From the NCBI GenBank assembly GCA_028714095.1, contig JAQTMY010000001.1, positions 445,172 to 509,171 on the forward strand: DNA of 64,000 nucleotides, written 5' to 3'. Below the pieces are notes generated by a model that was not told where the DNA came from, made no database searches, and saw only the letters and a program-made list of their open reading frames with translations. The stretch is from Candidatus Nanoarchaeia archaeon (GTDB taxonomy: Archaea; Nanobdellota; Nanobdellia; SCGC-AAA011-G17; JACPNG01). Shown piece by piece: positions 1-64,000 of this stretch (position 1 is its first letter; each line of letters starts with the position of its first letter). The translations under genes were made by a program, and so were the position numbers.

Positions 1-972
1 AGAATGATTGATGTTGCTGGGTTAGTTCCAGATGCCCATAAAGGAAAAGGAAGAGGCAATCAATTCTTGGATGACTTAAGACAGGCAGATGCATTAATTC
101 ATGTTGTAGATGTTTCTGGAAGTCTTAATGAAAATGGTGAACCAGTTGCTGTTGGATCTTATGATCCTGCAAAAGATATTGAATTTTTAGAGTATGAATT
201 GGATATGTGGTTCTTCCAGATCTTAAGCAAGGGATGGGACAAATTTTCAAGACAGGCTCAGCAGGAAAAGGCAAATATTGTAAAAGCAATAGCCAAGCAG
301 CTTTCAGGGCTAGGCACAAAAGAAAATATAGTAGAATCTTCAATAAAAAAATTAAATTTAAGTAATGAAATCTCTTTCTGGGATAATAATCAGCTTAAAG
401 AACTTGCTAAAGAGCTTAGAAGATCAACAAAGCCTACAATTATTGCAGCAAACAAAATTGATGTTAAAGGTGCAGATGAAAAGTTTAAGGAACTTAGAAA
501 ACAATTTCCAGATTTATTGATAATTCCTTGTTCTGCAGAATCTGAACTTGCCTTAAGGGAAGCATCTAAGAATAATCTTATTGAATATATTCCTGGAGAG
601 TCAGATTTTAAAATAATCGGCAGTTTAAATGATAAACAGAAAAAAGGTCTGGAGTTTATTAAGGAAGATATTCTGAATAAATATAAATCCACCGGAGTCC
701 AAGATGTTTTAAATAAATCTGTGTTTGATTTGTTAAAATATATTGCAATCTTCCCTGGAGGAATGAATAAACTGGAAGATTCAAATGGAAATATTCTTCC
801 TGACTGTTTCTTGATGCCTCCTAATTCAACAGCATTAGATTTTGCTTATTCCCTGCATACAGACCTAGGTGATAATTTTATAAAAGCAATGGATGTCAAG
901 AAGAGATTGCCTGTTGGCAAGGATCATAAATTGAATCATCTTGATGTTATAGAGATTATGCATAAAAAATAA
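1..972 (+). CDS. YchF/OLA1-family GTPase, N-terminus cut by window edge
   Basis: Archaeal YchF-type (Obg-like) GTPase, a ribosome-associated nucleotide-binding protein of the TRAFAC class. The visible part starts at the G3 motif (DVAGL), followed by the Obg-family stretch KGKGRGNQFLDDLRQAD, then the G4 motif NKID near residue 150 and a G5-like SAE. A C-terminal TGS domain (ALDFAYSLHTDLGDNF) ends the protein. The P-loop and switch I lie left of the window, so the ATG at position 4 is internal and the frame is open to base 1. The next gene begins 31 bp downstream on the same strand. Family assignment is confident; the exact cellular role is only known by analogy. Confidence 0.92.
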   Translation, partial: RMIDVAGLVPDAHKGKGRGNQFLDDLRQADALIHVVDVSGSLNENGEPVAVGSYDPAKDIEFLEYELDMWFFQILSKGWDKFSRQAQQEKANIVKAIAKQLSGLGTKENIVESSIKKLNLSNEISFWDNNQLKELAKELRRSTKPTIIAANKIDVKGADEKFKELRKQFPDLLIIPCSAESELALREASKNNLIEYIPGESDFKIIGSLNDKQKKGLEFIKEDILNKYKSTGVQDVLNKSVFDLLKYIAIFPGGMNKLEDSNGNILPDCFLMPPNSTALDFAYSLHTDLGDNFIKAMDVKKRLPVGKDHKLNHLDVIEIMHKK

Positions 973-1003
973 ATTTTTATAGTAATAGATATTATCTTAT
1001 TCT

Positions 1004-1885
1004 ATGATTTTAAGAAAAAAACAATTAGATGTTCTCCCTTATTATTATTTAATATCAAAAAAACTGGTTAAATTCCTTGATAAAAAAGAAATAGCAACAA
1101 AAATTAGTCTCCCAAACAGCAACATCCCAAAAGTTCTGAAAAGAGGCTCTAAGGAAGAACCGTTGTTTGCAGAGGAGTTAGTTAAAAATGTGGATTCTAA
1201 GATGTTAAGTTTAAGGGATAGGCATCTTGATGAGATAAAAAATAAGTTAAACAGAACCCAGATTAAAATCTGGAATTATTTTGTCCCAAGAAAACTAATT
1301 GATTTTTTGTATGCAACAAACAACGAAGGAGTTAATAAAAAAATTGAAAGAATATTCTTTGATATTGATTGTGGTTCTTTAAGCTCTGAAAAAGCTAGGA
1401 TAGTTGCTAAGGAATTAGTTTATTTAATCAAGAATGATAAAGAATTTAATAAACTTGTTAAGTATGATTTGATGCCTATGTGGACAGGCCATTCTTTTCA
1501 TATTTACTTATTCTTGAGTAGAGAAGTGACCCCAGAATTTTATGATAAATATCTGATGTTCTCAAAATCTAAACCCTTGGAAAGTTTTACAGGCAGATGG
1601 GCTGATAAAATTTCCAAAAAAACAAAAATAAAAGTTATCGGGGGGCATGAAAAAGTTAAGAATCATATTAATATTGATCCTTCTCAAACTCCTTCAGGAA
1701 AATTAGCTAGAGCTCCATTTTCTTTGAACATTAAAAAGTTTAAGATTGCTGGAATTGCTCTGCCTTTAAGCATAAAAGATTTGGATGATAAGAACTTAAT
1801 TAAAAAATTGAGGTGTTATAATGCAGATAAGGTTATAAAGGATTTAAATTCTCTAGCTAAAAAAATTCCTGCGAGGTTAAGATAG
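1004..1885 (+). CDS. Archaeo-eukaryotic primase (PriS-like) superfamily protein
   Basis: Likely a DNA primase small-subunit-type or PrimPol-type nucleotidyltransferase. The AEP motifs are visible in order: an hDhD metal-binding motif in ERIFFDIDCG (about residue 115), a G-x-F-H motif in WTGHSFHIYLF (about 165), and the INIDPSQ ... KLARAPFSL segment (about 222-243), which resembles the third-motif region and the R-x-P-x-SLH element of archaeal PriS. The N-terminal 90 residues are lysine-rich and unassigned. No zinc-knuckle cysteines and no PriL Fe-S domain are present. It is shorter than typical PriS (about 350 aa). A 7-A run close to its end allows a -1 shift into the next open frame. Confidence 0.6.
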   Translation: MILRKKQLDVLPYYYLISKKLVKFLDKKEIATKISLPNSNIPKVLKRGSKEEPLFAEELVKNVDSKMLSLRDRHLDEIKNKLNRTQIKIWNYFVPRKLIDFLYATNNEGVNKKIERIFFDIDCGSLSSEKARIVAKELVYLIKNDKEFNKLVKYDLMPMWTGHSFHIYLFLSREVTPEFYDKYLMFSKSKPLESFTGRWADKISKKTKIKVIGGHEKVKNHINIDPSQTPSGKLARAPFSLNIKKFKIAGIALPLSIKDLDDKNLIKKLRCYNADKVIKDLNSLAKKIPARLR

Positions 1886-2277
1886 CACCAATAAAATCTG
1901 ATGAAGATCCGAATAAAGCCTCTCTCTATGACGGAGAGACAGCTGACGAAAATGTAAATTTTATCTATATTCAATTTAAACCTTTACTAAGGCAGCGTCT
2001 AACTAATTTTTTTGAAAGTAAAAATCAGGAGATAATAGATCATACTATTGATGATCTTTGTGATCTCTTCTATGAACATATCCAAGGGATATCTAAAATA
2101 AGGGCTAACCCTAACCTAAATCTGTTTCTGGAAAATTATAAAGAGGATAAATCTTTCCAAAACAAGATAGTAAGGTATTTGGAGATTACAGCATTTGTTT
2201 ATAATAGGATTATCTTAGAACTTAAAACCAAAAATGCTTTAAATGAACCTAACGATAAACCTTATGGGGGGCCGTAG
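1861..2277 (+). CDS. AUG-less open frame following the primase gene (possible -1 frameshift extension or separate gene)
   Basis: A frame open for about 138 codons that the ORF track misses because it has no ATG, GTG or early TTG. It overlaps the end of the primase-like gene in the -1 frame and its TAG lies inside tRNA-Pro. The predicted protein (for example LRQRLTNFFESKNQEII) reads like an ordinary soluble helical protein. Codon choice matches neighbouring genes, and no stop interrupts 400 bp of about 33% GC DNA, which is unlikely by chance. It could be reached by slippage on the A7 run at 1859-1865, be a true C-terminal domain split by an indel, or be started at a non-AUG codon such as ATA at 1882. 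No family recognised. Confidence 0.4.
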   Translation, partial: KNSCEVKIAPIKSDEDPNKASLYDGETADENVNFIYIQFKPLLRQRLTNFFESKNQEIIDHTIDDLCDLFYEHIQGISKIRANPNLNLFLENYKEDKSFQNKIVRYLEITAFVYNRIILELKTKNALNEPNDKPYGGP

Positions 2278-2342
2278 TGTAGCTTGGTCTATCACACTAG
2301 GCTGGGGGTCTAGTAACCGGGGTTCGAATCCTCGCAGCCCCA
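2268..2342 (+). tRNA. tRNA-Pro (anticodon GGG)
   Basis: Cloverleaf built by hand: acceptor GGGGCCG with CAGCCCC (one C-A mismatch at 6-67), D-stem GTG/CAC, anticodon stem CTAGG/TCTAG with loop CTGGGGG, T-arm CGGGG-TTCGAAT-CCTCG, discriminator A; CCA is not encoded. No intron. It lies directly upstream of kae1, and the end of the AUG-less frame overlaps its 5' end by 10 nt. Confidence 0.92.
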
Positions 2343-2376
2343 TTAATTTTTTAAATTAAAGAATTCTGATAATCAA

Positions 2377-3363
2377 ATGGTAATCGGATTAGGCATCGAA
2401 AGTACAGCGCATACTTTTGGAGCTTCTGTAGTAAATGATAAAGGCAAGATATTAAGCAATGTAAACAAGATGTTTACAACAGAAAAAGAAGGGATGAATC
2501 CTAGTGATGTTGCTAAACATCATAGAAAATATGCAGATGAAATAATAAAAAAGGCTTTAGATGAAGCAAAAATTAAAGAAACTAATCTAGATTTTATTAC
2601 TTTTTCACAAGGTCCTGGTTTGCCTCCAAGTTTAGTTGTTGGAAAAGATAAGGCAAAAGAATTAGCAAATAAATTACAGATTCCTTTAATAGGTTCTAAT
2701 CATATCTGTGCACATCTGGAAATAGGAAAGTTATTGACAAAAACAAAAGATCCAGTCTTTGTGTTTGTTTCTGGAGCAAATACCCAGATTATTGCTTATG
2801 AATCAAAAAGATACAGAATCTTTGGAGAAACCTTGGACATTGGTCTAGGAAATGCCTTTGATAAGTTTGGAAGAGACATTGGTTTAGGATTTCCTGCAGG
2901 GCCGCAAATAGAAAAGCTTGCTAAAAATGGTAATTATATTGAACTGCCTTATATTGTAAAAGGAATGGATCTAAGTTTTTCAGGTATTATAACAAGAGCA
3001 GATCAATTATATAAACAGGGAAAAAACAAAGACGATTTATGTTATTCTTTGCAGGAAACTTGTTTTGCAATGTTGACAGAGGTATCTGAAAGAGCTCTTG
3101 CTCATTGTAATAAAAAAGAGGTTATTTTAATTGGTGGAGTTGCAGCAAATAAAAGGTTTTGTGAAATGCTTGATAAAATGTGCAAACGGAGAAAAGCCAA
3201 GTTTTTCCCTGTTCCATTAAAACATTGTGGGGATCATGCTGCAATGATAGCCTGGCAAGGAATGCTCCAATTTAAGTCTGATAAGAATTTTTTGGATTTG
3301 AATGAAATTGATATCCTACCTAAATGGAGAATAGATGAAGTAGAAGTTACCTGGATTAAATAA
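2377..3363 (+). CDS. kae1: Kae1, tRNA threonylcarbamoyladenosine (t6A37) biosynthesis catalytic subunit
   Basis: Transfers the threonylcarbamoyl group to A37 of ANN-decoding tRNAs as part of the archaeal KEOPS complex. ASKHA-fold features are clear: GLGIESTAHTFG at the N-terminus, HHRKYADE, metal-binding NHICAHLEIG (about 109), FVSGANTQI, LDIGLGNAFDKFGR and IGGVAANKRF. At 328 aa it is the stand-alone Kae1 without a fused Bud32 kinase, so Bud32 must be encoded elsewhere if present. It sits 35 bp after tRNA-Pro and converges with alaX, overlapping it by 8 bp. MtaB, which acts later on t6A, is also in this window. Confidence 0.96.
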   Translation: MVIGLGIESTAHTFGASVVNDKGKILSNVNKMFTTEKEGMNPSDVAKHHRKYADEIIKKALDEAKIKETNLDFITFSQGPGLPPSLVVGKDKAKELANKLQIPLIGSNHICAHLEIGKLLTKTKDPVFVFVSGANTQIIAYESKRYRIFGETLDIGLGNAFDKFGRDIGLGFPAGPQIEKLAKNGNYIELPYIVKGMDLSFSGIITRADQLYKQGKNKDDLCYSLQETCFAMLTEVSERALAHCNKKEVILIGGVAANKRFCEMLDKMCKRRKAKFFPVPLKHCGDHAAMIAWQGMLQFKSDKNFLDLNEIDILPKWRIDEVEVTWIK

Positions 3364-4060
3364 GAACAAAACAAATTCTTCTTCTATTCCCGCCTTTGTT
3401 TTCTAATTTAGTTATTTTTATTTTTCCAATCTCGGAAGTATTCTTGACATGAGTCCCGCCGCAGGCAGTAATGTCAAAATCCTTAATCTCCACAATTCTT
3501 ATGTCTTTTATGTCTGGATTAAGTCCTTTTGCAAGCTTGGATAAAACAGGAAGTTCCATTGCTTTTTCCCTTGGCAAAAAATAAGTTTTAACTTCAGTAT
3601 TTTTAGATAAAAATTCATTTACTTTACTTTCAAAACTCATCATTAATTCTCTGTCAAAATTTTCCAAGGAAAAATCTACTCTTGACTTTTCCAGATCTAA
3701 CTGGTTTCCAGTAATTAAAGCTCCTGTTTCTTTATACAAAAACTGTGATAAAATATGAGATGCAGTATGATACCTCATCAATAAATGTCTCCTTTCCCAA
3801 TTAATAAAACCCTTAACTTTCATGCCTTCTTTAAGCCCTTCTTTGTCAACTTCGTGGCTTATTTCATCATCAGCCTTAGCAACATAAACTACATTGTATT
3901 TATTTCCATGCTCATCAACTAAAAATCCTGTATCAAAGGGCTGACCTCCAGAATTTGGATAAAAATAACTTTCCTCTAAAATAATATATTTATCTTTTAC
4001 AGATTTTACAATGCTTTCAAACTCTTTGATGTATGAGTCCTCTAAATATCTTGCTTGCAT
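3356..4060 (-). CDS. alaX: AlaX-type alanyl-tRNA editing protein
   Basis: Free-standing homologue of the AlaRS editing domain, which hydrolyses mischarged Ser- or Gly-tRNA(Ala). Zinc-site motifs are intact: HTASH near residue 100 and CGGTH near 203. An N-terminal beta-barrel-like segment (YPNSGGQPFDTG) precedes the editing core, giving the AlaX-M layout at 234 aa. The gene converges with kae1 and diverges from the XPD-like helicase across a 93 bp promoter region. Confidence 0.93.
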   Translation of the reverse strand: MQARYLEDSYIKEFESIVKSVKDKYIILEESYFYPNSGGQPFDTGFLVDEHGNKYNVVYVAKADDEISHEVDKEGLKEGMKVKGFINWERRHLLMRYHTASHILSQFLYKETGALITGNQLDLEKSRVDFSLENFDRELMMSFESKVNEFLSKNTEVKTYFLPREKAMELPVLSKLAKGLNPDIKDIRIVEIKDFDITACGGTHVKNTSEIGKIKITKLENKGGNRRRICFVLI

Positions 4061-4153
4061 AACCTTTAATTCTTGAAATTATTTAAAAAACTTTCTGAAA
4101 TACCTATATAGAAGGATATAAATATTTTAATTACCTTACTTTGTAGATTTACT

Positions 4154-6016
4154 ATGGATTTGCTCTTTCCCCATGAGGAAATAAGGGATATACAGAATAC
4201 TTTTATGAATGACTTATTTAGTGCTCTAAAGGAAAATAAGCATATTTTAATCCATGCACCAACAGGAATAGGAAAGACTGCAGCAGCCCTCTCTCCAGCA
4301 TTGAAATATGCTCTTGAAACAAAAAAAACATTATATTTCCTGACATCAAGGCATACCCAGCATAAGATTGCCATAGAAACACTAAGAAAAATCCAGGAAA
4401 AACACAAATTAGATTTTAAGATAGCAGATTTTATAGGAAAAAAATGGATGTGTTTAGTCCCAGGAGTAGATCAGCTTACCTCATCTGAATTTGCAGAATA
4501 CTGCAAGGAGGCAATAAAAAAAGATCATTGTGAATATTATTCAAGATTAAAGGCTAAAAATGATTTATCTTCAGAATCAAAAAGAGTTATAAAGGAAATT
4601 GGTAACATTACAGAAGTTGAGAAAGTATGTGAGTTATGTAAAAACCATGGAGTATGTCCTTATGAGGTTACCTTATTGCTGGCAAAAGAAGCAAACGTAA
4701 TTATTGCAGATTATTTTCATATCTTAAACTCCCACATAAGAAAAAATTTCTTTAGTAAAACAGAAAAATCCCTGGAAAATTCAATAATAATCTTTGATGA
4801 AGCCCATAATCTTCCAGAAAGAATCAGAAACTTAATGTCCAGTAATATTTCTTCATTTATTGTATCCCAGGCAGTCAGGGAAGCAAAAGATCTTGGATAC
4901 AAGGAAATCTCAGAAGATATAGAAAAAATAAAACACATTCTTGAAAAACTTGCCCAGGAAGTCCCAATAAATCTTTTTGAGTCAAAAGTTTCGAAAGATT
5001 ACCTTAATGAAAAAATAAAGGAAGTTTTGGACCTTGAAGAATTTATTGGGAACTTGGTTTTTGTTGGAGAACAGGTTTTGGAATTAAAAAGAAGAAGCTT
5101 TTGTATTACTGTCGCTACATTTCTTGAATCCTGGCAGGGTCCTGATCTAGGATTTACGAGAATTTTAACAAAAGGTTTTGATAAAAAAGACCTTCCAATA
5201 ATAACTTTGTATTATCATTGTCTGGATCCCTCTGTATTGTTTAAGGAAATATCCACCGGATCCTTAATAATTGGTATGTCAGGAACCTTAAGTCCTTTGG
5301 ATATGTATAAAGATATTTTAGGTATAGATGCTGTTCTTAAAGAATATGAAGACCCATTCCCACAGCAGAATAGGCTTAATTTAGTAGTCCCAAAAACAAC
5401 AACAAAATTTAGCGAGAGAAGATCAGAAATGTATCAGAAGATTGCTGCACTCGGTTCTGCCATTATTAATACTATACCTGGGAATTCAATAGTTTTCTTT
5501 CCAAGTTATGAATTAAGGGATAATGTATTTCCTTTCTTTAAGGATTTTTCTGAAAAAACAATATTCCTTGAAAGTTCAGGACTGACCAAAACTGAAAAAG
5601 AAGACTTGATTAATAAATTTAAATCCTATTCTGGGACCGGAGCTGTAATGTTGGCAGTAAGTTCAGGTTCCCTAGGAGAAGGAATTGATTTGCCAGGGGA
5701 TTATCTAAAAGGAGTTGTTGTTATAGGATTACCTTTATCAAAACCAGACCTTAAAACAAATGAATTAATTGAGTATTATCAAAAAAGATTTAGCAAGGGA
5801 TGGGAATATGGTTATGTTTATCCTGCTATGCTTAAAACAGTTCAGAATGCTGGCCGTTGTATAAGGTCTGAAACCGATAAAGGGATTATTGTTTTTATGG
5901 ATGAAAGGTATATCCAATCTAAATACAGGGCATGTTTCCCAAAAAACTGGCACATAAAAATAACAAACAGCCCCGTTGTTGAAGTAAGGGAATTTTTTGA
6001 GAAAAACAATATTTAA
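4154..6016 (+). CDS. XPD/Rad3-type Fe-S superfamily 2 DNA helicase
   Basis: ATP-dependent 5'-3' DNA helicase of the XPD/DinG group, expected to act in DNA repair. Walker A HAPTGIGKTAAA (about 37-48), cysteines of an iron-sulfur cluster domain (WMC, then CELC and VCPYE, about 97-167), Walker B DEAH (IIFDEAHNLPE, about 213), motif III-like MSGTLSPL and motif VI QNAGRCIRSETDKG near 560. At 620 aa it fits the archaeal XPD family. It overlaps the end of the downstream convergent zinc-ribbon gene by 4 bp. Whether it is the XPD orthologue or a DinG-like paralogue cannot be settled by eye. Confidence 0.92.
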   Translation: MDLLFPHEEIRDIQNTFMNDLFSALKENKHILIHAPTGIGKTAAALSPALKYALETKKTLYFLTSRHTQHKIAIETLRKIQEKHKLDFKIADFIGKKWMCLVPGVDQLTSSEFAEYCKEAIKKDHCEYYSRLKAKNDLSSESKRVIKEIGNITEVEKVCELCKNHGVCPYEVTLLLAKEANVIIADYFHILNSHIRKNFFSKTEKSLENSIIIFDEAHNLPERIRNLMSSNISSFIVSQAVREAKDLGYKEISEDIEKIKHILEKLAQEVPINLFESKVSKDYLNEKIKEVLDLEEFIGNLVFVGEQVLELKRRSFCITVATFLESWQGPDLGFTRILTKGFDKKDLPIITLYYHCLDPSVLFKEISTGSLIIGMSGTLSPLDMYKDILGIDAVLKEYEDPFPQQNRLNLVVPKTTTKFSERRSEMYQKIAALGSAIINTIPGNSIVFFPSYELRDNVFPFFKDFSEKTIFLESSGLTKTEKEDLINKFKSYSGTGAVMLAVSSGSLGEGIDLPGDYLKGVVVIGLPLSKPDLKTNELIEYYQKRFSKGWEYGYVYPAMLKTVQNAGRCIRSETDKGIIVFMDERYIQSKYRACFPKNWHIKITNSPVVEVREFFEKNNI

Positions 6017-6390
6017 TCTTTTTTCTTGGCCTGGAATGTAGTATTAATGTCAATTATATACTTGCCATCTTCTAATTTATATACTAAAGGTTTTCCCTTG
6101 AATAATTCAACTATATCTAATTCATACTTTCCTGGTTTCAAGATTCTTATTGATTCTAAATCAAGGATAACAGGTCTGTCAATCTCATCAATGCCAATTA
6201 TATCCAGAACATCATGTTCTATCTGTTCCTTGTCTTCTTCAGTTAGGTTTACAGTTATTTCCTTAACCTTGTTTAACGCCTCATTTCTGACAAAAAAGAA
6301 AAACCTTCCTTTACAAGAAGAGCACCCCTCTAAAATTTCTTTAGAGCCATCATCATATAATTTTCCACATCTCACACATTGGTGGGGCAT
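6013..6390 (-). CDS. arvC: OapC/ArvC-family zinc-ribbon protein
   Basis: Begins with a zinc ribbon (CVRCG ... CSSCKG) followed by an acidic helical region and a short C-terminal beta domain (GKYELDIVELF). This architecture and its position as the last gene of a GTPase / DUF2073 / zinc-ribbon operon match the archaeal origin-associated OapC, also called ArvC. In haloarchaea the operon has been tied to orc1/origin neighbourhoods and, through the GTPase, to extracellular vesicle formation. Its start overlaps the stop of the DUF2073 gene by 1 bp, suggesting translational coupling. Its biochemical activity is unknown. Confidence 0.75.
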   Translation of the reverse strand: MPHQCVRCGKLYDDGSKEILEGCSSCKGRFFFFVRNEALNKVKEITVNLTEEDKEQIEHDVLDIIGIDEIDRPVILDLESIRILKPGKYELDIVELFKGKPLVYKLEDGKYIIDINTTFQAKKKD

Positions 6391-6806
6391 TATCTCCTCC
6401 TCTTTTTACCAATAAGCCTGTAAGACCTTTTTCTATTTAAACCATTTGTTGTTAATAATTGTATTTTATTAGGATCTCTCTTAATCTCTTTGATAACTGT
6501 TGCAGGTCCGATTACAGTCAATCCAGATCTTACCCCAGTTAATGCAGAAGCAACACTTCTTGTAAACTTATCCATAACGCTTTCTCTTTTAATTTCAGGA
6601 TAAACTGTGCATAGTTCAATTCCTTTAAAGTTTTTGTTTATGCCCTCCATTGTTCTCTGGATTAATTCTGTTTCTTCCATAGGTTTTAATCTTCCCTCTA
6701 CTAAAACAATCTTATCTTCTTTTACAAGGTTTAATATTCTGTTTATCTTTTCTCCAGAACTTAACTTCTTAATCTCTGCATGAGCTACAAATTGCAAAGT
6801 TAACAT
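6390..6806 (-). CDS. arvB: DUF2073 (OapB/ArvB-family) protein
   Basis: Middle gene of the three-gene operon. It is 138 aa, alpha/beta, with a conserved-looking KIVLVEGRLKP strand-turn, the ELIQRTMEGINKNF helix and a very basic C-terminus (GLNRKRSYRLIGKKRRR) suited to nucleic acid, acidic lipid or ribosome contact. The family assignment rests on size, sequence pattern and on its place between a Ras-like GTPase and a zinc-ribbon protein. It follows the GTPase gene with no gap (6807/6806). Function unknown beyond the association with the ArvA GTPase. Confidence 0.72.
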   Translation of the reverse strand: MLTLQFVAHAEIKKLSSGEKINRILNLVKEDKIVLVEGRLKPMEETELIQRTMEGINKNFKGIELCTVYPEIKRESVMDKFTRSVASALTGVRSGLTVIGPATVIKEIKRDPNKIQLLTTNGLNRKRSYRLIGKKRRR

Positions 6807-7439
6807 TTATTTTATCACCTCAAATAATGCATCATAAAACTCTTCTATATTTATACCTTTCTCAGCAGACAAACCAACTACCTTGTACTGCGGGAATGCA
6901 TTTTCTATGTTTTTGACTTTTGCCTTTTTCAAATCAATTTTATTTCCAATAACTAAGACAGGAATTTCTCTTGCAGCTAAATTTCCGATTATTGTTAAGT
7001 TAACCTGTGAATAAGGATTTAGTGTTGCATCCAATACAACAACCACACAGTCCATGTTATCAAGCCATTTAATTGCTTCAATAACTCCTTTGGTTGCCTC
7101 CTTGGCTCTTTTTTTTGCTTCTGTTTTATTCAATTTATATTTTAAGAAATCTTCATAATCAATTCTTGTTGCAATTCCAGGAGTATCAACAAGATTAAAA
7201 CTAATTTTTTTGCCGCCCTTTCCTTTAATTTCAATTCTTTCTTTAACTTGGATTTCCCTTGTCTCATGAGGGATTTTTGAAACAATACCCACCGACTCCC
7301 CTAACCAATCCATAGAAATCTTATTTGCTAAAGTTGTTTTTCCTGCATTTGGAGGTCCATATAATCCTAATTTTATATGTTTCTTTTTTCTAAAAATACT
7401 TAATAACCCTCTAAAGAAACCCTTCACCTTTTTTATCAT
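6807..7439 (-). CDS. arvA: Ras/Era-like small GTPase, OapA/ArvA type
   Basis: Complete small GTPase of 210 aa. G1 GPPNAGKTTLANK (about 28), switch I region HETREIQVKE, G3 DTPG, G4 NKID (about 166) and G5 SAEKG. A lysine-rich N-terminus with an aliphatic patch (VKGFFRGLLSIF) could form an amphipathic membrane-binding helix. First gene of the operon with DUF2073 and zinc-ribbon genes downstream, the arrangement of euryarchaeal OapABC/ArvABC, where the GTPase drives vesicle formation at the cell surface. A related role here is inferred from synteny. Confidence 0.8.
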   Translation of the reverse strand: MIKKVKGFFRGLLSIFRKKKHIKLGLYGPPNAGKTTLANKISMDWLGESVGIVSKIPHETREIQVKERIEIKGKGGKKISFNLVDTPGIATRIDYEDFLKYKLNKTEAKKRAKEATKGVIEAIKWLDNMDCVVVVLDATLNPYSQVNLTIIGNLAAREIPVLVIGNKIDLKKAKVKNIENAFPQYKVVGLSAEKGINIEEFYDALFEVIK

Positions 7440-7541
7440 TTAATAAACCCTTTTACTACTTTTATTTTATTCTGGAATCTTGATTTATTAATGTTTCTAT
7501 ACTAAAAAATAATTGTTTAAAGGATTAATAGTAGTATAAAA

Positions 7542-7994
7542 TCAAATGTGTTTTTTATCATTATAACTTGGTTTAAGATCATTAAGATATTCTCTTAGAC
7601 GTATTCTGTCTTTAATTTCGGATAAATCAATTCCAATGGCTTGAACCTTGTTTGGATCTAAATCTCCAGGCCACTTATCTAGCATTACAGCAGTAGCTAC
7701 TTCTATCCCAGTATATTTTGTTCCTCTAACTTCAAATTGAGATTCTTCAGATTTTAGAATTGCTAAAGCTAATTCCAACTTGTTTTCTCCTTTATTCCAA
7801 TCTACCCCAACTTTCTTTGCTAAAATCCCAAATTGATCATACAACCAGAATTGATCATTACATCCAGGAAATACTGCCTGTGAGGTATCTCTAGGTTTAA
7901 GTCCCTTTGAAGCCCCATCTTCCTGTTCTCTTCTGCCATATCTTGATACAGTTTTGTCTTCTGCAATTAAATTCAGCATTTCACGAGTTAACAT
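7542..7994 (-). CDS. Hypothetical protein (150 aa)
   Basis: No family recognised. A soluble, mixed-charge protein with a tryptophan-containing central part (CNDQFWLYDQFG, DKWPGDLD) and a charged C-terminus ending in KKHI. No membrane segment or metal motif beyond a single Cys. The start at 7994 is preceded by an AT-rich region with a TTTAAA TATA-like element about 26 nt upstream, suggesting a leaderless transcript. It is separated by 102 bp from the ArvA-like operon downstream on the same strand. Confidence 0.7.
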   Translation of the reverse strand: MLTREMLNLIAEDKTVSRYGRREQEDGASKGLKPRDTSQAVFPGCNDQFWLYDQFGILAKKVGVDWNKGENKLELALAILKSEESQFEVRGTKYTGIEVATAVMLDKWPGDLDPNKVQAIGIDLSEIKDRIRLREYLNDLKPSYNDKKHI

Positions 7995-8043
7995 AATATA
8001 AAAGATAAAACCAAGTTTAAAAATATTATTGTAATAAAAAATA

Positions 8044-8169
8044 CGCCGGGACAGGGATTTGAACCCTGATGCCTTTGCAGGCCAGGCTACCTAGTATTAT
8101 TTCCAGGCTTACACTTCTATATCCGTTTGTATATAGAATCTGTGCAATACCAGGTTATGCGATCCCGGC
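8044..8169 (-). tRNA. tRNA-Ser (GGA) with two predicted introns
   Basis: The 126-nt gene has a perfect acceptor stem (GCCGGGA/TCCCGGC), discriminator G, T-arm CAGGG-TTCAAAT-CCCTG and a class II variable arm (GCCT-GCAA-AGGC). A normal anticodon stem appears only after removing two segments, 8109-8139 (31 nt) and 8089-8100 (12 nt). This yields stem CAGGC/GCCTG around loop CTGGAAA, so anticodon GGA. Both removed pieces end in 3-nt bulges flanking 4-bp helices, as expected for archaeal splicing endonuclease. The mature tRNA would be 83 nt. Position next to uS10 agrees with the archaeal EF-1A/uS10/tRNA-Ser gene order. Confidence 0.85.
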
Positions 8170-8219
8170 AAATAGAGTTAAAACTAAATTAAGTTTATTT
8201 AAAGGTTTTTATTAAAGAA

Positions 8220-8522
8220 TTAATCTAAAAGATCAATAGTGATCTGAACACCCTCAGGGATAGGAACTCTCATTATTAATCTTAAGGCTCTTTCATCTAT
8301 TCCCAAGTCAATCATTCTTTTATGAACTCTCATCTCAAAATGATCAAAACTTGCCTTTCCATCACCGCAAGGGGTTTTCCTTGTTGTTATTTTTAATTTT
8401 TTGGTAGGCAAAGGAATAGGACCCTTCATCTTTGTTTTCTGGGCTAATTCTTTGATAGATGCACATATCTCATTAAGAGAACCTATGTCTGTACTGGATA
8501 ATAATATTCTTGCTTTCTGCAT
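8220..8522 (-). CDS. rpsJ: 30S ribosomal protein uS10
   Basis: Archaeal S10 (100 aa, family-typical length) of the small subunit head. Recognisable parts are KARILLSSTD at the N-terminus, the long loop KGPIPLPTKKLKITTRKTPCG that inserts into the rRNA, and the C-terminal RLIMRVPIPEGVQITIDL strand. In many archaea this gene directly follows EF-1A and precedes tRNA-Ser; here tRNA-Ser is still 50 bp downstream, but EF-1A is 5.7 kb away. Confidence 0.97.
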   Translation of the reverse strand: MQKARILLSSTDIGSLNEICASIKELAQKTKMKGPIPLPTKKLKITTRKTPCGDGKASFDHFEMRVHKRMIDLGIDERALRLIMRVPIPEGVQITIDLLD

Positions 8523-8660
8523 TTTACGTTTTGATTAATTTTGGATTTATAAAGGTTACTGTTAATTCTTTCTGGCAAATAAACCCAGATATGTAATCAC
8601 TAGGTAGAGATGACAAAAAGAAAGATTTATAAACCTAAAATGCCCCGAAAATCAAGGAAA

Positions 8661-8709
8661 AAGGAGGATAAAAATGCCTTCTTTTAACCATAAAAATGGT
8701 AACAACTAA
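8661..8709 (+). promoter_or_regulatory. Leader with strong ribosome-binding site and 11-codon overlapping ORF before the kinase gene
   Basis: AAGGAGG at 8661-8667 sits 6 nt before an ATG at 8674 that opens MPSFNHKNGNN and stops at 8709. The kinase ATG at 8696 lies inside this short ORF in another frame, and has no ribosome-binding site of its own. A TATA-like TTTATAAA at about 8625-8632 would place the transcript start near 8655. Either the kinase is translated by coupling to the leader peptide, or an indel separates the start from the gene. Confidence 0.5.
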
Positions 8710-10549
8710 TGCCTTATTGAAATTTCCTGAGGAGAGGAAGAGTGGTATAGATGGTGCAGTAGAGGAAATTCTAAATGCAAATGGGTACACAGTCCTAGAA
8801 AAAAAAGAATCAGAGGGAGCTACGATGACCCTTTATGATGTTGAGTATCGTAAGGGATCAACCAAAAAAAGAAGAATAGCTAAGGTTCCTAAAACGTTTA
8901 AGAATGAAAACATAACAGCTAAAATCATTTTTTCCAAGGGTAATCTAGATAACAAAGGTGTTTTAATTCTAAATGAGGTTAAACATCCTAATATTGTTGA
9001 AATTTATGATTCCTTTAACCTAGGAGATAGGTCTCTTGTAATAGAAGAAGAGTATGATGCAATCTCCCTTGAAGATTTAGTTAAGACTGCAGGACCAATT
9101 ACAGATCCAATCAAGATTGGAAATATTTTTTCTCAATTGATGAGCGCAGTTCAATACCTACATGAAGAAGAAAGGATTTTACATAGAGATATCAAACCAT
9201 CAAACATCCTGATCGGAAAAGATAATTATAATACAGTTAAACTAACTGACTTCCAGACTGCTGTAAAAATAGAAGACTTAAATGAAAAAGCAATACCTAC
9301 AAGAGGGGGTACAGCATATACAGATCCTTACCTATTAAATTCATTGATGAGAGGATTTGACTCCTGCGGTTCAATGAGTACAGATATGTATTCTGTTGGA
9401 GCTACTTTGTATTTTGTTCTTACAGGAGAAAAACCATTTGATTATTCATTTGATACATCTCCAACTGGAAAACCAATCAAGACAAAATTCGGGAAATTAA
9501 AAATCATATTAAGAGATGGTGAAGACCAGATTGATGAGATTGATATAGATGAACATAACAAACTTCTAAATGAAAAATTAAAAAATGTCCCAAAGAGATA
9601 TAGAGGTCTTGTAAGAGATCTTATGGAGGTTGGAAAAGATCCATATAATTTTGATAACGCTTATATGGCTCATTCAGATTTTATAAGGGATCTGGGATCC
9701 GCAACAAAGAAAATTCCAATAAGATGGGAAAAAGTTCTTGATAATATTAAAATATGGTCTGCATGTGCAGGAATAATGGCCGGATTAGTAGTAGGAGCAC
9801 AATATATCAGGATTTCTGATAAGAATTTAAGGGAAAGAGAACCAACAGTTTTTGATACATTAACAAGCACAAGATTTGTGGATGGAAGTTTAGAATATAT
9901 TACTCAGGATAAAAATAAATTGGCTTTGGAAGCTCTAACCCCTTATTTTAAAGAAATAAAGCAAGATATTAAAAAATTTGATAAAAAAAATGAAGAAGAA
10001 ATGTTTTCAGTTGAATTTACTGATAGTCGTGTAACCCGCCTGGGTAGTAGAATTTCATATTCTTTGATGAGAAGTATATTAATGGAGCCAGATCAGAATA
10101 AGAAGAGGGAGTATGGAATGCTTAGACTTGAAACTTCTTTAGCTCCAGTACCTTTTGTGGCAAGGTTCACAGGAGGAAATCCTATTTACTTCTCGTCTAT
10201 AGACAATAATCAACAGATAGGTTTAGGATTACAATACCTAAGAGGATGTATGGGAGTTAATACTGAACTGGAAGATATCCTAGTTACATATTTCTGCGAC
10301 TCAACTGATGAGGTATTTGAAGCAAGAAAAAAAGCAGATAGTCCTTATTACTTTGATAGGGAAATGAAAATAGAAGGTTCAGATAATTCCATGGTTGTAA
10401 AAGGATACAGAGAATATCTAAGTCCTGTAAAAAGACATATGATTGACAGAGCAATGGCTTTATTCTACATTACAGACAATGAAGGAAAGGTTCACACAGA
10501 ACTCTTAGATTCTAATAATAGGCCAGTCAAGGAACTTGATGCCAAATAA
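8696..10549 (+). CDS. Membrane-anchored eukaryotic-type Ser/Thr protein kinase
   Basis: Hanks-type kinase domain over about residues 30-340: VAIK-like Lys in RIAKVPK, catalytic loop HRDIKPSN near 160, an activation segment with DFQ instead of DFG, a GTAYTDP element resembling the P+1 loop, and STDMYSVGATLYFVLTGEKPF as subdomain IX. The glycine loop is weak. A single membrane segment follows (IWSACAGIMAGLVVGAQYI, about 352-370), then 245 residues of unrecognised sequence, probably outside the cell. The 3' end overlaps the convergent PhoU-type gene by 58 bp. The SD-led short ORF at its start is unusual. Substrate unknown. Confidence 0.85.
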   Translation: MVTTNALLKFPEERKSGIDGAVEEILNANGYTVLEKKESEGATMTLYDVEYRKGSTKKRRIAKVPKTFKNENITAKIIFSKGNLDNKGVLILNEVKHPNIVEIYDSFNLGDRSLVIEEEYDAISLEDLVKTAGPITDPIKIGNIFSQLMSAVQYLHEEERILHRDIKPSNILIGKDNYNTVKLTDFQTAVKIEDLNEKAIPTRGGTAYTDPYLLNSLMRGFDSCGSMSTDMYSVGATLYFVLTGEKPFDYSFDTSPTGKPIKTKFGKLKIILRDGEDQIDEIDIDEHNKLLNEKLKNVPKRYRGLVRDLMEVGKDPYNFDNAYMAHSDFIRDLGSATKKIPIRWEKVLDNIKIWSACAGIMAGLVVGAQYIRISDKNLREREPTVFDTLTSTRFVDGSLEYITQDKNKLALEALTPYFKEIKQDIKKFDKKNEEEMFSVEFTDSRVTRLGSRISYSLMRSILMEPDQNKKREYGMLRLETSLAPVPFVARFTGGNPIYFSSIDNNQQIGLGLQYLRGCMGVNTELEDILVTYFCDSTDEVFEARKKADSPYYFDREMKIEGSDNSMVVKGYREYLSPVKRHMIDRAMALFYITDNEGKVHTELLDSNNRPVKELDAK

Positions 10550-11406
10550 AAATTTCTTATAGAACTTCCTAAATGATAAAGAATAATATTTTCTTTGCTT
10601 CCTTTCTGAATTGAATCATATAAATCGTGATAAATTGCATTATTCCCTATTCTATGAACCTCTTCAATCTTTGAAATATCTTTTTTCTGATATGCTTCAT
10701 GCAATAAGCTAAATAATTTTTTTAGTTTTGTTATGATTTCAAAATTATTGAATTTTACATTGTTTTTATCTAAAAACCTATTAAGATGATATAATTCTCT
10801 CTGACCATGAGTCATCAAGTGAGCAAAACTCCAGAATAAATTGCAAGAACTGCCAAACAAGTTTCTTTTAACCATAACTCTTCTGCAGAAATTTTCATAT
10901 TTATATATCCTATAGCTTATTTCCTCATAGCTTTCTAAGCTAGGCTCTCCTTTTAATCTCTTCTCTGTATAATCGATAAGATTTGAGATATTATAGAAGA
11001 CCTTTTGGAACAAATTTTCAAACTGATCAGCAGATGGCTCAGTTATATTCTCAATAACAACTTTATTCTTTTCCTTTTTTGTTATGTCAAAACCTAAAAC
11101 ATAGTCCTGGATTGTCTGGTTTATTGCTTTGTAAGCCTTTTCATCATCAAATTCAATTTCTACTAGGTCATAACCTGCCCTATAAGCATTAATCACAGCA
11201 GCTCTTATTATTGAATCTGAAGAGTCTTTTAGTTTTATTTTGGTTGATTTTTTTGATGAACTAGTCTCTTTGGAGATAATTATTTTGTCTTCATCTTCTT
11301 CAACCTCAACATCATCCCCTTTTTTAAGATTGAATTTCTTAGTCCATTTGCTTGGCAGAGATATCATTAAGGTAGATTCTCCCTGCTTTACGACCTTTCT
11401 TCTCAT
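10492..11406 (-). CDS. AbrB-PhoU family phosphate-type regulator
   Basis: N-terminal SpoVT/AbrB-like swapped-hairpin DNA-binding domain (VVKQGESTLMISLPSKWTKKF, residues 4-45) joined to two PhoU-like helical bundles. This AbrB-PhoU fusion is the usual archaeal form of PhoU, linked to phosphate uptake regulation, though no Pst transporter is present here. The C-terminal part (SIRNFYLASSSLTGLLL) is helical. Convergent with the kinase gene and overlapping it by 58 bp. An inverted repeat 53 bp upstream may be its control site. Confidence 0.82.
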   Translation of the reverse strand: MRRKVVKQGESTLMISLPSKWTKKFNLKKGDDVEVEEDEDKIIISKETSSSKKSTKIKLKDSSDSIIRAAVINAYRAGYDLVEIEFDDEKAYKAINQTIQDYVLGFDITKKEKNKVVIENITEPSADQFENLFQKVFYNISNLIDYTEKRLKGEPSLESYEEISYRIYKYENFCRRVMVKRNLFGSSCNLFWSFAHLMTHGQRELYHLNRFLDKNNVKFNNFEIITKLKKLFSLLHEAYQKKDISKIEEVHRIGNNAIYHDLYDSIQKGSKENIILYHLGSSIRNFYLASSSLTGLLLESKSSV

Positions 11407-11458
11407 AATACCTTAATCCTTTTGTACTATTTAAATCTTTCCAAATTGTATAAACATT

Positions 11459-11479
11459 TATACTAATATATATAGTATA
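11459..11479. promoter_or_regulatory. Inverted repeat upstream of the PhoU-type gene
   Basis: TATACTA and TAGTATA arms (7 bp) around a 7-nt AT spacer, 53-73 bp before the PhoU-type start. It could be an operator or simply promoter AT-rich sequence. It also marks the left margin of the bacterial-like block. Confidence 0.35.
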
Positions 11480-11637
11480 ATCAAAAAGTTTAAATTATAT
11501 TTATTGATGTTGTATCTCACAAGAAGTAACAAAACCTAACCCAGGTTTATCCAGAAAGTATTTTTCAACTACAAGTAATAATCTCCGTCGATTTTAAATG
11601 AATGGAAAACCTGAAAAAACCAAAACAAGGAGACCAT

Positions 11638-12639
11638 ATGTTTAAAAAAATGCTTCTTATCTTGCTTTTAGTCTTCACAGTAAATGCTATGGCCGATTGG
11701 ACATTCAAGATTGAAGACAAGGCCGAAGACGGGAACCGTCTCAGGACTACGTTCTCAAACGCAGACTGGCTGGTCAGATTTGACCTGAACTCTCCCAGCC
11801 ACGAAACTCAAAGTGAGTGGATGATTAATCGAAACTTCAATTTCGATGAAAATTCGACTTTGACGATCTCACTTCAAGGAGATGTTCGGGATTCGAAAGG
11901 AAAAACCGGATTTGCGATTGGCGAGATTTTTGTTTACAAATTCAACAAAGATACTTATTTTAAGCTATTTCAGCTTAACGCATTCAAAGATGGAAATCTC
12001 CCTTTCTACAAACTCGGCACCGCCCTATTTTCAAAAACCCTTGACTTCGAATGGTTAATCATTAAACAGTCCGATGATCGTATCGAACACAGAAATTACA
12101 TTACCTATCATGATAACCTTATCCATTTCTCCGTTGGCAAGGCCAAAAAGGATTCAATGGAGATGGTATTCGTGACAAAGGAAACCCTCGGATTATTTGC
12201 CTATAGCAATTATGATTGGCAAAAAAAAGAGTTTGTTCTGAACATGACAAATTCTTTCACAAATCCGGACTTCGATAACATTTACTGTATGTCTATCGGC
12301 AGACTTGCCACAACCTTGTTGACGCTTGATACCGTTCCAGTTAACTTCCCGATATTCACGAGTTATCTGAATTTTGGAGAATTAACACATAACTTCAACA
12401 TGAAGATAAATGAAGAAACCTTCGAACTCTTGAATGAGTTTGGGTTTGCATTTACTAAAAACTTTATGCTTGGAGCTGGTGTTTTCTTCGAGAAAAAGAT
12501 AGATGAAGATCTGAAAGTAACTCCGGTTATTTCGTTTGCGTTTAACATACCGCTTACAGACGCTGAAATGATACATTTAGAGGGAACGTGGAAAGACGGG
12601 AACTCAAAAGTTTATGCTTACTTCATGATGAGTCTGTAG
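11638..12639 (+). CDS. Exported beta-rich protein of bacterial outer-membrane barrel appearance
   Basis: 333 aa from the ATG at 11638, chosen because AAGGAG lies 8 nt upstream and it starts a clean signal peptide (MFKKMLLILLLVFTVNAMA, cut before DWTFK). The rest shows alternating polar/apolar strands with many aromatic residues (WLVRFDL, YFKLFQLNAF, VFFEKKIDEDLKVTPVISFAF), as in bacterial outer-membrane beta-barrels; no family named. Codon use is clearly richer in C and G than the flanking archaeal genes, and a bacterial intrinsic terminator follows directly. An archaeon without a bacterial outer membrane has no obvious place for it, so transfer or assembly chimera must be considered. Confidence 0.75.
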   Translation: MFKKMLLILLLVFTVNAMADWTFKIEDKAEDGNRLRTTFSNADWLVRFDLNSPSHETQSEWMINRNFNFDENSTLTISLQGDVRDSKGKTGFAIGEIFVYKFNKDTYFKLFQLNAFKDGNLPFYKLGTALFSKTLDFEWLIIKQSDDRIEHRNYITYHDNLIHFSVGKAKKDSMEMVFVTKETLGLFAYSNYDWQKKEFVLNMTNSFTNPDFDNIYCMSIGRLATTLLTLDTVPVNFPIFTSYLNFGELTHNFNMKINEETFELLNEFGFAFTKNFMLGAGVFFEKKIDEDLKVTPVISFAFNIPLTDAEMIHLEGTWKDGNSKVYAYFMMSL

Positions 12640-12646
12640 TCGTTGT

Positions 12647-12687
12647 GGGCCCACCTCTGTTTTTACAAGTGGGCCCTCCCTTCTTTT
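12647..12687 (+). terminator. Intrinsic terminator after the barrel-like gene
   Basis: Perfect 8-bp stem GGGCCCAC/GTGGGCCC with a 14-nt loop, starting 8 nt past the stop codon and followed by a pyrimidine-rich tract (TCCCTTCTTTT). GC-rich hairpin plus T tract is a bacterial-style signal and is rare in the rest of this window. Confidence 0.75.
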
Positions 12688-12757
12688 CTGATTTTCTTTG
12701 AACATCTTTTCATAATGTGTTGAAAGAAACTCAGTTTACCTTAAGGAGGAGGTATGT

Positions 12758-13210
12758 ATGAAAAACCAAAGGAGTCTTAATGCTTTTCCTGCAGAGTATT
12801 GGGACTATATGAGAAGGGTAGTGATTTACATTAAAGAGGATAAGTTATTGGACCTCGACTGTGCAATAGCAAAGGCAGAAGATATATTCAAAGCAACCAA
12901 TCCTTTGCAAAATATACTGAGAGTTTCAGACATGGTTAAAATAAGAGAAATCTTACAACAAATTGTAAAGCATTCCCATTTGATTTTTCTTATAACTATG
13001 TATCTTCTTGCAGATGATTACCAAAAAGGGATTCTCGCTAAAAATGTAAAACTAAGCCCTAAATGCGACTGGGAGTTCGAAATTGAACTTATAATAGAAA
13101 ATCTGAATAAGTGTATCACCGAATCCAAAATGGATGATACCCTCATTCTACCTTCTAAACTCAAACTCAGAAAAAACCCATTCAAGAAATGGTGGCAGCT
13201 CTGGAAATAA
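12758..13210 (+). CDS. Hypothetical soluble helical protein (150 aa), bacterial-like block
   Basis: No family recognised. Preceded by a very strong AAGGAGGAGG site and followed within 20 bp by an intrinsic terminator, so it forms a monocistronic unit of bacterial style. Predicted mainly helical (NPLQNILRVSDMVKIREILQQIVKH), with one weakly hydrophobic segment (LIFLITMYLLADD) and a basic, Trp-rich C-terminus (FKKWWQLWK) that could touch a membrane. Reading frame and spacing are convincing; function unknown. Confidence 0.72.
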   Translation: MKNQRSLNAFPAEYWDYMRRVVIYIKEDKLLDLDCAIAKAEDIFKATNPLQNILRVSDMVKIREILQQIVKHSHLIFLITMYLLADDYQKGILAKNVKLSPKCDWEFEIELIIENLNKCITESKMDDTLILPSKLKLRKNPFKKWWQLWK

Positions 13211-13226
13211 CTGCTTACCTCCTGTA

Positions 13227-13258
13227 CGAACCCTGATATTTATCGGGGTTCGTTTTTT
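13227..13258 (+). terminator. Intrinsic terminator after the 150-aa gene
   Basis: CGAACCCTGATA and TATCGGGGTTCG form an 11-bp stem with one G-U pair and a short loop, followed immediately by TTTTTT. A textbook bacterial rho-independent terminator in otherwise archaeal surroundings. Confidence 0.85.
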
Positions 13259-13319
13259 ATTAAAGATTAAATGGTCTTATTTTTGATTCTAATTTAACTA
13301 TAAAAACAAAAGGAGCACT

Positions 13320-13637
13320 ATGGATAAAGGAAGTTTGATCCTTCTGATAGGAATGATCCTACTCTTCTGTTCTCTTGCCCCTCAGATATACAGGATATTC
13401 AAGAGAAAGAGTGCACATGACATCTCAGTTATAAGAACATTCATGTCCTTTATTTCTTGTGTTCTTATGGTCTGGGGTAGTATAGAAACAAAGTCCAATT
13501 TAATTTATGTTATCCTTAATTCTGGGATGGGGGTAGGATGGATCCTGATGATTGTTGGAAAACTATTGTATGGTTTTCCAGGTAAAACTAAAAATAAAAG
13601 AAAAGGGGATATGTTATGGAAGAGAAAACCGAAGTAA
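13320..13637 (+). CDS. PQ-loop / SemiSWEET-like membrane protein
   Basis: 105 aa with three hydrophobic helices: SLILLIGMILLFCSLAPQIY, a middle segment FMSFISCVLMVWGSIETK and VILNSGMGVGWILMIVGKLLYG. The PQ pair in LAPQIYRIFKRKSAHDIS matches the PQ-loop motif of SemiSWEET-type half transporters, which dimerise to move small sugars or related solutes. SD AAAGGAG lies 6 nt before the ATG. The last 22 bp overlap the start of the next gene, so the two are probably co-translated. Substrate is not predictable. Confidence 0.7.
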   Translation: MDKGSLILLIGMILLFCSLAPQIYRIFKRKSAHDISVIRTFMSFISCVLMVWGSIETKSNLIYVILNSGMGVGWILMIVGKLLYGFPGKTKNKRKGDMLWKRKPK

Positions 13638-14113
13638 AAGAACAGGAAAGAGTTGAACTTATCCTTGATTTGGAGAGCACGGGTAGCCCCCACTCTGATG
13701 AGGTCATAAAGCTAGGGACTCATGGAATAAGAAAAAGCTATTGGTTCTTGGCAGATATTATTTATACCTCCTTCATTGGTCCTCGGCTAAGGTTAGAGCG
13801 TATGGATGATAAAAAATTTACCAAATACGCAGAAACCACCATTCGAAAAATCAAATCCAGCTTCTCTTTTATGATTATTACTACACAAAAAACTCCAGAT
13901 AGTTACCTAGAAATCCTTATGTTATTATTTGGAGAACATAAAGAATGCGGTTCCATCGAAGATCGACCAATCAAAGGGATAATTCACCTCGGACTACGTA
14001 ACGGTTTAAAATCTTTCTACTGTGAAGGTGATTCCTCAAAACTCAGCAAAGCGCTTGAAGCAATATATTATCATAAAGAAGAACCTGAGGAACCCGAAGA
14101 GCAAAAAGGTTAA
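13616..14113 (+). CDS. Hypothetical protein (165 aa), bacterial-like block
   Basis: No family recognised. Starts with an acidic N-terminus (MEEKTEVKEQERVELILDLE), a mixed alpha/beta centre (SFSFMIITTQKTPDSYLEILMLLFG) and an acidic tail with a Glu-Pro repeat (EEPEEPEEQKG). It overlaps the PQ-loop gene by 22 bp and has AAAAGGGG upstream. An intrinsic terminator follows 33 bp after its stop, closing a two-gene operon. It may be a soluble partner of the membrane protein, but that is inference only. Confidence 0.68.
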   Translation: MEEKTEVKEQERVELILDLESTGSPHSDEVIKLGTHGIRKSYWFLADIIYTSFIGPRLRLERMDDKKFTKYAETTIRKIKSSFSFMIITTQKTPDSYLEILMLLFGEHKECGSIEDRPIKGIIHLGLRNGLKSFYCEGDSSKLSKALEAIYYHKEEPEEPEEQKG

Positions 14114-14146
14114 ATAATCTCTAAAAAAATTCTCTCCAAAAAATTC

Positions 14147-14172
14147 GCAAGTCTTTATGACTTGCATTTTTT
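14147..14172 (+). terminator. Intrinsic terminator closing the bacterial-like block
   Basis: GCAAGTC-TTTAT-GACTTGC hairpin (7-bp perfect stem) followed by ATTTTTT. Third such element in 1.5 kb; marks the right end of the block, just before the converging EF-1A terminator. Confidence 0.8.
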
Positions 14173-14229
14173 ATTAATAATGTATATATAAGTATTATAA
14201 ACTAAATCTAAAATAAAAACAAACCTAAA

Positions 14230-14265
14230 AAATTAAAATAAAAAGAAGAAGTAAATTTACTTCTT
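14230..14265 (-). terminator. Probable EF-1A transcription terminator with 20-bp palindrome
   Basis: A perfect 20-bp palindrome AAGAAGTAAATTTACTTCTT (14246-14265) spans the EF-1A stop codon; on the minus strand it is followed by CTTTTTATTTTAATTTTTT. Archaeal RNA polymerase terminates on such T-rich tracts; the palindrome may add an RNA hairpin. Confidence 0.6.
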
Positions 14266-15558
14266 TGTTGCGTCTAAAGACTTCTTAACTAAATCCAAAC
14301 AGATTCCAGCAGCAACTGTCTGTCCAGCATCTCTTATAGCAAATCTTGCCATGTGTGGAATATCTTTCTGTCTTTCAATAACCAAAGGTTTATTTGGTCT
14401 TAATTTAACAACAGCTGCGTCTCCAGTCTTGATAAAGTCTGGATTTTCCTGTAATACTTCACCTGTTGCTGGGTTTAGTTTCTTCTGTATTTCAATAAAC
14501 TGACAAGCTACTTGTGCTGTATGTATGTGGAATACAGGGGTATATCCCTTTGTCAAAACAGTTGGGTGGTTTAATACTACAATCTGTGCAGTAAATTCAC
14601 TTACAACCGTTGGTGGATTAGTTACATGTCCAAGAACATCTCCTCTTGCAATATCCTTTTTACCAATACCTCTAACGCTAAATCCTACATTGTCACCAGG
14701 TATTGCTTCTTGGATTTGTTCATGGTGCATTTCTATGCTTTTAACTTCTCCCTGAACTCCGTTCCCTTCCCTAGCAGGTACAAATATAACCTTGTCACCA
14801 ACTTTCATAATTCCTGTTTCAACTTTACCAACCGGAACTACTCCAATTCCTGTTATGTTAAATACATCCTGGATTGGAAGTCTCAATGGTAAGTTTGTTG
14901 GTTTTTCAGGTTCTTTGAATAGATCTAACTGCTCCAATAAGGTTGGTCCTTTATACCAAGACATATGCTCTGATTTCTTAACTACATTGTCTCCCTTTAA
15001 TGAACTAACCGGTATAACTGGTACTTGATCTGGCTTGAAACCAGCGGTCTTTAACAAATTTAATACCTCAGTTTTAACCTTATTGAAACTATCTTCTTTG
15101 TAGTCAATGGTATCCATCTTGTTTATTACAACACCCATTTGTCCTACACCTAAGGTCTTACATAGCCATGCATGCTCTTTAGTCTGTGCCATAATTCCTT
15201 CTTTGGCAGCTACAACTAAGAAAGCTACATCAGCTTGTGAAGCTCCAGTAATCATATTTTTAATAAAATCTTTGTGTCCAGGAGCATCAATTATTGTGTA
15301 TTCAAACTTGTTTGTCATGAACTTTTTATGGGATAAATCAATTGTAACTCCTCTTTCTCTTTCTTCTTTTAGATTATCCATAACGAATGCAAATTCAAAT
15401 CCTGATTTGCCTAATTCTGCAGCTTTTTCCTTTAATTTTCTCATTTCCTGTTCGTCAATGATTCCTGCATCAAAAAGTAATCTACCTACTGTGGTGGATT
15501 TACCATGGTCAACATGACCTACAAATACGATATTTACGTGTGGTTTTTGTTTTGCCAT
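14257..15558 (-). CDS. tuf: Translation elongation factor EF-1A (aEF1A)
   Basis: GTPase that delivers aminoacyl-tRNA to the ribosomal A site. Motifs: G1 [12 protein letters not shown] (residues 11-22), switch I with [12 protein letters not shown]3 DAPGHKDF, G4 NKMD (about 146) and G5 SSLKG, then two beta-barrel domains ending [25 protein letters not shown]. At 433 aa it has the normal archaeal length. It lies 100 bp after EF-2 on the same strand, an archaeal str-type order, but uS10 no longer follows. Confidence 0.98.
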
Positions 15559-15657
15559 ATTCTAAAGTCCTCCTTGGATCTTAATGAATGTTATCGGCTT
15601 GAATGAAAAGTCTCTCATATATAAAGGTTTCTTTTTAAAATGCAAATACTAAAATGG

Positions 15658-17835
15658 TTACTGAGCCTCTGTAAGGCCCTTTCTTGTCCTAATCTGCCTG
15701 ATTACTTTATCTTGTAAAACTTCTGGTAATTTTTCAAAGACTTGGTCAACTACAAAATAGACTCCTCTTCCACCGGTTGCAGATCTTAAATCTGAACTTA
15801 GTCCAAACATTTCAGCTACAGGCAGTTTACACTTAGCAGTCATTGTGACTCCTTCCTGTTTCATGTCTATTAACTGTCCTCTCTTGTTTTGTATTAATTT
15901 GGAAATTTCTCCCATATAATCTGATGGTGCATCAATTTGTAATACCTGTAATGGTTCAAATATGGCTGGTTTTGCTGTTTGGATTGCCTCTCTTATACCA
16001 TCTCTTACAGCAGGCAACATCTGGGCTGGACCTCTATGAATTGCATCTTCGTGTAATTTTAGGTCCATTATTCTTATCATCATCTTCATTCCAGGTTCTC
16101 TTGCTAATACACACATATCCATTACCTGTTCAAATCCATCAATTAATAATTCTATTACTTCATTAATATGAACTATTCCTCTTGTATTATCAACTAACAT
16201 ATTTCCGTGGTAAATATCTCTTATTGCTTTAGCTTCCTTCATAGGAATTCCTAATTCCTCTAATTTCTTGAAAGTTTCCATATCACTTTTTTTAATTCTT
16301 CCTTCAGAAATTTCTCCTGCCTTTATTGCCTGATATAAATTATCTGCTAAAGGTTCAACAATAAAATAAAGTTTGTTGTGTTTATTTGGGGATTTACCCT
16401 CTGCTTCCTGTGATTTAATCTGTACTGTTTCTCTGTAAACAACAATAGGCGGGGAAGTCTTAACTTGTAACCCTTTTTCGGTTTTAATTCTGTTTTCTAT
16501 AACTTCTAAATGCAATTCTCCCATTCCTGAGATTAAATTTTCTCCAGTCTCTTCATTGATTTCAATTTTAACAGTTGGATCTTCTTTATTAACTTGTTTT
16601 AAAACATCTACAAGTTTTGCTAAATCTCCTGAACTTACAGGTTCGATTGATTTCGTAATTACAGGGTCGAAAATATGTTTGATTGCTTCAAATGGTTCCA
16701 TTGGTTTGCTGGAGATTGTTTCTCCTGAGAATGTATTTTTTAGTCCAACCAATCCAATAATATTTCCAGCAGGACTATCCTCAACTTGAATTCTTTGAGC
16801 TCCTTTGTATACATTAACTTGCTGTACTCTTATTTCTCTTTTAGCACCATTCATATATAATATATCTCCCTGTTTTACAGTTCCAGAAAATAATCTTCCA
16901 CAAGCAACCTCTCCTGCATGCTTATCGATTACAATTTTAGTTACAACAAAAGCAATGATCCCATTAGGATCACAAGTGATTAAGGACTTTCCTTCTTCGC
17001 TTTCTGGATCTCCATGCCAGATTTTTGGGATTCTGTATTTTTGAGCTTCAACAGGGTTAGGATGATGTACTACTACCATCCCTAAAACAATTTCATGCAG
17101 TGGAGCCTTCTTTGATAATTCCTTGTATTTTTCCTCTCCAGCCTCGTAAGCAGAAATAATATCTTTGAAACTTATATTTTTTTCTTTCATGTATGGGAAA
17201 CTTAAAGCCCATTTGTGGAAAGCAGAGCCAAAAGATACAGCTCCTGCCTGAACATTAACCATCCATTTTTCCTTGAATTCTTCAGGAGCAATGCTGTGGA
17301 TAAATTTGTTAACATCAGTTATTATCTTGATAAACCTCTCAGACATCTGTTCTGGAGTTAACTTAACTTCTTTGATTAATCTGTCAACTTTATTTATAAA
17401 TAAAACAGGTTTGACTCTTTCTCTTAACGCCTGTTTTAATACAGTTTCTGTCTGGGGCATCATACCTTCAACAGCATCAACCAAAACAATAGCACCGTCA
17501 ACCGCTCTCATAGCTCTTGTAACATCCCCTCCAAAGTCGACGTGTCCAGGAGTATCAATCAAGTTGATTAGGAATTCTTCATTCTTGTTAGTATGAACCA
17601 TTGAAACTGAAGCAGCGTCGATTGTAATTCCTCTTTCCTGTTCATCAGCATGGAAATCCAAAGCCAGCTGTCTTCCTGCTAATTCTTCAGACATCATTCC
17701 GGCTCCAGCCAATAAATTATCTGAGAAAGTTGTCTTTCCATGATCTATGTGAGCACAAATAGCAATATTTCTGATATGTTTAGGATCTCTAGATAACCTT
17801 CTTACCTTTTCAATCATTGGTTCTGTAACAGCCAT
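15658..17835 (-). CDS. fusA: Translation elongation factor EF-2 (aEF2)
   Basis: Translocase GTPase, 725 aa. G1 AHIDHGKTTFSDN, RGITIDAASVSM switch region, G3 DTPGHVDFGG, G4 NKVD, then domains II-V. The diphthamide-acceptor segment LHEDAIHRGPAQ near residue 600 keeps its His, implying diphthamide modification is possible. The C-terminal domain has RSATGGRGVYFVVDQVF and RTRKGL. EF-1A follows downstream. The 159 bp upstream contains the promoter of this unit and separates it from the AlaE-like gene. Confidence 0.98.
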   Translation of the reverse strand: MAVTEPMIEKVRRLSRDPKHIRNIAICAHIDHGKTTFSDNLLAGAGMMSEELAGRQLALDFHADEQERGITIDAASVSMVHTNKNEEFLINLIDTPGHVDFGGDVTRAMRAVDGAIVLVDAVEGMMPQTETVLKQALRERVKPVLFINKVDRLIKEVKLTPEQMSERFIKIITDVNKFIHSIAPEEFKEKWMVNVQAGAVSFGSAFHKWALSFPYMKEKNISFKDIISAYEAGEEKYKELSKKAPLHEIVLGMVVVHHPNPVEAQKYRIPKIWHGDPESEEGKSLITCDPNGIIAFVVTKIVIDKHAGEVACGRLFSGTVKQGDILYMNGAKREIRVQQVNVYKGAQRIQVEDSPAGNIIGLVGLKNTFSGETISSKPMEPFEAIKHIFDPVITKSIEPVSSGDLAKLVDVLKQVNKEDPTVKIEINEETGENLISGMGELHLEVIENRIKTEKGLQVKTSPPIVVYRETVQIKSQEAEGKSPNKHNKLYFIVEPLADNLYQAIKAGEISEGRIKKSDMETFKKLEELGIPMKEAKAIRDIYHGNMLVDNTRGIVHINEVIELLIDGFEQVMDMCVLAREPGMKMMIRIMDLKLHEDAIHRGPAQMLPAVRDGIREAIQTAKPAIFEPLQVLQIDAPSDYMGEISKLIQNKRGQLIDMKQEGVTMTAKCKLPVAEMFGLSSDLRSATGGRGVYFVVDQVFEKLPEVLQDKVIRQIRTRKGLTEAQ

Positions 17836-17994
17836 AATATATCTACCTCATATGTATAATATCTGGTTTGACTTTTAATGGTTTTATAAATGTTTTGGTT
17901 TTAAATATACAGTTCATAAAGTATTTTTATGTCAGAAAAAAGTCATAAACTATCCACGAAGATTTTATTCATTCAAATCTTTTTTTGGGCAACA

Positions 17995-18573
17995 TTATTT
18001 TTTGTATGCTCCCTCTGCTGCTGATTTGACTCCAAAAAGTTTTCTACAACCGTCCATATACCAGCCCAATGTTGGACCAATAAATGGAGAAATTGTTGCC
18101 AAATATGTTGCTCCATTCTGGACTTTTTCCATATCCACCTTTCCTTCAGAAAATAAACTTCCGATAGTAATTGCTGCAGCATAAATAGGAACTTGAAAAG
18201 TATTAAATGCAAGTAAATCAACCAAGGTTTTTCTTAATCTTCCGCTTTCTTCACTAGTCTTTGCAATTTTGAAAGCTTTTTCTCTCCACCAACCATATGG
18301 CCCCCCAGTAACAGAGTTCATTGCAGTTGCTGATGCTCTTGAAGCAATAATTCCTGCCAAATTTAATCCTGTCCAATAATCTAGTACGCTCCCAACAACT
18401 AATGAATAAGTTATATTTCCAGCAGTATCCACTGCTGCAATTTTACGAGTAGAGGTTGCTGAACTATTCTTTAATTTTAATTCAAGATCCTCTTTTTGTG
18501 TTAATTTATTCTTAATTTCCATCCCCAGAGAATATAATTCTATTTTATAAACCTTACTATAGAGTGATAACAA
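17995..18573 (-). CDS. alaE: AlaE-like L-alanine exporter
   Basis: Membrane protein resembling the bacterial AlaE alanine exporter. Shared signatures are the N-terminal DTAGNITYSLVVGSVLDY helix, PYGWWREKAFK (AlaE has PYGLYRD), LLAFNTFQVPIYAAAI (AlaE LAYVTFQSPVYVA) and GWYMDGCRKLFGV at the C-terminus (AlaE GYFLDYCRRLFKV). Four hydrophobic helices fit the family. At 192 aa it is longer than the 149-aa E. coli protein because of an extended N-terminus; an alternative start at the internal MEIKNK would shorten it. Likely exports small neutral amino acids; this is inferred from homology. Confidence 0.8.
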   Translation of the reverse strand: MLSLYSKVYKIELYSLGMEIKNKLTQKEDLELKLKNSSATSTRKIAAVDTAGNITYSLVVGSVLDYWTGLNLAGIIASRASATAMNSVTGGPYGWWREKAFKIAKTSEESGRLRKTLVDLLAFNTFQVPIYAAAITIGSLFSEGKVDMEKVQNGATYLATISPFIGPTLGWYMDGCRKLFGVKSAAEGAYKK

Positions 18574-18607
18574 AACAGAAAGATTTATAAATAATTGACA
18601 CTATTCC

Positions 18608-19072
18608 ATGGTAATGAAAAAGCCGTTATTTCCTCTGGTATTGGTATTTATTTTTGTGGCCTTGTCAATTGGAATTTATTCCATGAGCGAGCCACTCGCC
18701 AATACCAAGGAACTTTATTCTCCGGCAGACAGAATTAAAATAAATGATATAGAACTTTCTAATGATAAAATAACAATTAATCTTGATAATGCGGTCCTAG
18801 CTGAATTCGAGGATACAAATTCAATGGATCCTGTCCTGGACGATGGAACAACTGCAATAGAAATAATTCCTGAAAAAGAATCAGAATTAATTATTGGAGA
18901 TATAATTGTCTATGAATCAGATTATGGAGATATTATCCATAGAATTGATGAAATTTCTTCAGATGATCAAGGAACTTACTTTGTTATGAAAGGAGATAAT
19001 AATTATGATTCAGATCCATACAGAGTAAGGTTTAATCAGATAAAATATGTTTTAGTCGGAGTGTTATATTAG
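18608..19072 (+). CDS. S26-family (type I) signal peptidase, archaeal type
   Basis: One N-terminal membrane anchor (PLFPLVLVFIFVALSIGIYSM) and an outside catalytic domain. The nucleophile Ser is in TNSMDPVLDDG (about residue 74), the general base His in IIHRID replaces the bacterial Lys as in archaeal and ER enzymes, and the MKGDNNYDSDP box follows. At 154 aa it is small but complete. It processes secreted proteins, of which this window has many. It lies 9 bp before a small zinc peptide gene with its own SD and diverges from the AlaE-like gene. Confidence 0.88.
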   Translation: MVMKKPLFPLVLVFIFVALSIGIYSMSEPLANTKELYSPADRIKINDIELSNDKITINLDNAVLAEFEDTNSMDPVLDDGTTAIEIIPEKESELIIGDIIVYESDYGDIIHRIDEISSDDQGTYFVMKGDNNYDSDPYRVRFNQIKYVLVGVLY

Positions 19073-19081
19073 GAGGTCAAA

Positions 19082-19201
19082 ATGGTTGTAGTAGAAGCAA
19101 GATGCCCAAAATGTGGAACATTATACACCTCAGAAGGATTCCCTCATGAGTTAATTTGCATATGTCATGCTAAAATAAAGACAGAAGTTAAAGCAAAGTA
19201 A
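19082..19201 (+). CDS. Small zinc-binding protein (39 aa)
   Basis: Too short for the ORF track. ATG at 19082 preceded by TAGGAGGTCAA; 39 codons to a TAA at 19199. Two cysteine pairs (CPKCG at 8-11 and CIC at 29-31) can bind one zinc, like rubredoxin or ribosomal zinc-ribbon minis. Ten bp after the signal peptidase stop, so likely co-transcribed with it. The 3' end overlaps the converging presenilin gene by 14 bp. Function unknown. Confidence 0.72.
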   Translation: MVVVEARCPKCGTLYTSEGFPHELICICHAKIKTEVKAK

Positions 19202-19967
19202 CTATAAAATATCCTAGCAAACATCCAGCAGTTAAGAAAGGCATTGCTGGATAAAATTTCTTTTTCTTGGTAAATAAAAATAAACCTAACAAGGATAATG
19301 TAACAAAAATTGGCATAATGAATGCCTTAGTTGAATAAACACCAAAAACAATGCCTGAAAACAGCAAAGGAAATCCAATATCCCCTCCCCCTAAAATTGC
19401 ATTGTCTTTTTTATAAGGTATAATTAATCCTGCAAACATCTTTGCCTTTGTCTGGAACTTAGCTAATTTAATCATGTGTTTTGTTTTCCATACCGCAATC
19501 ATGTCATATATTGAAATTAGTAATAATAAAATAAACCCGCTTAGAATGTTTAGCATTGGAGCAAAGATTGCAGCTAGCGCCCCATACATAAATAATTCTG
19601 TAAAATTATGGATATAAACATTGTTCTTGAAAATTCTTAAAATTGCAAATATAATTGCAACTCCAAAAGCGATTGTTTCATTGATAAATGCTGAAAATGA
19701 GATTGAGAGCGTTACCATTACACTGATAAAAAACCAGAATTTCCATAATCTGTAAGCTCTAAATTTAACCAAAATAAAAACAAAAACCGAGGCTAAAATT
19801 ATTATAACTATTATTTCAGCAACAGAATACATAGAACTGACTTCAGGTCTTTCAATGTTATATGGAAGTTTTTCTCCTAGGTAGTGTTTAGTTACTAATA
19901 ACCCAATAAATTGTGCAGCTAAGAATAAAACTATTAAAATTAAAGTAATCTTCCAGCTGTGTTTCAT
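19188..19967 (-). CDS. Presenilin/signal-peptide-peptidase-like intramembrane aspartyl protease
   Basis: Multi-pass membrane protein (about nine helices, 259 aa). The diagnostic catalytic motifs are there: YD in ISIYDMIAVWKT (about residue 155) and LGGGDIGFP (about 193), plus a PAMPF sequence at the place of the conserved PAL. This is the archaeal presenilin homologue (A22) family, which cleaves substrates, including signal peptide remnants, within the membrane. It converges with the signal peptidase and zinc peptide genes, making a local set for secretory-protein processing. Confidence 0.9.
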   Translation of the reverse strand: MKHSWKITLILIVLFLAAQFIGLLVTKHYLGEKLPYNIERPEVSSMYSVAEIIVIIILASVFVFILVKFRAYRLWKFWFFISVMVTLSISFSAFINETIAFGVAIIFAILRIFKNNVYIHNFTELFMYGALAAIFAPMLNILSGFILLLLISIYDMIAVWKTKHMIKLAKFQTKAKMFAGLIIPYKKDNAILGGGDIGFPLLFSGIVFGVYSTKAFIMPIFVTLSLLGLFLFTKKKKFYPAMPFLTAGCLLGYFIVTLL

Positions 19968-19993
19968 AAATATTTAATAAAAATCTAATTTAA

Positions 19994-20170
19994 CTACTTT
20001 TTCCTTACTAGTCTTATTATCAAGACAGCAAAAAACAAAACAATAAATATCAAAGCTAATATGATTATGATCCATATTAACCCTAAAATAATGCTTAAAA
20101 TTATGATTCCTGCAATTATTATTGCCAATATTCCTTTTATTAAACTCCTGAAGAACTTTCCAATAACCAT
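19994..20170 (-). CDS. Small two-helix membrane protein at the end of the dnaK operon (58 aa)
   Basis: Not in the ORF track. The ATG at 20170-20168 overlaps the dnaJ stop in a TAATG arrangement, a classic sign of translational coupling. The protein is almost entirely hydrophobic (IKGILAIIIAGIIILSIILGL and IWIIIILALIFIVLFFAVLII) with basic ends (IRLVRKK), giving two membrane helices. It replaces the longer shadow ORFs given for this interval. No family recognised; its place suggests a link to chaperone or membrane stress functions. Confidence 0.72.
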   Translation of the reverse strand: MVIGKFFRSLIKGILAIIIAGIIILSIILGLIWIIIILALIFIVLFFAVLIIRLVRKK

Positions 20171-21279
20171 TATTCAAACAACCTCTCAAAGAAACCTTTT
20201 CCAGCTTTTAATTTCATATTTTCCTCTCTGGCCAAATCTTCAAATATTTCTTTTTGTTTTTTGTTTAATTTTTTTGGGGTTATGACATTGATTTTTACAA
20301 GCAAGTCTCCAGTCTCTAAAGAATGTAAGTAAGGAATTCCTTCATCTTTTATTCTCATTATGGTTCCTGACTGTGTTCCAGCAGGGATCTTGATTTCTAT
20401 TTCCTTGTCAAGAGTTGGAATTTTTATCTTGTCTCCCAGAGCTGCCTGGCTGAATGTTATCGGCATCTCCAAGATTAAATCATTTCCATCTCTCTCAAAA
20501 ATTTCATCTTCTTCTATATTAATATCAATATAAAGATCCCCAGGATTTTTTGAATACTTATTTGGTTCACCCTGCCCATTAACTCTTAATCTTGATCCAT
20601 CCTCGATGCCTGCAGGGACGTTTATTTTTAATTCCTTAGTTTCATTTACTAGTCCATTGTCGCAGTGTTTGCATTTTTTGATTATCTCTTCTCCATTTCC
20701 TTTGCATTTGCTGCATGTAGAAACCTGGGTAAAAATTCCAAAAGGGGTTCTTCTTGTTATTTTTTCCTGGCCTGACCCGTTGCAGTTATTGCATCTTCTT
20801 AATTCTTCTGCACCAGTCCCATCACATTCCTTGCATAAGGTCTTTCTGTTGATCTTAATCTTTTTTTCAAGCCCCTTTGCAGCCTCTCTTAATGTTATGT
20901 TTAGCTCATATCTTAAATCAGTTCCTCTACTTTTTCTTTTCCTTCCGCCAAAGAACATATCAAAAATGCTTCCGCCAAAAATATTTTCCCCAAAGATTTC
21001 AGAGAATATGTCATCAAAATTAGCTCCTCTGAAAATATCTTCCTGGCTATATCTTTGATCAAATCCAGCATGGCCAAACTGATCATATTGACTTCTTTTT
21101 GTTTCATCGCTTAAAACAGCATAGGCCTCAGAAATTTCCTTGAATTTTTCCTCAGCTCCAGATTCTTTGTTTCTGTCTGGATGATATTTTAATGCTAATT
21201 TTTTATAGGCTTTTTTAATCTCTTCCTTACTAGAATTCTTTTCTATTCCAAGTATTTCATAATAATCTTTTTTTGTCAT
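20170..21279 (-). CDS. dnaJ: Chaperone DnaJ (Hsp40)
   Basis: Co-chaperone that stimulates DnaK ATPase. J-domain with HPD in [11 protein letters not shown] (residues 30-40), a Gly/Phe-rich linker ([11 protein letters not shown]), four zinc-finger repeats of the CxxCxG type ([33 protein letters not shown]) and the C-terminal substrate-binding domain. Type I DnaJ of normal length (369 aa). Start overlaps the 109-aa gene by 23 bp and its stop overlaps a small membrane protein gene. Confidence 0.97.
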
Positions 21280-21586
21280 ATTCTATCCAGTATATCCTAG
21301 GTCTGTTTTCTCCATAAATTAGGTCTTTAAATCTCTTTCCAAAATGCTCTGGAATGAATTCTTTAATAGAATCATATACAAGATTCCTGCTTATGTCTGG
21401 ATTGTTTCTTAATCCTTTAATGAAATCTTCTGCTGAAAGCTTTTTATCCTCTAATGAAACTAAATCAAATAATAATCCATTCCAATATCTGGGGTATTTC
21501 TCCTCAAGTTTATTGATTAGATTACTCTTATCGATAGCTTCCAGCAGCCATTCCTCAAAATGCCTAATCCTCGCTGTTGTCCTCAT
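21257..21586 (-). CDS. Unknown protein encoded between dnaK and dnaJ (109 aa)
   Basis: Overlaps the end of dnaK by 23 bp and the start of dnaJ by 23 bp, so expression is tied to both. The protein is soluble, helical and aromatic-rich ([65 protein letters not shown]). No motif recognised. Placement inside a DnaK-DnaJ-GrpE operon suggests a co-chaperone, adaptor or nucleotide-exchange-related role; that is inference from context only. Confidence 0.8.
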
Positions 21587-23393
21587 CTACAACCTCTGCA
21601 TCAACTACATCTTCATCTTTTTTGTTTTTCTTTTTTCCCTTCTCTTGTTTACTTTGGGGTGCAGCAGCTTGCTGATATATCTTCATTCCAATCTCTTGTG
21701 CAATTTTTTCTGTGTCTTTTAACTTATCCTTTATTTTTTCTGTATCATTTGACTCCAATGCTTTCTCAAGTTCTTTGATTGCCTTTTCAACTTTCTCTTT
21801 GGTTTCTTTGTCTACTTTATCTCCGTATTCATCAAGTAACTTCTTTGTTGAATGAACCAGAGTTTCTGCATTGTTTCTTGTTTCAACTTCTTCTTTTTTC
21901 CTTTTGTCTTCTTCAGCATTTTTTTCAGCATCCTTAACCATTTTCTCAACTTCTTTCTCATTAAGTCTTGACCCTCCTGTAACTGTAATCTTTTGTTCTT
22001 TTCCTGTTGCCAAATCCTTAGCTGAAACATTTACTATTCCGTTTGCATCTATGTCAAATGTAACCTCTATCTGAGGAATTCCTCTTGGAGCAGGAGGAAT
22101 TCCTTCTAGGTTGAATCTTCCTAAACTTTTGTTGTCAGAGGCCATCTCCCTTTCTCCCTGCAGGACATTTATTGTTACAGCTGTCTGATTGTCAGCAGCA
22201 GTACTAAATATCTGGGATTTTTTTGTAGGTATGGTTGTGTTCCTCTGTATTAATGGAGTTCTTATTCCTCCTAAAGTTTCAATACCTAATGTTAATGGAG
22301 TAACATCAAGCAATAAAACATCTTTGACATCCCCCCCCAAAATTCCTGCCTGGATTGCGGCTCCCAAAGCAACAGCTTCATCAGGATGTACAGACTTATC
22401 AGGTTCTTTTTCAATTATTTCCTTGACAAGGTGTTGTACTTTTGGAATTCTTGTTGATCCACCAACAAGAATAACTCTGTCAATGTCTTTTGATTCTAAC
22501 TTTGCGTCCTTTAATGCCTGTTTTGTTGGACCCTTTAATTTCTCAAAAATATCTGAAGCAATTTCTTCAAGCTTGGCCCTTGTTAGTTTCATTGTTAGAT
22601 GTTTAGGTCCATTCTTGTCAGCAGTAATAAATGGTAGATTTATGTCTGTCTGTTGTACCGTAGATAATTCTTTCTTTGCTTTCTCTGCAGCTTCTTTTAA
22701 TCTTTGCAGGGCAGTAGGATCTTCTCTTAAATCAATTTTATTTTCTTTTTTAAATTCATTTGCAATGTAATCAATTATTGCATCATCTATGTCATCTCCC
22801 CCCAATTTATTATTCCCTGAAGTTGACTTTACCTCAAAAACACCATCTCCTAATTCCAGAATTGAGACATCAAATGTTCCACCACCAAAATCAAATACTA
22901 AAATTGTGTGATCATGTTTTTTGTCTGATCCATAAGCCAGTGCAGCTGCAGTAGGTTCATTAACAATTCTTTTTACATTCAATCCAGCAATTTTCCCTGC
23001 ATCTTTTGTTGCCTGTCTCTGTGCATCGTCGAAATAAGCAGGAACAGTAATGACTGCATCTTTAATTGTAGTTCCTAGATATGCTTCTGCATCTGATTTT
23101 AATTTTTGCAGGATCATAGCAGAAATCTCTTCAGGGCTGTAATTTTTTCCCTCAATAGTTATCTTTTCTCTTGTTCCCATCAATCTTTTGATAGATCTTA
23201 CTGTATGCTTTGGATTAATTATTGCCTGTCTTCTTGCAACCTCTCCAACCAATATTTCATCATCTTTTATGCATACTACACTTGGAGTTATGTTTGCTCC
23301 TTCTGAATTTGGAATTATTTTAGATTTACCTCCTTCCATAACAGCCACAGCTGAAAAAGTAGTACCTAAATCAATACCAATTGTTTTACTCAT
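21564..23393 (-). CDS. dnaK: Chaperone DnaK (Hsp70)
   Basis: ATP-driven folding chaperone of 609 aa. [18 protein letters not shown] at the N-terminus, [29 protein letters not shown], the [12 protein letters not shown] phosphate-binding motif, [11 protein letters not shown], and the linker [19 protein letters not shown] before the substrate domain. The C-terminal lid is charged and ends in an acidic [16 protein letters not shown] tail. DnaK in archaea is generally thought to have come from bacteria by transfer. Overlaps grpE by 4 bp. Confidence 0.98.
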
Positions 23394-23866
23394 TTTTTGC
23401 CTCCCTTGCTAACCTTAACCTTAGCAATTCTTATTGTTTTATCATGAAATTTATATCCAGACTGTAATTCTTCAATTACCGTGCCCTCTTCTTTATTGGA
23501 TTCTTCTTGCAATAACGCTTCGTGCACTTCAGGATTAAATTTTTCCCCAATAACTTTCATCTTGCAGATCCCTTCTTTCTCAAGAATATCATTAAATTCT
23601 GCATAAATCAATTCAATTCCTTTTGTAAATTGTTCCTTGTCTTTTTGGTTGTTTAATGCCAGTTCAAAGTTATCAATAATAGGCAATAGTTTAATAATAA
23701 AATCCTTATTTCCATACCTTATAGTATCTTCTTTTTCTTTTTCTGTCCTTTTTCTGTAGTTTTCAAACTCTGCCTGTAATCTCTGTAATAGCTCTGTGTA
23801 TTCGTTTATTTGCTTAACTAGCTCTTCTTTTTTTGCTTTTTTTATGTCAATCATTTTAACACCCAT
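23390..23866 (-). CDS. grpE: GrpE nucleotide exchange factor
   Basis: 158 aa: N-terminal coiled coil ([22 protein letters not shown]), then the GrpE core with [44 protein letters not shown] and the C-terminal beta part ([26 protein letters not shown]). First gene of the heat-shock operon. The TATA-like TTTAAATATAAG lies upstream, with a palindromic operator over the expected start site. The start at 23866 or the internal ATG at 23854 are both possible. Confidence 0.96.
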
Positions 23867-23871
23867 ATTTT

Positions 23872-23904
23872 GTTGACTTTAAGTCAACGTAGTTTATTTA
23901 AACT
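23872..23904. promoter_or_regulatory. Palindromic operator between grpE and the divergent HTH regulator
   Basis: GTTGACTT-T-AAGTCAAC (23872-23888) and a second, AGTTTA-TT-TAAACT (23891-23904), lie just downstream of the grpE TATA box (about 23907-23918 on the minus strand), covering the predicted transcription start. A repressor bound here would block grpE-dnaK-dnaJ, as Phr does in Pyrococcus heat-shock genes. Confidence 0.7.
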
Positions 23905-23961
23905 AACTTATATTTAAACCTTTCCCAAAATGTTTATAAATAAAAACATTTTTATTATAAA

Positions 23962-24360
23962 ATGCCTACCTTTCATAAGATAACAATTATAAGAACATCT
24001 AGGCCAAAAGATCCAGAATTAAATCAGGAAATACAATGGATTTCAAGTTCTTTAGGTTTGTTTGGGGATAGGGACAAAGAAAAATCCTGTTTCAGGGTTT
24101 TTGTTGAGCTAGTCAAGAGCAACAAAGAAAATAATTTATTATCAAGCGATGAGATTGCAGAAAGATCTCATTTATCAAGAGGAACTGTAATACATCATCT
24201 TAATAGGCTGATGGATGCAGGCATAGTTCTAAATCATAGGAATCGGTATATGTTAAGAGTTAATAATCTAGAATCACTAATCAATCAGATTCATAGAGAA
24301 CTTGATGATTATTTTAGAGATCTAAGAAAAATTGCTGAAGAGATTGATAAAAAAATTTAA
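23962..24360 (+). CDS. Winged-HTH regulator, probable heat-shock operon repressor
   Basis: 132 aa. A winged helix-turn-helix occupies residues 45-100: SSDEIAERSHLSRGTVIHHLNRLMDAGIVLNHRNRYMLR, ArsR/MarR-like, followed by a C-terminal helix pair (LINQIHRELDDYFRDLRKIAEEI) for dimerisation. It is divergent from grpE across 95 bp that hold the palindromic operator, and its own TATA box TTTATAAAT is about 26 nt before the ATG, so it is leaderless. Role as the grpE-dnaK-dnaJ repressor is inferred from gene position. Confidence 0.82.
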   Translation: MPTFHKITIIRTSRPKDPELNQEIQWISSSLGLFGDRDKEKSCFRVFVELVKSNKENNLLSSDEIAERSHLSRGTVIHHLNRLMDAGIVLNHRNRYMLRVNNLESLINQIHRELDDYFRDLRKIAEEIDKKI

Positions 24361-25097
24361 AATTTAATAATAAATTTCAATAAATACATTAACATTATTC
24401 CAACAATAAATAAGCCAATAACTAAAAGAGATCTGCTAATTTTAATTTCTTTTCTTATCTCAGGAACTAAATCAGAAGCGCTTATATAAATAAAACCTCC
24501 TGCAGCAAAAGCCAGTAAAATCCCAATAAAACCCTCTATTCTGTTTGATAATAAAAATCCGATAATCCCTCCTAATATAGCGGTTAAGGCAGAAACAAAA
24601 TTTAAGAATAATGCTCTTGTTTTTTTAATCCCCCCATGGATTAAAACTCCAAAATCTCCCATTTCCTGAGGGATCTCATGTATTATTACTGCAATCATTG
24701 TGGTAACTCCCAAAGGGGTATTAACCATAAAGCTTCCAGCAATTATTAGGCCATCAATAAAATTATGAATAGAATCCCCAAAAATACTCATATGGGCAAA
24801 AGTATGAACCTTGCATTCAGTTTCATGGCAGTGCCTCCAGTGCAAAATTTTTTCTATGATAAAGAATATTATAAAACTAATCAAGATTATAATAAAAACA
24901 TTTAAGTTTGTTTTCTCCAAAGCTTCAGGTATTAAATGTAAAAAAGCCCCACCCATCAAAGCACCTGCAGATAAAGCAACTAACCCAAAAGTAATTTTTT
25001 TAAGAGTATCTTCCTTAAGGGCCAAAGTAATTACTCCTATAAATGAGATTAAGCTGACTAGAAAGGTGCTCAGTAATATTAAAATTAATGGATTCAT
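24357..25097 (-). CDS. ZIP-family divalent metal transporter
   Basis: Eight-helix membrane protein (246 aa) for uptake of zinc, iron or manganese. Family motifs are HLIPEAL in an early helix, the metal-binding helix IV HNFIDGLIIAGSF and helix V HEIPQEMGDFGVLIHGG. A short His-rich cytosolic loop (HWRHCHETECKVHTFAHM) lies between helices III and IV. It converges with the HTH regulator (4 bp overlap) and is downstream of thiI by 14 bp on the same strand. Confidence 0.92.
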   Translation of the reverse strand: MNPLILILLSTFLVSLISFIGVITLALKEDTLKKITFGLVALSAGALMGGAFLHLIPEALEKTNLNVFIIILISFIIFFIIEKILHWRHCHETECKVHTFAHMSIFGDSIHNFIDGLIIAGSFMVNTPLGVTTMIAVIIHEIPQEMGDFGVLIHGGIKKTRALFLNFVSALTAILGGIIGFLLSNRIEGFIGILLAFAAGGFIYISASDLVPEIRKEIKISRSLLVIGLFIVGIMLMYLLKFIIKF

Positions 25098-25111
25098 TTT
25101 ATTAAATAATT

Positions 25112-26269
25112 CTAATAAGTTATAAATCTTTCCTCAGAGTTTAAAACAGCTTTTTTTATTAATTCCTCTCTGTTTTCTATTTCTTCTTCTATCTTAATAA
25201 TATCCCTTAATCTTGCCTTTGTTTTGGGATTTTTAGCAATCATAAATGAGCAACAATCAGAATAAGGTTTTATGGAAATTTCATAAGTTCCTATCCTTTT
25301 ACCAATTTCAATAATTTCTTCTTTATTCATACCAATTAATGGGGTTAGAATAACAAGATTTGATGAATCATAAATACATCTTAAATTTTCTCCGGTTTGT
25401 GACGCAACCTGCCCTAGATTATCCCCTGTGATCATTACATTAATTTTTTCTTTTTTAGCGATCTCATTTATAATTTTCATCATGAATCTCCTGTATATAA
25501 TCATCCTTGAATCAGACTGAACCCTCTTGATGATTTCTTTTTGGATTTCTTCAAAAGGAACAATGTATAATTTGGATTCTAACTGAATCTTATTTAATCT
25601 TTCAATCAATTCATTAATCTTGGATAATACCCCTTGATTTATGGTTTTATTAAAGATATGGACAAAAGTAACTTTGCATCCTCTTTTCATCATTAAGTAA
25701 GCAGCGACAGGACTATCAATCCCCCCGGATAAAGAACAGAGTATATTTGAACTTGAATCAACTGGCAATCCTCCTATTCCTTTAAGTTTCTCGTGATAAA
25801 TAAAAATTTCCTTATGCCCAACCTCAACAAATAATTCAAGATCAGGTTTACTTACCTCTACTTTTTTATTTAAGCTTTTGATTATTAACTCTCCTAGGAT
25901 TTTATTAATTTCCTGAGAATTTTTCTCAAATCCTTTGTTAGACCTTCTAGAACAAACCTTAAAACTGTTAAATTTTAGGTTTTCTAATAACCTTAATGAT
26001 TTTTCAGTTAAATCCTTCATGTCAAGCTTTGATATTTTACTAAAGGAAAAATAAGCTACTCCCGGAATTTTGGATAAAATATTTATTAAATTTTCCTTGT
26101 CATATTTTTTATCTAACTCGCAGGCAATAAATCCATATTTTTTCTTAGTATCTTTTACTTTATCCCTAAGAGCCTTTTTTATATTTTCAACTAGTTTATT
26201 TTCGAAAATAACTTTGTTTTCTCCCTTAGTGCCAATTTCGCTGTAATGAATTATAATATAATCGTACAT
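25112..26269 (-). CDS. thiI: ThiI-type tRNA 4-thiouridine synthetase
   Basis: Adenylates U8 of tRNA for sulfur insertion (s4U8). N-terminal ferredoxin-like/THUMP region (YSEIGTKGENKVIFENKLVENIKKAL through LIIKSLNKKVEVSKPDLELFVEVG), then the PP-loop pyrophosphatase motif LSGGIDSPVAAYLMMKRG (about 180). No C-terminal rhodanese domain; a Cys-Cys pair in SDCCSFMIAKNPKTKARL may carry persulfide, as in archaeal ThiI. The cysteine desulfurase at 37.5 kb could be the sulfur donor, an inference. Confidence 0.93.
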   Translation of the reverse strand: MYDYIIIHYSEIGTKGENKVIFENKLVENIKKALRDKVKDTKKKYGFIACELDKKYDKENLINILSKIPGVAYFSFSKISKLDMKDLTEKSLRLLENLKFNSFKVCSRRSNKGFEKNSQEINKILGELIIKSLNKKVEVSKPDLELFVEVGHKEIFIYHEKLKGIGGLPVDSSSNILCSLSGGIDSPVAAYLMMKRGCKVTFVHIFNKTINQGVLSKINELIERLNKIQLESKLYIVPFEEIQKEIIKRVQSDSRMIIYRRFMMKIINEIAKKEKINVMITGDNLGQVASQTGENLRCIYDSSNLVILTPLIGMNKEEIIEIGKRIGTYEISIKPYSDCCSFMIAKNPKTKARLRDIIKIEEEIENREELIKKAVLNSEERFITY

Positions 26270-26342
26270 TTTATTCAGATTTCCTCGTTCTATTTAAGCG
26301 TTTCTAGGTAGATTTATAAGCTAAGATTGTTTAATTAAAATA

Positions 26343-26627
26343 ATGGCCCAGTACAAGCAGATGTGTGTTATTTGTAGAAAAAATATGGCTCTTATGAGTT
26401 ATAAAAAAAGATTTCCCATTTGTGTGGAGTGTGAATTAAAACAGATTGATGAAAAAGTTGAAGAACCAAAATTCAAAAAATTATTTGACATTCCTCTGGA
26501 ATTTTACAGGGAAACTCCATTTCTCAGAGACATTAAAAGAAAATATCTCATGACTGGTTTCTTGACAGAAAAACAAGTAAGTGCTTTTAAGAAAACGGTT
26601 GGTGAACTAAAAAAAGAGAAAAAATAA
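26343..26627 (+). CDS. Small zinc-ribbon protein (94 aa)
   Basis: N-terminal zinc site from two CxxC pairs (CVICRK and CVECELK, residues 8-32) with a basic helical tail (FLDRDIKRK-type and VGELKKEKK). The central PLEFYRETPFLRDIKRKYL segment resembles small DPANN proteins of unknown role. Possibly an RNA- or protein-binding adaptor. Leaderless: a TTTATAAGC TATA-like box lies about 30 nt before the ATG. Divergent from thiI. Confidence 0.72.
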   Translation: MAQYKQMCVICRKNMALMSYKKRFPICVECELKQIDEKVEEPKFKKLFDIPLEFYRETPFLRDIKRKYLMTGFLTEKQVSAFKKTVGELKKEKK

Positions 26628-26674
26628 ATAAAAACCTATTTAAACAATAAAACTAATAAAATTTTGAGGTGATT

Positions 26675-26887
26675 ATGATGACCCCATTAATTACAGCTTT
26701 GCTTGTTATTTTAATAATTTGGGAACTTATTATGAAGGGTATTGCTCTGTGGAAAGCCTCTAGAAATGACCATAAAACCTGGTTTATTGTTATATTAATC
26801 CTAAACACTGCAGGAATCTTACCCTTGATATATGTGCTCTTCTTTTCAGAGAAGAAGAAAACCATAGGACTCAAAAAGAAAAAGTAA
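26675..26887 (+). CDS. DUF5652-like small membrane protein
   Basis: 70 aa from the ATG at 26675, preferred over the track's GTG at 26669 because GAGGTGA lies directly upstream. Two membrane helices (LITALLVILIIWELIMKGIALW and FIVILILNTAGILPLIYVLFF) separated by KASRNDHKTW; the KGIALWKASR and ILNTAGILPLIY patterns fit DUF5652 proteins common in DPANN and candidate-phyla bacteria. Lysine-rich C-terminus inside. Function unknown. Confidence 0.75.
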   Translation: MMTPLITALLVILIIWELIMKGIALWKASRNDHKTWFIVILILNTAGILPLIYVLFFSEKKKTIGLKKKK

Positions 26888-26938
26888 AAGATATAGTATA
26901 GAAAACAATTTAAATAAGTTTAGAGTAAAGAGATAACT

Positions 26939-27196
26939 ATGAAACTTGTTGTTGATATACAAAGCGATAGTCTAGCTGATCTAGCAAAGGCTATAAGAAT
27001 ACTTGAAAGAGCAAAATATAACCGAGAAAACAATAAACCTCTTACAGAGGGCTTTGATGAACTGGGGGTGAATGCATCTTCTTCCCAGAAAAGCTCAGAC
27101 TCATCTGGTCAGCTATCCAGAGCTGCTCAAGAAGCAAAGAAACAGATGGAGCTAATGGGTAAAATAGACCTTTCAACCTATTTCTCTAAGGGATGA
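26939..27196 (+). CDS. Hypothetical protein (85 aa)
   Basis: No family recognised. N-terminal beta/alpha start MKLVVDIQSDSLADLAKAIRILERAKYN, then a Ser/Gln-rich linker (NASSSQKSSDSSGQLS) and a C-terminal helix (RAAQEAKKQMELMGKIDLSTYF). Stop overlaps the ATG of the DUF4416 gene by 4 bp, so the two are translationally coupled. TATA-like AATTTAAATA about 27 nt upstream. Confidence 0.7.
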   Translation: MKLVVDIQSDSLADLAKAIRILERAKYNRENNKPLTEGFDELGVNASSSQKSSDSSGQLSRAAQEAKKQMELMGKIDLSTYFSKG

Positions 27197-27714
27197 AAAC
27201 TATCAAACCAAAAAAGGTTAAGTTATTTTGCGGGATCTTGTATCTCAGAGAGGAAGACCTAAGTTTGATTTTAAAAAAACTTGAAAAGAAGTTTGGTTCA
27301 ATAGAAGAAATGTCTCTTCCTTATGATTTTGTTTTTACTTCTTATTATGAACCCGAATTTGGAAAAAATCTTAAGAAAAGATTTGTTGTTTTTAAAAAAC
27401 TCATAGACCCAAAAAATATCTCTAACATTAAATTGTTTACAAACAATCTTGAAAATAAAGTTGTAAAGAGAGGGAAGAGAAAAATAAATATTGACCCCGG
27501 ATACATAAGCGTAGACCAGTTAATACTACCCACCGCAAAACCAAGACCCCACAGAATTTATCTGGAAAAAGGAGTCTATGCAGATCATACCTATATTTTT
27601 AAGAAAAATGAAGTTATAACTTTTCAGCATACATTCCCCGATTTCAAGCAGAACTTTGTCAAGGAATTCTTTTTGAATTTAAGGAGAAAATACCTTAATC
27701 AATTAAAACATTAA
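27193..27714 (+). CDS. DUF4416 family protein
   Basis: 173 aa. Matches the DUF4416 pattern throughout: KVKLFCGILYLREEDL at the N-terminus, FTSYYEPEFGKNLKKRFVVFKKLIDP, IKLFTNNLENKV, KRKINIDPGYISVDQLIL, PRPHRIYLEKGVYADHTYIFKKNE and a FPDFKQ ending. The family is found in anaerobic bacteria and archaea; activity is unknown. Coupled to the upstream 85-aa gene and 31 bp before AMP phosphorylase. Confidence 0.82.
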   Translation: MKTIKPKKVKLFCGILYLREEDLSLILKKLEKKFGSIEEMSLPYDFVFTSYYEPEFGKNLKKRFVVFKKLIDPKNISNIKLFTNNLENKVVKRGKRKINIDPGYISVDQLILPTAKPRPHRIYLEKGVYADHTYIFKKNEVITFQHTFPDFKQNFVKEFFLNLRRKYLNQLKH

Positions 27715-27745
27715 CTTTAAATATATATTTTCCAAGTTTATACCT

Positions 27746-29197
27746 ATGAAACTAAGAGTAAAAGCGGTGGGTCTTTCTACAGGTTATCCCCTAGTCGCAA
27801 TATTAAGTAAGGATGATGCTAAACATCTTGATGTTAATGCTCTTGACAGGATTGATATTAATGGAACAAAAGTCATTGTTAATATTTCCTCGAATGGAAT
27901 GAAAAATGGAAATATTGGTTTATTCAAAGAAACTCTCGAGAAACTAAAGGTAAAACCAAACCAGTTAGTTAATGTAAAAATAGGCCATCTTCCACGTGGA
28001 ATAGAGTTTATTGAAAATAAGCTAAAGGGGAATGTATTAAATAAAGAAGAGTTAGACAGGATAATAAAAGAAATAATTAATAATGAATTAAATGAGGCAG
28101 AGATCGCTTATTTTGTTTCAGCATGTTATTCTAATGGAATGTCAGACAAGGAAGTTATGTATTTGACAAAAGCAATGGTTGAGAACAGCAAAACAATTAA
28201 AATTGGAAATAAAAAAGTTCTTGATAAGCATTGTGTTGGGGGTATCCCAGGAAACAGAACTTCGATGGTTATTGCTCCAATTATAGCCTCAATGGGATTT
28301 TTAATGCCTAAAACCTCAACAAGGTCTATAACAAGCCCTTCGGGTACTGCAGACACAATGGAAACTCTCGCAAATGTTACCTTGTCTAAAGACCAGATTA
28401 TAAAAGCGGTCAAAAAAACAAACGCCTGTTTGGTTTGGGGCGGTGCTTTAGACTTAGCTAATGCAGACCAGGCAATTATAAGGGTTGAAAGATTATTAAG
28501 AATTGATGCTCAGCCAATGCTCCTTTCCAGTATATTATCAAAGAAAAAATCTGTTAATGCAAGCTATGTTATAATTGATATCCCTATTGGAGAAACCGCC
28601 AAAATAAAGACAAGCAAAGAAGCAAAGATTCTTAGAAGAAGATTTGTGAAGATTGGAAAAATGCTTGAAATGAAAGTCCGAGTTGTTATAACAGATGGAT
28701 CTCAGCCAGTAGGAAATGGGATTGGGCCTGTACTGGAAGCAATAGATGTTTTGCAGGTTTTAAGAGGGCATGGCCCAAAAGATTTAAGGGAAAAATCAAT
28801 ATTCCTTGCAACAGAATTATTGGATTTAGCCGGAGTCAAAAAGGCAAAAAGTAAGGTTCTGTATTCTTTAGCTTCTGGAAGAGCATATGCAAAAATGAAA
28901 GAAATCATAAAAGTTCAGGGGAAAAACCTTCATAGACTTAAGGTCGGGAAATATTATAAAACAATAATTTCAACTAGATCCGGAAGGGTTCATTCAATAG
29001 ATAATGAAAGAATCTCCAAACTTGCGAGAATTTTGGGATGTCCTGAAGACAAGGGGGCAGGCCTTTATCTTAATGTTAAAAAAGGATTTAATGTAAAAAG
29101 AAATCAGGCATTGTTTACGATGTATGCAGAGTCCAGGAAAAAATTGGACTATGCCCTGGAAGAATTAGACAGGGATTATCCAATAAAGGTTTCTTAA
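27746..29197 (+). CDS. deoA: AMP phosphorylase (archaeal thymidine-phosphorylase-like)
   Basis: Converts AMP and phosphate to ribose-1,5-bisphosphate and adenine, first step of the archaeal nucleoside-monophosphate pathway that feeds type III RuBisCO. The phosphorylase core has KHCVGGIPGNRTSMVIAPIIAS, RSITSPSGTADTMETLANV and ITDGSQPVGNGIGPVLEA. An 80-residue N-terminal extension unique to AMP phosphorylases distinguishes it from ordinary thymidine phosphorylase. 483 aa, normal. RuBisCO and ribose-1,5-bisphosphate isomerase are not in this window. Confidence 0.93.
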   Translation: MKLRVKAVGLSTGYPLVAILSKDDAKHLDVNALDRIDINGTKVIVNISSNGMKNGNIGLFKETLEKLKVKPNQLVNVKIGHLPRGIEFIENKLKGNVLNKEELDRIIKEIINNELNEAEIAYFVSACYSNGMSDKEVMYLTKAMVENSKTIKIGNKKVLDKHCVGGIPGNRTSMVIAPIIASMGFLMPKTSTRSITSPSGTADTMETLANVTLSKDQIIKAVKKTNACLVWGGALDLANADQAIIRVERLLRIDAQPMLLSSILSKKKSVNASYVIIDIPIGETAKIKTSKEAKILRRRFVKIGKMLEMKVRVVITDGSQPVGNGIGPVLEAIDVLQVLRGHGPKDLREKSIFLATELLDLAGVKKAKSKVLYSLASGRAYAKMKEIIKVQGKNLHRLKVGKYYKTIISTRSGRVHSIDNERISKLARILGCPEDKGAGLYLNVKKGFNVKRNQALFTMYAESRKKLDYALEELDRDYPIKVS

Positions 29198-29259
29198 AAG
29201 TTTTATTGTTCTCCAATGCAATAATAAACCTTAAATATTGAGAAACCATTTCATAAAAT

Positions 29260-29964
29260 ATGAAAGCAATCATACTTGCTGCAGGATATTCTGGAAAAAG
29301 TTTTCCCTTAATGAGAGAGAGACCTAAATCACTTATTCTTGTCAAGGACAAACCCGTGGTGGGGCATATCGTAGATAAAATCAAAGAACTAAAAGAAATT
29401 GATAAAATATATCTTGTTACAAATGATAAATACAAAAAATTGTTTATGGCCTGGCTTAACGACGATAATGTCGAAGTTGTTAGTGATGGGACAAAAGACA
29501 GGAAAGAGCAGCTTGGGGCAACAGGTTCATTAAATTTTATTATAAAAAATAAAAACCTGCAGGAGGACTTATTGATTGTTGCAGGAGACAATCTTTTTGA
29601 TTTCAGTTTATCCCCTTTGATTAGCGATAGGGATAAGATTAAGATTGGGGTTTATGATATAGCAGATTTGAAAAAAGCAACTAACTATGGGGTTGTTAAA
29701 CTTAATGGATCAAAACTTAAGGAATTCGAGGAAAAGCCAAAACAAACAGACTCTACCTTGATTAGCACCGCATGCTATTATTTCCCAAAAGATTCTCTTA
29801 AATTTATTGATTCATTCCTGGATGTTAATGAGGAATCTGAACTTGGGCATTTTATAAAATTTTTAAAAGATAAAAAAGAAATAGAAACACATAAGTTTGA
29901 AGGAAGATGGTTTGATATAGGAACAGATTCTAAGTTAAGAAAAGTAAGAAGAGAATATTCCTAA
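29260..29964 (+). CDS. Sugar-phosphate nucleotidyltransferase
   Basis: Rossmann-type NTP transferase making a nucleotide-sugar. N-terminal signature MKAIILAAGYSGKSFPLMRERPKSLILVKDKP (nucleotide loop with an unusual YSGKSFPL rather than GxGTRLxPLT), metal-site GDN in VAGDNLFDF and the late EGRWFDIGTD substrate motif. 234 aa, without a left-handed beta-helix acyltransferase, so glucose-1-phosphate thymidylyl- or uridylyl-transferase-like. TATA-like TTAAATATT upstream. Nucleotide and sugar specificity cannot be told. Confidence 0.85.
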   Translation: MKAIILAAGYSGKSFPLMRERPKSLILVKDKPVVGHIVDKIKELKEIDKIYLVTNDKYKKLFMAWLNDDNVEVVSDGTKDRKEQLGATGSLNFIIKNKNLQEDLLIVAGDNLFDFSLSPLISDRDKIKIGVYDIADLKKATNYGVVKLNGSKLKEFEEKPKQTDSTLISTACYYFPKDSLKFIDSFLDVNEESELGHFIKFLKDKKEIETHKFEGRWFDIGTDSKLRKVRREYS

Positions 29965-30120
29965 TTATTTTTTCCTTTTTAATTTATTCCCTAAAAGTCT
30001 GGTAATTTTAACATCTAAAGCCAGTATCCTTCTTTCAAGAATAAATATTCTTCTTAGGCTGTATATCATCCCAACAACAGCTCCAAGCATGACATATAAA
30101 ATTACAGTTATCTGATCCAA
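29965..30120 (-). CDS. Small single-helix membrane protein downstream of secD (51 aa, TTG start)
   Basis: Missed by the ORF track. TTG at 30120-30118 has GAGAGGTGA placed 5-6 nt upstream. The 51-aa product has one membrane helix (ITVILYVMLGAVVGMIYSL) and a basic coiled tail (RRIFILERRILALDVKITRLLGNKLKRKK). It follows secD by 45 bp on the same strand and abuts the nucleotidyltransferase stop. It might be an accessory of the SecDF complex, in the way YajC accompanies SecDF in bacteria; that is positional inference. Confidence 0.65.
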   Translation of the reverse strand: MDQITVILYVMLGAVVGMIYSLRRIFILERRILALDVKITRLLGNKLKRKK

Positions 30121-30165
30121 TTATATCACCTCTCCAAAATATATGATTGATTTAATTTAAATATT

Positions 30166-31896
30166 TTACTTTTTTAGGATTTTCTCTGCAACAGCTGCAA
30201 AAGCAGGTCTTGTTATAAATACCCCTATTGAAACCCCTATGATGGTTGTAACTGCAAAACCTTTAACTAATCCTGCACCAGCCCAAAGTAATGGTATCAT
30301 TGCAGCCACTGTAGTTGCATATGCAGCAAGGATAATAAAGAAAGATCTCTTAATTTTTTCCTTCCAATTATAGGTTATCTCTTCTTTTCCTCCTTTAAGT
30401 ATCTCATCGATCATAACGATCTGATCATCAACTCCAGTACCAACCGCAGCAATTATTCCTGCAATTGAAACTAGATCCATATCCCATTTGATTATTGCAG
30501 CAACTCCGAGTGTTAATAAAACTTCACTTACAAGGGTTATCATAACCGGAATTAAAATCTTTAAGGATTTGTATCTGAAGTATAATACCAATCCAACACC
30601 AATTATTGCTAGGATTCCGACAATGAATGCATTTCTGACAAAGTCCTTTCCTAACAATGGAGAGATTGTATCCAATTTTTCTACTTCAATCTCAACAGGC
30701 AATGAACCCGTGATGAGTATTGTTTGTAAATTATTCATATTATAAACAGCAGCATTGAATGCATCCTGCTCTGTTGCTCCATATCCAGGTCCTGAAATAA
30801 GTATGTCCTGTGTTTCTAAACCTCTAAGATCTTTGGATACTCTTAAAGAATCAACCAATCTTCCGTCAAGATAGAAATCAATATTCTTTTCAAGATATTC
30901 CCCTCCGTTTTCCATAATTATTCCAAGGTCTTTGGTGGCTGCAGCATGTTTCTTTGCAACCTCAGGACTTAGCCTTATTGTAAACTGGAAAGTACATACA
31001 TAACCTTCCTGAGCCTCATCGCATGATTTTATTCCCGCGCAGGTTCCATCTTCCCTGCATACAAAAGGAATGTCTTTTTGTCCGCCCTGGAATATAACAT
31101 TGTCTCCAATCTTTGCCTCAAACTTACCTTGTTGCTTAATTAAGTTTGAAATTTCATCTGAACTTACATCAGCAATTTCTATGAGAATATATTTCTGGTT
31201 GTTTAGGTCAGTAGCAGATCTTATGCTTAAGTCCTTTACCCCATAAACATTTAATCTGTTTGATAAAACAGCTATTAAATCCTCAATATCCTGATAACTT
31301 ACATCCTCCCCAACAGGTCTTAACAATGCCCTTGTTCCGCCCTGTAAATCAAGCCCTTTCCCTATGTTTGAGGTTTTGGCATTTGTTACAGTAATCTGGG
31401 GGGTTCCTCTTGTTAGAAATATAACCTCCTTCCTGTTTGTTGTTATTGTTATTTTTTCTTTAGGCAATAATTCTGAACTTATTTTGTCAAGATCATCCTG
31501 ACTTTCAATTTTTTTATTATTAACCTCAGTAATTATAGCTCCTTTATCAACAAACTTACTGGAAATAACAGTTAAATTTTCAGTAACAAAACCAATATCA
31601 TAGGTAGTTTCATAATTATATTCCTTGAGATTGGTTTTAACATTAAGTTTTACTGGGGATCTATCAAGATACTTGACTGCATTGTTATATTCTGTTAAAG
31701 TTGAAATTTCCTGTCCATTAATAGCAAGAATTTTTTCTCCAGTCTCTAATCCCTGTTCAGAATAGGTAGTTCCAGGCACAACAGATTTTATCTCAATCCC
31801 TGTTGCCCATGGTCTTGGGGCAATAGCTAAAATAGCTATGATTATTGCAAATATTAGAATCCATATTCTTACATTTAATTTTGGAAAATTACTCAT
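30166..31896 (-). CDS. secD: Protein-export membrane protein SecD
   Basis: RND-type partner of SecF that uses the ion gradient to help SecYEG export. LDLQGGTRALL (about residue 185), SNRLNVYGVKDLSIRS and DVSSDEISNLI mark the first outer domain; the six-helix core carries DLVSIAGIIAAVGTGVDDQIVMIDEI, with the membrane Asp residues. Between helix 1 and the LDLQGG motif is about 130 aa of PDZ-like sequence (VVPGTTYSEQGLETGEKILAINGQEIS). 576 aa. Overlaps the secF stop by 8 bp. Confidence 0.94.
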   Translation of the reverse strand: MSNFPKLNVRIWILIFAIIIAILAIAPRPWATGIEIKSVVPGTTYSEQGLETGEKILAINGQEISTLTEYNNAVKYLDRSPVKLNVKTNLKEYNYETTYDIGFVTENLTVISSKFVDKGAIITEVNNKKIESQDDLDKISSELLPKEKITITTNRKEVIFLTRGTPQITVTNAKTSNIGKGLDLQGGTRALLRPVGEDVSYQDIEDLIAVLSNRLNVYGVKDLSIRSATDLNNQKYILIEIADVSSDEISNLIKQQGKFEAKIGDNVIFQGGQKDIPFVCREDGTCAGIKSCDEAQEGYVCTFQFTIRLSPEVAKKHAAATKDLGIIMENGGEYLEKNIDFYLDGRLVDSLRVSKDLRGLETQDILISGPGYGATEQDAFNAAVYNMNNLQTILITGSLPVEIEVEKLDTISPLLGKDFVRNAFIVGILAIIGVGLVLYFRYKSLKILIPVMITLVSEVLLTLGVAAIIKWDMDLVSIAGIIAAVGTGVDDQIVMIDEILKGGKEEITYNWKEKIKRSFFIILAAYATTVAAMIPLLWAGAGLVKGFAVTTIIGVSIGVFITRPAFAAVAEKILKK

Positions 31897-32764
31897 TTTT
31901 GAATTTCCTTTTTGTATACCAATTTATAAGGTATGAGTTAACAGTATAGGTTATAATTATATCAACAATTAATCCAATTACAATTATAACAAACATTTCT
32001 TTTATAAGATAAGACTGGGTAAAAATAATTCCTAGTACAAGTGCTGCCATCGTTGTTGCACTCATAGTTAATCCGGTTTTGATTGAATCTAATGTTCTTG
32101 ATTCTATTGTTCCTTCTCTTCTTTTGAATACCTTAACTGTCAATAAGATATCTGTGTCAATTCCATAACCAATAATTAGTAGTAAAGCAGACAATCCTGC
32201 AGTCGAAACCCTTATTCCTAAAACATTAATAATTGCAACGTTTACAATAAGATCAAAGACACCAGAGCATATAACTATTAGGCTTGCGATAGGATTTCTA
32301 AATGTTATGAATACAACAACTGCCATAAATAAAAATGCTAGGAGAATAGCCCTAATCATCTGGGCATAGAAACTTTTTCCCAGAGTAGACCCTGTTTCTT
32401 CAAATGAAGAATTATCCTGGTTTAATTCTATGTTTAAGATTCCGGAGATTGCTTGTTTTAATTCATCTGATTTTACATTGCCTTCTATAGAAAATCCTTT
32501 TTGCTTATCACTTCCAAATTCAGTTATTCTTCTGAAAACAAAATCAGTATTAAATTTTTTCTCTAATTCAGGAACTAGACTTGATAAATCCTTATCTGTA
32601 TAGACTGTTGCCGAGGCTCCTCCTGTTAAAGTAACATCTTTTTTTATTATATCTCCGGTTTTTATATAAGAATTGCTTAATATGAAAATGCTTAGTAAGA
32701 TAAGTATCAATGGGATAATCATTAATTTCTTATGATTCTTGAAATAAAAATCGGTTATCTTCAT
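31889..32764 (-). CDS. secF: Protein-export membrane protein SecF
   Basis: Partner of SecD, 291 aa with six membrane helices and one outer domain. The TGGASATVYTD segment follows helix 1, and the core has VVVFITFRNPIASLIVICSGVFDLIV, LLIIGYGIDTDILLTVKVFKR and RTLDSIKTGLTMSATTMAAL, the typical SecF loops. Translated first, with secD overlapping its end; promoter region is shared with the divergent membrane protein at 32839. Confidence 0.95.
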   Translation of the reverse strand: MKITDFYFKNHKKLMIIPLILILLSIFILSNSYIKTGDIIKKDVTLTGGASATVYTDKDLSSLVPELEKKFNTDFVFRRITEFGSDKQKGFSIEGNVKSDELKQAISGILNIELNQDNSSFEETGSTLGKSFYAQMIRAILLAFLFMAVVVFITFRNPIASLIVICSGVFDLIVNVAIINVLGIRVSTAGLSALLLIIGYGIDTDILLTVKVFKRREGTIESRTLDSIKTGLTMSATTMAALVLGIIFTQSYLIKEMFVIIVIGLIVDIIITYTVNSYLINWYTKRKFKNE

Positions 32765-32838
32765 ACTTTTTTCAAGTTTTAGTGGCTTTAAAAAGGTTTT
32801 GGATAATTTTAAATATTATGGATTCATTCTAACTCTAA

Positions 32839-33480
32839 ATGAAAATAGACAAGTCAGATACAATCTTGATATTGACTATCATAGTCTTTGTTGGAATATT
32901 CTTAGTGCTCAGTCCAAGCTATATTGGTTATCAAACCCAGGAAATTGAAGAATATGAATGCGGAGACAGTATATGCACAAGCCCTTATGAGGATGAGATA
33001 ATATGCCCAGAAGACTGCTCATCCAGTATAAAAATTCCTTATGGATTAATTGTAATATTAATTATTGTTCTAATTGCTGGTTTAATTTATTTTAATTTAT
33101 ACAAAGGAAAGAAAGATTTGAGAGAACTTACAAAAGGGAGAAAACCCTATACAAACATCCAGGATTACCAGAACCTCAAGAATTTTGTAACTAAAGAGAT
33201 AAATAATAACCTGAAATTTAAGGAAATTACACTTAAACTAGCAAACAAAGGATGGACAAAAAAACAGATTGAATATGTTTATGATGATGTCTTGTGGGAA
33301 AAAAGAAAAGTTCTTATTGATATAACCCCTAAACAAACAAAAGATTCTTCTTCACTAATTGATTATTTAAATAAATGTAAAAACCTAAATCTAAGCAAGT
33401 TTGTTGTAAAGTTTAAACTGCGTGAAAAAGGCTGGGATAAAAAGACAATAAATGAAGCTCTTAAGAAGGTTAATTATTAA
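32839..33480 (+). CDS. Membrane protein with Cys motif and two UBA-like C-terminal repeats
   Basis: 213 aa. Two membrane helices (ILILTIIVFVGIFLVLSPSYIG and LIVILIIVLIAGLIYFNLY) flank an outer segment CGDSICTSPYEDEIICPEDC, with four cysteines in a CxxxxCxnCxxxC arrangement likely forming disulfides. Inside are two related helical repeats ending in KGWTKKQIEYVYDDV and KGWDKKTINEALKKV, which resemble small UBA/CUE-like three-helix modules. No known family; this architecture recurs in DPANN. Divergent from secF, 75 bp apart. Confidence 0.75.
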   Translation: MKIDKSDTILILTIIVFVGIFLVLSPSYIGYQTQEIEEYECGDSICTSPYEDEIICPEDCSSSIKIPYGLIVILIIVLIAGLIYFNLYKGKKDLRELTKGRKPYTNIQDYQNLKNFVTKEINNNLKFKEITLKLANKGWTKKQIEYVYDDVLWEKRKVLIDITPKQTKDSSSLIDYLNKCKNLNLSKFVVKFKLREKGWDKKTINEALKKVNY

Positions 33481-33504
33481 TTACATATATATACTTAGTT
33501 TTAA

Positions 33505-33529
33505 GACAGAAAGGGGCTTCCCTTCTGTC
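33505..33529 (-). terminator. Hairpin after the 169-aa minus-strand gene
   Basis: GACAGAA-GGG ... CCC-TTTCTGTC forms a stem of about 10 bp with a one-base bulge, 8 nt beyond the stop of the gene at 33537. The following TTAAAACT is only weakly T-rich, so the terminator role is possible but not certain. Confidence 0.45.
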
Positions 33530-33536
33530 ACTAATC

Positions 33537-34046
33537 CTAATCTTTTGAAGATTCCTGTTCCTTTTGAGATTCAAAATAAATACACAATACCAGTTCAACC
33601 TTTTTTGAGGTATTCTTGTCTTCTTGATATTCAACTTTAACCTTGATATGGAATACTGCAACTTTCGGGGTAAGGCTGGTTATACCTACTTCAGAAAGAC
33701 CCTTTAAATCACTAAATTCTTTTTGAATACCCGACTTTAAAACTTCAGCATATATGAGATCTAGTTTATCGGGTCTAGCAGGATAAACATTGATTATAGA
33801 TCTATAACCATCCATCGTATCATCTATCTCAGTTACTTCAAATCTTAATTCCGCTGAACTTGAGTGAGGGTTAAAGTTATTAGAGTCGAATTGCTTGCTA
33901 AACACCTGCATTAGTTTAATAACTAATGAGTAAATGGTCTCAACAGCAAACATACGATCTTTAATGCAATGATGTCCTTTAAACTCCCCCTCCTTTTTGG
34001 ATACAATCAACTTAGTCTTAATTGACCTATCATCACTCATCATCAA
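33537..34046 (-). CDS. Hypothetical protein (169 aa), bacterial-looking expression signals
   Basis: No family recognised. Mixed alpha/beta sequence with a helical region (RMFAVETIYSLVIKLMQVF) and several beta strands (RFEVTEIDD, RSIINVYPA, AVFHIKVKVEYQ, VELVLCIYF). The start has AAAGGAGG 7 nt upstream, a hairpin precedes it and another follows it, as in the 11.6-14.2 kb block. A repeat of the neighbouring regulator's box lies 137 bp upstream. Possibly acquired and under that regulator's control; both are inferences. Confidence 0.7.
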   Translation of the reverse strand: MMMSDDRSIKTKLIVSKKEGEFKGHHCIKDRMFAVETIYSLVIKLMQVFSKQFDSNNFNPHSSSAELRFEVTEIDDTMDGYRSIINVYPARPDKLDLIYAEVLKSGIQKEFSDLKGLSEVGITSLTPKVAVFHIKVKVEYQEDKNTSKKVELVLCIYFESQKEQESSKD

Positions 34047-34064
34047 CCTCCTTTAGGTTTTTTC

Positions 34065-34084
34065 GGGTACGCCGTACCCTTTTT
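34065..34084 (+). terminator. GGGTAC/GTACCC hairpin with T tract
   Basis: Perfect 6-bp stem with GCC loop followed by TTTTT on the plus strand. On the minus strand it is a leader hairpin 15 nt before the SD of the 169-aa gene. No plus-strand gene ends here, so its use as a terminator is unclear. Confidence 0.5.
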
Positions 34085-34182
34085 GTTTTAATTTATTCTT
34101 TCGAATAATAGAAACTAAAAACAACTCCACAATTTACTAAGTAATAATCTTTTAGAGAACAAAAACCTATATCAAATTTTTC

Positions 34183-34196
34183 CCTAATATGTTAGG
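34183..34196. promoter_or_regulatory. Second copy of the CCTAATAT-TTAGG box, at the regulator stop codon
   Basis: CCTAATATGTTAGG differs by one base from the perfect palindromic box in front of the same gene. It overlaps the stop codon of the HTH-10 regulator and lies 137 bp before the 169-aa gene. Confidence 0.5.
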
Positions 34197-34848
34197 TACT
34201 AGTAGAACTAAGGACATTTGGGATAATCTTTTTTTCTGCTTTAGAAAGATGTTCACAAAACGTGGGGGCTGAGACACCCACAATCCTTGCAAGTTTTTTC
34301 ATATTTGTTTTTTTTGGGAAATCATAATATCCATTTTCAATAGCTAATCCTATTGCTCTTTTCTGGCTAGGTGTCAAATCAGGCATGAGATGAGGATAAT
34401 AAACATCAGTCAATTTAGTCTGCTGAATATTTAAGACCTTTACATCCTCAAAATCTTTTTTTAGATTTTTAATAAATTCTGTTAGATTAAATTTGTTCCA
34501 TGATGCAACTTCCCATGTTTCGTAACCTTCTCGGTCTACAAAGACCGGTTTTACAAAAATTAGTTTATCAGTTTTAAATGTAGATGGAACATGTTCCTTT
34601 CTAACCTCTAGGCAAAAAAAAGAATCCCCCGCGATTTCAAAATTTTCAATTCTCTTATCCTTTTTTATATCTTTAATGAAATTATTAATTGCTGCAGGTT
34701 CTCCGTAAACCGTATGAATCTGAGGGGAGTAAGTTACCCCTTTTTCTTGGAATATATTAAATGAAATCCCAGCATCAATAACACCAAATTTCTTACATCT
34801 GGTTCCAATTATACAATCGTGTTTTAGTTTGATTTTAGTGGTCCACAT
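34192..34848 (-). CDS. HTH-10 (bacterio-opsin activator-type) transcription regulator
   Basis: 218 aa. C-terminal DNA-binding domain LTPSQKRAIGLAIENGYYDFPKKTNMKKLARIVGVSAPTF, residues 155-200, is the archaeal HTH-10 (Bat-type) signature. The N-terminal 150 residues, starting MWTTKIKLKHDCIIGTRCKKFGV, form the ferredoxin-like sensing domain of this family, with two Cys at 13 and 18 and one near 64. A palindrome ACCTAATATATTAGGT starts 5 bp before the ATG and probably mediates autoregulation. It may also control the gene downstream. Confidence 0.85.
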   Translation of the reverse strand: MWTTKIKLKHDCIIGTRCKKFGVIDAGISFNIFQEKGVTYSPQIHTVYGEPAAINNFIKDIKKDKRIENFEIAGDSFFCLEVRKEHVPSTFKTDKLIFVKPVFVDREGYETWEVASWNKFNLTEFIKNLKKDFEDVKVLNIQQTKLTDVYYPHLMPDLTPSQKRAIGLAIENGYYDFPKKTNMKKLARIVGVSAPTFCEHLSKAEKKIIPNVLSSTST

Positions 34849-34852
34849 AAAT

Positions 34853-34868
34853 ACCTAATATATTAGGT
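34853..34868. promoter_or_regulatory. Perfect 16-bp palindrome, likely operator of the HTH-10 gene
   Basis: ACCTAATATATTAGGT lies between the TATA-like ATTTATATT (about 34871-34880, minus strand) and the ATG at 34848, exactly where a bound regulator would block or adjust initiation. A near-identical box is at 34183-34196. Confidence 0.7.
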
Positions 34869-34953
34869 CTAATATAAATACCTTCCTATTTAGATCCTAT
34901 TAAGTTTTAAAATAGAAACCTTTATAATTTAATTAAATGTGAGACAATTCTAT

Positions 34954-35025
34954 GCACCGGTAGTGCAATGGCTAACATGACAGCCTTCCAAGTTGTCGAT
35001 CTGGGTTCGAGTCCCAGCCGGTGCA
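34954..35025 (+). tRNA. tRNA-Gly (anticodon UCC)
   Basis: Acceptor GCACCGG/CCGGTGC, anticodon stem ACAGC/GTTGT around loop CTTCCAA, T-arm CTGGG-TTCGAGT-CCCAG, discriminator A. 72 nt, no intron, CCA not encoded. It resembles bacterial tRNA-Gly(UCC) in its D-arm and anticodon arm. Confidence 0.93.
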
Positions 35026-35066
35026 TTTCTAAAAAACTTTATATAATTATAGCCTATCTATAATTC

Positions 35067-35921
35067 ATGAAAAAAGCAGTAATCTTCATTATTATAGTTA
35101 TTTTACTTAATTTATACTTGGTCTTTGCAAAAGAAGTTGTAATGAACGTAGGAGATTCTGTTATAATTAATCATAAGAATGTAAGACTTGAAAACGTCGG
35201 ATCTGGTGGAGCAATTGTTGTTAGTGTAGATGGTCTCTCAGAAACCATTCCAATGTCAACTTCCGAACTAGTAAGAGGAATTGAAGTTAGAAATAAAGAG
35301 ACTTATTATGAAGACAATAAGGACCAAAGATCTGCCTTGCTGGACTTAAGTTTTACTGAAGTAAGTTACTTTTGTTCTAATGGGGAAATTGATGATGAAA
35401 CAGAAGAAGCAGGAATAGATTGTGGAGGTCCTTTCTGTCCAACCAAGATTTGTCCAACCTGCGGTGATAATATAAAAAATCAAGATGAAACAGATATAGA
35501 CTGCGGGGGAAGTTGCAGAGATTGTAAGGAAGGGAAAAAATGTAATGAGGATAGTGACTGTATGTCTGATTCCTGTTCTGATGATAATAAATGTTGTGAA
35601 TATTTATCTAAAAATGAATATAAAAAAGAATGTAAAACCGGAGAGCCGGTCTCTAGAGGAGATGACGAAGATGGATGTAAAATCGGCTGGAGTTGCTGTG
35701 GGGATCAAAAATGTCAGTATAAAGAAAATAAAGAAAACTGCCCAGAAGATTGTAAACCTCCAGAACCAGAAATAATTAATAAGTCAGAACCAATATCAGA
35801 AATCAAATCGGTTCAGGAAAACATAACAGAAAAGGTCCTTGTTGTTAAGAATTATCAAGCAAAAAAGGAACCTTTCCATCTAACCAAATCAATTTGGAAT
35901 TTTATCCTATCAATTTTCTAA
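35067..35921 (+). CDS. Exported Cys-rich protein with repeated NGxxDxxExxxDCGG motifs
   Basis: 284 aa. N-terminal signal/anchor (KKAVIFIIIVILLNLYLVFA), a beta-rich outer domain (residues 22-105), then a cysteine-rich region with CSNGEIDDETEEAGIDCGGPFC and CGDNIKNQDETDIDCGGSCRDC, a repeated DCGG disulfide module seen in many archaeal surface proteins. More cysteines follow (CNEDSDCMSDSCSDDNKCC). The C-terminus ends with FHLTKSIWNFILSIF, perhaps a membrane-associated tail. Adjacent to the DsbA-like gene, a likely source of its disulfides. Confidence 0.78.
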   Translation: MKKAVIFIIIVILLNLYLVFAKEVVMNVGDSVIINHKNVRLENVGSGGAIVVSVDGLSETIPMSTSELVRGIEVRNKETYYEDNKDQRSALLDLSFTEVSYFCSNGEIDDETEEAGIDCGGPFCPTKICPTCGDNIKNQDETDIDCGGSCRDCKEGKKCNEDSDCMSDSCSDDNKCCEYLSKNEYKKECKTGEPVSRGDDEDGCKIGWSCCGDQKCQYKENKENCPEDCKPPEPEIINKSEPISEIKSVQENITEKVLVVKNYQAKKEPFHLTKSIWNFILSIF

Positions 35922-36013
35922 GAATTAACTCAGATTCAGAGTAAAAACAATACCAAAATCTATATAAACTGTTAATAAGGATAAAAAATAGACCTATCCA
36001 AGGAGGGACCAGG

Positions 36014-36991
36014 ATGATAAACAGAAGGAAATTAGTTATTTTTGAAAGAATTTTATTAGTAATTCTTGCAGTTCTCCTTGTTGTTTCTATAGTAACAGAT
36101 GGATTTGGTAAACCTGCTCTGTCTCAGGAAAAAGCAGTAGATAAAGCAGTGACTTACATAAATGATAATGTGCTAAAGGGCCAAGGAACAGCAACTGTAG
36201 AAGACTCAAGCTCTGAAGGTTGTTTATACAAATTCAAGCTTAATGTTGGAGGATCAAGTTTTGATTCTTATGTTACAAAAGACGGAACAATATTATTCCC
36301 ACAGGGAATAGCTCTAGATGAACAAGTTACAGATACTACAACAGAAGAACCAGTAACAGAAGTTACAAAAACAGATAAGCCCGTTGTAGAGTTATTTGTA
36401 ATGAGTCATTGTCCTTATGGAACTCAGATGGAAAAGGGGTTGATCCCTGTCATTGAAACTCTAAAGGACAAAGCAGACATAAAAATTAAATTTGTAGATT
36501 ATGCAATGCATGGAGAAAAAGAAGTTTATGAAGAGTTAACTCAGTATTGTATAGAAACAGAGATGAATGATAAATACATAGATTACTTGAGCTGTTTCTT
36601 GAAAGAAGGCAAGTCTGAGGACTGTATAAAAGAAGTAAAGATAGATGAAGCTAAATTAAAGACATGCACAGATAAGGTTGATAAGGAATACAAAATAACA
36701 GATTTGGTTAAAGATGAAGCAAACTGGATTAGCGGAAGATATATTCCATTTAACATTTTCAAGACAGAAAATGATAAATATGGAGTTCAGGGTTCACCTA
36801 CATTGGTTATTAATGGTGCCCAGGTTTCAAGCGCAAGAGACTCAGCAAGTTTGTTAAAAACAATTTGTAGTGCCTTTAATGAAAAACCGGCAGAATGTGA
36901 TACTGAATTAAGTTCAGAAAGTCCTTCTGCCGGATTTGGTTTTAATACCACAACTGGTAACGCAGCAGCTGATGCTGGCTGTGCCAGTTAA
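36014..36991 (+). CDS. Membrane-anchored DsbA-like thioredoxin-fold protein
   Basis: 325 aa. A membrane anchor (FERILLVILAVLLVVSIVTDGFG) is followed by a short first domain, then a DsbA/GILT-like thioredoxin fold with the redox motif CPYG in VELFVMSHCPYGTQMEKGL (about residue 137) and cis-Pro loop GVQGSPTLVINGAQ near 263. Extra cysteines in the helical insert (YCIETE, SCFLKEGKSEDC, KTCTDK) resemble those of archaeal secreted oxidoreductases. SD GGAGG precedes the ATG by 7 nt. It probably forms or reshuffles disulfides outside the cell. A Cys-tailed membrane protein gene follows 56 bp downstream. Confidence 0.88.
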   Translation: MINRRKLVIFERILLVILAVLLVVSIVTDGFGKPALSQEKAVDKAVTYINDNVLKGQGTATVEDSSSEGCLYKFKLNVGGSSFDSYVTKDGTILFPQGIALDEQVTDTTTEEPVTEVTKTDKPVVELFVMSHCPYGTQMEKGLIPVIETLKDKADIKIKFVDYAMHGEKEVYEELTQYCIETEMNDKYIDYLSCFLKEGKSEDCIKEVKIDEAKLKTCTDKVDKEYKITDLVKDEANWISGRYIPFNIFKTENDKYGVQGSPTLVINGAQVSSARDSASLLKTICSAFNEKPAECDTELSSESPSAGFGFNTTTGNAAADAGCAS

Positions 36992-37047
36992 TTTTTCTTT
37001 TTTTATTTTTAATAAGCTTTATAAATAGTTAAAAAACCAAAATTAAA

Positions 37048-37494
37048 ATGATATGTGTAATTGCAATGATCGTCTTTGGGATATTAGGTATATTTTCTGT
37101 TAAATACAGGACAATTGCCAAAGAATCTTTTGAATGTGTTTTTAAAAGAATCACTTTAAGACCATGCACCACAGGATTAGATGAAAGGTTAAAGGGACAG
37201 ATAACAGGAAAATTAATGAAAAAAAGTCCTAAGGTTGCTGCATTTACCTATAAGCATTTTGAGGTATTTTCATGGTTCTTCTTGATCTTATTGATTGGAA
37301 GCTTGATTTATTCTGGAATAAGCGCCTATAATCTAATTGTTTATGAGAACTGTCATGGCCCAGGTTCAGATGAAGTTTGTGTATTTAATCCAGAGACCTA
37401 TGCTAATGAAGGAAACTGTGAATGTACTTCTGATACAGATTGTACCTGCCCAGAAGGAACCTGTACCTGTTTGGATGGCCAATGTGTTTCTTAG
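37048..37494 (+). CDS. Membrane protein with Cys pair and Cys-rich tail, partner of the DsbA-like gene
   Basis: 148 aa. Helices at residues 1-20 (MICVIAMIVFGILGIFSV) and 74-95 (FEVFSWFFLILLIGSLIYSGISAY). Between them FECVFKRITLRPCTT carries two Cys 10 apart, and the C-terminus is a run of cysteines (ENCHGPGSDEVCV ... CECTSDTDCTCPEGTCTC). No VKOR or DsbB motif is visible. The pairing with a DsbA-like protein and the cysteines on both sides suggest electron passage across the membrane; this is inferred. TATA-like TTTATAAATA about 28 nt upstream. Confidence 0.75.
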   Translation: MICVIAMIVFGILGIFSVKYRTIAKESFECVFKRITLRPCTTGLDERLKGQITGKLMKKSPKVAAFTYKHFEVFSWFFLILLIGSLIYSGISAYNLIVYENCHGPGSDEVCVFNPETYANEGNCECTSDTDCTCPEGTCTCLDGQCVS

Positions 37495-37528
37495 AAACCT
37501 TTATTAATTTTATACTTTCCTTTATTTT

Positions 37529-38713
37529 ATGAATATGGATAAAACAAGAAAGGATTTTCCAGTTTTGAATAAAATTATTTATTTAGATTCTGCCTGCATG
37601 AGTTTAAAACCTATCCAAGTAATAGAAAAAATAAATGAATATTATAAGGACTATCCTGGATGCGGGGGAAGAGGAGTCCATAGCATAAGCAAGAAAGTTG
37701 ATGAAGAATGTCTAAATGCCAGAAAACAAATACAAAAATTGCTTAACATAAAAAATGAAGAACAGATTGTTTTTACAAAAAATACAACCGAAGCCTTGAA
37801 TTTAGTTTATAATTCTCTTAAGTTTAAAAAAGTAATAACTACGGATAAAGAGCATAACTCTAATTTAGTTCCAGTTTTAAGGTTAAAAAAAGAAAAAGGA
37901 ATTAAACACGATATTATCTTTGGAAATAAGGATAATACATTTAACCTTGAGGAGTTCCAGGATAAGATTAAAGATACCCAGCTAGTTTCCATGGTTCACA
38001 CCTCAAATTTGGATGGAACAACAATCCCAGCAAAAGAAATAATTAAGATCGCTCATGAAAATAATTCATTGGTAATGTTAGACGGAGCACAGTCAGCTCC
38101 CCATAAAGAAATTGATTTAAAAAAAATGGACGTTGATCTATTTGCATGCTCTGGTCATAAGATGTTAGGTCCAACAGGAATTGGGATGCTGTATGGGAAA
38201 GAAGAAGTTCTGGAAAAATTAGATCCATTTATTTTAGGAGGAGAAACGGTAACAAACTCAACCTATGAAAGTTATACTCTAGAAAAAATTCCCAACAGAT
38301 TTGAGGCAGGACTGCAGCATTATGCTGGAATAATTGGTTTGGGTGAAGCCTGTAATTATTTGAGAAAAGTAGGAATGGAGAATATTACAAATCAGGAAAT
38401 AAAAGTAAATAAAATAATCGATGATGGTTTAAGAAATATAGATGGTATTAATATCATTGGTCCAAGTGATGTAAGGCTAAGACCCGGAATAACATCCTTT
38501 ACTTATAAAAATAAAGATGTACATCAGATTGCTTTATTATTAGATCATTCTAAAAAAATAATGATGAGATCAGGACAGCACTGTGTGCATTCCTGGTTTA
38601 ATAACCATAATCTCAAGGGGAGTGTTAGGGCTTCATTGTACCTGTATAATAACGAGGACGATGCCCATAAATTAGTAGATGGGCTTAAAGATGTGATAAA
38701 AGTAATAGGATGA
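37529..38713 (+). CDS. Cysteine desulfurase, SufS/CsdA type
   Basis: PLP enzyme taking sulfur from cysteine for Fe-S clusters or tRNA thiolation. 394 aa. IIYLDSACMSLKP at the N-terminus, FTKNTTEALNLV, the PLP-lysine motif ACSGHKMLGPTGIGMLYG (about residue 210) and the active-site Cys in RSGQHCVHSW (about 350). Group II features. The stop overlaps the next membrane-protein gene by 4 bp. Could feed ThiI, which is in the same window, and Fe-S enzymes such as MtaB and the XPD-like helicase. Confidence 0.94.
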   Translation: MNMDKTRKDFPVLNKIIYLDSACMSLKPIQVIEKINEYYKDYPGCGGRGVHSISKKVDEECLNARKQIQKLLNIKNEEQIVFTKNTTEALNLVYNSLKFKKVITTDKEHNSNLVPVLRLKKEKGIKHDIIFGNKDNTFNLEEFQDKIKDTQLVSMVHTSNLDGTTIPAKEIIKIAHENNSLVMLDGAQSAPHKEIDLKKMDVDLFACSGHKMLGPTGIGMLYGKEEVLEKLDPFILGGETVTNSTYESYTLEKIPNRFEAGLQHYAGIIGLGEACNYLRKVGMENITNQEIKVNKIIDDGLRNIDGINIIGPSDVRLRPGITSFTYKNKDVHQIALLLDHSKKIMMRSGQHCVHSWFNNHNLKGSVRASLYLYNNEDDAHKLVDGLKDVIKVIG

Positions 38714-39330
38714 AGATTAAACTTGCTTTTGTTTTGCTTGTATTTGTTTTTGTTTTCCTTCTCGCTTTCCAGTTTGAAATTTTTAATCTAAAATTTTATG
38801 AAAAGGAGTTTATCAAAAATAATGTTTATGATAAATTTGGAAAAGAACAAACCCTGGAACAAACAAATAACTTAATAGATTATTTTAATGGCAAATATAA
38901 GGTCTTAGGAGGAGATTTTTTTAATGACAAGGAAAAAGTCCATCTTGAAGATGTGAAATTCTTAATAAATCTTGCAACCTCACTTTTTTATCTTTCTTTT
39001 TTAGCCATTGTTTTATATGTAATCTTCTTGTTTAAAACAGATCAGAAAGAAAAGTTAAGGGCTTCAATATCTGCGGCTTCATTCTTAATTATTTTTGTTG
39101 TGTTATTGTTAATATTTTCAAATTTCTCAGCTCTTTTCTTGGACTTCCATAAGATTTTGTTTACAAATGATTTATGGTTGTTAAATCCGCTGGAAGATAA
39201 TTTAATAGTTATGTTCCCTGCAGGATTTTTTTATGATATCTTCCTGGAAATTATCCTTGATGCCTTGATAATAACCCTGACCTTAATATTAATAAACACA
39301 AAAATTTTAAATAATGTTAAATTTAAGTAA
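38710..39330 (+). CDS. TIGR01906/DUF1461-like integral membrane protein
   Basis: 206 aa with four membrane helices. The outer loop ending in FSALFLDFHKILFTNDLWLLNPLEDNLIVMFPAGFF matches the family pattern (FHxIxFxNdxWxLdPxxDxLIxxFP). Distributed in archaea and some bacteria with unknown function. Translationally coupled (4 bp overlap) to the cysteine desulfurase gene; it overlaps nothing at its end except the extended reading of the glutaredoxin ORF. Confidence 0.8.
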   Translation: MKIKLAFVLLVFVFVFLLAFQFEIFNLKFYEKEFIKNNVYDKFGKEQTLEQTNNLIDYFNGKYKVLGGDFFNDKEKVHLEDVKFLINLATSLFYLSFLAIVLYVIFLFKTDQKEKLRASISAASFLIIFVVLLLIFSNFSALFLDFHKILFTNDLWLLNPLEDNLIVMFPAGFFYDIFLEIILDALIITLTLILINTKILNNVKFK

Positions 39331-39343
39331 TTTTGTGATTAAA

Positions 39344-39583
39344 ATGGAAATTATAGTTTACTCAACAGACACCTGTCCTTGGTGCTATAAGGTTAAGGAC
39401 TACTTAAAGAAAAAAGGCGTAAAATTTACTGAATACAACGTCGGTGAAGACCAGGATAAAGCAATAGAGATGGTAGAAAAATCAGGACAGATGGGTGTTC
39501 CAGTAACTGATATTGACGGGGAAATCATCCTCGGATTTAACAAAGAGGAAATAGACAAAGCTCTAGAAAAACATAAAAAATAA
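39344..39583 (+). CDS. Glutaredoxin-like protein
   Basis: 79 aa from the ATG at 39344 (the ORF track begins ten codons too early, inside the previous gene). Thioredoxin-fold mini-protein with redox site CPWC in YSTDTCPWCYKVKDYLKKKG, cis-Pro MGVPVTDIDGEIILGFN and a C-terminal helix. Cytosolic thiol-disulfide exchange. It sits between DUF1461 and the acetyl-CoA synthetase alpha gene. Confidence 0.92.
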   Translation: MEIIVYSTDTCPWCYKVKDYLKKKGVKFTEYNVGEDQDKAIEMVEKSGQMGVPVTDIDGEIILGFNKEEIDKALEKHKK

Positions 39584-39596
39584 AGGAGGTTGATTG

Positions 39597-40931
39597 ATGA
39601 AGGAGTTTTTTGAAGCGAAATCAATAGCTGTAGTCGGAGTTTCAAGGGATAAAAGAAAAGTAGGCAGCATCATCTTTAACCAGCTCCTCAAGAATTTTAA
39701 AGGCAAATTATATGGAATAAACCCAAACGTAAATACACTTTACGGATGCAAGATTTATAAAAATCTGTCATCCATAAATTCTCCAGTTGATCTTGTTGTT
39801 GTTGCAATCCCTTCCAAGTTTGTTATTGATGTTATCAAGGAACTTCCTTCTGTGAAATGCAAGCATGTTGTGATAATTACTGCTGGATTTAAGGAAATTG
39901 GCAATGAAGAATTAGAATTGAAACTAAAAAAGGAAATGGATAAGAGAGATATTAAGGCTGTTGGTGTTAATTGTTTAGGTATTTATGATTCATTCTCGGG
40001 GATAGATGCAATATTTTTACCTTCTGACAGGGTTCATAGGCCGGGAAAAGGAGGAATAAGTTTTATCTGCCAGTCCGGAGCTGTTGGCGGGGCGGTCTTA
40101 GATCTTCTTGCATCTAAGGGTTATGGAATTAGTAAATTTATAAGTTATGGTAATGCAACTAATTTAGATTCTATTGATTATCTTGAATACCTTGGCAAGG
40201 ATAAAAACACAAAAGTAATCTGCATGTATATTGAAGGACTTAGTGATGGTAAAAAATTCATGGAAATATGCAGAGAGATAGACAAACCAATTATCATCCT
40301 TAAGGGAGGTTTGACAAAAGCAGGAAACAAGGCTGCTCTATCTCATACAGGAGCTTTAGCCGGAGATCCAAGAGTGTATCTTGGAGCATTTAAACAGGCT
40401 GGAATAATTTATGCTGATTCTCTTGAAAATCTATTTGATTATGGAAGGATGCTTGAAAAAAGCATAAAACCCAAAGGGAACAAAGTTCAGGTAGTTACTA
40501 ATGGAGGAGGATTTGGAATTTTAAGCGTTGACAGTATTGTTTTAAATAATCTTGCTCTGGCTGATATCTCTAAGGAGAACAAGAAAGCTTTAAAGAAAAT
40601 ATTCCCAAAACTTGTTATAGTTGACAATCCGATGGATTTGGTCGGGGATGCGACTGATGAAAGGTATGACATTGCTCTTGAATATTGTTGTAAGGATAAA
40701 AACATAGATATAATCTTGATTACCCTTGATTACCAAACTCCTTTGATAACCTCAAACATCGTTAATGTCATTTCTAAATACAAGAATGAGAAACCAATAA
40801 TTGTTTCTTTAACAGGAGGAGAACCAACAGAAAAAATAAGAAAAATTCTGGAGTCTAGAGGAATTGTTTGCTTTGACTATCCTGAAAAAGCTGTTAGAGC
40901 TATTAAAAAACTAGTTGATTATTCTACTTAG
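39597..40931 (+). CDS. Acetate/acyl-CoA ligase (ADP-forming), alpha subunit
   Basis: Alpha subunit of archaeal acyl-CoA synthetase, which makes ATP from acetyl-CoA, ADP and phosphate as the last step of fermentation. CoA-binding domain SIAVVGVSRDKRKVGSIIFNQLL at the N-terminus, ligase part with FICQSGAVGGAVLDLLASKG, KAALSHTGALAGD (phospho-His loop) and TNGGGFGILSVDSI. 445 aa covers domains 1, 2 and 5; the ATP-grasp beta subunit must be elsewhere. Start at ATG 39597 with GGAGG 7 nt upstream rather than the TTG at 39594. Confidence 0.92.
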   Translation: MKEFFEAKSIAVVGVSRDKRKVGSIIFNQLLKNFKGKLYGINPNVNTLYGCKIYKNLSSINSPVDLVVVAIPSKFVIDVIKELPSVKCKHVVIITAGFKEIGNEELELKLKKEMDKRDIKAVGVNCLGIYDSFSGIDAIFLPSDRVHRPGKGGISFICQSGAVGGAVLDLLASKGYGISKFISYGNATNLDSIDYLEYLGKDKNTKVICMYIEGLSDGKKFMEICREIDKPIIILKGGLTKAGNKAALSHTGALAGDPRVYLGAFKQAGIIYADSLENLFDYGRMLEKSIKPKGNKVQVVTNGGGFGILSVDSIVLNNLALADISKENKKALKKIFPKLVIVDNPMDLVGDATDERYDIALEYCCKDKNIDIILITLDYQTPLITSNIVNVISKYKNEKPIIVSLTGGEPTEKIRKILESRGIVCFDYPEKAVRAIKKLVDYST

Positions 40932-41006
40932 GATTGAAATTCAAAATAATTAATATTTTATTTACGAGAGAGGTTTTTTGAGCTATATCAAAAACATTTA
41001 AATATC

Positions 41007-41031
41007 GTTAACAATATTAACAATTGTTAAC
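41007..41031. promoter_or_regulatory. Repeated GTTAAC palindromes over the sod start site
   Basis: GTTAACAATATTAACAATTGTTAAC contains a perfect palindrome TTAACAATTGTTAA and an overlapping GTTAA/TTAAC repeat. It follows the TATA box TTTAAATA (40997-41004) and covers the expected start, just before the GGAGG of sod. Likely operator for a redox- or metal-responsive regulator. Confidence 0.65.
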
Positions 41032-41042
41032 AGGAGGTTAAA

Positions 41043-41648
41043 ATGAAACACATATTATCTTTATTAGAGTATGATTATGATTCTTTGGAGCCATACATAG
41101 ACAGGCAAACAATGGAGATCCATCATAAAAAACATCATCAGGCATATATAGATAATTTCAACAAAGCAGTTGAAAATTATCCAGAATTAAAAAACAAAGA
41201 CATAAGAGAAATATTATCAAACTTAAACAAAGTTCCTGAAGACATAAGATTAAGTGTTAAGAATCATGGCGGAGGTTATTTTAATCATTCCTTTTTCTGG
41301 AAGATTCTTAAAAAAGATATAGAACCGAAAGGAGAAATAAAAGAAGCGATAGAGAGACAGTTTGGCAGTCTAGAAGAATTCCAGGATAAGTTCAAGAAAT
41401 TGGCTTTGTCTCATTTTGGAAGCGGATGGGTATGGTTGATTCTTGATAAAGGAAAATTATCACTTTTGTCTACCCCAAACCAGGACAGTCCAATCAGCGA
41501 TGGGAAAATTCCTTTGTTGACATTAGATATTTGGGAGCATGCATATTACTTGAAATATCAGAATAAAAGAGCAGATTATATAGATGCATTCTTTCATGTA
41601 ATAGACTGGAGTAATGTAAACAAAAATTATCAAGAGGCAATAAAATGA
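41043..41648 (+). CDS. sodA: Superoxide dismutase (Fe/Mn type)
   Basis: Removes superoxide. 201 aa with complete metal ligands: His in MEIHHKKHHQAYIDNFN (N-terminal helix), His in HGGGYFNHSFFWKIL, and Asp/His in LTLDIWEHAYYLKYQ near 160-165. The GSGWVWLILDKG strand is family-typical. Fe or Mn use cannot be decided. TGA overlaps the ATG of a nitroreductase gene by 4 bp, so the two are an operon with a palindromic operator in front. Indicates at least occasional oxygen exposure. Confidence 0.96.
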   Translation: MKHILSLLEYDYDSLEPYIDRQTMEIHHKKHHQAYIDNFNKAVENYPELKNKDIREILSNLNKVPEDIRLSVKNHGGGYFNHSFFWKILKKDIEPKGEIKEAIERQFGSLEEFQDKFKKLALSHFGSGWVWLILDKGKLSLLSTPNQDSPISDGKIPLLTLDIWEHAYYLKYQNKRADYIDAFFHVIDWSNVNKNYQEAIK

Positions 41649-42232
41649 GACTAAGCGAATACAGAAAACCAGAACATGAAATAAATAATATCTTTATAGA
41701 AAGATGGTCTCCTAGGGCAATGTCTGGTGAAATTCTCTCTGAGGATGAAATAATGTCCTTATTTGAGGCCGCGAGATGGGCTCCATCTTCTTATAATAAT
41801 CAGCCTTGGAAATTTGTTTATGCCAGGAAGAATACAGAATATTGGGATAAATTCTTTAATTTACTTATTGATTTTAATAAAAGTTGGGTAAAGGATGCAG
41901 CATTGTTAATATTAATTATTTCAAAAAGAAATTTTGAGTATAATAATAAACCTTCAGTATCTCATTCTTTTGATACAGGGGCTGCATGGCAAAACCTAGC
42001 ATTGCAGGGTTCAATAAATGGGTTGGTTGTACATGCAATGGAAGGATTTGACTACGAAAAAGCAAAACAATTATTTAAGATTCCTGATGACTATAAAATT
42101 GAAGCAATGATTGCAGTTGGTAAACCTGGAAAAAAAGAAAACTTGCCTAAAGAATTACAGGGAAGAGAATCCCCTTCTTCGAGAAAAAAGATAGGTAATT
42201 TTGTTTCAGAAGGAAACTTTATTCAACAGTGA
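41645..42232 (+). CDS. Nitroreductase-family FMN oxidoreductase
   Basis: 195 aa. FMN-binding features RWSPRAMSGE at the N-terminus, AARWAPSSYNNQPWKF, GAAWQNLALQGSINGLVVHAM and IAVGKPGKKENLP. Likely an NAD(P)H-dependent flavoprotein. The 4-bp overlap with sod and common operator link it to oxidative stress defence. Its end overlaps the convergent glmS stop by 14 bp. Substrate unknown. Confidence 0.88.
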   Translation: MRLSEYRKPEHEINNIFIERWSPRAMSGEILSEDEIMSLFEAARWAPSSYNNQPWKFVYARKNTEYWDKFFNLLIDFNKSWVKDAALLILIISKRNFEYNNKPSVSHSFDTGAAWQNLALQGSINGLVVHAMEGFDYEKAKQLFKIPDDYKIEAMIAVGKPGKKENLPKELQGRESPSSRKKIGNFVSEGNFIQQ

Positions 42233-44012
42233 CGGACTTTGCCAAATTTCTTGGCTTGTCAGGATCGATTCCTTTTAGGTCAGCAATATAATAAGATAAT
42301 AATTGTAATGGAATTACATTTAAGATTGGACTTAACTCCTCTTTTGTAAAAGGAACATAAATAATTTCATCAGAAACCTCTTCTAACTCTCTGTCATTGG
42401 TTACAATAATTATCTTTCCGCCCCTTGATTTAATTTCTTCTATATTACTCAAGCATTTCTTAGTTAAGTTGTCTTTATTTAAAACAAAAATGACTGGAAA
42501 ACCATTTTCAATTAAGGCAATAGGCCCATGCTTCATCTCAGCAGTTGGATAGCCTTCTGCATGTATATAAGAAATTTCTTTTAGTTTTAATGCTCCCTCT
42601 AATGCTACAGGAAAGTTAATTCCTCTCCCAAGAAACAAAAACGCCTTGCTCTCTTTTAAATCATCAGCTATCTTTCTTATCTTTTCAGAGTCGTTAAAAA
42701 TCATCCTTGCCTTTTCAGGCAGCCTACTTATCTCTTCAATCAAAGAATGATCTATTTTATTCCCTTTTTCCTGCTCAATGTATAATGAAAATAATAAGAT
42801 TGCCAAAACCTGTCCAGTAAATGCTTTTGTACTTGCTACTCCTATCTCAGGTCCAGAATGCAGATAAATTCCAGAATCTACCTCTCTTGATATTGTAGAA
42901 CCGACAACATTGACTATCCCGAGTGTTTTTGCTTTTTTTGATTTTGCCTCATTTATTGCAGCTAGAGTATCTGCAGTTTCTCCAGACTGCGATATTGCAA
43001 TAACCAAATCATATTCTTGAACAATTGGATTTCTATACCTGAACTCAGACGCATAATCTACCTCTACAGGAATTCTGTTTATTTTTTCAATAATATATTT
43101 TCCAATTAAAGCAGAATGCCAGCTTGTCCCGCAGGCAATAAATATTATTCTCTTTATTGATCTAGTATCCAGATTTAAACTAAGCTTAATGTTCTCATCT
43201 TTTATTCTTCCTCTTAATGTATTTTCCAAAGCCTCTGGTTGCTCAAATATTTCTTTAAGCATAAAGTGTTTAAATCCTTTTTTTTCTATTTGACCAATAT
43301 CCCATTTGATTTCATGAACTTTTTTATCAATCCCATTCCCATAGACATCCCTTATGTTATAATCTTCTTTTGTTATTGTAGCAACCTCGTTGTCATCAAG
43401 ATAAATAACTTTTTTAGTATGCTCCAGTATTCCTGCAGCGTCAGAACAGACAAACATTTCATTATCACCTACCCCTACTATCAGGGGAGAACCTCTTCTT
43501 GCAGCAACAATCTTGTTTTCATTTTTCTTCATAACTGCCAGACCAAAAGTCCCATCAACACATCTTAAGGCGTTTATAGTAGCCTCGGTCAAATCTCCCT
43601 GGTAAAAATCCTCTATTAAATGTGCAATTACCTCAGAATCAGTATTGGAAATGAAACTATGGCCTTTTTTCTTAAGAATCTCTCTTAAGCCAACATAATT
43701 TTCTATTATTCCATTGTGGACTATGGCAATTTCTTTTTTACAATCCAGATGCGGATGAGCATTAATCTCATTAGGCACTCCGTGAGTAGCCCATCTTGTG
43801 TGGGCAATCCCAACATCCCCTTTAAGATTCTCCAAATCATCACTTTTTTCTAATTCAGATATCCTGCCGCTTCTCTTGATAACTTTTAATTCCTGCCCGT
43901 TGTTTATGCATAATCCCGCACTGTCATATCCCCTGTATTCCAATATTTTAAGTCCTTTAATCAGCAAAGGTACTATTTCCTTGTCTCCTATATAAGAAAT
44001 GATCCCGCACAT
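42219..44012 (-). CDS. glmS: Glutamine-fructose-6-phosphate aminotransferase (GlmS)
   Basis: Makes glucosamine-6-phosphate for amino-sugar synthesis. N-terminal glutaminase with Cys2 (MCGIISYIGDKEIVPLL), HTRWATHG and HNGIIENYVGL; then two SIS domains with CGTSWHSALIGKYI, ISQSGETADTLAAI, GVASTKAFTGQ and the C-terminal KSVTVE. Length 597 aa is normal. First ATG gives Cys2 as nucleophile after Met removal. Leaderless-type promoter shared with the divergent DUF362 gene. Confidence 0.98.
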   Translation of the reverse strand: MCGIISYIGDKEIVPLLIKGLKILEYRGYDSAGLCINNGQELKVIKRSGRISELEKSDDLENLKGDVGIAHTRWATHGVPNEINAHPHLDCKKEIAIVHNGIIENYVGLREILKKKGHSFISNTDSEVIAHLIEDFYQGDLTEATINALRCVDGTFGLAVMKKNENKIVAARRGSPLIVGVGDNEMFVCSDAAGILEHTKKVIYLDDNEVATITKEDYNIRDVYGNGIDKKVHEIKWDIGQIEKKGFKHFMLKEIFEQPEALENTLRGRIKDENIKLSLNLDTRSIKRIIFIACGTSWHSALIGKYIIEKINRIPVEVDYASEFRYRNPIVQEYDLVIAISQSGETADTLAAINEAKSKKAKTLGIVNVVGSTISREVDSGIYLHSGPEIGVASTKAFTGQVLAILLFSLYIEQEKGNKIDHSLIEEISRLPEKARMIFNDSEKIRKIADDLKESKAFLFLGRGINFPVALEGALKLKEISYIHAEGYPTAEMKHGPIALIENGFPVIFVLNKDNLTKKCLSNIEEIKSRGGKIIIVTNDRELEEVSDEIIYVPFTKEELSPILNVIPLQLLSYYIADLKGIDPDKPRNLAKSVTVE

Positions 44013-44109
44013 AGTAAAGTTAAGGAAAAATACTTATTTTAATCTTCCAGTCCCACTCTCAAGGACTAAAATCAAAATCCTTAAATACTTAAAATTTAAT
44101 TTATTAAAA

Positions 44110-45210
44110 ATGGTTTATGTAAAGATTATTCCTTGTGACTCTTACAAACAATCCAATGTTGATAAGGCAGTAAGGATAGCTCTGAAAGATTTTGAAATTA
44201 AAAAAAATAAGACTGTTTTTATAAAACCAAATTTATTGGGGGCCTATAGAAAAGGTTTCATTGTCATAACTAATCCTTCTGTAGTGGAGGCTATTTGTAA
44301 AATTTTATCCAAAAACAAAAATAAAATTATTATTGGAGATTCTTCTTTCCAGAATACCGAACTTGCAATCCAGAAATCTGGACTTAAGGAAGTAGCAAAA
44401 AAATACAATGCTAAATTAATTAATCTTGAAAGAACCGAATTTATTAATATTAAAATCCCAAAAGGTAAAATTCTAAAAGAGGTACTTTTACCAAAAGTTG
44501 TTCTGGATGTTGACTATATAATTAATGTTCCAAAACTTAAAACTCATTCTTTGATGAAACTTACATGCGGAATAAAAAATATGTTTGGTATTATCCCCGG
44601 AGTTAAAAAACAAGGGCTTCATAACTTTGCCCCAACCGAAGAGAAGTTTGCCCAGATGCTCCTTGATTTAAATTCTGTTGTAAAGCCAAACTTTACAATT
44701 GTAGATGCAGTTATTGGTATGGAAGGAGAGGGACCTGCAGCAGGAGAGGCAAGACCTACAGGTTTAATTCTTGCATCAGATTCCCAGTTTGCTGTTGATT
44801 TAATTGCATGCGATATAATCGGATGGGATAGAAAATCTGTACCAACAAACCGGTTAGCCTTAGAACAAAAATTAGTGGATGAAAAAATAGATATAATAGG
44901 GAGGGTTCCAAAAATTCCATATAAAAAACCCTCTTCACTTCCTGTCAAAGGCATCCTCAACTTTGTAATGAATAGAATCCCTCAGTCTAGGATTACCCTT
45001 TATAATGAAAAATGTATAAAATGTGGAGCCTGTAGGAGGGGTTGTCCAATGGGTGCAATAACCTTAAAGCCCTATCCAGTGATAGATACAAAAAAATGTA
45101 TAAGGTGTTTTTGTTGTTTAGAGGTCTGCCCAGAGCATGCATTATATCTGAAACCCCCAGTATCCAGAAAGTTTATTGATTGGATCAGAAAAAAAATGGC
45201 TCGTATTTAA
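44110..45210 (+). CDS. DUF362 protein with C-terminal 2[4Fe-4S] ferredoxin domain
   Basis: 366 aa from the ATG at 44110; the ORF track begins 37 codons earlier, overlapping glmS. The DUF362 domain has VFIKPNLLG, KTHSLMKLTCGIKNMFGIIPG and DAVIGMEGEGPAAG; then CIKCGACRRGCPMGAI and CIRCFCCLEVCPEHAL carry eight Fe-S cysteines. Members act in electron transfer or as uncharacterised Fe-S enzymes. TATA-like TTTAATTTATT precedes the start. It converges on the RelA/SpoT gene with 4 bp overlap. Confidence 0.88.
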   Translation: MVYVKIIPCDSYKQSNVDKAVRIALKDFEIKKNKTVFIKPNLLGAYRKGFIVITNPSVVEAICKILSKNKNKIIIGDSSFQNTELAIQKSGLKEVAKKYNAKLINLERTEFINIKIPKGKILKEVLLPKVVLDVDYIINVPKLKTHSLMKLTCGIKNMFGIIPGVKKQGLHNFAPTEEKFAQMLLDLNSVVKPNFTIVDAVIGMEGEGPAAGEARPTGLILASDSQFAVDLIACDIIGWDRKSVPTNRLALEQKLVDEKIDIIGRVPKIPYKKPSSLPVKGILNFVMNRIPQSRITLYNEKCIKCGACRRGCPMGAITLKPYPVIDTKKCIRCFCCLEVCPEHALYLKPPVSRKFIDWIRKKMARI

Positions 45211-47099
45211 TCTTCATTTAACCATATAATACTTACTCCTTTAATTCTTTTTATTCTTGAAATCATTTCCTTAAGATGTTCTAAATCTTCAAATTCCATT
45301 GTAAGTGTTATCTCTGCATCTTTTATTTTTAATAACTTGCTTGTTGCTCTGATTATGTTTGTTCCTGTTGCAGAAACAGTATTGATAATATCAGCAAGAA
45401 TTCCTACTCTGTCTATACAGTTTATTCCTAAGGTAAGTTTGAAGTTTTTCAGATTGTTCCACTCAGCCTCGCATTTTTTATTTTTGGGTTTGTCTTTCAT
45501 AGTCGGACAGTCAGCCCTGTGCAAAATATATCTTGTTCCTGATTTGTATGCTATAATCTCATAAGGAGGTAGGGGATTGCAGCATCTCGCAATTCTTGGT
45601 TTCAAATCCTTGCCTTTTATTGAGATTAAGGATGTAACCTCTCTTTCCTCTTTCTTCTTTGGTTCTTTGATCAGAGTTACCTTCTGTTTTAGGTTAAGGA
45701 ACCTTTTTATTTTGGCTATTGCTTTACTGGTCTTTACAATTTTAAGCCAGTCTCTCTTTGGAGTTGCATCTTTTTGGGTTAATATCTTTATTATATCCCC
45801 ATGCTTTAGCTCATGCCTCAGAGATACAATTCTTCCATTGACAATTGCCCCAGTGCATTTATCTCCCAAATCAGAATGAATTGCATAAGCAAAATCTATT
45901 GGGGTTGAGCCTTTGGGCAAAGCAATGACTTCTGTAGTTGGAGTAAAAACATAAATCTCATCCTCAAAAAATTCTTCTTTCAAAAACTCCCTGAATTCTT
46001 TTGGGGAAATCTTCTCCTTGCCTAATCCCAATAAATCCCTAACCCATGAAAGTTTTTTGTCAAAGCCCTTATCTTTTATTTTTGTTCCTTTGTATTTCCA
46101 GTGAGCAGCAATTCCCTCTTCTGCAACCCTGTCCATGTAGCTTGTTCTTATCTGGAATTCTACCGGCTGGTTCAGGGCCATTACAGCCGTATGCAGGCTT
46201 TGATACATGTTCTTTTTGGGAACAGCAATATAATCATCAAACTCTCCGGGGATTGGAGGCCATTCATTATGGATTATCCCCAAGATTTCATAGCAGTTTT
46301 TTACAGTGTCTGTAACAATTCTTATTCCGATAAGATCATAGATTTCATTAAAGTTCCTGTTCTTTTGAATCATTTTTTTGTATAAACTATAGATGTGTTT
46401 TGATCTCCCAAACATTTTGGAATCTATCCCTCTTTCCTTTAATTTCTTTTCAATGATGCCTTTAATTTTTTTGATTTCCGCCTCCCTCTCCTTTGATGGA
46501 GTTAATTTTTTATCAAATTTTTCATACATCTCAGGATTTAATACCTTAAAGGACAGATCCTCAAGTTCAGCCTTTATTGCAAACATCCCCATTCTTGATG
46601 CAAGCGGAGCATAAAAATCAAGAGTTACTTGTGCAATCTTTTTTTGTTTTTCCTCAGGCAGATAATCAATTGTACGCATATTGTGTAATTTATCTGCTAA
46701 TTTAATTATAATAACTCTAAGATCTCTGGATGTAGTAATAAATAATTTTCTTAGGGATTCAGTATCTCTGGTTTTTTCATACTTAAATCTCTTTAACTTT
46801 GTTAACCCATCTACTAAATTTTTAACATCTTCCCCAAAATCTTTGCTGATTTCATCTAATGAAATACTGGTGTCTTCCACAATATCATGTAATAAAGCAG
46901 CAACGATGCTTTCTATATCAACTTCTAATCCTGCAAGAATGTAAGCAACGTTCAGGGGGTGTTGTATATAAGGTTCTCCAGACTCTCTGCTAATACCCTT
47001 GTGATATTTTTCCGCAAACTCATATGCTTTTTTAATTAGTTCAATGTCGGCTTCCTTATCATATTCCTGCACTTTTTTTATAAGATCTTTTATTTCCAT
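45207..47099 (-). CDS. Long RelA/SpoT homologue ((p)ppGpp synthetase/hydrolase)
   Basis: 630 aa with the full bacterial layout. HD hydrolase: YIQHPLNVAYIL, LLHDIVEDT (about 68-76), DKLHNMRTI. Synthetase: GRSKHIYSLYKKM, then GEFDDYIAVPKKNMYQSLHT (about 288-307) and FQIRTSYMDRVAEEG. TGS domain (VFTPTTEVIALPKGSTPIDFAYAIHSDLG), conserved-Cys domain (ARCCNPLPPYEI ... HRADCP) and C-terminal ACT. The synthetase has the EFDD sequence of RelA-type enzymes rather than the RxKD of bifunctional Rel/SpoT. Long RSH proteins are uncommon in archaea. Confidence 0.95.
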   Translation of the reverse strand: MEIKDLIKKVQEYDKEADIELIKKAYEFAEKYHKGISRESGEPYIQHPLNVAYILAGLEVDIESIVAALLHDIVEDTSISLDEISKDFGEDVKNLVDGLTKLKRFKYEKTRDTESLRKLFITTSRDLRVIIIKLADKLHNMRTIDYLPEEKQKKIAQVTLDFYAPLASRMGMFAIKAELEDLSFKVLNPEMYEKFDKKLTPSKEREAEIKKIKGIIEKKLKERGIDSKMFGRSKHIYSLYKKMIQKNRNFNEIYDLIGIRIVTDTVKNCYEILGIIHNEWPPIPGEFDDYIAVPKKNMYQSLHTAVMALNQPVEFQIRTSYMDRVAEEGIAAHWKYKGTKIKDKGFDKKLSWVRDLLGLGKEKISPKEFREFLKEEFFEDEIYVFTPTTEVIALPKGSTPIDFAYAIHSDLGDKCTGAIVNGRIVSLRHELKHGDIIKILTQKDATPKRDWLKIVKTSKAIAKIKRFLNLKQKVTLIKEPKKKEEREVTSLISIKGKDLKPRIARCCNPLPPYEIIAYKSGTRYILHRADCPTMKDKPKNKKCEAEWNNLKNFKLTLGINCIDRVGILADIINTVSATGTNIIRATSKLLKIKDAEITLTMEFEDLEHLKEMISRIKRIKGVSIIWLNED

Positions 47100-47140
47100 A
47101 TTTAATAAAAAAGATAAGAAATTAATAAAGTTAACCTAAA

Positions 47141-47380
47141 CTAATACCTATAGATAATCCTCGTTATTACGTCATTATAGGACACCCACCCAAGCAGGAT
47201 TCCGGCACTTACGAGAAGAACCACAAGCAAAATTATCAGTACCTTTAATCCAAATACAACCTGACTAAGTTGTTTATTTGTTTTTTCTAAATGGGTTTGG
47301 GAAAATCCATATAGGACTGACCCGTCTTTATCTTTGTATTGAATTCCAGTCTGCTCAGAAGGCTTTTTTTGCTCAGCCAT
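47141..47380 (-). CDS. Small membrane protein (79 aa)
   Basis: Start at the third Met (MAEQKKPSEQTGIQ), preferred because AGGTGA lies 5 nt upstream; the ORF track starts three codons earlier. N-terminal 45 residues are charged with TQHLEKTNKQLSQV-type amphipathic helix; then one membrane helix (VLIILLVVLLVSAGILLGWV) and a short tail ending YRY. No family recognised. It lies 42 bp upstream of the RSH gene and probably shares its transcript. Confidence 0.62.
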   Translation of the reverse strand: MAEQKKPSEQTGIQYKDKDGSVLYGFSQTHLEKTNKQLSQVVFGLKVLIILLVVLLVSAGILLGWVSYNDVITRIIYRY

Positions 47381-47480
47381 TAACATCACCTACTAAAAGA
47401 TTATTTATGCGGTTTTTAAAGTTTTATATTCCTCAAAGTAGTTAGTAAGCTATATAAATCTAGATTTAGAGATGCTAACC

Positions 47481-48518
47481 ATGAAAATTTATATAAAAAC
47501 CTTTGGCTGTGCATTGAATAAGGCAGATAGCTCTTTTATGGCAAATTTCTTGAAAGACCATAATTTTCTGATGGTTGGTAGCCAAGAAGAGGCAGACTAT
47601 GTTATTGTAAATTCATGTGGAGTTAAATCCAGAACTCAGGATAGGGTTTTAAGTTATGTTAAAAAGATAAAGAGTTCAGGAAAAAAGGTTTATGTTGGAG
47701 GTTGTCTGCCAAAAATGCTAAAAGGAAAAATAGATGCAGACGGACTTTTTGATACTAATTCTATAACTAAGTTATTAGATATTCTTAATGGTGAAAAAGT
47801 AATATTTTCAGATGTTAAGGAAGATAAACTAAATATCTCTCCGGAAAAAGATCTAGCCATAATCCCTATTGCAGAAGGTTGTTTAAACAGATGTAATTAT
47901 TGTTCTGTTAAAAACATCAGAGGAAATTTAAAATCTTATCCAAAAGAAAAAATAATCAATAAAATAAAAGAGGTTTTGGCAAAAGGCGTAGATAAAATTT
48001 ATTTAACCGCTCAAGATACTGGTTGTTATGGCAAAGACATTAATGAAGATTTAATATCCTTGCTTAAAGAAATTATAAAATTAAAAGGGAATTTTAAAAT
48101 CAGATTGGGCATGGCAAATCCTGAGTATATATTGCCAATAGCTGAAGACCTTGTTGAAATCTATAAAGCGGATAAGATGATAAAATTTATTCATATCCCG
48201 ATTCAGTCTGGATCTGACAAGGTCCTTAAGGAAATGAACCGAAATTATAAGGTAAAGGAATTCATAAGACTAGTTAAACTATTTAGAAAAAATATTAAAG
48301 ATATAACAATTTCTACAGATATCATAGTTGGTTATCCGACAGAAACAGATGAGGATTTTGAAAAAACTCTAGAGTTTATAGAAAAAATAAAACCCGAGGT
48401 TGTAAATCTTTCTAAATTTACCCCAAGACCAAATACTCCTGCGTCTAGACTAAAACAACTAAGTTCAGAAACAATAAAAGAAAGATCAAAAAAAATAAGT
48501 GAAAAAATTAAGGTTTGA
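47481..48518 (+). CDS. MtaB/CDKAL1-type t6A methylthiotransferase (radical SAM)
   Basis: Methylthiolates t6A37 in tRNA to ms2t6A. 345 aa from the ATG at 47481. N-terminal UPF0004 domain with three cysteines (FGCALNKAD, VNSCGVKS, VGGCLP), then the radical SAM core CLNRCNYCSVKNIRG near 137 and substrate-shaping TAQDTGCYGKDIN. The C-terminal TRAM domain usual in this family is missing; the protein ends after SEKIKV. Works downstream of Kae1. Overlaps the convergent TrmB gene by 11 bp. Confidence 0.9.
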   Translation: MKIYIKTFGCALNKADSSFMANFLKDHNFLMVGSQEEADYVIVNSCGVKSRTQDRVLSYVKKIKSSGKKVYVGGCLPKMLKGKIDADGLFDTNSITKLLDILNGEKVIFSDVKEDKLNISPEKDLAIIPIAEGCLNRCNYCSVKNIRGNLKSYPKEKIINKIKEVLAKGVDKIYLTAQDTGCYGKDINEDLISLLKEIIKLKGNFKIRLGMANPEYILPIAEDLVEIYKADKMIKFIHIPIQSGSDKVLKEMNRNYKVKEFIRLVKLFRKNIKDITISTDIIVGYPTETDEDFEKTLEFIEKIKPEVVNLSKFTPRPNTPASRLKQLSSETIKERSKKISEKIKV

Positions 48519-49332
48519 TAGTAATCTTATCAGCAGGTTTCATCTCTTTCCATGCAACACCGAAAAGATTGTTCAGGGCAGAAGCAAAGAAAGGAGTATT
48601 TATCCACACACCAACATCGTAGGTTGGGTGGACTGAAGAATCATCCAGCACCATAAATACCAAATCTTTGTCATCAACTATGCAGAATCTTGCATTAATG
48701 TTTTTTGAATCTCTTACTTCTGCAACTTTTGACAAATCTTTTAATATTGGCAGTGTTTCCTTTGTGATTGGTGCTGCAATCTTTATTGCAACCCCTTTTT
48801 TCTTTAGCCTTTCCATTTCGTTCTTTAATGCATCGAATTTTCTCAATAATCCCTTAGAGGAAGTTATAAGGGTTATGTTTTTTTCTGCGTTCTTTATCAT
48901 TAATTCCAAATGAGTGTAGATGTTATGTCTGCCTCTTATTGCTCCTGATAAATCAGTAGGCTCAACAAACTCAACTCCGTCTTTGTGTAGGGATGTAAGT
49001 TCCTTCAAAACCGGAGTTCCTTTAAGGCCATCTAACTTTTTGATGTCTTCATCAGACCTTATCCTGACATTTTTCTTTACTCTGTCAACAACTTCACCAG
49101 GATCAACAGCTAAGTATTTGATTGGTTTTCCTAGTTTCATAACTACGAAACCTTTTTTCTCTAAGGATTCCAGAACATCGTATGCTCTTGATCTTGGAAC
49201 ATTACCTATCTCAGATAATTCTCCTGCTGTTGAAATTCCTCTTGACAACAATGCTGTCCATATCCTTGCTTCGTATAAGTTTAAGTTGAAAGCTCTTCTG
49301 AGCTTGCTCAAAAACTCCTCTTTAACAATCAT
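48508..49332 (-). CDS. TrmB-family sugar-type transcriptional regulator
   Basis: 274 aa. N-terminal winged HTH LNLYEARIWTALLSRGISTAGELSEIGNVPRSRAYDVLESLEKKGFV (residues 18-64) with a linker KPIKYLAVDPGEVVDRVKKNV, then a phospholipase-D-like sensor domain (KNITLITSSKGLLRKFD, AVEVRDSKNINARFCIVDDKDLVFM). It is the archaeal TrmB layout, whose members respond to sugars. GGAGG lies 10 nt upstream of the ATG. An inverted repeat in the leader may be its operator. Target genes are unknown. Confidence 0.9.
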   Translation of the reverse strand: MIVKEEFLSKLRRAFNLNLYEARIWTALLSRGISTAGELSEIGNVPRSRAYDVLESLEKKGFVVMKLGKPIKYLAVDPGEVVDRVKKNVRIRSDEDIKKLDGLKGTPVLKELTSLHKDGVEFVEPTDLSGAIRGRHNIYTHLELMIKNAEKNITLITSSKGLLRKFDALKNEMERLKKKGVAIKIAAPITKETLPILKDLSKVAEVRDSKNINARFCIVDDKDLVFMVLDDSSVHPTYDVGVWINTPFFASALNNLFGVAWKEMKPADKITIKP

Positions 49333-49370
49333 TAACCATCTTCCTCCTGGTATGAACCTCTTTTTTATTT

Positions 49371-49397
49371 AACCACTCAAAAGATTATATGGTGGTT
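49371..49397. promoter_or_regulatory. Inverted repeat in the TrmB gene leader
   Basis: AACCAC ... GTGGTT (6-bp arms, 15-nt spacer) lies 39-65 bp before the TrmB ATG; a TATA-like GTTTATATACTC is near 49445. Could be an autoregulatory site. The sequence differs from the Pyrococcus TrmB box. Confidence 0.35.
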
Positions 49398-49502
49398 TTA
49401 CACTCTGAGTTAATACAGTTTATGTTAAAACTAATAAAACTAGAGTATATAAACATTTTTATTTTTTAACGGCTATTTTAAAAATTTACTACTTTGAAAG
49501 TG

Positions 49503-51260
49503 TTATATTAGAGACTTATTTTGTTTAGTGTATATTCTCTTGACATCTTCGAGGGTATTTGCATTTTTTTCTGATTTGTCATATCTTATTCTAATGACTC
49601 TCGGGAACCTTAAAGCATACCCCGAATTATATGTTGGAGACCTTTGTATTTCTTCATAGTTAACCTCAACTACAAGTTTTGGTTTTATCTCAACAACCTG
49701 AGCTTTTTGTTTTAATATTAATGGTTTTAATAGTTTTGTAAGAGATTCAAACGTAAGTTCTGAATCTTTTTCTTTTATTCCTGTCCCAACCTTACCAATA
49801 TCTAGGAATTTTTCTCCTGATATGCATGAAAGAGTAAACGAACTGAATGCAGAAGTTCTTTTTCCTTCTCCCCATTGTGCTCCCGTTATAATTAAATCTA
49901 AAGGTTCTTTAACTGGTTTTAATTTTATCCATCCATTAACATGACGTCCGGGATTGTAATCTTTTTCTATCTGTTTTCCCATCAATCCTTCATTACCTGC
50001 TTTCAATGATTCTTTGTAAAATTTTTCAACCTCTTTTGGATTTTCTGTCAGCAAGGATTTTGTCAAAATTATTTTTAGTTTTTCCTCTTTTACCATCCTC
50101 TCAAGAATTTTTCTTCTTTCAAGCTGTCCAAGATTCATCAAATTTTTTCCATTTAGGTATAAAACATCAAAAACATTTATCTCCACTGGGAAATCCTTTG
50201 CCATTTTTTCAATATCATACTTTCTTTTAATTCTTTGAGAAACATACTGGAAGGGTCTGGGTCTTTTTGTTTTTGGATCATATCCCATTAGTTCTGTATC
50301 TAAAATATAAGAATCTCCTTTGACATTCTTTTCCAGGATAGGTATTAATTCTTTGAATTGATTAGTTACTTTTTCCAACCTCCTCGTGTATATTTCATAT
50401 TTGTTTTTTCCTAACTTGTGGATCTGGCCCCTGAATCCATCTAGCTTATATTCCCAGAGAATTTTTTTGCCTAATGCCTCATATGCCTCTGAGACTGATT
50501 CAACTTTTATTGCAAGCATAGGATTAATTGGCTTGGCCAAATTGATTTGTATTTTTTTTAAAGAATCAAGTTTATTGTCTTTCAGGGCAAGAGCCACCTC
50601 AGAAAAATCATTTGAAAGATTATAGGCATGTTGTATCTTATTCATAATCTCATTGTATTCCTCTCTTGAACAATTAAGAATTATTTCCTGCTTTTCTTTA
50701 TCGTAAGAAACTTTTTTTGGGAAAAATGCCCAAAGTAGAGAATCCCTTAACGTCCCTTCTGCAACTCCTACTCTTAAAACCTCTAATAAAGTTCTTGTTA
50801 TATATCTTGCTTCAAGAGGACTAGAATTAGAATATAATTCTGAAATTAACTGAACTTTTCTATTAACTGTCCCTGCTCCCTGCATCTCAGAAAGTTTGGA
50901 AATATTTTCAAAAACCTTGTTGACAGTAAGTTTTTTGCTGAATAATGTTTTTTGTTTATTTGTTTGGATTAATTCTTCTGCAACTAAACCAAGGTCTCCT
51001 TTCTTCCTCATCAAAGAATCTATTTTTTCCATTGATGTCCCGGTTGTTTGTGCCAAGGCTTTTATTGCAATCTTTGAGGAAACTCCTATTTTTCTTTCAT
51101 CATACACAGGAAAAACACTCCCATTAAGAAGATACATCACCTGTTTAAGTGATTCTTTTGGAGTTTTTTTAATCAGGTCTGATATGGTTTCTGTTTTCTC
51201 TAACCTTTTTGCTGTTTTTTCAAGATGGTCATAACATTTAGCCAACTCTATATAATCCAT
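49503..51260 (-). CDS. lig: ATP-dependent DNA ligase
   Basis: 585 aa, archaeal DNA ligase I type. N-terminal DNA-binding domain (residues 1-240) with IAIKALAQTTG and VAEGTLRDSLLWAF; adenylation motif I EYKLDGFRGQIH with the reactive Lys near 270; motif Ia TRRLEKVTNQF; motif III ELMGYDPKTKRPRPFQ; motif V EGLMGKQIEKDYNPGRH-WIKLK; OB domain at the end. Joins Okazaki fragments. Divergent from a nitroreductase gene. Confidence 0.97.
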   Translation of the reverse strand: MDYIELAKCYDHLEKTAKRLEKTETISDLIKKTPKESLKQVMYLLNGSVFPVYDERKIGVSSKIAIKALAQTTGTSMEKIDSLMRKKGDLGLVAEELIQTNKQKTLFSKKLTVNKVFENISKLSEMQGAGTVNRKVQLISELYSNSSPLEARYITRTLLEVLRVGVAEGTLRDSLLWAFFPKKVSYDKEKQEIILNCSREEYNEIMNKIQHAYNLSNDFSEVALALKDNKLDSLKKIQINLAKPINPMLAIKVESVSEAYEALGKKILWEYKLDGFRGQIHKLGKNKYEIYTRRLEKVTNQFKELIPILEKNVKGDSYILDTELMGYDPKTKRPRPFQYVSQRIKRKYDIEKMAKDFPVEINVFDVLYLNGKNLMNLGQLERRKILERMVKEEKLKIILTKSLLTENPKEVEKFYKESLKAGNEGLMGKQIEKDYNPGRHVNGWIKLKPVKEPLDLIITGAQWGEGKRTSAFSSFTLSCISGEKFLDIGKVGTGIKEKDSELTFESLTKLLKPLILKQKAQVVEIKPKLVVEVNYEEIQRSPTYNSGYALRFPRVIRIRYDKSEKNANTLEDVKRIYTKQNKSLI

Positions 51261-51297
51261 AAAAGTTATAAATACCTCTTACATTTAAATTTTTTGT

Positions 51298-51951
51298 ATG
51301 GACCTAAAGAAAGCAATAACTGAAAGAAGATCTATAAGATCTTTTAAACTTAAGGACATTAAGCTAAAAGAAATCTATGAATGCTTAGATATTGCCAGAT
51401 TTGCTCCAAGTTCTGGGAATCTTCAAAACTGGAGAGTCATGATTGTTAATGATAAAGAAATTATAAAGAGACTAGCTGTTGCCTGTGTAAGGCAGAGATG
51501 GATTGCTGATGCCTCTGTTGTTCTTATTATATTAAGTGAACCAGATAATGTTAAGAAAGTATATGGAACGGCAGGAGAGCTTTACGCAATAGAAAATATT
51601 TCATTCTTTACCCAAAATTTAATTTTGTTATTGCATGAAAAAGGATTAGGCAGCTGTATCATCGGAAGTTTTGATAAAGTTACAGTTAAAAAACTGATAA
51701 AATGCCCTGATTATGTTGAACCTTTGTTTGTTCTTCCAGTCGGAATTTCAAATGAGATAGAAAAAAAGCCAGTAAGAGCTGAAGTGGAAGATTTTACATA
51801 CCATTATGCAGAAAGGTGGGGGCTTGCAAGAAAGTGGAGAGACAGAGACCCAACAATAGACACAGACATAACTAGGATAAAAGAAAGCCTGGATAAAAAA
51901 AGAAAAAGATTTTTTGAAAAGGTTTCTGAATTCTTTAAAAATAAAAAATAA
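51298..51951 (+). CDS. Nitroreductase-family oxidoreductase
   Basis: 217 aa. ITERRSIRSFKLKDIKLKEIYECLDIARFAPSSGNLQNWRVMI is the FMN-binding start, and GLGSCIIGSFDKVTVKKLI a second contact. The C-terminal tail, YHYAERWGLARKWRDRDPTIDTD, then a lysine-rich helix, is unusual and might be a protein-contact element. Leaderless-style start directly after a TATA-like ATTTAAATT. Substrate unknown. Confidence 0.86.
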   Translation: MDLKKAITERRSIRSFKLKDIKLKEIYECLDIARFAPSSGNLQNWRVMIVNDKEIIKRLAVACVRQRWIADASVVLIILSEPDNVKKVYGTAGELYAIENISFFTQNLILLLHEKGLGSCIIGSFDKVTVKKLIKCPDYVEPLFVLPVGISNEIEKKPVRAEVEDFTYHYAERWGLARKWRDRDPTIDTDITRIKESLDKKRKRFFEKVSEFFKNKK

Positions 51952-52006
51952 TTATTTTCAAAAAAATAAAAAATGCTGATGCAAAATGCACCAGCAAGAT
52001 TTAGGT

Positions 52007-52045
52007 TAAGGGCAATAAAAACTTATAGGGGGATTTATGCCCTTA
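52007..52045 (-). terminator. Hairpin between the nitroreductase and ftsZ genes
   Basis: TAAGGGCA ... TGCCCTTA 8-bp arms extended by ATAAA/TTTAT, in the 3' region of ftsZ, 6 bp past its stop. Lacks a strong T tract, so either a terminator aid or an mRNA-stabilising hairpin. Confidence 0.4.
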
Positions 52046-52050
52046 AATTA

Positions 52051-53121
52051 TTAATGTATGAGGTCAATCCCTAACTCATTAGTAAGGTGTTTTGCCTGTG
52101 AACTTGGTCTGCCTTTTACACTCTTACCTAATATATATGGTGAGTTTACCCCTGTAATTATAGTCATAACTCTCAATCTTCCTTTTAACTCCTTGCTAAT
52201 TCTTGCTCCCCATATTACGTTAGCATCCGCATCTAATGCTTCTGTTATCAGATTACCTACCTGGCTTACCTCATCAAGTGTTAAGTCATCTCCACCAGAT
52301 ATGTGTATTAAGGCTCCTGTTGCACCATCATAACTTACATCAAGTAATGGGTTAGTTAAAGCTCTTCTAACAGCCTCTTCTACCCTATGGCTTGAATCAG
52401 ATTCACCAATTCCGATTACAGAAACATCTCCATTTGCCATTATAGCTTTTACATCTGCATAATCAAGGTTAACCAACGATGGTACAGCAATTATTTCTAC
52501 AATACCTTTTATCATCGTACTCATTAATTCGTTGGCTACAGCAAAAGCCTGCTCAATTGGAAGGTTTCCAGCAATTTGTACTAATCTATTGTTATCGATA
52601 ACAATAACTGTGTCTGAAACCTCTCTTAATTGTTGTAATCCAAATTCAGCTTTATCAATTCTTGCTCTTTCAATATTGAATGGCATTGTAACAGTTCCAA
52701 TAACAATTGCTCCTGATTCCTTAGCTAATTGAGCTACTACTGGAGCACTCCCTGTTCCTGTTCCTCCACCCATTCCTGCACATATAAATACCATGTCAGA
52801 ACCCTTGGTTAATTCTCTTAATTCCTGTAAGGATTCTTTAGCAGCATCTCTTCCTACATTTGGATAACCCCCGGCTCCGAGTCCTTTTGTTAGATCTCTT
52901 CCGATAAGGATTTTTCTATCAGCTTCAACAATATCAAGATGTTGCTTGTCTGTGTTAAGGGCAGCGATTTCTGCTCCTTGGATGCCTTTTTTGAATAACC
53001 AGTTAGTAGTGTTACATCCTCCTCCACCACAACCTACAACTTTAATATTAGCCTGACCAACGCAGGATGTTTGCATTACGTCTTTTTTAGATTCGATTGC
53101 GCTTTGCACAATAAAGTCCAT
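52051..53121 (-). CDS. ftsZ: Cell division protein FtsZ
   Basis: Tubulin-like GTPase forming the division ring, 356 aa. N-terminal [17 protein letters not shown] binding loop, the tubulin signature [19 protein letters not shown] (about 118), [21 protein letters not shown] and the T7 loop [15 protein letters not shown]-terminal domain ends with a short tail. SD AAAAGGGGG lies upstream; the TATA-like CAAATATAAAC is near 53175. Single FtsZ gene here with no other division genes nearby. Confidence 0.97.
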
Positions 53122-53492
53122 TTTTGTTTTCCCCCTTTTTTGTTTTTTTGTTGTTTACCCAAAACCGTAAAGTTTATATTTGAGTAATGTTTATCTTTCT
53201 CTTAGAAATAGTTTAACTCGCCCAAGTTGACTGTTTCAAACATACATAAATCCAAATAGGAACAATACACGCGAAGTTCCGAAATACGCCCGAATCAGCA
53301 TTTAACGCCCATTAAATCTGATCTCAATGAGGAACTTTAATTCTTATTTTATTTAATAACCTTTCTAGATATTAATTTAGTATTTAAAGTTTTTTTATAA
53401 GTAATATATATTTTAGATAATATACATCTACAAAATATACTTTTAACAATATAAATAATTTTTAAGTTGCCAATCAAATTTACCTAATAATC
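53122..53492. other. Intergenic region, ftsZ and gatD promoters plus an unexplained 120-bp GC-richer segment
   Basis: 371 bp without an ORF. The ftsZ side has its leader and TATA box; the gatD side is extremely AT-rich with TATA-like ATATAAATAA about 33-42 nt before the ATG. Between them, about 53215-53335, base composition is distinctly less AT-rich (for example CACGCGAAGTTCCGAAATACGCCCG) with a possible GGAAC/GTTCC stem. It may hold a small RNA gene; I see no known family. Confidence 0.4.
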
Positions 53493-54767
53493 ATGGCAAA
53501 AAAGTATAGCACTTTAGATAAAATTGAGGTGGATCTTAAAGATAATGTCTATCGGGGCATAGTTATGCCCAACTCAGACTCAAAAACCCTGTTTTTGAAA
53601 CTTGAGTCTGGATATAACCTCGGAATTTTAAGTAAGAATATTAAAAAAATTAAATTAATAAAAAAGGTGTCTAAGAATAAAACTCAGAGTTCTCATAAGA
53701 TTAAGCACAACAATAATCTTCCATTAATTTCTATTCTTCATACCGGAGGAACAATCGCATCAAAGGTTGATTATAACACCGGAGGAGTTATATCCAGATT
53801 TGAGCCAGAAGAATTGATTGGAATGTTTCCAGAGCTTGAAAAAATTGCAAACATCGAGAGCATTTTTATTTCAAACATTTTCTCTGAAAATTTAAGATTT
53901 AGGGATTACAAAAAACTGGCAGATGCAATTGAAAAAGAAATCAAAAAAGGAGTCAAGGGAATTATAATTGGGCATGGAACAGACACCTTACATTACACCT
54001 CAGCAGCTTTATCTTTTATGTTTGATCATCTGCCAATCCCGATTATTTTGGTTGGCTCCCAAAGATCTTCTGACAGAGGAAGTAGTGATGCTGCATTAAA
54101 TCTAATAAATGCTGCTTATTTTATTGCAAATACCCCATTTAAGGGGGTAGGGATTTGTATGCATAAAAATATCGAGGATGATTCTTGTTTGATATTGCCT
54201 CCTCTTAAAACAAGAAAATTGCACACATCCAGAAGAGATGCATTTAAGGTTGTTAATTCCAATCCAATAGCAGAAGTAAATTATTCAAAAAATAAATTTA
54301 TTATGTTTTCTAAATCAGAGAACGAACAAGGAACTTGGAAAGTTAAAGCCAAGTTTGAGGAAAAAGTTGGAATATTAAAAGTTTATCCAAATTTAAATTC
54401 AAAACAGATTGAAAGTTTTAAGGGTTACAAGGGATTGATTATAGAAGGAACTGGTTTAGGCCACATTTCTACCGATAATTCTCCTGAAAACAAAAAAATA
54501 TTCAATACCTTAAAAAAATTAAGCAAGAATTGTGTTATAGTCATGACCTCCCAATGTTTGTTTGGCAGAGTTAATTTGAATGTCTACTCTACGGGGAGGG
54601 ATTTGTTAAAAATCGGAATCATTCCTGGGGAAGATATGCTACCAGAAACAGCTTATATTAAACTTGCTTGGTTGTTGGGAAATTACAAAAAACAGGAAGT
54701 TAGGCAAATGATTTCTAAAAACCTAAAAGGAGAAATCAACAAGAGACTGGATTTAGAGTTCTTATAA
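53493..54767 (+). CDS. gatD: Glu-tRNA(Gln) amidotransferase subunit D
   Basis: Archaeal asparaginase-like subunit that frees ammonia from Asn/Gln for GatE. 424 aa: N-terminal beta domain (YRGIVMPNSDSKTLFLKLESGYNLGI), linker, then the amidohydrolase with nucleophile motif LHTGGTIASKVDYNTGGV (about 88), GIIIGHGTDTLHYTSAALSF and GSQRSSDRGSSDAALNL. Followed after 65 bp by gatE, as usual. It implies that Gln-tRNA is made by transamidation. Confidence 0.96.
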   Translation: MAKKYSTLDKIEVDLKDNVYRGIVMPNSDSKTLFLKLESGYNLGILSKNIKKIKLIKKVSKNKTQSSHKIKHNNNLPLISILHTGGTIASKVDYNTGGVISRFEPEELIGMFPELEKIANIESIFISNIFSENLRFRDYKKLADAIEKEIKKGVKGIIIGHGTDTLHYTSAALSFMFDHLPIPIILVGSQRSSDRGSSDAALNLINAAYFIANTPFKGVGICMHKNIEDDSCLILPPLKTRKLHTSRRDAFKVVNSNPIAEVNYSKNKFIMFSKSENEQGTWKVKAKFEEKVGILKVYPNLNSKQIESFKGYKGLIIEGTGLGHISTDNSPENKKIFNTLKKLSKNCVIVMTSQCLFGRVNLNVYSTGRDLLKIGIIPGEDMLPETAYIKLAWLLGNYKKQEVRQMISKNLKGEINKRLDLEFL

Positions 54768-54832
54768 AATCCCTAATCAACCATAGCCTAAAAAAGCAAA
54801 GAATATAAACCAAAATAATTTAGTTTCAATAA

Positions 54833-56245
54833 ATGATTAATTATAAAGAACTTGGATTTAAGGCAGGACTTGAGATTCACCAGCAGATTGAAGGTAGAAA
54901 ATTATTCTGTCATTGTCCTGCTCTGGTTAATGATGAAAATATTCCTAATATAAAATTTAAAAGAAAATTAAGGGCAATTGCGGGTGAAACCGGTGAAATC
55001 GATCAGGCAGCCAAGTTTGAGATGTCTAAGGATAAAGAAATAACTTACGAAGCTTGTTCTTCTTCTTCATGTCTTGTTGAGTATGATGAAGAACCGCCTC
55101 ATGAACTTAACAAAGAAGCTTTAGAAATTGCCTTGCAGATATCATTATTAATGAAATGTAAAATAGTTGATAGTATTCAGTTTATGAGAAAAACCGTTGT
55201 TGATGGGAGTAATGTTTCTGGATTTCAGAGAACTGCATTGGTTGGAACAGATGGATTTATTGAAACCTCAAAAGGCAAAGTAAAAATTGAAACCGTTTGT
55301 TTGGAAGAAGAAGCTGCTAAAAAAATAAAAGAAGAAAATAATTCCATAACTTATAGGTTAGATAGGTTGGGGGTTGGCCTTATTGAGATTGCAACCCATC
55401 CAGATATAAAAGATGCAGAACATGCAAAAGAAGTTGCTTCTATTATTGGAATGATATTGAGATCTACCGGAAAGGTAAAAAGAGGGATTGGTTCAATAAG
55501 GCAGGATGTAAACATAAGCATAAAAGGACATTCAAGAGTGGAAATTAAGGGCTTCCAGGATTTGAGGAATATCCCAAAAACAATTGAAAATGAGATTCAT
55601 AGGCAGAACAAAACCAAGGATGAATTACCCCATGTAAGAAAAGCCAATCCGGATTTTACAACAGAATATCTAAGACCAATGCCTGGTTCTTCAAGAATGT
55701 ACCCTGAAACAGACATTAATGTTATTGAAATTACCAAAGAATTTATTGATTCAATAAAACTTCCAGAACTAATCTCTGAAAAAACAATGAGCATTAAGGA
55801 AAAGTATAATATCAATGATAACCTTGCCCGTGAATTAATTAAAATGGGAATAGATTTTGAATCTTTTGTAAATGAATTTCCAAAAATAAAACCAGATTTT
55901 ATTGCCAATGTCTTGGTTGAGATGAAAAAAGACATTCAGACAAGGAATAAAAAAGAGGTCACGATGCAGATGATACAGAATGCGCTTTCTTATTACAATG
56001 AGGGAAAAATAGGGAAGGATGCTGTTTACGAAGTCCTTGTTGATTTTGTTTTAAAAGGAGATACAGACCTCTCCAAATATAAGCAAATTGATGAATCTGA
56101 AATTGAAAAATATATCAAGGAATTTATTTCCAAGAATAAGGCTCTTACCTTTGGTGCTTTGATGGGCGAGATAATGAATAAATACAAGGGAAAGATTGAT
56201 GGTAAAAAAGCCTCTGAATTATTGAAGAAATATCTTAAACCATAA
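54833..56245 (+). CDS. gatE: Glu-tRNA(Gln) amidotransferase subunit E, lacking the AspRS-like insertion
   Basis: Kinase/transamidase subunit recognising Glu-tRNA(Gln). GLEIHQQIEGRKLFCHC and ACSSSSCLVEYDEEPPHELN at the start, IQFMRKTVVDGSNVSGFQRTALVGTDG, GVGLIEIATHPDI, GIGSIRQDVNISI and MPGSSRMYPETDI follow. The usual GatE of about 600-630 aa has an AspRS-like (GAD) insertion of about 120 residues after the VRKANPDFTTEYL region; here it is absent and the protein is 470 aa. The C-terminal tail (YqeY-like) is present. Confidence 0.93.
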   Translation: MINYKELGFKAGLEIHQQIEGRKLFCHCPALVNDENIPNIKFKRKLRAIAGETGEIDQAAKFEMSKDKEITYEACSSSSCLVEYDEEPPHELNKEALEIALQISLLMKCKIVDSIQFMRKTVVDGSNVSGFQRTALVGTDGFIETSKGKVKIETVCLEEEAAKKIKEENNSITYRLDRLGVGLIEIATHPDIKDAEHAKEVASIIGMILRSTGKVKRGIGSIRQDVNISIKGHSRVEIKGFQDLRNIPKTIENEIHRQNKTKDELPHVRKANPDFTTEYLRPMPGSSRMYPETDINVIEITKEFIDSIKLPELISEKTMSIKEKYNINDNLARELIKMGIDFESFVNEFPKIKPDFIANVLVEMKKDIQTRNKKEVTMQMIQNALSYYNEGKIGKDAVYEVLVDFVLKGDTDLSKYKQIDESEIEKYIKEFISKNKALTFGALMGEIMNKYKGKIDGKKASELLKKYLKP

Positions 56246-56942
56246 GGGTTTTTCTGGTTTTGCTTTCCAAGACCCAGGCAGTTATAAACATATATTGAGG
56301 TAATGTTAAAGGCTTTGTGAATATTTTTACTTTGTTTTTTCTTACCGCTTCCAGTATTGAATCAACTTTGAGGTCAGCATCAATAATATTATAATTATTG
56401 CCTAACTGGAATTTCCAGTGTGCATCAGAATTTGCTAGTAATGTTCTTTTATTCTCCTTTGCAACTTTCTCTGCTTTTTTATTGAAAAAATTAATCTCTT
56501 TTATGTAGTTTGTTGAATATTCTAAAGCATCAAATAATTTTATGTTTTTAGTTAAATCTTTTCCAAGCCCCCAGGGATAAAACGGATGTGGAGCAATTAT
56601 TAATCCATTTTCGTCTCTTACTTTTTCAAGGTCATTAAAATTATTTATTTCTTTAAATTTATCATAATTCAGAATAAGAACCTCTTTTCCTTCAATGTGT
56701 TTTTCAACGCCCTTTATCAAAAGAATATTTTTCTTTTTTGCATAATCCTTAAATCTAAAATAAGTATTCATGGCATTATCATAGTTTTTTTTCACAAATA
56801 AACTGTTAATGGATGCATGCTCTGTTAAGGCCAGGACATTAAAGCCTTTCTTGGCCATATCCTTGATAAGCCATCCCGGGGTATACCTGCCCTCTTTCTT
56901 CTGGATATAATTGGTATGTATATGAAAATCTGCCTTGAGCAT
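56235..56942 (-). CDS. PHP-domain metal-dependent phosphoesterase
   Basis: 235 aa. Metal-binding motifs HIHTNY at residues 7-12, LTEHASI (about 40) and IAPHPFYPW (about 113), then LANSDAHWKFQLGNNYN near 168. The polymerase-and-histidinol-phosphatase fold; probably a stand-alone phosphoesterase, substrate unknown. Convergent with gatE with 11 bp overlap. TATA-like AATTATTTAAAAT upstream. Confidence 0.88.
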   Translation of the reverse strand: MLKADFHIHTNYIQKKEGRYTPGWLIKDMAKKGFNVLALTEHASINSLFVKKNYDNAMNTYFRFKDYAKKKNILLIKGVEKHIEGKEVLILNYDKFKEINNFNDLEKVRDENGLIIAPHPFYPWGLGKDLTKNIKLFDALEYSTNYIKEINFFNKKAEKVAKENKRTLLANSDAHWKFQLGNNYNIIDADLKVDSILEAVRKNKVKIFTKPLTLPQYMFITAWVLESKTRKTLMV

Positions 56943-57008
56943 AAAATTACTTAAATAAATCTTATTTATAAATTATTTTAAATTAAAAAAGAGAAAGGGG
57001 ATTAATAA

Positions 57009-57179
57009 TTAATCTTCCCACTTGCCCCCGTAATCATCAGACTCCTCGTCTTCTTTATCTAACTCTTCTTCTTCACCGCTTTCATCACTATCATCACTAT
57101 CATCACCATCCCAGTCTTCTTCCTCAAAATTATCTTCTTCGTCTTTCTTTTTTGCTTTAACTCTGAATTCTTCTGGCAT
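57009..57179 (-). CDS. Small acidic protein (56 aa)
   Basis: Not in the ORF track. ATG at 57179, with GGGAGG 5-6 nt upstream. After a short basic start (MPEEFRVKAKKK) the sequence is almost all Asp/Glu/Ser (DWDGDDSDDSDESGEEEELDKEDEESDD) ending GGKWED. An imperfect 9-nt repeat encodes the DDS units. Disordered and acidic, it could bind cations, histone-like proteins or RNA-binding basic proteins. Lies 66 bp past the PHP gene. Confidence 0.65.
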   Translation of the reverse strand: MPEEFRVKAKKKDEEDNFEEEDWDGDDSDDSDESGEEEELDKEDEESDDYGGKWED

Positions 57180-57296
57180 TTTGACCTCCCGGTTTTTAAC
57201 TTTTTCTAGGAAAGGAGGAGTTTATAAATTTATCTATGCCACTAAAATAAAACTTATAAACTGTTAATAACCTACTTCTAACTGGAGGGAATGATT

Positions 57297-58382
57297 ATGG
57301 ATAAAATTTTTAATGATTTTGGACCTGAAAAAATACTTGAAATATACGACCCAAAAACCAAGATGAGGGGATTTGTGGTTATTGATAACACCAGAAGAGG
57401 GCCTGGGAAAGGAGGGGTTAGAATGACTCCTACAGTCTGCAGAGAAGAGGTTTTTAGACTGGCCAGGACAATGACCTTAAAATGTGCACTTGCAGATTTG
57501 CCTTTTGGAGGAGCCAAATCCGGAATAATAGCAGACCCTTCAAAACTTTCCAAAGAATCTAAAAGAGAGCTTGTAAAAGCTTATGCTAATGCAATAAAGG
57601 AAATATCTCCATCTATATATGTTTCTGCTCCAGACATGAATATGGCTGAAGAAGAGATGAGGATAATAGCTGAAATAGCTGGAAAAAAAGCTGTTACAGG
57701 CAAGCCAAAAGACCTTGGAGGATTACCCCATGAACTTGGAAGTACTGGTTTTGGTGTTGTTAAATCTGCCTTAGTCGCTCTAAATCATCTTAATCTAAAA
57801 CCTGAAGAAATTACTTTTGGAGTTGAAGGTTTTGGTAATGTTGGAAGCTTTGCAGCTAAGCATCTTGTTGAAGCAGGATCTAAATTAGTTGCTGTATCAG
57901 ATGCAAAAGGAATGATTTATGATAAAAATGGATTGGATTTTCATAAATTATGGAAAACTGTAAACGAGAAAAAATCAGTAATAGAAGCAGGAACTGGAAA
58001 GATTGGAAATAATAAAGATTTAATGTTCCAGGATTTTGATGTTTTGATTACAGCAGCAATCCCTGACATTATCACGATGGAGAATTATAACAGAGTTAAA
58101 GCCAAACTAATAGTTGAAGGGTCTAACCTTCCGATGACTGAACAAGTTGAAGCCAAGCTTCATGAAAAAGGTATTTTAGTAATACCTGATTTTCTTGCAA
58201 ATGCGGGGGGGGTTATTTCCAGTTACGTAGAATATATTGGTGGAACTGAAAAGGAGATGTTTAAAATAGTGGAAGAAAAAATCACAAAAAATACTAAAGA
58301 GATTCTTAAAAGAACAGATGAGCAAAACCATCCAAGAAAGGTGGCTATGGAATTAGCTAAAGAAAGAATTGAGAACGCTTAA
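57297..58382 (+). CDS. Glu/Leu/Phe/Val-family amino-acid dehydrogenase
   Basis: 361 aa from the ATG at 57297, which is 8 nt after GGAGG (the ORF-track start lies on the SD itself). Catalytic GGAKSGIIADP with its Lys, RGPGKGGVRMTPTV substrate loop, SAPDMNMAEEEMR and VEGFGNVGSFAAKHLVEAG nucleotide-binding motif. The length is nearer leucine/valine dehydrogenases than the 410-420 aa glutamate dehydrogenases of archaea, so the substrate is open. TATA-like CTTATAAACT upstream. Confidence 0.92.
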   Translation: MDKIFNDFGPEKILEIYDPKTKMRGFVVIDNTRRGPGKGGVRMTPTVCREEVFRLARTMTLKCALADLPFGGAKSGIIADPSKLSKESKRELVKAYANAIKEISPSIYVSAPDMNMAEEEMRIIAEIAGKKAVTGKPKDLGGLPHELGSTGFGVVKSALVALNHLNLKPEEITFGVEGFGNVGSFAAKHLVEAGSKLVAVSDAKGMIYDKNGLDFHKLWKTVNEKKSVIEAGTGKIGNNKDLMFQDFDVLITAAIPDIITMENYNRVKAKLIVEGSNLPMTEQVEAKLHEKGILVIPDFLANAGGVISSYVEYIGGTEKEMFKIVEEKITKNTKEILKRTDEQNHPRKVAMELAKERIENA

Positions 58383-58406
58383 ATAATTCTTCTTTTTTAT
58401 TATTTT

Positions 58407-59306
58407 ATGAATATTAAAAATAAATTTTTTTTAGCCCCGATGGCCGGGGTTAATGATATTGCATTCAGGTTATTATGCAGAAAATATGGTGCTGATATAG
58501 TCATGACTGAAATGATCAGTGTTAATGCTCTCTCCAGGAACAACAAGGCAACCTTGAAATTAGCTGAAACAGTAAAGGAAGAAAAGCCCATTGGAATTCA
58601 GTTGTTTGGGACAAGACTGGATGCATATAAAAAAAGCATAGATATCATTGAGGATAATTTCGATTTTATTGACATTAATCTTGGATGCCCTGCTCCAAAA
58701 GTAATGAAACAGGGTTCGGGCTCTGCCTTGTTGAAAAGGCCCACCAAGATCAAGGAACTTATTTCTTTTGTTGTTGAAAATTCCAAAAAGCCAATAAGTG
58801 GAAAAATAAGGATAGCAGATAATTCAAAAGATACAATAAAAACCGCCAAGATAGTTGAGGAGAGTAATGCGTCATTTCTTATAATCCATGGAAGGACAGT
58901 CAATCAGGGTTATAGTGGTAATATTAATTATGATGAAATAAAAAAGATAAAAGAAAATGTTTCTATCCCAGTAGTTGGCAACGGAGACATTAAAGACAGG
59001 GAAACTCTGGAAAAAATGAAACAAACAGGTGTAGATTCATTCATGGTTGGAAGAGCAGCAATAGGTAATCCTTTGATATTTACAGAGCTTAAAAAAAATA
59101 AAACTCTTGAGATAGATAAAAAGATAAAAGTTCTTTATGAGTATTATGAATTGGGTAAAAAAATAAATTGTTATGACTTTAACAGATTAAAATTCCTTAG
59201 TTTGGCTGTGATGAAAAATTTCCATGGGGCAACAGAATACAGGAGAAAAATTTCTTTATCTAAGAATTTTGAGGATTGGAATAAGATAATAAATCACTTC
59301 TCATAA
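58407..59306 (+). CDS. tRNA-dihydrouridine synthase (Dus)
   Basis: FMN enzyme reducing uridines in the tRNA D-loop. 299 aa. FFLAPMAGVNDIAFRLLCRKYGAD start, IGIQLFGTRLD, DINLGCPAPKVMKQGSGSALL with the catalytic Cys, GKIRIADNS, IIHGRTVNQGYSG and VVGNGDIKD. Convergent with the RelE toxin gene (13 bp overlap). Leaderless start after TTTATTATTTT. Confidence 0.95.
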   Translation: MNIKNKFFLAPMAGVNDIAFRLLCRKYGADIVMTEMISVNALSRNNKATLKLAETVKEEKPIGIQLFGTRLDAYKKSIDIIEDNFDFIDINLGCPAPKVMKQGSGSALLKRPTKIKELISFVVENSKKPISGKIRIADNSKDTIKTAKIVEESNASFLIIHGRTVNQGYSGNINYDEIKKIKENVSIPVVGNGDIKDRETLEKMKQTGVDSFMVGRAAIGNPLIFTELKKNKTLEIDKKIKVLYEYYELGKKINCYDFNRLKFLSLAVMKNFHGATEYRRKISLSKNFEDWNKIINHFS

Positions 59307-59560
59307 ATCTTGTCATGATGGTCAAAATCTTCAAAATAGATAATATTATCTTTTTCATCATATCTAAATACTAGAACAAAAGGGCCTATATGAACTCTCT
59401 TAAATTCATTGAGATCATATTTTAGATTTTTGTAATGAATTATATCTAAATCAAGAATTTGTTCAATTTTTTTCATTAGTAGCATATACGCTACTTTATC
59501 TTTCTTCTGTAATTTTTTGATCTTTCTTTGGAGAGGCTCACTAATTTTAAACTTTTTCAT
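59294..59560 (-). CDS. RelE/ParE-superfamily toxin
   Basis: 88 aa. PLQRKIKKLQKKDKVAY helix pair, NEFKRVHIGPFVLVFRYDEKDNIIYFEDFDHHDKIYEK beta-sheet with the terminal HHDKIY pattern of archaeal RelE. Presumably a ribosome-dependent mRNA interferase. Overlaps the antitoxin gene by 14 bp, the usual TA arrangement. Confidence 0.9.
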   Translation of the reverse strand: MKKFKISEPLQRKIKKLQKKDKVAYMLLMKKIEQILDLDIIHYKNLKYDLNEFKRVHIGPFVLVFRYDEKDNIIYFEDFDHHDKIYEK

Positions 59561-59786
59561 GTTTTATAGTCTTCTTAAAATCCTCTAAACTTTCATAGGA
59601 AATGTACTTTCCTTTTCTAATCTTTTCAAGTTTTTTTAAATAGTCCTCTCTTACCTTCGGATTTTCTTCGACTATAGATTTCATGAAAAAATCTATTTGT
59701 TTACTCATACTATATCCATTTTCCTTACAGAAGCTAGAAAATGCCTTATAGGTTTCTTCTTCCACATTAAAAGTCTTAATTGCCAT
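59547..59786 (-). CDS. Antitoxin of the RelE-type pair
   Basis: 79 aa. MAIKTFNVEEETYKAFSSFCKENGYSMSKQIDFFMK is a short ribbon-helix-helix-like start for DNA binding, and the tail (YLKKLEKIRKGKYISYESLEDFKKTI) would wrap the toxin. First gene of the pair; a palindrome in front of it probably gives autorepression. Confidence 0.85.
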   Translation of the reverse strand: MAIKTFNVEEETYKAFSSFCKENGYSMSKQIDFFMKSIVEENPKVREDYLKKLEKIRKGKYISYESLEDFKKTIKHEKV

Positions 59787-59792
59787 ATTATT

Positions 59793-59810
59793 TAATCTTA
59801 AATAAGATTA
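59793..59810. promoter_or_regulatory. Palindromic operator of the toxin-antitoxin operon
   Basis: TAATCTTA-AA-TAAGATTA, 8-bp arms, 7 bp before the antitoxin ATG and overlapping the TATA-like region (AATAATCTTA on the minus strand). Fits binding by the RHH antitoxin. Confidence 0.65.
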
Positions 59811-59833
59811 TTTAACTATTAATAAAGCTTTCG

Positions 59834-60670
59834 TTATTTGGCATGAAATTCCAAAACATCTTCATCATGTAATATATAATTTAATCCAACTTGGGCTCCT
59901 TCAAATTTGACAAATTTCCCCCACACTCTTGCAAACTTGAATTTCTTGATAAAATCTTTATGAACTTTTTCAGCCACATCCTTAACAGTAGAACCTTTAG
60001 GCAAAGCTATCGGCGGATAGTCTTTTTCTTTCTGCGGCTGTTTTGTATAAACTTTAATTAAGTTTAATTTTTCCCATATAATATCAGGCAAATTTTGTTG
60101 TTTTTTATATTCTAAAATATTCAATTTTTCATCTCTTAATTCATTATATAATAATTTTCTCTCAGCTTCATTATTGTACATTAATATAACCAAATTAGAA
60201 ATTCTTATTATTGACATAAAAGCCAGACCGTTTTTTGTATTTTCAAAATCCTTGACTATTGCAGGAACTTCTATTATTTGTATCTTGATTCCTTTATAGT
60301 CCATAACCCCTATCTCTGGTTCCTGTGTTGTAAATGGATACTCTGAAATTAAGGGGTTTGAGTTGGTTAATTTTTTCAACAATGTTGATTTCCCGGAATT
60401 TGTTGTCCCCGCCAAAACAACTGTAGCCGCGCCCTCTTTTTTTATTGAATACTTTGCTTTTTTCCCTTTCTTCTGTTTTTTTTCCTTGTCAACTAATTCT
60501 TTATATTTGGCAATCTTTGTTTTTATTTCTTTTAACAAACCTTCAGAGGATTTATGTTTAGGAGCAGTCCTATACATTTCCTTTAAAGTTTCTAATTTTT
60601 CCTGTACAGTAGATGCTTCATGGAACTTACGTTCTGCTTTTCCAAACTCTAATCCTGCATTAATTGGCAT
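59834..60670 (-). CDS. DRG/OBG-like GTPase, degenerate, with TGS domain
   Basis: 278 aa against about 365 in DRG proteins. G1 VLAGTTNSGKSTLLKKL (about 82), switch I YPFTTQEPEIGVMDYKG. The G3 position reads IEVPAIVKD rather than DTPG, and no NKxD G4 motif is found before the TGS domain (IALPKGSTVKDVAEKVHKDF, VGLNYILHDEDVLEFHAK). The protein may bind nucleotide but have lost normal hydrolysis or guanine selection. N-terminal coiled coil (LETLKEMYRTAPKHKSSEGLLKEI). Divergent from the MscS gene. Confidence 0.85.
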   Translation of the reverse strand: MPINAGLEFGKAERKFHEASTVQEKLETLKEMYRTAPKHKSSEGLLKEIKTKIAKYKELVDKEKKQKKGKKAKYSIKKEGAATVVLAGTTNSGKSTLLKKLTNSNPLISEYPFTTQEPEIGVMDYKGIKIQIIEVPAIVKDFENTKNGLAFMSIIRISNLVILMYNNEAERKLLYNELRDEKLNILEYKKQQNLPDIIWEKLNLIKVYTKQPQKEKDYPPIALPKGSTVKDVAEKVHKDFIKKFKFARVWGKFVKFEGAQVGLNYILHDEDVLEFHAK

Positions 60671-60720
60671 GTTATTTGTTTAGAAAACATTTTTAAATAC
60701 TTTTTCATATTCTAAATGAG

Positions 60721-61260
60721 ATGATTGACCTTTCAGTACTAAACCCAAACGAAGCTACCTTAGTTGTAAAGCTAATTTCTGCTATCGTTATTTTATTTTT
60801 AGGTTATATTTTTGGAAGGATTTTAACCAATCTTTTGAAGAATATCCTCTCTAATCTTGAAATTGACAGGATTTTGAGAACAGAGACAAGATTCAAATTT
60901 AAAATTGAGTCAAGGCTCATCGCATTGTTAAAATACGGAATCTACTTGTTTACAATATTCCTTGCACTAAATCAATTAGGTATTAATCCAAGTATTGTTT
61001 ATATTATTGTATTTCTTGGTGTTCTGTTTGTTATAATCCTTATTGGCCTTAATGTCATAGATGTAATCCCAAATATTATTTCCGGATTAAAGATAAAGCA
61101 TAAAAAAATAATAAGAAACAACCAATATATTCATGTTGGTAATTTTGAAGGCACAGTCATCCATATTGGTTTGATTGAAACAAGGTTAAAACACAAAGAA
61201 CATTTTTTGATTATTCCTAATTCTGTTATAACAAAGAATAAAGTTAAGGTAAAAACTTGA
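60721..61260 (+). CDS. Small MscS-family mechanosensitive channel
   Basis: 179 aa. Three membrane helices (LVVKLISAIVILFLGYIFGRIL, LLKYGIYLFTIFLALNQL, IVYIIVFLGVLFVIILIGLNVIDV) with the pore helix leading into the beta domain IIRNNQYIHVGNFEGTVIHIGLIETRLK and IIPNSVITKNKVKVKT. It lacks the C-terminal alpha/beta domain of longer MscS proteins. Leaderless-style start after TTTTTAAATAC. Confidence 0.88.
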   Translation: MIDLSVLNPNEATLVVKLISAIVILFLGYIFGRILTNLLKNILSNLEIDRILRTETRFKFKIESRLIALLKYGIYLFTIFLALNQLGINPSIVYIIVFLGVLFVIILIGLNVIDVIPNIISGLKIKHKKIIRNNQYIHVGNFEGTVIHIGLIETRLKHKEHFLIIPNSVITKNKVKVKT

Positions 61261-61317
61261 AAGAGTTACGAATTTTCTAAAATAGATTTTATTAAGGTTT
61301 TAAGATTTATTGCTAAT

Positions 61318-61740
61318 ATGACAGACGAATACAAAGACAAGTTATTAGTTTCATTAGCTTCTGTGGTGCTTTCCTCATCTTCATATAGTAAAATAGATAA
61401 AATATTAGATTATAATAAATTATTTGAAGGTACAGGGGAAGATCTGCTGTCTGAGATTATTGTTGATAAAAGAGATATCTTAAATATATCCCCTGACAAA
61501 CTAGAATTAATTGACCAGCTTAGACGATGGATTTGGGAGGATCAAAACCTAGGCTATTGTTGTAAACTCTTCCTTAGTGTATCTTCGAGTAATCTCCCGG
61601 ATAAGGCATTTTTTTTAGAAGATAAACTCTCTTCTCTTGACCTCGGGCGATATATCTATAAGTCCTCACTTGAAACAGGAGGGGGATTAATTGAAATTCC
61701 CACCTTAAAGATAGATGCTACTCTTGAATTGGGAATGTAG
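61318..61740 (+). CDS. Hypothetical protein (140 aa)
   Basis: No family recognised. Soluble, helical at the start (DKLLVSLASVVLSSSSYSKIDKIL), with a Trp-containing helix (IDQLRRWIWEDQNLGYCCKLFLS) carrying a Cys pair, and a beta-like end (GGGLIEIPTLKIDATLELGM). TATA-like TTTAAGATTTATT 25 nt before the ATG, so leaderless. Isolated from neighbours by intergenic gaps. Confidence 0.65.
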   Translation: MTDEYKDKLLVSLASVVLSSSSYSKIDKILDYNKLFEGTGEDLLSEIIVDKRDILNISPDKLELIDQLRRWIWEDQNLGYCCKLFLSVSSSNLPDKAFFLEDKLSSLDLGRYIYKSSLETGGGLIEIPTLKIDATLELGM

Positions 61741-61817
61741 TGATACTATCTTTGTCAATAATAGGCAACAACATCCCTAGATTGTTACCCATTATCCTTA
61801 AATGAGGGATTTTTATC

Positions 61818-62024
61818 TTATAATCCATTATAAAAACCCTCGTCATAATTGTAAAAATAATGTTCGTCATCAAAATCTATAGAGCCTCCTTGGATATACT
61901 TTTTATATCTTTCTTCTACCTTTTTAGCCACTAGTTCTTTAAACCTTTCTTTCTGTTGTTTCAGATGGTCTTCTATTATCTCATCAAAATTCGGAACCTC
62001 TTTTTTAAGTTCAAGAATGCTCAC
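61818..62024 (-). CDS. Hypothetical small protein (68 aa)
   Basis: Predicted soluble protein with a long charged helix (EIIEDHLKQQKERFKELVAKKVEERYKKYI) and an acidic-aromatic tail (DFDDEHYFYNYDEGFYNGL). No family recognised; might be an antitoxin-like or binding peptide, but without a partner gene. Converges with the 140-aa gene across 77 bp. Confidence 0.55.
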   Translation of the reverse strand: MSILELKKEVPNFDEIIEDHLKQQKERFKELVAKKVEERYKKYIQGGSIDFDDEHYFYNYDEGFYNGL

Positions 62025-62118
62025 ATAATTTCAGAGTAACCCTCATCTAAATACTTTTCGAAAGTCTTTCGGTTATTTTTGAGTTAATAATTAAGATTAG
62101 AGAACATAAGAAAGGCTT

Positions 62119-62574
62119 ATGAAATATTTATTTTTAATATTTGCATTGTTTTTAGTCTCCTGCTCTTCCCTAGTTTATGAGAAAAATTCAGATTTTCAGA
62201 AAGAAGGCCCATTCCTAGTTACAAATGTTGTTGATGGAGATACTTTAGACTTGGAAAATTATGGAAGGATAAGAATGTCTGGGATAAATACTCCTGAAAA
62301 AAAGGAATGTTATTATCAGGAAGCAAAGGATAAATTAAGTTATTTAGTTCTTGGAAAAGAAGTTTATGTTGAACCAGATTATTCTCTTGAGGATAAATAC
62401 AAGAGAAAATTAAGATATATCTACCTTGATGATGTTTTGGTTAATTCAGTTATGGTAAGGGAAGGTTATGCAAGAGTATTTGACAAATATAAAGATGATA
62501 CAAGAAAATATTCTGAGCTTAAAAAACTTGAAAGCTTTGCTGTTAAAAGTAAGTTAGGTGTTTGGAGTTGTTAA
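62119..62574 (+). CDS. Thermonuclease-family (SNase) exported nuclease, lipoprotein-like
   Basis: 151 aa. N-terminal export signal ending in a lipobox-like sequence (FLIFALFLVSC followed by SS). SNase core: VTNVVDGDTLDLENYGRIRMSGINTPE and KYKRKLRYIYLDDVLVNSVMVREGYARVFDKYK; Asp, Arg and Glu catalytic residues are present. Likely attached at the cell surface, degrading environmental DNA or RNA for nucleotide salvage, a common need in DPANN; that use is inferred. Confidence 0.88.
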   Translation: MKYLFLIFALFLVSCSSLVYEKNSDFQKEGPFLVTNVVDGDTLDLENYGRIRMSGINTPEKKECYYQEAKDKLSYLVLGKEVYVEPDYSLEDKYKRKLRYIYLDDVLVNSVMVREGYARVFDKYKDDTRKYSELKKLESFAVKSKLGVWSC

Positions 62575-62615
62575 ATCAAAATCTTTAAATATATCTTTGA
62601 TTATATAAATTCCAT

Positions 62616-62888
62616 ATGAAAAAGAAAAGAGGCGTAGTTAAAAAAACTAAAAGAGATCTTACACCATTTTTCTCCATAGTTGCAATTCTTATAATTGTTT
62701 TGATCGTTTTTCTTGTACTAAGACAAAAACCAGCATCAACTGAAACACAAAAAGAATTGGATAAGACTACCGGAGGAGTTGTTGTATGTGGTCAGGATTT
62801 TCCCTGCGGTAACTTTGATGGAGTTTGCCCAGAAGATTATGGTGCTAAATGCAAATGTTATGATCCAGATTGTGAGGTGAAACAATGA
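62616..62888 (+). CDS. Single-helix membrane protein with outer Cys cluster (90 aa)
   Basis: Basic N-terminus (MKKKRGVVKKTKRD), one membrane helix (FFSIVAILIIVLIVFLVL), a Thr/Glu-rich linker and a C-terminal outer segment with six Cys (VCGQDFPCGNFDGVCPEDYGAKCKCYDPDC). The stop overlaps the next gene by 4 bp. The CPEDY and CxCYDPDC pattern recalls the CPEDC motif of the proteins at 32.9 and 35.7 kb. Function unknown. Confidence 0.72.
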   Translation: MKKKRGVVKKTKRDLTPFFSIVAILIIVLIVFLVLRQKPASTETQKELDKTTGGVVVCGQDFPCGNFDGVCPEDYGAKCKCYDPDCEVKQ

Positions 62889-63580
62889 AGAAAATAATAT
62901 TATTTTGTTTAAGTCTGATATTCTTGATGAGCTTTAGTGTTTATGCTCCTACAACAGGAGTTGAAGGTTCATCCTTAAAAACCACCGAAGATTTTGGGAC
63001 TGGTTATTGTGATTGTGCTCAAGATTCCTGTGAGGTTTGTACTTCAGTTACAGAAGATAGCTGTGTTACAGGAAATGCCTATTGTTGGATGGAAGGTCCT
63101 ATTATTGCTAGGGTAGGATGTGCTGATTCTGGAAGTTGTGCAGGATGTAGATGTGTTTGTACAAAAGATTCTTATTCATGCTCAAAAAATAAAGATTGCT
63201 GCTCTGGAAATTGTGTAAATAATAAATGTGGAGCTGCAGCTTGTGGTGGAGTAGGTCAGGCTTGCTGTACTAATGATGCTTGTAGTCTTGATACAGTATA
63301 TTGCTCAAAACAATACTATGATGTTAATGGAGTTCTAAAAACAGTCAGTCCTCACTGTTGTTATAAAGGACAGTACTGGGATCCAAATAAAAACTCTTGT
63401 TGGGATAATGAAGATTGTAATACTGTAAAGCTATGTCCTGTCGTGTTTGGTACTCCCTGGGAAAAATTCTTCCAGAATCCAATGTGTATATATAAATCAA
63501 CTAGTTGGTTAGCTTGTTGCTCAGCAGGAAGTATATATGGAACCGATGCCTCTGACTATAAAGCAGTAATAATTTATTAA
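62885..63580 (+). CDS. Secreted Cys-rich protein (231 aa)
   Basis: Signal peptide (MKKIILFCLSLIFLMSFSVYA), then more than 30 cysteines, including CDCAQDSCEVC, CAGCRCVC, the knottin-like CSKNKDCCSGNCVNNKC and CCTNDAC. Probably folded by several disulfides made by the envelope DsbA system. Coupled to the preceding membrane protein by a 4-bp overlap. Possible surface adhesin, structural or host-interaction protein; no family named. Confidence 0.75.
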   Translation: MKKIILFCLSLIFLMSFSVYAPTTGVEGSSLKTTEDFGTGYCDCAQDSCEVCTSVTEDSCVTGNAYCWMEGPIIARVGCADSGSCAGCRCVCTKDSYSCSKNKDCCSGNCVNNKCGAAACGGVGQACCTNDACSLDTVYCSKQYYDVNGVLKTVSPHCCYKGQYWDPNKNSCWDNEDCNTVKLCPVVFGTPWEKFFQNPMCIYKSTSWLACCSAGSIYGTDASDYKAVIIY

Positions 63581-63606
63581 AAAAAGAAAGAATAAAGAAT
63601 CTAAAT

Positions 63607-64000
63607 TTAGTATTTAGATCCGATTGGACTTCTTGAAGCTAACTTAACAGCTCTGTAACCAAAGTCATTTAGGTCAGTTCCATCTTTTGACCAATCTTTC
63701 ATAACATCCAATGTTCCATCTTCAGCATCAAGTCCTGCTCCTAAACCAGGAAGTAACTCTCCAAAAATATCTGGCATGTCTGTATTGTATTTAAGTTCTA
63801 CTTCACTATTTAATACAATATCTCCATTCATATGCTGGCTTTCTGAATGTCCTGGTAGAAGATAATCTCCAATATGTACTAACCATCCTCTGCCATTAAA
63901 ATCATTTCCATTGGTAACATTTATGTTGTATTTACCAACAGTTGCATTCCTTAATTTAGCAACACCATCGTTAATGTTGTTATAGGTTTCAGGTGGTACT
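63607..64000 (-). CDS. C-terminal part of a hypothetical extracellular-type protein, cut by the right edge
   Basis: The frame of the track ORF at 63607..63831 continues without a stop to the window end, so the true start lies outside. The 131 visible residues are rich in Asn, Asp and Gly (for example TVGKYNINVTNGNDFNGRGW and PDIFGELLPGLGAGLDAEDG), like a secreted beta-rich or structural surface protein. No family recognised. Converges with the secreted Cys-rich gene. Confidence 0.7.
   Translation of the reverse strand, partial: VPPETYNNINDGVAKLRNATVGKYNINVTNGNDFNGRGWLVHIGDYLLPGHSESQHMNGDIVLNSEVELKYNTDMPDIFGELLPGLGAGLDAEDGTLDVMKDWSKDGTDLNDFGYRAVKLASRSPIGSKY

Follow-up and report, generated by a model that had tools for sequence, protein, structure and literature searches.

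The window analysed here, a stretch of 64,000 nucleotides (G000:C1:445172-509171), comes from an 853-kb archaeal genome in two contigs that is 94% complete. Between rpsJ and the EF-1A gene it holds a foreign-type gene island with four ORFs (11638-14113). The features of this block are listed in Table 1, together with those of a second insert in the window. A Ser/Thr kinase gene (8696-10549) and a gene for an AbrB-type protein (10492-11406, minus strand), which overlap tail to tail, lie at the same rpsJ/EF-1A junction in the window; they are absent there from the two congeneric genomes G001 and G002 and were left out of the block.

Table 1. Features of the block between rpsJ and EF-1A and of the second insert (window coordinates)
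Feature	Position	Strand	Remarks
Left edge, degenerate inverted motif	11458-11481	-	10 bits; PWM scan and spacing check
Candidate archaeal-type promoter for ORF1, CAAAAAGTTTAAATTA	11482-11497	+	by eye
ORF1	11638-12639	+	333 aa, exported, no family; homologue only in G002, same junction
Hairpin after ORF1, interior	12647-12676	+	by eye; motif-free 3' side
ORF2	12758-13210	+	150 aa orphan
Intrinsic-terminator-like hairpin and T-run, interior	13226-13259 (hairpin 13226-13253)	+	without motif behind
ORF3	13320-13637	+	PQ-loop (SemiSWEET-like) membrane protein, PF04193, E 1.2e-8
ORF4	13616-14113	+	165 aa orphan; start inside ORF3
Edge terminator, hairpin and T-run of the composite element	14147-14172 (hairpin 14147-14165)	+	terminator scan
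Motif GTATATATAAGTATTA, right block edge	14182-14197	+	9 nt past T-run
Second insert, edge hairpin (weak T-run) and motif GTATATATATGTAATT	33479-33530	-	20.7 bits; PWM
Second insert, orphan	33537-34043	-	168 aa
Second insert, HTH_10 regulator	34192-34848	-	PF04967, E 2.6e-17

The original prediction had described four genes, with GC-richer codon choice in the first, strong ribosome sites and three hairpin terminators, and this description was borne out. Regarding codon choice, the GC3 of ORF1 is 0.46, above that of all 60/60 conserved host ORFs; higher values than those of ORF2 and ORF3 were found in 1/60 host ORFs, and in 15/60 in the case of ORF4, for which a truncated frame was counted. GGAG-type ribosome sites precede ORF1, ORF2 and ORF3. 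For ORF1, the ATG at 11638, which follows AAGGAG, is to be preferred to 11602. The hairpins at 13226 and 14147 were recovered by a terminator scan of the first 20 kb of the window (17 sites, with 11.2 +/- 3.4 expected), where they rank 1st and 3rd; the hairpin at 12647, found by eye, has a weak pyrimidine tail and a 14-nt loop that lies beyond the loop limit of the scan. The PQ-loop gene was also confirmed, with ORF4 overlapping it, and ORF3 gave weak SemiSWEET matches in the PDB. In the case of the predicted exported beta-barrel protein, a Sec-type signal peptide can be seen by eye in ORF1, and the barrel is only suggested by the many antiparallel strands of an AlphaFold model (mean pLDDT 36.8). 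PADLOC gave no defence-system match above noise on the block, its kinase models matching only the neighbouring Ser/Thr kinase. The edges of the block are better placed at the motifs, at 11458-11481 and 14197. The left copy has a T5 run in front of it, at the distance common to the other sites, and no GC-rich hairpin; because of this weak inverted copy, the block seems to be bounded by outward-facing motifs.

To place the block, three species of the genus were compared, all represented by MAGs. In G001, rpsJ and EF-1A lie ~80 bp apart with no insert. In G002 (Candidatus Nanoarchaeia archaeon STA_79, Sandtown), a sister MAG assembled independently, the same junction holds a single gene for a 338-aa exported protein with 24-26% identity to ORF1 (E ~1e-26), and this gene carries the same edge motif as the block; the neighbouring resident proteins are ~65-93% identical in this comparison. 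When a genome collection was scanned with the two-sequence ORF1 alignment, G002 alone was returned (84,980 genomes, pattern-limited). As the homologue of ORF1 stands at the same place, the junction is occupied in two independent assemblies. This bears directly on the assembly join that the original prediction had offered as an alternative, i.e. a chimera of archaeal and bacterial DNA. The composition does change sharply and the genome is a MAG, but an independent MAG has a homologue, likewise with this edge motif, at the same junction, and across the three assemblies the edge element turns up at numerous other, unrelated junctions. A chimera was therefore rejected on the strength of the sister genome, and we regard it as extremely improbable. 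Unrelated small inserts were also seen at this junction in other genera of the family (G005, G006, G009 and G011; loci L036-L039), which makes it a general insertion hotspot.

The first clue to a wider pattern was a 33-bp second match of the block in its own genome, found by nucleotide search behind the terminator of a foreign-looking gene. The 16-mer GTATATATAAGTATTA occurs in exactly 3 copies in G000, each behind the terminator of a foreign-looking gene, and in further copies in G001 and G002. A PWM was built from 22 training sites, and the search with it covered 607 kb in G000 (~71% of the genome), 515 kb in G001 (~64%) and 87 kb in G002 (~10%). Above 12 bits it gave 39 matches in 1.2 Mb, 17 of them outside the training set, and none in a 437-kb Markov control. 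A few matches are coding or have no clear hairpin; nearly all others stand behind a hairpin and T-run. The distance from the end of the T-run to the motif core, a repeated GTAT with a 10-bp period, is exactly 9 nt in 21 of the 35 aligned sites and 10-11 nt in 7. The composite element consists of a hairpin, a T-run, 9 nt and GTATATATNNGTATWA, is found at ~35 places in the 1.2 Mb, and lies almost always behind a non-conserved insert with different, GC3-richer genes. The hairpin and T-run themselves are kept, and the hairpin sequence is free. Weaker motif copies with the right spacing also stand behind non-conserved DNA, and the four whose upstream DNA is conserved lack a GC-rich hairpin.

Some of the sites scored with the PWM had also been used to train it; a pattern search across the class served as an independent check. 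In the three genus genomes, 16 distinct places match the strict pattern T5-N(3-12)-GTATATATWWGTATWA; the 278 other genomes of the class gave a single match, and the reversed control gave one as well. In 322 kb of a sister genus, none of 11 strong hairpin-T sites is visibly followed by the motif. The composite element is genus-specific and found at the outward-facing 3' edge of inserts. In IMG/VR, T5-N-GTATATATAAGTATTA has one exact match, on a 142-kb contig (L180:7213-7239, IMGVR_UViG_3300028948_000598), which may be due to chance. Two near-identical motif copies of G001, C2:154760 and C9:134 (L124 and L125), lie beside a tRNA gene at contig ends and are possibly one collapsed or duplicated insert site.

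The block had been seen as unique; instead, it is one of dozens of small intergenic inserts (~0.4-3 kb) which are dispersed over the genomes and form a genus-wide class. Insert boundaries were taken from DNA alignments at 70-80% identity and are accurate to some tens of bases. Full sites in G000 with an empty counterpart in G001 include C1:363593-364174, C1:79670-80692, C1:88101-88591, C2:156745-158734 and C1:478652-480068, the last one being the second insert of the window (33481-34897; ~33479-34897, minus strand, by its edge element). In such pairs the motif comes and goes with the insert, and no target-site duplication is evident by eye. Among 33 clean indels between G000 and G001, the element is present in 8 and absent in 25. 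The 8 element-bearing indels together with the window block have a GC content of 0.345, against 0.307 in the 25 without the element (P 6e-4), so that element-bearing inserts form a class apart from ordinary accessory genes. Additionally, GC3 is 0.35 in insert ORFs and 0.27 in host ORFs (P 1e-10). Ribosome sites precede 42/55 insert ORFs and 15/60 host ORFs, a comparison in which the choice of insert starts favoured such sites; if every possible start is accepted for the host ORFs, their value rises to 25/60.

The proteins encoded by the inserts include PKD or PEGA lipoproteins, an outer-membrane-like protein of 182 aa (L152:1282-1830, AlphaFold pLDDT 37), an M48 peptidase that has a signal peptide and a pair of related HTH_10 regulators, besides many orphans; some of the largest precede weaker, variant motif copies. 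The HTH_10 gene of the window has relatives at L057:9421-10092, in another insert (41% identity), and at L146:7901-8545 (57%). Three inserts of 0.9-1.7 kb carry the edge element and no convincing ORFs (L056:7436-9096, L141:8196-9458 and L129:6846-7755). They are strongly folded, two of them stand at the same host site in two species, and they are possibly ncRNA or decayed genes. Rfam found only tRNAs on these loci, and their folding (z -4.8 to -7) is no evidence for ncRNA, as a coding insert reaches -8.7. Across the three genomes, the coding sequences of inserts fold slightly better than those of the host (mean z -0.67 vs -0.20, P 0.002).

Further insight was gained from orthologous sites that are occupied in two species. 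At site A (G000 C2:182380, G002 C13:8535), the 5' leader, terminator and motif are alike, and the proteins look unrelated, one being soluble with 120 aa and the other having 175 aa and a signal peptide. Site C (G000 C1:113122, G002 C1:96878) has a TATA-type promoter, the CTCTGGTC terminator and the motif in both species, and the genes differ; G002 carries a pair of divergent units here, and an outward-facing motif closes each of them. Sites A and C point to an exchange of the coding part, or its very rapid divergence, between kept edges, repeatedly within the class.

Altogether, the bacterial type of the inserts is supported by composition, ribosome sites, hairpin terminators, the PKD/PEGA lipoproteins and the outer-membrane-like protein. 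The composition test for bacterial transfer showed GC3 and ribosome-site use to be foreign. Of the recent transfer from a bacterium that had been proposed, the foreign, bacterial-type character holds (GC3, ribosome sites, hairpin terminators, proteins of sister inserts), and a recent date and a bacterium as the source are no more than proposals. A scan of bacterial genomes for ORF1, by pattern, gave no bacterial donor; the case for transfer is consequently made from composition and protein type, and both the bacterial source and the import route are putative. A viral or plasmid origin was rejected, as no relatives were found of ORF1, ORF2 or ORF4 in IMG/VR, of ORF2, ORF3 or ORF4 in phages, or of ORF1 in plasmids; the M48 peptidase of a sister insert had no plasmid match either.

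What, then, could the element do? In terminators of RNA polymerase I, the enzyme is halted within a T-rich tract by a roadblock protein whose site lies 15 bp further on, and the RNA is released by a hairpin of arbitrary sequence (PMC12366685). The composite element has this type of layout, with a hairpin, a T-rich tract and a downstream binding-type motif at fixed spacing. We tentatively read it, at a little short of an even chance, as a transcription terminator that would insulate neighbouring resident genes. A putative DNA-binding protein on the motif would stall RNA polymerase in the T-run, the hairpin would then release the transcript, and neighbours such as the convergent EF-1A gene would be shielded from read-through. 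This is consistent with the position of the motif, always on the 3' side of the insert and facing outwards with most 5' ends motif-free, with its graded strength, as expected of a binding site, and with the Pol I-like geometry, in which the hairpin and T-run are kept and the hairpin sequence is free (PMC12366685). However, the two interior terminators of the block have no motif, the element is not found with conserved resident genes, no donor was found, and the motif comes and goes with the insert, as a mobility signal also would. The free hairpin, T-rich tract and nearby protein-binding-type site resemble the Pol I terminators with a Reb1/Nsi1/TTF1 roadblock (PMC12366685), from which the element differs by its place in an archaeal genome, on protein-coding foreign inserts, and by a binding protein that is only putative. 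With bacterial intrinsic terminators it shares the GC-rich stem-loop followed by a T-run; unlike these, it is archaeal and genus-specific, and a conserved DNA motif of 16 bp comes after the T-run at a fixed distance of 9 nt.

Some of the same observations could also be explained if the element were the 3' end, i.e. the attachment site, of a mobile gene-cassette system, in which the host XerA, or else an enzyme provided in trans, would insert units made up of promoter, gene, terminator and motif at intergenic sites and exchange them there. The motif would then mark the insert edges and be missing from empty sites, as observed, and the motif-free interior terminators, the unrelated genes between kept edges at orthologous sites and the outward motifs on both sides of some inserts would fit as well. 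Each genus genome has a single tyrosine recombinase, which passes the archaeal XerA model NF040815, but this XerA is resident and syntenic, and the integron integrase model TIGR02249 matches it below cut-off and in two pieces. Moreover, most 5' ends have neither motif nor half-site, and target duplications are not seen by eye. Pairs of the attC boxes RYYYAAC / GTTRRRY occur at 0/34 elements (background 18/1000), the units are mostly dispersed over the genome rather than lined up in tandem arrays (attC spacing below 4 kb), and there are no dif-type 11-bp inverted arms around a 6-8-bp spacer at the elements (7.5 matches vs 7.3 in shuffled contexts). A serine recombinase, a Y1 transposase and a reverse transcriptase are also missing from the genus genomes (no PF00239, PF01797 or PF00078 in G000, G001 and G002), and an enzyme acting in trans is possible. 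We consider such a cassette system a genuine, if somewhat doubtful, possibility.

Regarding known systems of this kind, integrons and CALINs, including archaeal ones (PMC9668308), likewise have small, mostly orphan units with a hairpin-containing 3' end and acquire genes across domains, but here the units are dispersed and single, attC boxes and an IntI over the cut-off are missing, and the hairpin is a terminator of free sequence. The Xer-dependent dif modules (pdif) of Acinetobacter (PMC6449649) are also small units with short AT-rich sites, and the only tyrosine recombinase here is XerA; they differ in their 11-bp inverted arms around a 6-8-bp spacer, whereas our inserts lack such arms and mostly have one site. 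Integron attC, Xer dif, serine recombinase, Y1 transposase and reverse transcriptase were all tested and not supported.

A simpler view would require no dedicated mechanism: ordinary accessory-gene hotspots would take up foreign genes by homologous recombination via conserved flanks, the element being just a preferred terminator that stays with the site. The conserved edges with differing contents at sites A and C and the lack of the element in 25/33 clean indels between the two sisters are compatible with this, but the element is specific to inserts distinct in GC and ribosome sites and keeps a fixed geometry at unrelated loci, so that we find this explanation unlikely.

In conclusion, the element, read here preferably as a terminator, is possibly a new kind of terminator or of cassette end. 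A bolder proposal, which we hold to be rather doubtful, is that the genus runs an undescribed gene-capture platform, in which bacterial-type genes would be swapped at intergenic expression sites, between an archaeal promoter and the composite end element (hairpin, T-run, 9 nt and GTATATATNNGTATWA), the latter serving as both terminator and recombination boundary. One open question is how archaea that are small and probably symbiotic take up bacterial genes and express them. The shared DNA element gives a handle on it: the imported units of a genome can be listed with its help from the sequence alone, and the prediction is either an archaeal terminator of the hairpin-plus-roadblock kind, with a Pol I-like layout, or a new system of cassette mobility.
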